Shown here: positions 1 to 11,117 of the stretch, piece after piece
Numbering within the stretch: the stretch's first letter is position 1
How the letters are laid out: every line of letters starts with the position of its first letter
From: Bacteroidales bacterium
GTDB taxonomy: Bacteria; Bacteroidota; Bacteroidia; Bacteroidales; UBA932
Direction of reading: 5' to 3'
NCBI GenBank assembly: GCA_017429885.1
Contig: JAFROA010000228.1
Coordinates: forward strand, 1 to 11,117
DNA: 11,117 nucleotides
Notes under the pieces: generated by a model
What the model saw: the letters and a program-made list of their open reading frames with translations, nothing else
What the model was told of the DNA's origin: nothing
Databases searched by the model: none
Position numbers and translations under genes: made by a program

Positions 1-1
1 T

Positions 2-490
2 ACTAACGGGTGGCAGAACCTCGTGGATATGGACACCTTTATCGACTGGTGGTTCGCATATGAACTTTCAGAATGTGGTGAGCCTTCGGGACCGAAAAGC
101 AGTTACATGTACCGCGACAAAGGAGGAAAGCTCAAGGCCGGACCCGTGTGGGATTTCGACTGGGGCACATTCCGGAGCGGATCGGATGTGACCCATTTCC
201 GCATTAAGAAAGCCATCTTCTACAAATATCTGTTTCAGGATCCTTCATTCGTGAAAAGAGTCAAGGAAAAATGGTCGGAAAGTAAATCTGACTTTCTCTC
301 CATCACGGGGTTCATCGACGAGATCGCCGAAAATGTCAAGGGACACGTGGATCGGGACAAGTCGAAATGGCCCATGACCACAACCATCAACTACGACGAG
401 TCAATGTCGTTCGAAGAAGCTGTGGCCACGATGAAAAGCAATTACAAAAAGCATTGGGAGTGGATGGATAAAGAAATCAATGCTTTTTAA
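2..490 (+). CDS. CotH-kinase-family protein, C-terminal part (5' end outside the window)
   Basis: The reading frame is open from the left edge to a TAA at 488-490, giving the last 162 residues of a longer protein. The stretch KSSYMYRDKGGKLKAGPVWD followed by FDWG matches the C-terminal half of CotH-kinase-family proteins, in which a 'GP.WDFD' motif follows a strand carrying 'Y.Y.D...GKL'. The first Asp of WDFD is the likely metal-binding residue by analogy with the kinase fold. Bacillus CotH phosphorylates spore-coat proteins; Bacteroidetes homologues are usually exported proteins of unknown role, so kinase activity here is only inferred from the family. The first ATG inside the window (nt 29-31) lies mid-domain and is not a real start. 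The gene converges on the lacI-type gene and its stop overlaps that gene's stop. Whether it belongs to this PUL or to a unit further left cannot be seen. Confidence 0.8.
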   Translation, partial: TNGWQNLVDMDTFIDWWFAYELSECGEPSGPKSSYMYRDKGGKLKAGPVWDFDWGTFRSGSDVTHFRIKKAIFYKYLFQDPSFVKRVKEKWSESKSDFLSITGFIDEIAENVKGHVDRDKSKWPMTTTINYDESMSFEEAVATMKSNYKKHWEWMDKEINAF

Positions 491-1482
491 TTTCTCATTG
501 AAGACTCTCTGACTATCAGTTCCATCGGTACTACAACCTCCCCGACCTCGGCTCCCGGTTTCAGGGAAGTGATGAAAGCCTGGGCGGCACGGCGGCCAAT
601 CTCGTAAGGGTGCTGAGCGATAGAACTCATCGATGGTGTCATGATTGAGGTGAATGACTCATTAGCCGTTCCTACCACACCGAAATCCTCCGGGATCCGA
701 AGTCCGAGCTCCTTCGCGGCCTGAATCGCTCCAAGGGCGGAGAAATCACCGGCGCTGTAGATTGCGTCACATCCCCTTTCAATGGCCTTCTTCGCGGCTT
801 CATAACCTTTGTTCTCGACTATGGAATCATAGAATATGATGTCCTCATCTATCTCCATACCCATATCGGTTAGTGCCTTCTTGTATCCATTCAACCTGTC
901 CCGATAGGCCAAGGTGCCCATGAAGCCTGCTATGTTGCCTATTCTCTTGTAGCCTTGCTCTATAAGATGATGGGTGCCTTCATAAGCGCCCTGGAAATTG
1001 TCATTCACTATCTTCGGCCCGGGAAGTTCATTGAATACACGGTCAAATTGAACAAGTATGGTATCTTGCCCGATATTCTCCATAATGTGGTCACACGTGG
1101 TGGAGGTACTGGCATGTGACATGATAACTCCCGCAACACGGTTGCTCCTCATTGTTTTGAGAGCTTTGATCTCATCCTCAAAATTCTCATGGCTCTGACA
1201 TATAATCACGGAATATCCATGCAAATTCAAAACAGTCTCAGCACCGCTGATAGCGTTGCTGAAAAAGGCGCGATTGATTCCCGGTACTAATATGCCGACC
1301 ACATTAGAATGCCCTTTGCGCAGACTTGAGGCAGGCTCATTTCGCTCATATCCCATCGAGGCGGCCATCTCGGAAACCGCCAACCGCGTTGATTCCTTGA
1401 CCCTCGGACTGCCAGCAAGCGCCCTCGAGACAGTCGATGGTGTCACGCCCAATGCCCTTGCGATGTCGGAAATCGTTACCAT
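487..1482 (-). CDS. LacI-family transcriptional repressor, probable regulator of the susCD locus
   Basis: A 331-residue protein of usual LacI-family length. Residues 2-46 form the DNA-binding domain (TISDIARALGVTPSTVSRAL is the helix-turn-helix). Residues 47-59 are the hinge, with Leu54 at the position that inserts into the operator's central CG step. The remainder is a periplasmic-binding-protein-like effector domain with family signatures QFDR, YRDRLNGY, GDFSALGAIQAAKELG and IPEDFGVVG. The stretch NESFTSIMTPSMSSI resembles Bacteroidetes LacI regulators. I chose the ATG at 1482 because MVTISDIA is the canonical N-terminus and an AGGAAA lies 12 nt upstream (1495-1500). An in-frame upstream ATG at 1542 would add 20 untypical residues and sits inside an operator palindrome. 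Matching palindromes upstream of this gene and in the susC promoter suggest autoregulation and control of susCD. The effector, probably a sugar or uronate from the glycan, is unknown. Confidence 0.95.
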   Translation of the reverse strand: MVTISDIARALGVTPSTVSRALAGSPRVKESTRLAVSEMAASMGYERNEPASSLRKGHSNVVGILVPGINRAFFSNAISGAETVLNLHGYSVIICQSHENFEDEIKALKTMRSNRVAGVIMSHASTSTTCDHIMENIGQDTILVQFDRVFNELPGPKIVNDNFQGAYEGTHHLIEQGYKRIGNIAGFMGTLAYRDRLNGYKKALTDMGMEIDEDIIFYDSIVENKGYEAAKKAIERGCDAIYSAGDFSALGAIQAAKELGLRIPEDFGVVGTANESFTSIMTPSMSSIAQHPYEIGRRAAQAFITSLKPGAEVGEVVVPMELIVRESSMRN

Positions 1483-1506
1483 GATATATATTTGTTTCCT
1501 GATTTT

Positions 1507-1514
1507 CAAATATA
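1507..1514 (-). promoter_or_regulatory. Possible -7 promoter box for the lacI-type gene
   Basis: On the minus strand these bases read TATATTTG, a full match to the Bacteroidetes -7 consensus TAnnTTTG, 24 nt upstream of the chosen ATG. No clear TTTG -33 box lies at the usual 19-21 nt spacing: the nearest TTTG (1540-1543) is 25 nt away and inside the operator. The transcript would start near 1500, giving a very short leader. The assignment rests on one box in AT-rich DNA, so confidence is modest. Confidence 0.4.
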
Positions 1515-1535
1515 CAAATAAAATCCTTTCAATCG

Positions 1536-1553
1536 TATACAAACGTTTGTATA
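1536..1553. promoter_or_regulatory. LacI-type operator upstream of the repressor gene (predicted)
   Basis: The sequence tatacaaacgtttgtata is a perfect 18-bp inverted repeat centred between 1544 and 1545. Its core CAAACGTTTG, with a central CG, is the same core as the E. coli PurR box, as expected for a LacI-family dimer with an intercalating hinge leucine. It lies in the 114-bp gap between the lipoprotein gene and lacI, 53 nt upstream of the lacI ATG, near where the -33 region should be. Positions 1537-1554 are identical to 4802-4819 in the susC promoter. Autorepression is inferred; binding is not shown. The rest of the gap (1554-1596) contains no recognisable terminator. Confidence 0.85.
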
Positions 1554-1596
1554 TTCGCGATCATTTTATAATACTCAATATTGTTAAGAACGATTC

Positions 1597-3048
1597 CTAT
1601 ATTTTAAAAGGAGTCCGGGCTTCGGAATTAATCAAGCGAGCGGCTTTGTGGGTCTGGAAGGACACTGGGTGGTTCACAAACTCAGGCGCATTGAAAGATA
1701 GGAACAACGAGCTGTAGTAGCGCTTGGGATTACGTTGCGGCAGCATAAAAGGCTTAGCGCAAACACCGTTCTCATCTATGTGACACAAATACAGACGGGT
1801 GTGGAGCCCATCATCCCTACGACTGGAGAATACGAACCAGCGGCTGGAAGAATCCCAATTGTGGAAACTCTCCGTGTCTTCGCTGTTAACTTTATCAATT
1901 GGACGTGTTTCCCCTGTCTCAAGGTTGAGCAACCAAAGGTCGGCCTCATGGTGCCAGATCGAAAAGTTCCCATAATCTGAAAGCGTGTACATCAGATATT
2001 TCCCGTCATAAGATGGTCTAGGGAAAGAAACACTCTTATTATCCGCCTCAGCGTCGAGGACGGTCTCTATGACTTTCCCGGTCTCCCCTGTCGCGGGATC
2101 GAAATCGGTCTTTAGGAGATTATACCGGATTGACGAAAGGCTGTCAGGAATAGCTCGTGGCTTTGCCGCGCAAAAAAACAAAGTCTTACCATCAGCGGAA
2201 AAAGCGGGGAAAGTCTCCCATCTAAGATCGCCTTTAAGCGAAGGCGGCAACAAAAGCTTGCCGTTATCCACATCATATACCCCGATGTCGCTGGCATGGT
2301 CAAAAACCTCTATGATCTTGTCCGGTCCCTCATGGAAAGCTTGCCTGGTGGTGTTTATCGAATATGCTATATACTTCCCGGAGTGATGCCAATAAGGATA
2401 TACACAAAAGCCCGAGGTGCTGTCAGTCTTTGTGTCATAGGCATCGAGAGCCCCGTGAGCGCGAAGGAGTGTCGCACCGTGAGCGCCACGAATGTGAAGA
2501 CTGAAACTCTCCGGATCGCAACGATTGGACGTGTGACAGTTGACACAACCCGTGAATGACGTGTTTTCTATAAGGGCTCTCTCGCGAAAAGAAGATAGGT
2601 CTCTCTCATATATGCCCATCTTGCTATATGAGATGTAACCCGGAGCCAGCTTTCTATAAACCAAACCAAAGTCTGATGGATCCTGACTGACATATATTGA
2701 AAAAGGCTCATATGCAATCCATTTCCCCTCTTTCTTGGCCTTAACAGCGACGTTTAGGGTTTGTCCCGCTGAGGCTTTGAGCAAACGATGCCATCGTCTC
2801 ATAGGGAACCTGGTAAATGACCTGCCGCGGGATCTCAGCGACCCTGACGTCCCGGAAACAGAGACATCAATGGAATTGACCAGGCTATCTGTCACTGCAA
2901 AATCCAGCGGAGCAATCCCAAAAGGAACGGTAACTCCTTTATAATCAGGATATATCTCGGGCTCTTCCGCAACGCTGTGACCAGCCGTGGTGGAGCAGGC
3001 GGCAAGTAAAACCGCTGAAACAAGTATGATGATCGTTCGCCTAATCAT
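1597..3048 (-). CDS. Lipoprotein with CxxCH haem-type motif and PD40/TolB-like propeller repeats
   Basis: A 483-residue predicted lipoprotein. The N-terminus MIRRTIIILVSAVLLAAC ends in a clear lipobox with Cys18 as the lipidated residue. A CVNCH motif at residues 168-172 matches the CxxCH signature for covalent haem c attachment. Around and after it come beta-propeller-type repeats: HSGKYIAYS (222-230), SADGKTLFF (284-292), SYDGKYLMY (346-354) and DSSSRWFVFSSRRDDG (399-414). A TolB-like propeller joined to a single-haem-type site is therefore the best description; function is unknown. The +2 residues after Cys18 are Ser-Thr, not the acidic run seen in many surface-exported lipoproteins, so it may face the periplasm. 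I chose the ATG at 3046-3048, not the one at 3075, because it overlaps the upstream gene's TGA as ATGA and begins the signal peptide directly. It is the second gene of an operon with the membrane protein. Haem binding is an inference from the motif only. Confidence 0.8.
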   Translation of the reverse strand: MIRRTIIILVSAVLLAACSTTAGHSVAEEPEIYPDYKGVTVPFGIAPLDFAVTDSLVNSIDVSVSGTSGSLRSRGRSFTRFPMRRWHRLLKASAGQTLNVAVKAKKEGKWIAYEPFSIYVSQDPSDFGLVYRKLAPGYISYSKMGIYERDLSSFRERALIENTSFTGCVNCHTSNRCDPESFSLHIRGAHGATLLRAHGALDAYDTKTDSTSGFCVYPYWHHSGKYIAYSINTTRQAFHEGPDKIIEVFDHASDIGVYDVDNGKLLLPPSLKGDLRWETFPAFSADGKTLFFCAAKPRAIPDSLSSIRYNLLKTDFDPATGETGKVIETVLDAEADNKSVSFPRPSYDGKYLMYTLSDYGNFSIWHHEADLWLLNLETGETRPIDKVNSEDTESFHNWDSSSRWFVFSSRRDDGLHTRLYLCHIDENGVCAKPFMLPQRNPKRYYSSLFLSFNAPEFVNHPVSFQTHKAARLINSEARTPFKI

Positions 3049-4721
3049 TTGCCGTGATAAAAATAATAATACCAATAGGTTGTACCATATTTGTTTTTCA
3101 TCGCCCCCTTCGGGCGGTTAGCCCCGCGGTCACCAAAGAAAGAAACACAAAGGTCCGTGATTCCATCCGGGAGATTCCAAGGTATGCCGTCGAAGTCTCG
3201 ATGGTCCCTTGCCCATGCGAGAGCTAGAGCCTCAGCAAAGGCTCTTGAGACAACTTCCCGAGACTTATGTGTCGCATTGTAATCAGCCACGAAACCATCA
3301 AGGTTCAGGGACAGCATGTCATAGGCAAGCAAATAATCCCTGGCCATTGTGTTAGAAGAGTCACGCCCAACCAGGAGTGACAGTACCTCATGTATGTTCT
3401 CATCAGAACTAACCATGTCCTTAACCGTCAATCTGCTGCTGGATATTTGGTCTATATCATCAGAAGGGCGCCATTTATGGTAAAATAGGGTATGGCTAAG
3501 AGCCTTCATATATTTCTCAGAGACAGTTATATCTCCATTTACCAGGTTTGTCCTCGCGAGCCACTTGTAGCAGTAAGAGCTCTTTTGAAAATCGGGAATC
3601 GATTCCTGGGCCTCATAGACCAGCCTCTGGGCACTGTCGACAAGCCCTAACGCCCAATACACCTGGGCGAATGCAAGAGGGGATATAAAGTCGACTTTTT
3701 TATCCGAGATGAGTCCTTGCGGACCATTTTGGAAGCCTTTGAACAATCCGTCCGGAAATTGCCCGGTCTTGGCCAGGGCAAGATTGACGCAGGCCACTGA
3801 CACAGGACTGAGGGATGGCCATTTCTTTTTAGCCGCCTCAATAATACCATTCCAATCCTCATTCTGAGACAAGATTGTGTATTTGAGAGTTTCTTCCTTC
3901 TGGTGATTGATGTTTTTGTCCAATACAGGCCTGACAGCAATGAGCAAGGAGACTACAGCAGATACCGCCACCACAATCGCGTTGACTAAGGAGCTTCCAT
4001 CCTTTGGTAAAAAGCGCCGCAAAATTATTGGAAAAGTCGCGGCGACAAGAGCATACCACGGCTCCGGACGCACGGTTTGAAGGAACCGGTAATAATGGAT
4101 GCCCCCAACAAGGGATTTAATGGGATATTGGAAAACCCACGTCGCGGCTAGGACCGTTAAAAACAACACGGGAAGTCCTATAAAAGCCGCTTTCCAATCA
4201 CGGACCGAAAGAGACACAAGAAAAATGAGGCTCAATGGGCCGCAGGCCATATATAATAAAGGAGTAAAAACTATCACGACTATCATCCGCAAGGGACGAT
4301 CGCTTATCCTTGACACCCCGTGAGCGGCTAATAATGAAAGAATGAGTGCTATGACCACCGAGAGCATCGCGTTTTCATTGGTGTAGAAAGAGCAAAGGAT
4401 AGCCACGGGTAGAATCGTAAGGCCGAAAAGCCAAAGGGGCACTTCTTCGAAAAACCCAAGCAGACGCCGTTGGAAAGCCACAAGAAGAGCGGAAATGATG
4501 GCCGCACCCATCCAAGGATTCAAGAAAAACTGCGTGAAAAACCTCCCCAGCCAATCTGACAGTCCCCCTGGAACGGAGATAACTTCGTGAAAGTATTCCC
4601 CGGTCCATAAAAAGAGTTGGCACCTCTCTTGAAACACGAGGTGCGCCGGAACGCCCAGAGCGAGAAGAAAAGTGGCGCAAACAAATTCAGCCGCAAGAGT
4701 TATTTTGAGGTATAATTTCAC
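3045..4721 (-). CDS. Multi-pass membrane protein with helical, possibly TPR-like, C-terminal domain (unknown function, DUF6057-like)
   Basis: A 558-residue protein. The first ~265 residues hold about eight or nine hydrophobic segments, roughly at 7-30, 68-84, 95-112, 117-134, 144-160, 161-175, 178-197, 222-238 and 244-264. Residues ~275-540 are soluble and helical, with TPR-like alternation (for example SPLAFAQVYWALGLVDSAQR and SSYCYKWLARTNLVNGDITV). The extreme C-terminus is strikingly aromatic (YGTTYWYYYFYHGK). From memory this resembles the Bacteroidetes family DUF6057; I could not verify that. The start is GTG: no ATG lies nearby and an in-frame TAG is found three codons upstream. Its stop overlaps the start of the lipoprotein gene by 4 bp (ATGA), so the two are very probably translationally coupled and work together. 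It is transcribed divergently from susC across a 133-bp gap; I found no convincing promoter on this strand, but the operator in that gap could affect it. Function is not known. Confidence 0.8.
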   Translation of the reverse strand: MKLYLKITLAAEFVCATFLLALGVPAHLVFQERCQLFLWTGEYFHEVISVPGGLSDWLGRFFTQFFLNPWMGAAIISALLVAFQRRLLGFFEEVPLWLFGLTILPVAILCSFYTNENAMLSVVIALILSLLAAHGVSRISDRPLRMIVVIVFTPLLYMACGPLSLIFLVSLSVRDWKAAFIGLPVLFLTVLAATWVFQYPIKSLVGGIHYYRFLQTVRPEPWYALVAATFPIILRRFLPKDGSSLVNAIVVAVSAVVSLLIAVRPVLDKNINHQKEETLKYTILSQNEDWNGIIEAAKKKWPSLSPVSVACVNLALAKTGQFPDGLFKGFQNGPQGLISDKKVDFISPLAFAQVYWALGLVDSAQRLVYEAQESIPDFQKSSYCYKWLARTNLVNGDITVSEKYMKALSHTLFYHKWRPSDDIDQISSSRLTVKDMVSSDENIHEVLSLLVGRDSSNTMARDYLLAYDMLSLNLDGFVADYNATHKSREVVSRAFAEALALAWARDHRDFDGIPWNLPDGITDLCVSFFGDRGANRPKGAMKNKYGTTYWYYYFYHGK

Positions 4722-4793
4722 CGCTATCTAAAAATATTTTCCGTAAAATAATAAAAAAGTACACAAGAGTGATAAAAAAGATTGCAGAATCGT

Positions 4794-4824
4794 TTTGGAG
4801 AATACAAACGTTTGTATATATTTG
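4794..4824 (+). promoter_or_regulatory. susC promoter, Bacteroidetes -33/-7 type
   Basis: TTTG at 4794-4797 (-33) is followed after exactly 19 nt by TATATTTG at 4817-4824 (-7), a full match to the Bacteroidetes consensus TTTG-N19-21-TAnnTTTG. Transcription should begin near 4830, leaving a leader of about 25 nt before the ATG at 4855. The leader has no clear Shine-Dalgarno sequence, which is normal in this phylum. The spacer between the two boxes is almost filled by a perfect palindrome, the predicted repressor operator. Confidence 0.75.
4802..4817. promoter_or_regulatory. LacI-type operator inside the susC promoter (predicted)
   Basis: The sequence atacaaacgtttgtat is a perfect 16-bp inverted repeat centred between 4809 and 4810 and sharing its last base with the -7 box. 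Positions 4802-4819 are identical to the 18 bases at 1537-1554 upstream of the lacI-type gene. Lying between the -33 and -7 boxes, a bound repressor would block RNA polymerase. The same site stands in the divergent gap 81 bp upstream of the membrane-protein start codon, so it may also influence that operon. The rest of the 133-bp gap is AT-rich, with no further recognisable element. Confidence 0.87.
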
Positions 4825-4854
4825 TGCTCATAAGTGATCATTAATCATAGTCCA

Positions 4855-7800
4855 ATGAAAAACAAACTCTTTAAATTCATCTTATGCCTGTCAGCGGCGC
4901 TCCTCGCGTTCGTCGATGTCGGGGCTCAGACAAGAATGAAGGTTTCAGGATCCATTACCGACGCCCAAGGCCCAGTCATTGGTGCCGCGGTTGTGGAAAA
5001 GGGGTCATCAAATGGAGCTACCACCGATGCTAACGGTAGGTACGAACTCACGGTGTCACCCAATGCGACCCTCGTTGTCTCTTGCATAGGTTATGCTACC
5101 CAGGAAGTCGCCGTTGGCGGCAGGTCAGTTATCAACTTCAATCTCTTGGAGGATACTGAGATGCTCGAAGAGACAGTTGTCGTCGGTTTCGGTACCCAGA
5201 AGAAAGTCAATCTCTCCGGATCCATCTCAACTGTCAATGTGAGCAAGCTCACCGAGAGTCGTCCTGTCGTCAGTATCGGCAACGCCCTTGTCGGTATGGC
5301 CGCCGGTGTCAACGTCACTTCCGGAAGCAATGCTCCTGGTAACGACAACGCGACCATCATGGTCCGTGGCCGCGGTACCTTGAATACCGCCACTCCTCTT
5401 GTCATCATCGATGGTGTCGAGGCCTCCATCAACTCGGTCAATCCGCAGGATGTGGAATCCATGACCGTCCTCAAAGACGCGGCCTCCTCCGCGATCTACG
5501 GATCCAGAGCCGCCAACGGTGTTATCCTCATCACCACAAAGAAAGGAAAGGCCGGCAATGTGAAGGTCGATTACAATGGCTATGTCTCATTAGAGGACAT
5601 CCGTGTTCCGAGCATCCTAAGACCTGTCAGCAATTACGCCGATTATATGGAGTATCTCAACGAGGGTTACGCCAACGCTGGAATGGCTCCCCAGTTCTCA
5701 CAGGAGAAGATAGACGAATGGCGAAACGGGACCGATCCGCTGATGTATCCAAACAGCGATTTCATCACAGATTCTTTCTCTACCGGAGTCGCCCAGAACC
5801 ATGTTCTATCTGTCACCGCAGGTAGTGAGAAGATGCGTCTTTACGGTTCGCTCGGCTACCTGGACAATCCCGGAGTCCTGCCGAATTCGGGGCAGAAGAA
5901 ATACAGCGCCCGAGTCAACTTCGAGGTAGACCCCACCAAATGGCTCTCTGTCGGCAGCAACATCAACGGATATGTCTCTAATCTGGACATGGGTGCCAAT
6001 CCTTCTTTCGAATATATTGGATCCTCATCTCCCGGTATGACATATCAGTTCCCGGATGGTCGTTTCGGAGGTATCGAGAATCCAGAGGACGATCCCCAGT
6101 CCAGCGCCAACAACCTTCTCAGGTCGAGATACACCACGAAGGGAACGGATATAGCAAACAACATCAGTTCCCGTTTCTTCTCCACGATCAGGCCGTTCAA
6201 GGGTTTCAGCGTAACGGGTTCCTATACTTATCAGTTCTACGACAAGCAGAGGAACACAACCCCGAATTTCGTTGATCTTTGGAGCTACAGGACCAATTCG
6301 ATTGTGACCAGCGGTGTCGTGAAGACCAATGCCACAAACAACAATAACAAGGTTATCCGTAAATATGCTGACGCCATAGCCAGATACGAGAATAATTTCT
6401 TCAATGACCGCTTCGGATTCAGCATAATGGCCGGTAGCTCAACCGAATCATACAGGTCAGCCAGCTTCTCGGGCACAAGATACGACCTGATTTCCGAAAC
6501 CCTTACCGCCATTAACGCCGGTACCGGAGACATGTCAGCCTCAGGTTCTTCCACGGAATGGGCGATGAACTCCTATTTCGGCCGAATCAACCTCTCGTGG
6601 GATAACAAATATCTCATTGAAGGAAACTTCAGGGCTGATGGTTCATCCCGCTTCCTCGAAGGCCACAGGTGGGGCTACTTCCCGTCAGCATCCGCCGCAT
6701 GGCGTATTTCTGAAGAGGGCTTCATGAAGGATGGCTTCTTCGACGAGCTCAAACTCAGGGTCTCTTATGGAGGTCTCGGTAACAATTCCGTGGGCAACTA
6801 TGAGGCACAGTCGATGTATGTGACCCAGAATTACTCTCTCGGAGACGCGGTTGCGGTCGGTATGGCCCAGACAGCACTTGCCAACGCCAACCTTACTTGG
6901 GAAACCACATATGTCACTAACATAGGTATTGATTTCGGAATCCTGCGGAATCGCCTGACCGGTACCGTGGACCTCTTCGACAAGGATACCAAGAACATCC
7001 TCATCAGCCTTCCCGCTCCCGCCGTGCATGGTACAGCATCCATCCCGACCCAGAATGCCGCGGAGGTGCAGAACAAGGGTATCGAGATATCTCTCGGATG
7101 GCAGGACCACAAGGGAGACTTCAGCTACAGCATCAACGGCAACTTCACTTATGTCAAGAATAAGGTCTTGAAGTTCAAGGGTGATGACTACTCGCTCTCG
7201 GGAGCCAACTACATTAAGGAAGGCCTTCCGATCAACTCACAGTACCTTTACCGCTTTGATCGCATCATCCAGACTGATGCCGACATGAAGATTGTGGAGG
7301 ACATGCTCGCCGCCAACCCTGCCGCATTCAACACCACCGGCAAGCCGGGCCTTGGCGACATGCTGTACAAGGATATCAATGGTGATGGCGTTGTGAACAA
7401 CGACGATAAGGAAATTGTGAGCGACGGCCCCAACCCGAAGTTCTATTATGGCCTGAACATCTCATTGGCATGGAAGGGCTTCGACTTCAGCACTCTTATC
7501 AACGGCGTGGGAGGAGTCACCCAATTCTGGCAGGATGGCTACAAGAATACCTCAAACGTCATGTTCGGTTGCTCAATCAATAAATACGTCGCCGAACACG
7601 CGTGGCGCCCCGGCCGCACAGACGCTACCTATCCGAAGCTGAACAACAAGGACAACAAGAACACCCAGTACTCGGACTTCTATCTCCAGAATATGGCATA
7701 TCTTAAGATCCGTAACATACAGCTTGGATATACCCTACCGCAAAGCTTTACGCAGAAGATCAGCATCGAGCGTATACGTTTCTACGCAAGTCTTGAGAAC

Positions 7801-7911
7801 TACTTCACATTCACCAAGTTCCGTGGCTTCGACCCTGAGGTCAGCGGCTTCAACTATCCGACCATGAAACATGCTCTGTTCGGTGTCAACATCACATTCG
7901 GAGGGAAGTAA
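4855..7911 (+). CDS. susC: SusC/RagA-family TonB-dependent outer-membrane glycan transporter
   Basis: A 1018-residue protein of typical SusC length. Order of parts: signal peptide (1-24, cleavage after VGA); carboxypeptidase-regulatory-like domain (~29-103, beginning MKVSGSITDAQGPVIGAAV); TonB-box-like EETVVVGFG (~105-113); plug domain (~115-230) with VVSIGNALVGMAAGVNV, MVRGRGT, PLVIIDGVE and the family signature SMTVLKDAASSAIYGSRAAN then GVILITTKKG; then a ~790-residue beta-barrel. Near the C-terminus DINGDGVVNNDD (from residue 840) is the Ca-binding-like loop common in this family. No STN domain precedes the plug, so signalling to an anti-sigma factor is not expected. It imports oligosaccharides through the outer membrane with SusD as lid, driven by TonB. 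I start at ATG 4855, which opens MKNKLFKFI; the upstream in-frame GTG at 4834 would lie at the predicted transcription start. Substrate cannot be told from sequence; the symbol is used in the family sense. Confidence 0.97.
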   Translation: MKNKLFKFILCLSAALLAFVDVGAQTRMKVSGSITDAQGPVIGAAVVEKGSSNGATTDANGRYELTVSPNATLVVSCIGYATQEVAVGGRSVINFNLLEDTEMLEETVVVGFGTQKKVNLSGSISTVNVSKLTESRPVVSIGNALVGMAAGVNVTSGSNAPGNDNATIMVRGRGTLNTATPLVIIDGVEASINSVNPQDVESMTVLKDAASSAIYGSRAANGVILITTKKGKAGNVKVDYNGYVSLEDIRVPSILRPVSNYADYMEYLNEGYANAGMAPQFSQEKIDEWRNGTDPLMYPNSDFITDSFSTGVAQNHVLSVTAGSEKMRLYGSLGYLDNPGVLPNSGQKKYSARVNFEVDPTKWLSVGSNINGYVSNLDMGANPSFEYIGSSSPGMTYQFPDGRFGGIENPEDDPQSSANNLLRSRYTTKGTDIANNISSRFFSTIRPFKGFSVTGSYTYQFYDKQRNTTPNFVDLWSYRTNSIVTSGVVKTNATNNNNKVIRKYADAIARYENNFFNDRFGFSIMAGSSTESYRSASFSGTRYDLISETLTAINAGTGDMSASGSSTEWAMNSYFGRINLSWDNKYLIEGNFRADGSSRFLEGHRWGYFPSASAAWRISEEGFMKDGFFDELKLRVSYGGLGNNSVGNYEAQSMYVTQNYSLGDAVAVGMAQTALANANLTWETTYVTNIGIDFGILRNRLTGTVDLFDKDTKNILISLPAPAVHGTASIPTQNAAEVQNKGIEISLGWQDHKGDFSYSINGNFTYVKNKVLKFKGDDYSLSGANYIKEGLPINSQYLYRFDRIIQTDADMKIVEDMLAANPAAFNTTGKPGLGDMLYKDINGDGVVNNDDKEIVSDGPNPKFYYGLNISLAWKGFDFSTLINGVGGVTQFWQDGYKNTSNVMFGCSINKYVAEHAWRPGRTDATYPKLNNKDNKNTQYSDFYLQNMAYLKIRNIQLGYTLPQSFTQKISIERIRFYASLENYFTFTKFRGFDPEVSGFNYPTMKHALFGVNITFGGK

Positions 7912-7952
7912 TAATCAAGTAAGTAGTATAACACGAGAAAATTCAGAAAGAT

Positions 7953-9650
7953 ATGAAAAAGAATATAATACTTACCATGGTTTCGCTCGCCGCCTTGTTC
8001 ATAATCAGTGGTTGCGAGTCACTCGATCGTTCTCCAGACAACCAGCTTTCATCGGGTACCTTCTGGAAAACAGAGACACATGCGAGGCAGGCGATTGTCG
8101 GTGTTTATGCGATGTTCAGGGATGCCAACATTTGTGGAGAGATCTTCGAAGAAGATGCCGGCGGTTTCATCGGCACCGGTTATGACCGCGGCTTCTTCAA
8201 TGTGGTCAAGGGTTCTTATAACTCTACCACTGGCGTTGTGACAAGCAAGTGGTCAGCACTCTATGAAGGTGTCGCCAGAGCAAACTCCGTCATACAGAAC
8301 GTGAGTAAGATGACCGATTATCTCGACCAGCCCACCATCGATAAATATGTGGGCGAGGCTAAGTTCCTCCGCGCGTATTTCTACAATATGCTCCTCAACT
8401 ATTGGGGAGGTGTCCCGATTTACGATGAGAGCGTTGTGGTCGCTGAGAAATTCTCCGAGATGAAAGAGCCCCGCTCCACTGCTGAGCAGGTTCGTGAATT
8501 CATTCTCAGAGACCTTGATGCGGCTATCGCCGTTCTTCCCGAACAAGGTTCGTGGGCGGCATCTGACTACGGCCGCGCGACCAAGGGTGCCGCTCAGGCG
8601 CTCAAAGGCAAGGTTCTCCTCTATGCCAAGGACTACGCTGGAGCCGCCACACAGTTCCAGTCCGTCATAAGCAGCGGCAAGTACTCTCTCTACAAGAGCT
8701 ATCCGGACCTCTTCCTTCCTGGAGGAGATGCTTCTGACGAGATGATTTTCGCTGTCCAGAATATTGGCGGAGTCGGTACCGATTTCGGTATGCCGATGTG
8801 TTTCTACATGGGTACTCGCTCCACTTTCGGTAGCTGCTGGGACAATTTCACGGCTTCCACAAGGTTCGTGGACAGCTATGAGAATCTCGACGGAACCCCG
8901 TTCAACTGGGATGATTGGTTCCCGGGCTTCAATTCAGACAACAAAGTCAAGGAAGAAGTGTTCCTTCTCCAGAACGGTTCAAGTTACCAGAATCCTGAGC
9001 GTCCCGCCCAAGTGGACAAGCTCCTTGAGATGTACACCAAACGCGATCCTCGTATGGCCTGGACCCTTATCCTTCCGTACACCCACTATTTGGGTTGGGC
9101 GTCAAATAAGGAGCGCGACATGGAGTACATCATTCCCGCCTCCGGATCCGGAAACGAGAATTACGGCTCAGTCCGTGTAAATAACTCCTGGAAGATTTAT
9201 CTCTTCCGCAAGTTTGTCCCCGAAGGAAACATGAAGGGTGCGATCAATAACCGTTCGCACACTCCTATCAACTTCCCTCTCATCCGCTATGCTGATGTTC
9301 TTCTGATGTACGCCGAATGTCTCAATGAGACAGGCAAGACGGCCGAGGCGGCAACCTACGTCAACATGGTCCGGGAACGTGTCGGCATGCCGGGAGTCAC
9401 GGCAACCACTAAAGACGAGATGTTCAAGGCTATCAAGCACGAACGCGAGGTGGAGATGGCTGCCGAAGGCCACAGCTATATGGACTACAAGCGCTGGGGC
9501 CTCCTCGAGGAACTCAATGGTGTCGCCGAGCTCAATATAGTAGGTGGTAGCCTTTATAAGCATGCCACGGCTTCCCGCGACTACCTGTTCCCTATCCCCA
9601 ATGCCGAGATCGATAAGAATCCCGCTCTTACACAAAATCCCGGTTGGTAG
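7953..9650 (+). CDS. susD: SusD/RagB-family surface glycan-binding lipoprotein
   Basis: A 565-residue protein of usual SusD size. Residues 1-21 are a lipoprotein signal ending IISGC (Cys21), placing it on the outer membrane where it caps SusC. Family landmarks in order: SSGTFWKTETHARQAIVGVY (33-52), SKWSALYEGVARANSVIQNV (98-117), GEAKFLRAYFYNMLLNYWGG (134-153) and PI, then near the C-terminus FPLIRYADVLLMYAE, GHSYMDYKRWG and the closing YLFPIPNAEIDKNPALTQNP with a final GW. These cover the SusD-like N-terminal TPR scaffold and the RagB/SusD C-terminal domain. It begins 41 nt after susC with no promoter or terminator between, so the two are co-transcribed; a weak purine run (AGAAAG) precedes the ATG. 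A strong hairpin follows its stop. Ligand is not predictable from sequence. Confidence 0.97.
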   Translation: MKKNIILTMVSLAALFIISGCESLDRSPDNQLSSGTFWKTETHARQAIVGVYAMFRDANICGEIFEEDAGGFIGTGYDRGFFNVVKGSYNSTTGVVTSKWSALYEGVARANSVIQNVSKMTDYLDQPTIDKYVGEAKFLRAYFYNMLLNYWGGVPIYDESVVVAEKFSEMKEPRSTAEQVREFILRDLDAAIAVLPEQGSWAASDYGRATKGAAQALKGKVLLYAKDYAGAATQFQSVISSGKYSLYKSYPDLFLPGGDASDEMIFAVQNIGGVGTDFGMPMCFYMGTRSTFGSCWDNFTASTRFVDSYENLDGTPFNWDDWFPGFNSDNKVKEEVFLLQNGSSYQNPERPAQVDKLLEMYTKRDPRMAWTLILPYTHYLGWASNKERDMEYIIPASGSGNENYGSVRVNNSWKIYLFRKFVPEGNMKGAINNRSHTPINFPLIRYADVLLMYAECLNETGKTAEAATYVNMVRERVGMPGVTATTKDEMFKAIKHEREVEMAAEGHSYMDYKRWGLLEELNGVAELNIVGGSLYKHATASRDYLFPIPNAEIDKNPALTQNPGW

Positions 9651-9666
9651 CGGTTAATGATCACAT

Positions 9667-9702
9667 AAAGTGGGTTACGCTTATTGCCTAACCCACTTTT
9701 TT
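9667..9702 (+). terminator. Hairpin terminator / attenuator after susD
   Basis: Perfect 11-bp stem, aaagtgggtta (9667-9677) with taacccacttt (9689-9699), loop cgcttattgcc (which can pair GC/GC inside), followed by a T run (9700-9702, then AATTTT). It sits 17 nt after the susD stop and 31 nt before the lyase ATG. It should terminate or partly terminate the susCD transcript; because the next gene is on the same strand with no clear promoter, partial read-through or protection of upstream mRNA is likely. Confidence 0.8.
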
Positions 9703-9732
9703 AATTTTAATGTTTATTAAAACCACAATTAT

Positions 9733-11117
9733 ATGAAAAGGATAATCGCTCTATTGGCTTTTTCCGTTCTCTGCATCACCCTCATCGCCAGAGAAACCGT
9801 GCAGCGCAACCTCATCCAGAAACGATACACCTTTGACCAGGTTAAGGCCGCCCTCGTGATGGACCAGAAATGGGTCCCATACCCCGCTTATGCTGACCGG
9901 GCAGGCTGGGACGCTCTAATCGGTAGCCATAAGGAAACCCTCATCAAACAAGGTGAACAATTCCTGGATTACGAGTGGAAAGTGGTCAAGGCCATGGATT
10001 ATATGGAATACGAGCTATCCGGAAACCGCAATGTGATGCAAAACCCATTGGGGGCCAACAACAGAGCCATAGGGACATTGTTCGCGGCGGAACTCGCTGA
10101 GGGAAAGGGTAGATTCATTCCCCAAATAATCAATGGTGTCTGGCATACTTGTGAGATGACTTCTTGGGCTCTCTCTGCCCACCTCGCTGGCCTGTCGTAC
10201 GCAAGGCGTTCTCTTCCGGTGAAAGGAGACAACACCCTTGAACTTACCCAAGGTGATATGTCCCAGATGTTTTCCTGGATTTACTACTATCTCCACCAGG
10301 AGTTCGACAAGATTCAGCCCGAGTTCAGCAAGCGTCTAAAGGATGAGCTTAAATATCGCGAACTAGATTCATATCTTGAGAGAGATGATTTCTGGTGGAT
10401 GGGTTTCACCGGTGGCAACGAAAACGGAATGCTCAATAACTGGACACCCTGGTGCACTTCCAACGCCATTTTAACATTCATGTTGATGGAAAATGATAAG
10501 GAAAGACTGGCACAGGCTGTTTGGAAGAGTATCAAAAGCATAGACCTTTATCACAACTATGTCCAGGGGGATGGTGGCATTGAAGAAGGCCCTTCATATT
10601 GGGGACACGCCCCCGGTAAGCTCTACGACTATCTCAACGCCTTGTACATGATCACTGGTGGAAAGATCAGCATCTTCGACGAGAAACAGGTCAGGGATAT
10701 GGGAGAATACATCGTCCGCTCTTATGTTGGAGACGGATGGGTGGTGAATTTCGCTGATGCCTCCGCTCGTGGAGGCGGCGAACTCCCCATGATTTTCCGT
10801 TATGGGAAAGCCGTTGGCAGCGATCTTATGATGGGTTATGCCGCTCAAATGCAGAAAGGCAAGCCCACCTCAGTCTCAGGAGGACTTGACATGTCAAGGT
10901 TCTTTGAGACCCTCAGATATGAAAAGGAATTCCTCGGTTCAGACAAGACATACACGCCAAGTAACTACACCTGGTATCCGATCACCGAGTTCCACTACAT
11001 GTCCAACTCGGATGGAGTCTTTGTGGCCGCCAGAGGAGGATACAACAACGAGAGTCACAATCACAATGATGTCGGTTCTTTCAACCTCTACTACGATAAT
11101 CTCCCGGTAATAATAGA
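9733..11117 (+). CDS. Secreted heparinase II/III-family polysaccharide lyase (3' end outside the window)
   Basis: The frame is open from ATG 9733 to the right edge: 461 residues, no stop reached. Residues 1-19 (MKRIIALLAFSVLCITLIA) form a signal peptide without a lipobox, so the product is likely periplasmic. Residues ~30-400 fit the alpha/alpha-toroid of heparinase-type lyases, with aromatic-rich helices, GGNENGMLNNWTPWC (227-241) and GPSYWGHAPGKLYDYLNALY (286-305). The end, RGGYNNESHNHNDVGSFNLY (434-453), is the start of the heparinase II/III C-terminal beta-sandwich, whose HNH motif is a hallmark. Such enzymes cleave uronic-acid-containing chains by beta-elimination; likely functional residues are Asn235/Asn236, Tyr289 and His442/His444, by rough spacing to known members. 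The PL family and substrate are uncertain (heparan/chondroitin-type, alginate-type or another acidic glycan). It follows susCD on the same strand, 82 bp after susD and past a hairpin. I see no strong promoter in that gap (only TAATTTTA at 9702-9709) and no operator copy, so read-through from susC is its probable source of expression. Confidence 0.85.
   Translation, partial: MKRIIALLAFSVLCITLIARETVQRNLIQKRYTFDQVKAALVMDQKWVPYPAYADRAGWDALIGSHKETLIKQGEQFLDYEWKVVKAMDYMEYELSGNRNVMQNPLGANNRAIGTLFAAELAEGKGRFIPQIINGVWHTCEMTSWALSAHLAGLSYARRSLPVKGDNTLELTQGDMSQMFSWIYYYLHQEFDKIQPEFSKRLKDELKYRELDSYLERDDFWWMGFTGGNENGMLNNWTPWCTSNAILTFMLMENDKERLAQAVWKSIKSIDLYHNYVQGDGGIEEGPSYWGHAPGKLYDYLNALYMITGGKISIFDEKQVRDMGEYIVRSYVGDGWVVNFADASARGGGELPMIFRYGKAVGSDLMMGYAAQMQKGKPTSVSGGLDMSRFFETLRYEKEFLGSDKTYTPSNYTWYPITEFHYMSNSDGVFVAARGGYNNESHNHNDVGSFNLYYDNLPVII

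Follow-up and report, generated by a model that had tools for sequence, protein, structure and literature searches.

An 11,117-nt stretch of Bacteroidales DNA, hereafter the window, carries a LacI-type repressor gene and a susCD pair, and raises the question whether two identical palindromes, one upstream of lacI and one upstream of susC, place both under this repressor and whether its regulon ends there, as the initial annotation had proposed. The source bacterium is close kin of rumen bacteria. The 18-mer ATACAAACGTTTGTATAT was indeed found at window positions 1537–1554 and 4802–4819 without a single mismatch. The perfect inverted repeat ascribed to it is confined to the 16-mer ATACAAACGTTTGTAT common to both sites, the 18-mer itself being without symmetry; at site 1 the palindrome extends to a perfect 18 bp (1536–1553). 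Two exact copies of ATACAAACGTTTGTAT in the window compare with 0.03 expected, and 0 of 200 window shuffles contain two. No copy beyond the two was found in the window with up to 3 mismatches or in the assembly (2.24 Mb, 68% complete) with up to 2, in agreement with the initial annotation, which had noticed no other copy; four extra places in the assembly resemble ATACAAACGTTTGTAT at 3 mismatches. The 10-mer CAAACGTTTG likewise has only two window copies, also with one mismatch permitted. One more assembly copy, on contig C263, was rejected as an operator, as a 574-aa open frame encloses it and TA flanks are absent.

Table 1. Coordinates and evidence for the features of the window.
Feature	Position	Strand	Evidence or remark
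CotH kinase gene, 3' part	2..490	+	PF08757
LacI-family repressor gene, KdgR-like by context	487..1482	-	331 aa, ATG at 1482; Pfam
Candidate -7 element of lacI, TATATTTG	1507..1514	-	+30 from operator centre
Operator 1, putative autoregulatory, ATACAAACGTTTGTAT	1537..1552	.	exact palindrome; core conserved upstream of orthologous lacI
PD40/TolB-like protein gene, downstream of DUF6057	1597..3048	-	PF07676
DUF6057 gene, divergent from susC	3045..4721	-	PF19529
-33 element TTTG of susC promoter	4794..4797	+	TTG at spacer 19
Operator 2, putative, in susC -33/-7 spacer	4802..4817	.	shares base 4817 with -7; conserved in L010, L011
-7 element TATATTTG of susC promoter	4817..4824	+	sequence
susC, TonB-dependent transporter	4855..7911	+	TIGR04056, 896 bits
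susD, glycan-binding lipoprotein	7953..9650	+	PF07980, PF14322
Terminator-like hairpin + T-run, between susD and lyase gene	9667..9699	+	fold -17.8 kcal/mol, z -6.0
PL33-type polysaccharide lyase, leaves window	9733..11117	+	PDB 8r73, 8r6z, 8r75, 8r70

With its even, 16-bp palindrome and CG centre, the operator has the form typical of LacI-family sites; a CG centre is recorded for 1173 of 1303 LacI regulators (PMC4052901). The operator centre is situated 62 bp upstream of the ATG of lacI and 46 bp upstream of that of susC. The repressor matches PF00356 (LacI HTH), PF13377 and PF00532 (Peripla_BP_1/3) above the Pfam cut-off, that is, it combines an N-terminal LacI-type HTH with a periplasmic-binding-protein-like sensor domain. 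The hinge leucine predicted for a protein binding CG-centred palindromes is present as Leu54, a position that follows PurR numbering, together with a TVSR recognition helix; the PurR operator presumably shares the CAAACGTTTG core. P15, S16, R20, L54, and R55 are identical in all 44 orthologous loci, and residues 15 and 16 are described as setting LacI specificity, with Arg20 accompanying a conserved G (PMC2978694, Camas 2010). A single LacI-type HTH, that of the window repressor, was found in its own genome (68% complete). Among solved structures, the best relatives by sequence (phmmer) are CcpA and members of the LacI family, among them PurR. Since the phmmer alignment stops at residue 330 of the 360-residue LacI, the remainder of which we take to be the tetramerising tail, this tail appears to be missing from the repressor, and DNA looping between operators 1 and 2 was therefore not adopted.

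The palindrome is retained at lacI in orthologues. The 10-base core precedes 38 of 43 orthologous lacI genes (37 of 42 with the window excluded), compared to 4 of 8600 shuffles; the counts are not independent due to the relatedness of the sequences. The 14-mer TRCAAACGTTTGYA, whose R/Y positions were set after the sites had been seen, is exact in 37 of the 43 (0 of 4200 shuffles) and matches at 13 or more of its 14 positions in 41 (1 of 4200 shuffles). Among 38 LacI paralogues of the genus, it is exact in none and reaches 13/14 in one. Similarly, 39 of the 43 genomes that encode an orthologue contain RCAAACGTTTGY, versus 27 of the 157 that lack one (Fisher p 2.9e-19). Within 300 bp upstream of lacI, the exact core is missing in L010, L065, L079, L082, and L084, and for two of these, L079 and L084, the 14-mer does not reach 13/14 either; in case of L010, the closest relative, one base of the lacI operator core is changed (CAATCGTTTG). 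The lacI gene of L058 was left unjudged because the contig ends there. For L011, conservation at lacI was taken from the 14-mer scan, because MAFFT had displaced the operator in the alignment. The information profile was built from consensus-matching sites only, and its height inside the motif is thus partly given by construction. The exact 14-mer also accompanies two homologues of another family (46% and 48%), which adjoin kduI and kduD, one of them also uxaC, kdgK, and eda. With 2 mismatches permitted, motif counts in six relatives (4–5 each) are not above those of the reversed-pattern control (1–15). An operator before the own gene, as seen here in most orthologues, is reported for 72% of LacI regulators (PMC4052901). 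LacI proteins often use half-sites of the CAAACG type, and related motifs are seen with several paralogues; the two palindromes could accordingly be a coincidence, by chance or as a repeat, with no relation to the LacI protein. In view of the excess of exact 16-mers and of a conservation that follows orthologues but not paralogues, such a coincidence is exceedingly improbable.

The susC promoter reads TTTG-N19-TATATTTG with operator 2 inside the spacer, i.e., the site assigned to the susC promoter is located within the core promoter. Because it occupies the spacer between the -33 and the -7 element, its position argues for repression by occlusion. This arrangement is conserved in three loci, and the palindrome itself is found at susC in all 3 of 44 loci having this susC orthologue. 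Counted from the operator centre, TAnnTTTG begins at +5 in 26 and at +25 in 9 of 41 lacI promoters. Of the 26 promoters in the +5 register, 24 have a TTG at 19 or 20 nt upstream, with no other spacing among 14–27 observed; in the +25 register, the TTTG of the operator itself necessarily comes to stand at spacer 20, and the 9 of 9 of this register is not independent evidence. The lacI promoter of the window is non-canonical, with no TTG at 19–20 nt and the nearest TTGs 15 or 25 nt upstream. Here, the operator is situated upstream of the candidate -7 element, where activation by the LacI protein would be conceivable. The susC promoter and 35 of the 41 lacI promoters, though, have the operator in the spacer or on the -33 element, so that a protein bound there would stand in the way of polymerase, and activation at one or more sites is very unlikely. 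The -33 TTTG element of Bacteroidota goes back to an analysis of 23 B. fragilis promoters, and work on Flavobacterium johnsoniae confirmed the -7 motif but not the -33 motif (PMC7366714); the overlap of operator and promoter bears on this point.

Regarding the genes behind operator 2, a close relative shows the block susC-susD-PL33-GH88-GH2-CotH-PL35-kduD-kduI-DUF4861-GH95, headed by susC. The lyase of the window matches the four PDB entries of Table 1, deposited alongside the PL33 paper, at E 1.3e-151 or better, although the part of it inside the window has no Pfam match on its own; it presumably acts on a glucuronate-containing glycan. In three loci, susD is followed by a terminator-like hairpin; the hairpin sequence of the window is visible in L092 and L011. 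It was folded separately, as it is unlisted by the terminator scan, for which we take the loop limit to be the reason. Due to this hairpin, the genes past susD may be only partly under operator 2. Control of the divergent DUF6057-PD40 pair by operator 2 is unsupported, since no TAnnTTTG towards DUF6057 occurs up to 45 bp from the centre of operator 2; the PD40/TolB-like gene likewise gives no sign of repressor control.

The susC site might be bound while the main inducer-responsive control of the polysaccharide utilization locus (PUL) lies with another regulator, e.g., a hybrid two-component system (HTCS) encoded at some other place, leaving LacI as a secondary brake. HTCS, SusR, and ECF are three named types of PUL regulators, and the BT0365-60 operon is described as under dual control of AraR and an HTCS (PMC3878776, Ravcheev 2013). 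On the other hand, Pfam names no histidine kinase, AraC-type or sigma-factor domain in the seven window proteins or in the scanned neighbour proteins of L010, L012, L090, and L092, and within this set no HTCS, SusR or ECF regulator was encountered. We consider a main regulator of this kind unlikely.

Considering the wider context, orthologues of the repressor adjoin genes of the 2-keto-3-deoxygluconate (KDG) pathway, a KDG/uronate-pathway (KdgR-like) grouping by gene context which the initial annotation had overlooked. In orthologous loci, 29 sites not belonging to lacI were collected; 14 are located directly before kduD, a name which, like kdgK, is given by context: the gene labelled kduD exceeds the NCBIfam threshold for gluconate 5-dehydrogenase and not that for KduD, and the one labelled kdgK exceeds no kinase threshold. 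The remaining sites precede GH28 (4), susC (3), a pectate-lyase-like gene (1), and a kinase gene 30% identical to KdgK (1), or have no labelled gene (6). These tallies were derived from protein-to-DNA matches, because the longest-frame rule of the gene caller had wrongly called some antisense frames.

In the own genome, a putative third operator is situated outside the window at L089 6994–7009, between CotH and a uxaC-kdgK-eda-transporter block. Positions 7807–8096 of contig C147 correspond to window positions 1–290 at 98.3%, and the CotH start there is preceded by the third operator. Its centre is CC instead of CG, and it was first seen by eye and then matched with a pattern permitting a CC centre; it is a probable further operator of the same repressor. 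The own-genome contig with kduD-kduI, which begins inside the gene block of kduD-kduI itself, contains no recognisable site. The proposal of a complete regulon consisting of the repressor and susCD is thus contradicted by this probable operator and, in the close relative, by the lyases, kduD, and kduI of the susC-headed block.

As regards the effector, the targets slightly favour KDG or its phosphate KDPG. The same repressor and operators might respond to an earlier or another sugar, i.e., free glucuronate, an unsaturated disaccharide or 5-keto-4-deoxyuronate. This alternative would fit the position of the third operator before uxaC, whose product works on free uronates, and the assignment of the LacI regulators UxaR and UxuR of B. 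thetaiotaomicron to glucuronate or galacturonate (PMC3878776). Against it, kduD is the commonest target apart from lacI, and the targets span the polymer-lyase as well as the free-uronate branch. The two branches meet at KDG. Another sugar is a possible though tentative choice, and KDG or KDPG is retained as the candidate effector.

From the sites, their conservation, the promoter overlap, and the gene content, all of which can be read from the sequence, we infer the following model. A KdgR-like LacI-family repressor, probably a dimer, would bind the palindrome TRCAAACGTTTGYA probably in three promoter regions, namely those of lacI, of the susC-headed operon, and of the divergent CotH and uxaC-kdgK-eda-transporter genes. 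Lying in or over the core promoter at susC and most orthologous promoters, the bound repressor would exclude RNA polymerase, so that one protein probably shuts its own gene as well as genes for glycan capture and breakdown via matching promoter sites. PL33 and PL35 lyases, GH88, a beta-glucuronidase, and KduI/KduD would convert a glucuronate-containing polymer to KDG, and binding of KDG or its phosphate to the sensor domain would release the repressor and induce capture, lysis, and catabolism together. For the repressor-operator part, a KdgR-like LacI repressor binding palindromic operators, we estimate a probability of roughly 0.8.

It is tempting to extend this model to the entire PUL, which from outer-membrane capture to pyruvate would be gated by one cytosolic KDG-sensing LacI repressor with no envelope-spanning sensor. 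The genus would reuse a standard operator-promoter cassette in two fixed registers 20 bp apart, in which either the -7 element begins with the operator's terminal TA or the operator's TTTG half-site serves as the -33 element. A PUL would have been captured into the KDG regulon by a move of this cassette from kduD to susC, while kduD-kduI became attached to the end of the susC operon. On this extension we would place even odds.

The locus offers a compact example, amenable to testing, in which a PUL would be governed by a soluble repressor responding to a metabolite rather than by a membrane sensor. It comes with predictions for the operator, the promoter geometry, and the effector, and an operator so defined might find use as a regulated part for Bacteroidales. 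The components themselves are of familiar types, but the wiring is unusually clear and easily tested. With PurR and CcpA, the window repressor has LacI-family sequence similarity and Leu54 in common, but these use purine or HPr co-repressors and have other gene targets. The control of polysaccharide use by monosaccharide sensing has been called uncommon in bacteria (PMC12125979). To call the design less common is fair for PULs, but LacI-type KdgR regulators as well as monosaccharide regulators of susCD were already predicted in Bacteroides (PMC3878776). Hybrid two-component systems and SusR also control susCD operons (PMC3878776), but are membrane regulators with a periplasmic sensor, none of which was present among the scanned proteins of the locus. 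AusR of Zobellia galactanivorans is likewise a repressor of a Bacteroidota PUL for a uronate polymer, released by a breakdown product, but belongs to the GntR family and serves alginate (PMC8286568); Pfam lists no GntR domain for the window repressor. The predicted regulons of the B. thetaiotaomicron monosaccharide regulators ManR and AraR also include susCD operons, although these regulators are of the GntR and NrtR families and respond to other sugars (PMC3878776). Also close are the predicted B. thetaiotaomicron regulators KdgR (BT0487), UxaR (BT0824), UxuR (BT1434), and UxmR (BT3613), likewise LacI-family proteins of uronate pathways, of which the KdgR and UxmR regulons are described as extending to a small number of proteins located in the periplasm or outside the cell (PMC3878776). 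Unlike in this group, the operator studied here heads a susCD operon with lyases and kduDI.

The 18-base sequence that the initial annotation placed ahead of both lacI and susC is present in two identical copies (0 mismatches), which have in common the 16-bp perfect palindrome ATACAAACGTTTGTAT. This 16-mer is expected 0.03 times in the window within 3 mismatches, and within that limit the window holds no further copy, as had been noted. In the assembly (2.24 Mb, 466 contigs, 68% complete) no further copy was detected within 2 mismatches, and four places elsewhere were reached with 3 mismatches. The lacI product combines a LacI HTH with a periplasmic-binding-protein-like sensor and no second protein matching the Pfam LacI HTH was found in this 68% complete assembly. 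Among solved structures, CcpA proteins are closest to it in sequence, and PurR stands lower in the list. Pro15, Ser16, Arg20, Leu54, and Arg55 are invariant in 44/44 orthologous loci; owing to Leu54 and the LacI-family domains, the earlier argument from a hinge leucine proved right.

Coordinates of the features discussed
Feature	Locus	Position	Strand	Remark
lacI	window	487-1482	-	331 aa
Operator 1, ATACAAACGTTTGTAT	window	1537-1552		upstream of lacI
Operator 2, ATACAAACGTTTGTAT	window	4802-4817		susC promoter
susC -33 element TTTG	window	4794-4797	+	19-nt spacer to -7
susC -7 element TATATTTG	window	4817-4824	+	fits TAnnTTTG
Probable third operator GTGCAAACCTTTGTAC	L089	6994-7009		between CotH and uxaC; one base off consensus, centre CC not CG
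Contig overlap	L089; window	7807-8096; 1-290		290 bp, 5 mismatches, same assembly
Terminator-like hairpin and T-run	window	9667-9699		between susD and PL33 gene; in three loci (window, L092, L011)
PL33 lyase gene	window	9733
CotH kinase gene	window	2-490
CotH kinase gene	L090	7339-8496
PD40/TolB-like protein	window	1597-3048
lacI operator core CAATCGTTTG	L010	9933-9946		one altered base
PL35-like lyase and kduD	L092	11833-14514		single 893-aa frame

The orthologous loci comprise the window, six named Bacteroidales/Bacteroidia MAGs, and 37 loci from the same genus, one of which is a second copy within a genome already counted. Deer rumen, omasum or abomasum is named in the titles of three of the six MAGs, and RUG in MAG names presumably stands for rumen genomes. 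Usable upstream DNA was available for 43 of the 44 loci; the compared sequences are related, and the following counts are thus of non-independent events. The 10-base core CAAACGTTTG occurs within 300 bp upstream of lacI in 38/43 loci (37/42 without the window) and in 4/8600 shuffles, and the full 16-mer is found exactly in 11/43. The pattern TRCAAACGTTTGYA, whose R and Y positions were chosen after an initial set of sites had been viewed, is matched at 14/14 positions in 37, at least 13/14 in 41, and at least 12/14 in 42 of the 43 upstream regions, compared to 0, 1, and 25 of 4200 shuffles, respectively. Specificity was checked on 40 regions upstream of LacI paralogues with lower similarity, of which 38 were alignable; 14/14 was reached in 0/38 and 13/14 in 1/38. 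Several paralogues carry related CG-centred palindromes, and therefore this type of half-site is common in the LacI family.

In a set of 200 genomes from the genus, RCAAACGTTTGY was observed in 39/43 with and 27/157 without the orthologue. Allowing 2 mismatches, the motif occurs at 4-5 places per genome in six relatives and the reversed-pattern control at 1-15, so only near-exact sites are informative. A group of 29 remoter homologues within the order includes two with the exact 14-mer, which are 46% and 48% identical and both belong to another family, and three that reach 13/14. Conservation also extends to operator 2, which is kept in L010 and L011, two loci with a susC orthologue. In L010, the closest relative, one base of the lacI operator core is altered and the susC operator is intact. 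Genome G049 holds two repressor genes (L011 and L065, 88% and 72% identical to that of the window), of which one is part of the susC PUL and the other faces kduD, with the motif at both.

Where its DNA aligns with the window, L010 shows 93-97% identity; its gene order is lacI, CotH, uxaC, kdgK, eda, and an MFS transporter, for which a D-galactonate transporter model is the best NCBIfam match, below cut-off. Genes for 2-keto-3-deoxygluconate (KDG) directly follow lacI in three further loci (L011, L012, and L013). Across the 44 loci, 29 sites of at least 13/14 are not adjacent to lacI: 14 lie 34-68 bp before kduD, four before GH28, three before susC, one before a pectate-lyase-like gene, one before the gene of a kinase that shares 30% identity with KdgK, and six are without a labelled gene. 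The two other-family homologues neighbour kduD, kduI, uxaC, kdgK, and eda in one case and kduI and kduD in the other. UxaC, Eda, and KduI each score above the cut-off of their own NCBIfam model. Next to kduI, the short-chain dehydrogenase reaches the cut-off for gluconate 5-dehydrogenase and fails that of KduD, and the kinase passes none, an aldolase/kinase fusion model being its best match; the names kduD and kdgK were given by position beside kduI and eda. The regulator is thus, by context, best called KdgR-like.

The -7 element of Bacteroidota promoters is TAnnTTTG, to which a TTTG around -33 is added in B. fragilis at least (PMC7366714). Operator 2 sits in the susC spacer, and base 4817 is common to the operator and the -7 element. 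A susC orthologue occurs at 3/44 loci, namely the window, L010, with near-identity throughout the promoter region, and L011, where operator and -7 element are kept although much of the flank differs. In 41 lacI promoters, TAnnTTTG starts exactly 5 bases after the operator centre (+5) in 26 and at +25 in nine, and six, including that of the window, are in neither register. In the +5 group, 24/26 promoters have an upstream TTG separated from -7 by 19 or 20 nt, with none at other spacings in the 14-27 nt range. This placement of the operator fits repression by polymerase blocking. The lacI promoter of the window is an exception, with -7 at +30 and TTG only 15 or 25 nt upstream of it. For 22 of the 35 +5/+25 lacI promoters (loci between L049 and L085), just 14-18 nt separate the TA of -7 from the ATG, so that the repressor mRNAs would be nearly leaderless; the window's lacI promoter is outside this pattern.

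The uxaC gene of the window's genome is located on contig C147, whose end matches the window at 98.3%; the mismatches in this overlap suggest that the contigs were split by strain variation. On this contig (locus L089) a probable third operator, first spotted by eye and then matched with a pattern permitting the CC-centre base, is in +5 register towards CotH and +27 towards uxaC; on the latter side it is followed by uxaC, kdgK, eda, and the transporter. In L092, of the same genome as L010, the operator is followed co-directionally by susC, susD, PL33, GH88, GH2, CotH, a PL35-like lyase, kduD, kduI, DUF4861, and GH95 (the last two named via matching genes of L012 and L090), with chorismate synthase on the opposite strand beyond GH95, and we infer that this block is one transcript. 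The kduD-kduI contig of the window's genome has the same local order; it begins inside CotH, and no operator was found on it. Thus, the palindromes reported initially stand, and the regulon drawn from them is supported in part and extended: repressor plus susCD, taken as complete, is only a portion, because the off-window site and the L092 block reach past susCD. Of the two CotH kinase genes in the region, one adjoins uxaC across the probable third operator and the other lies inside the susC-headed block. The single lyase-kduD frame of L092 corresponds to two frames in the window's genome.

The first lyase matches solved PL33 enzymes, a family acting on hyaluronan, heparosan, chondroitin sulfate or gellan (PMC11848413), and the second a solved PL35 chondroitinase, and the GH2 enzyme scores 1062 bits with the NCBIfam model of beta-glucuronidase LacZ4, whose cut-off is 950 bits. 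Due to these enzymes together with GH88 and kduDI, the substrate is likely a glucuronate-containing glycan. The hairpin after susD suggests that the genes behind it, the lyase part, are expressed at a lower level or partly independently. The PD40/TolB-like protein, which pairs with DUF6057, has a CVNCH stretch, a possible attachment motif of the type known for haem c; visual inspection showed a further DUF6057-like start close to where L003 ends.

Without substrate, the repressor would occupy its promoters, and leaky expression would permit limited cleavage and import of the polymer. The unsaturated uronates would be converted by KduI and KduD to KDG, and KDG or its phosphate KDPG, an effector presumed from the target genes only, would loosen the repressor, so that the uptake and KDG operons and along with them the repressor gene would be induced.

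LacI-family KdgR, UxaR, UxuR, and UxmR were predicted in Bacteroides thetaiotaomicron (Ravcheev 2013), where the predicted ManR and AraR regulons take in susCD operons (PMC3878776). The Bacteroides UxaR, UxuR, and KdgR share one branch (Ravcheev 2014), 72% of LacI regulators are autoregulated, and a CG centre is given for 1173/1303 (PMC4052901). The Zobellia repressor of alginate genes, AusR, is of the GntR family (PMC8286568), whereas the regulator of the window belongs to the LacI family. Monosaccharide sensing for polysaccharide use is termed "uncommon" in a 2025 paper, in which some xylan systems are under LacI-family or HTCS control (PMC12125979). The present case joins a known kind, predicted LacI-type uronate regulators and regulators of susCD; less usual are the control of a susCD operon that carries lyase genes and has kduDI at its end, and the regularity with which operator and core promoter are fused.
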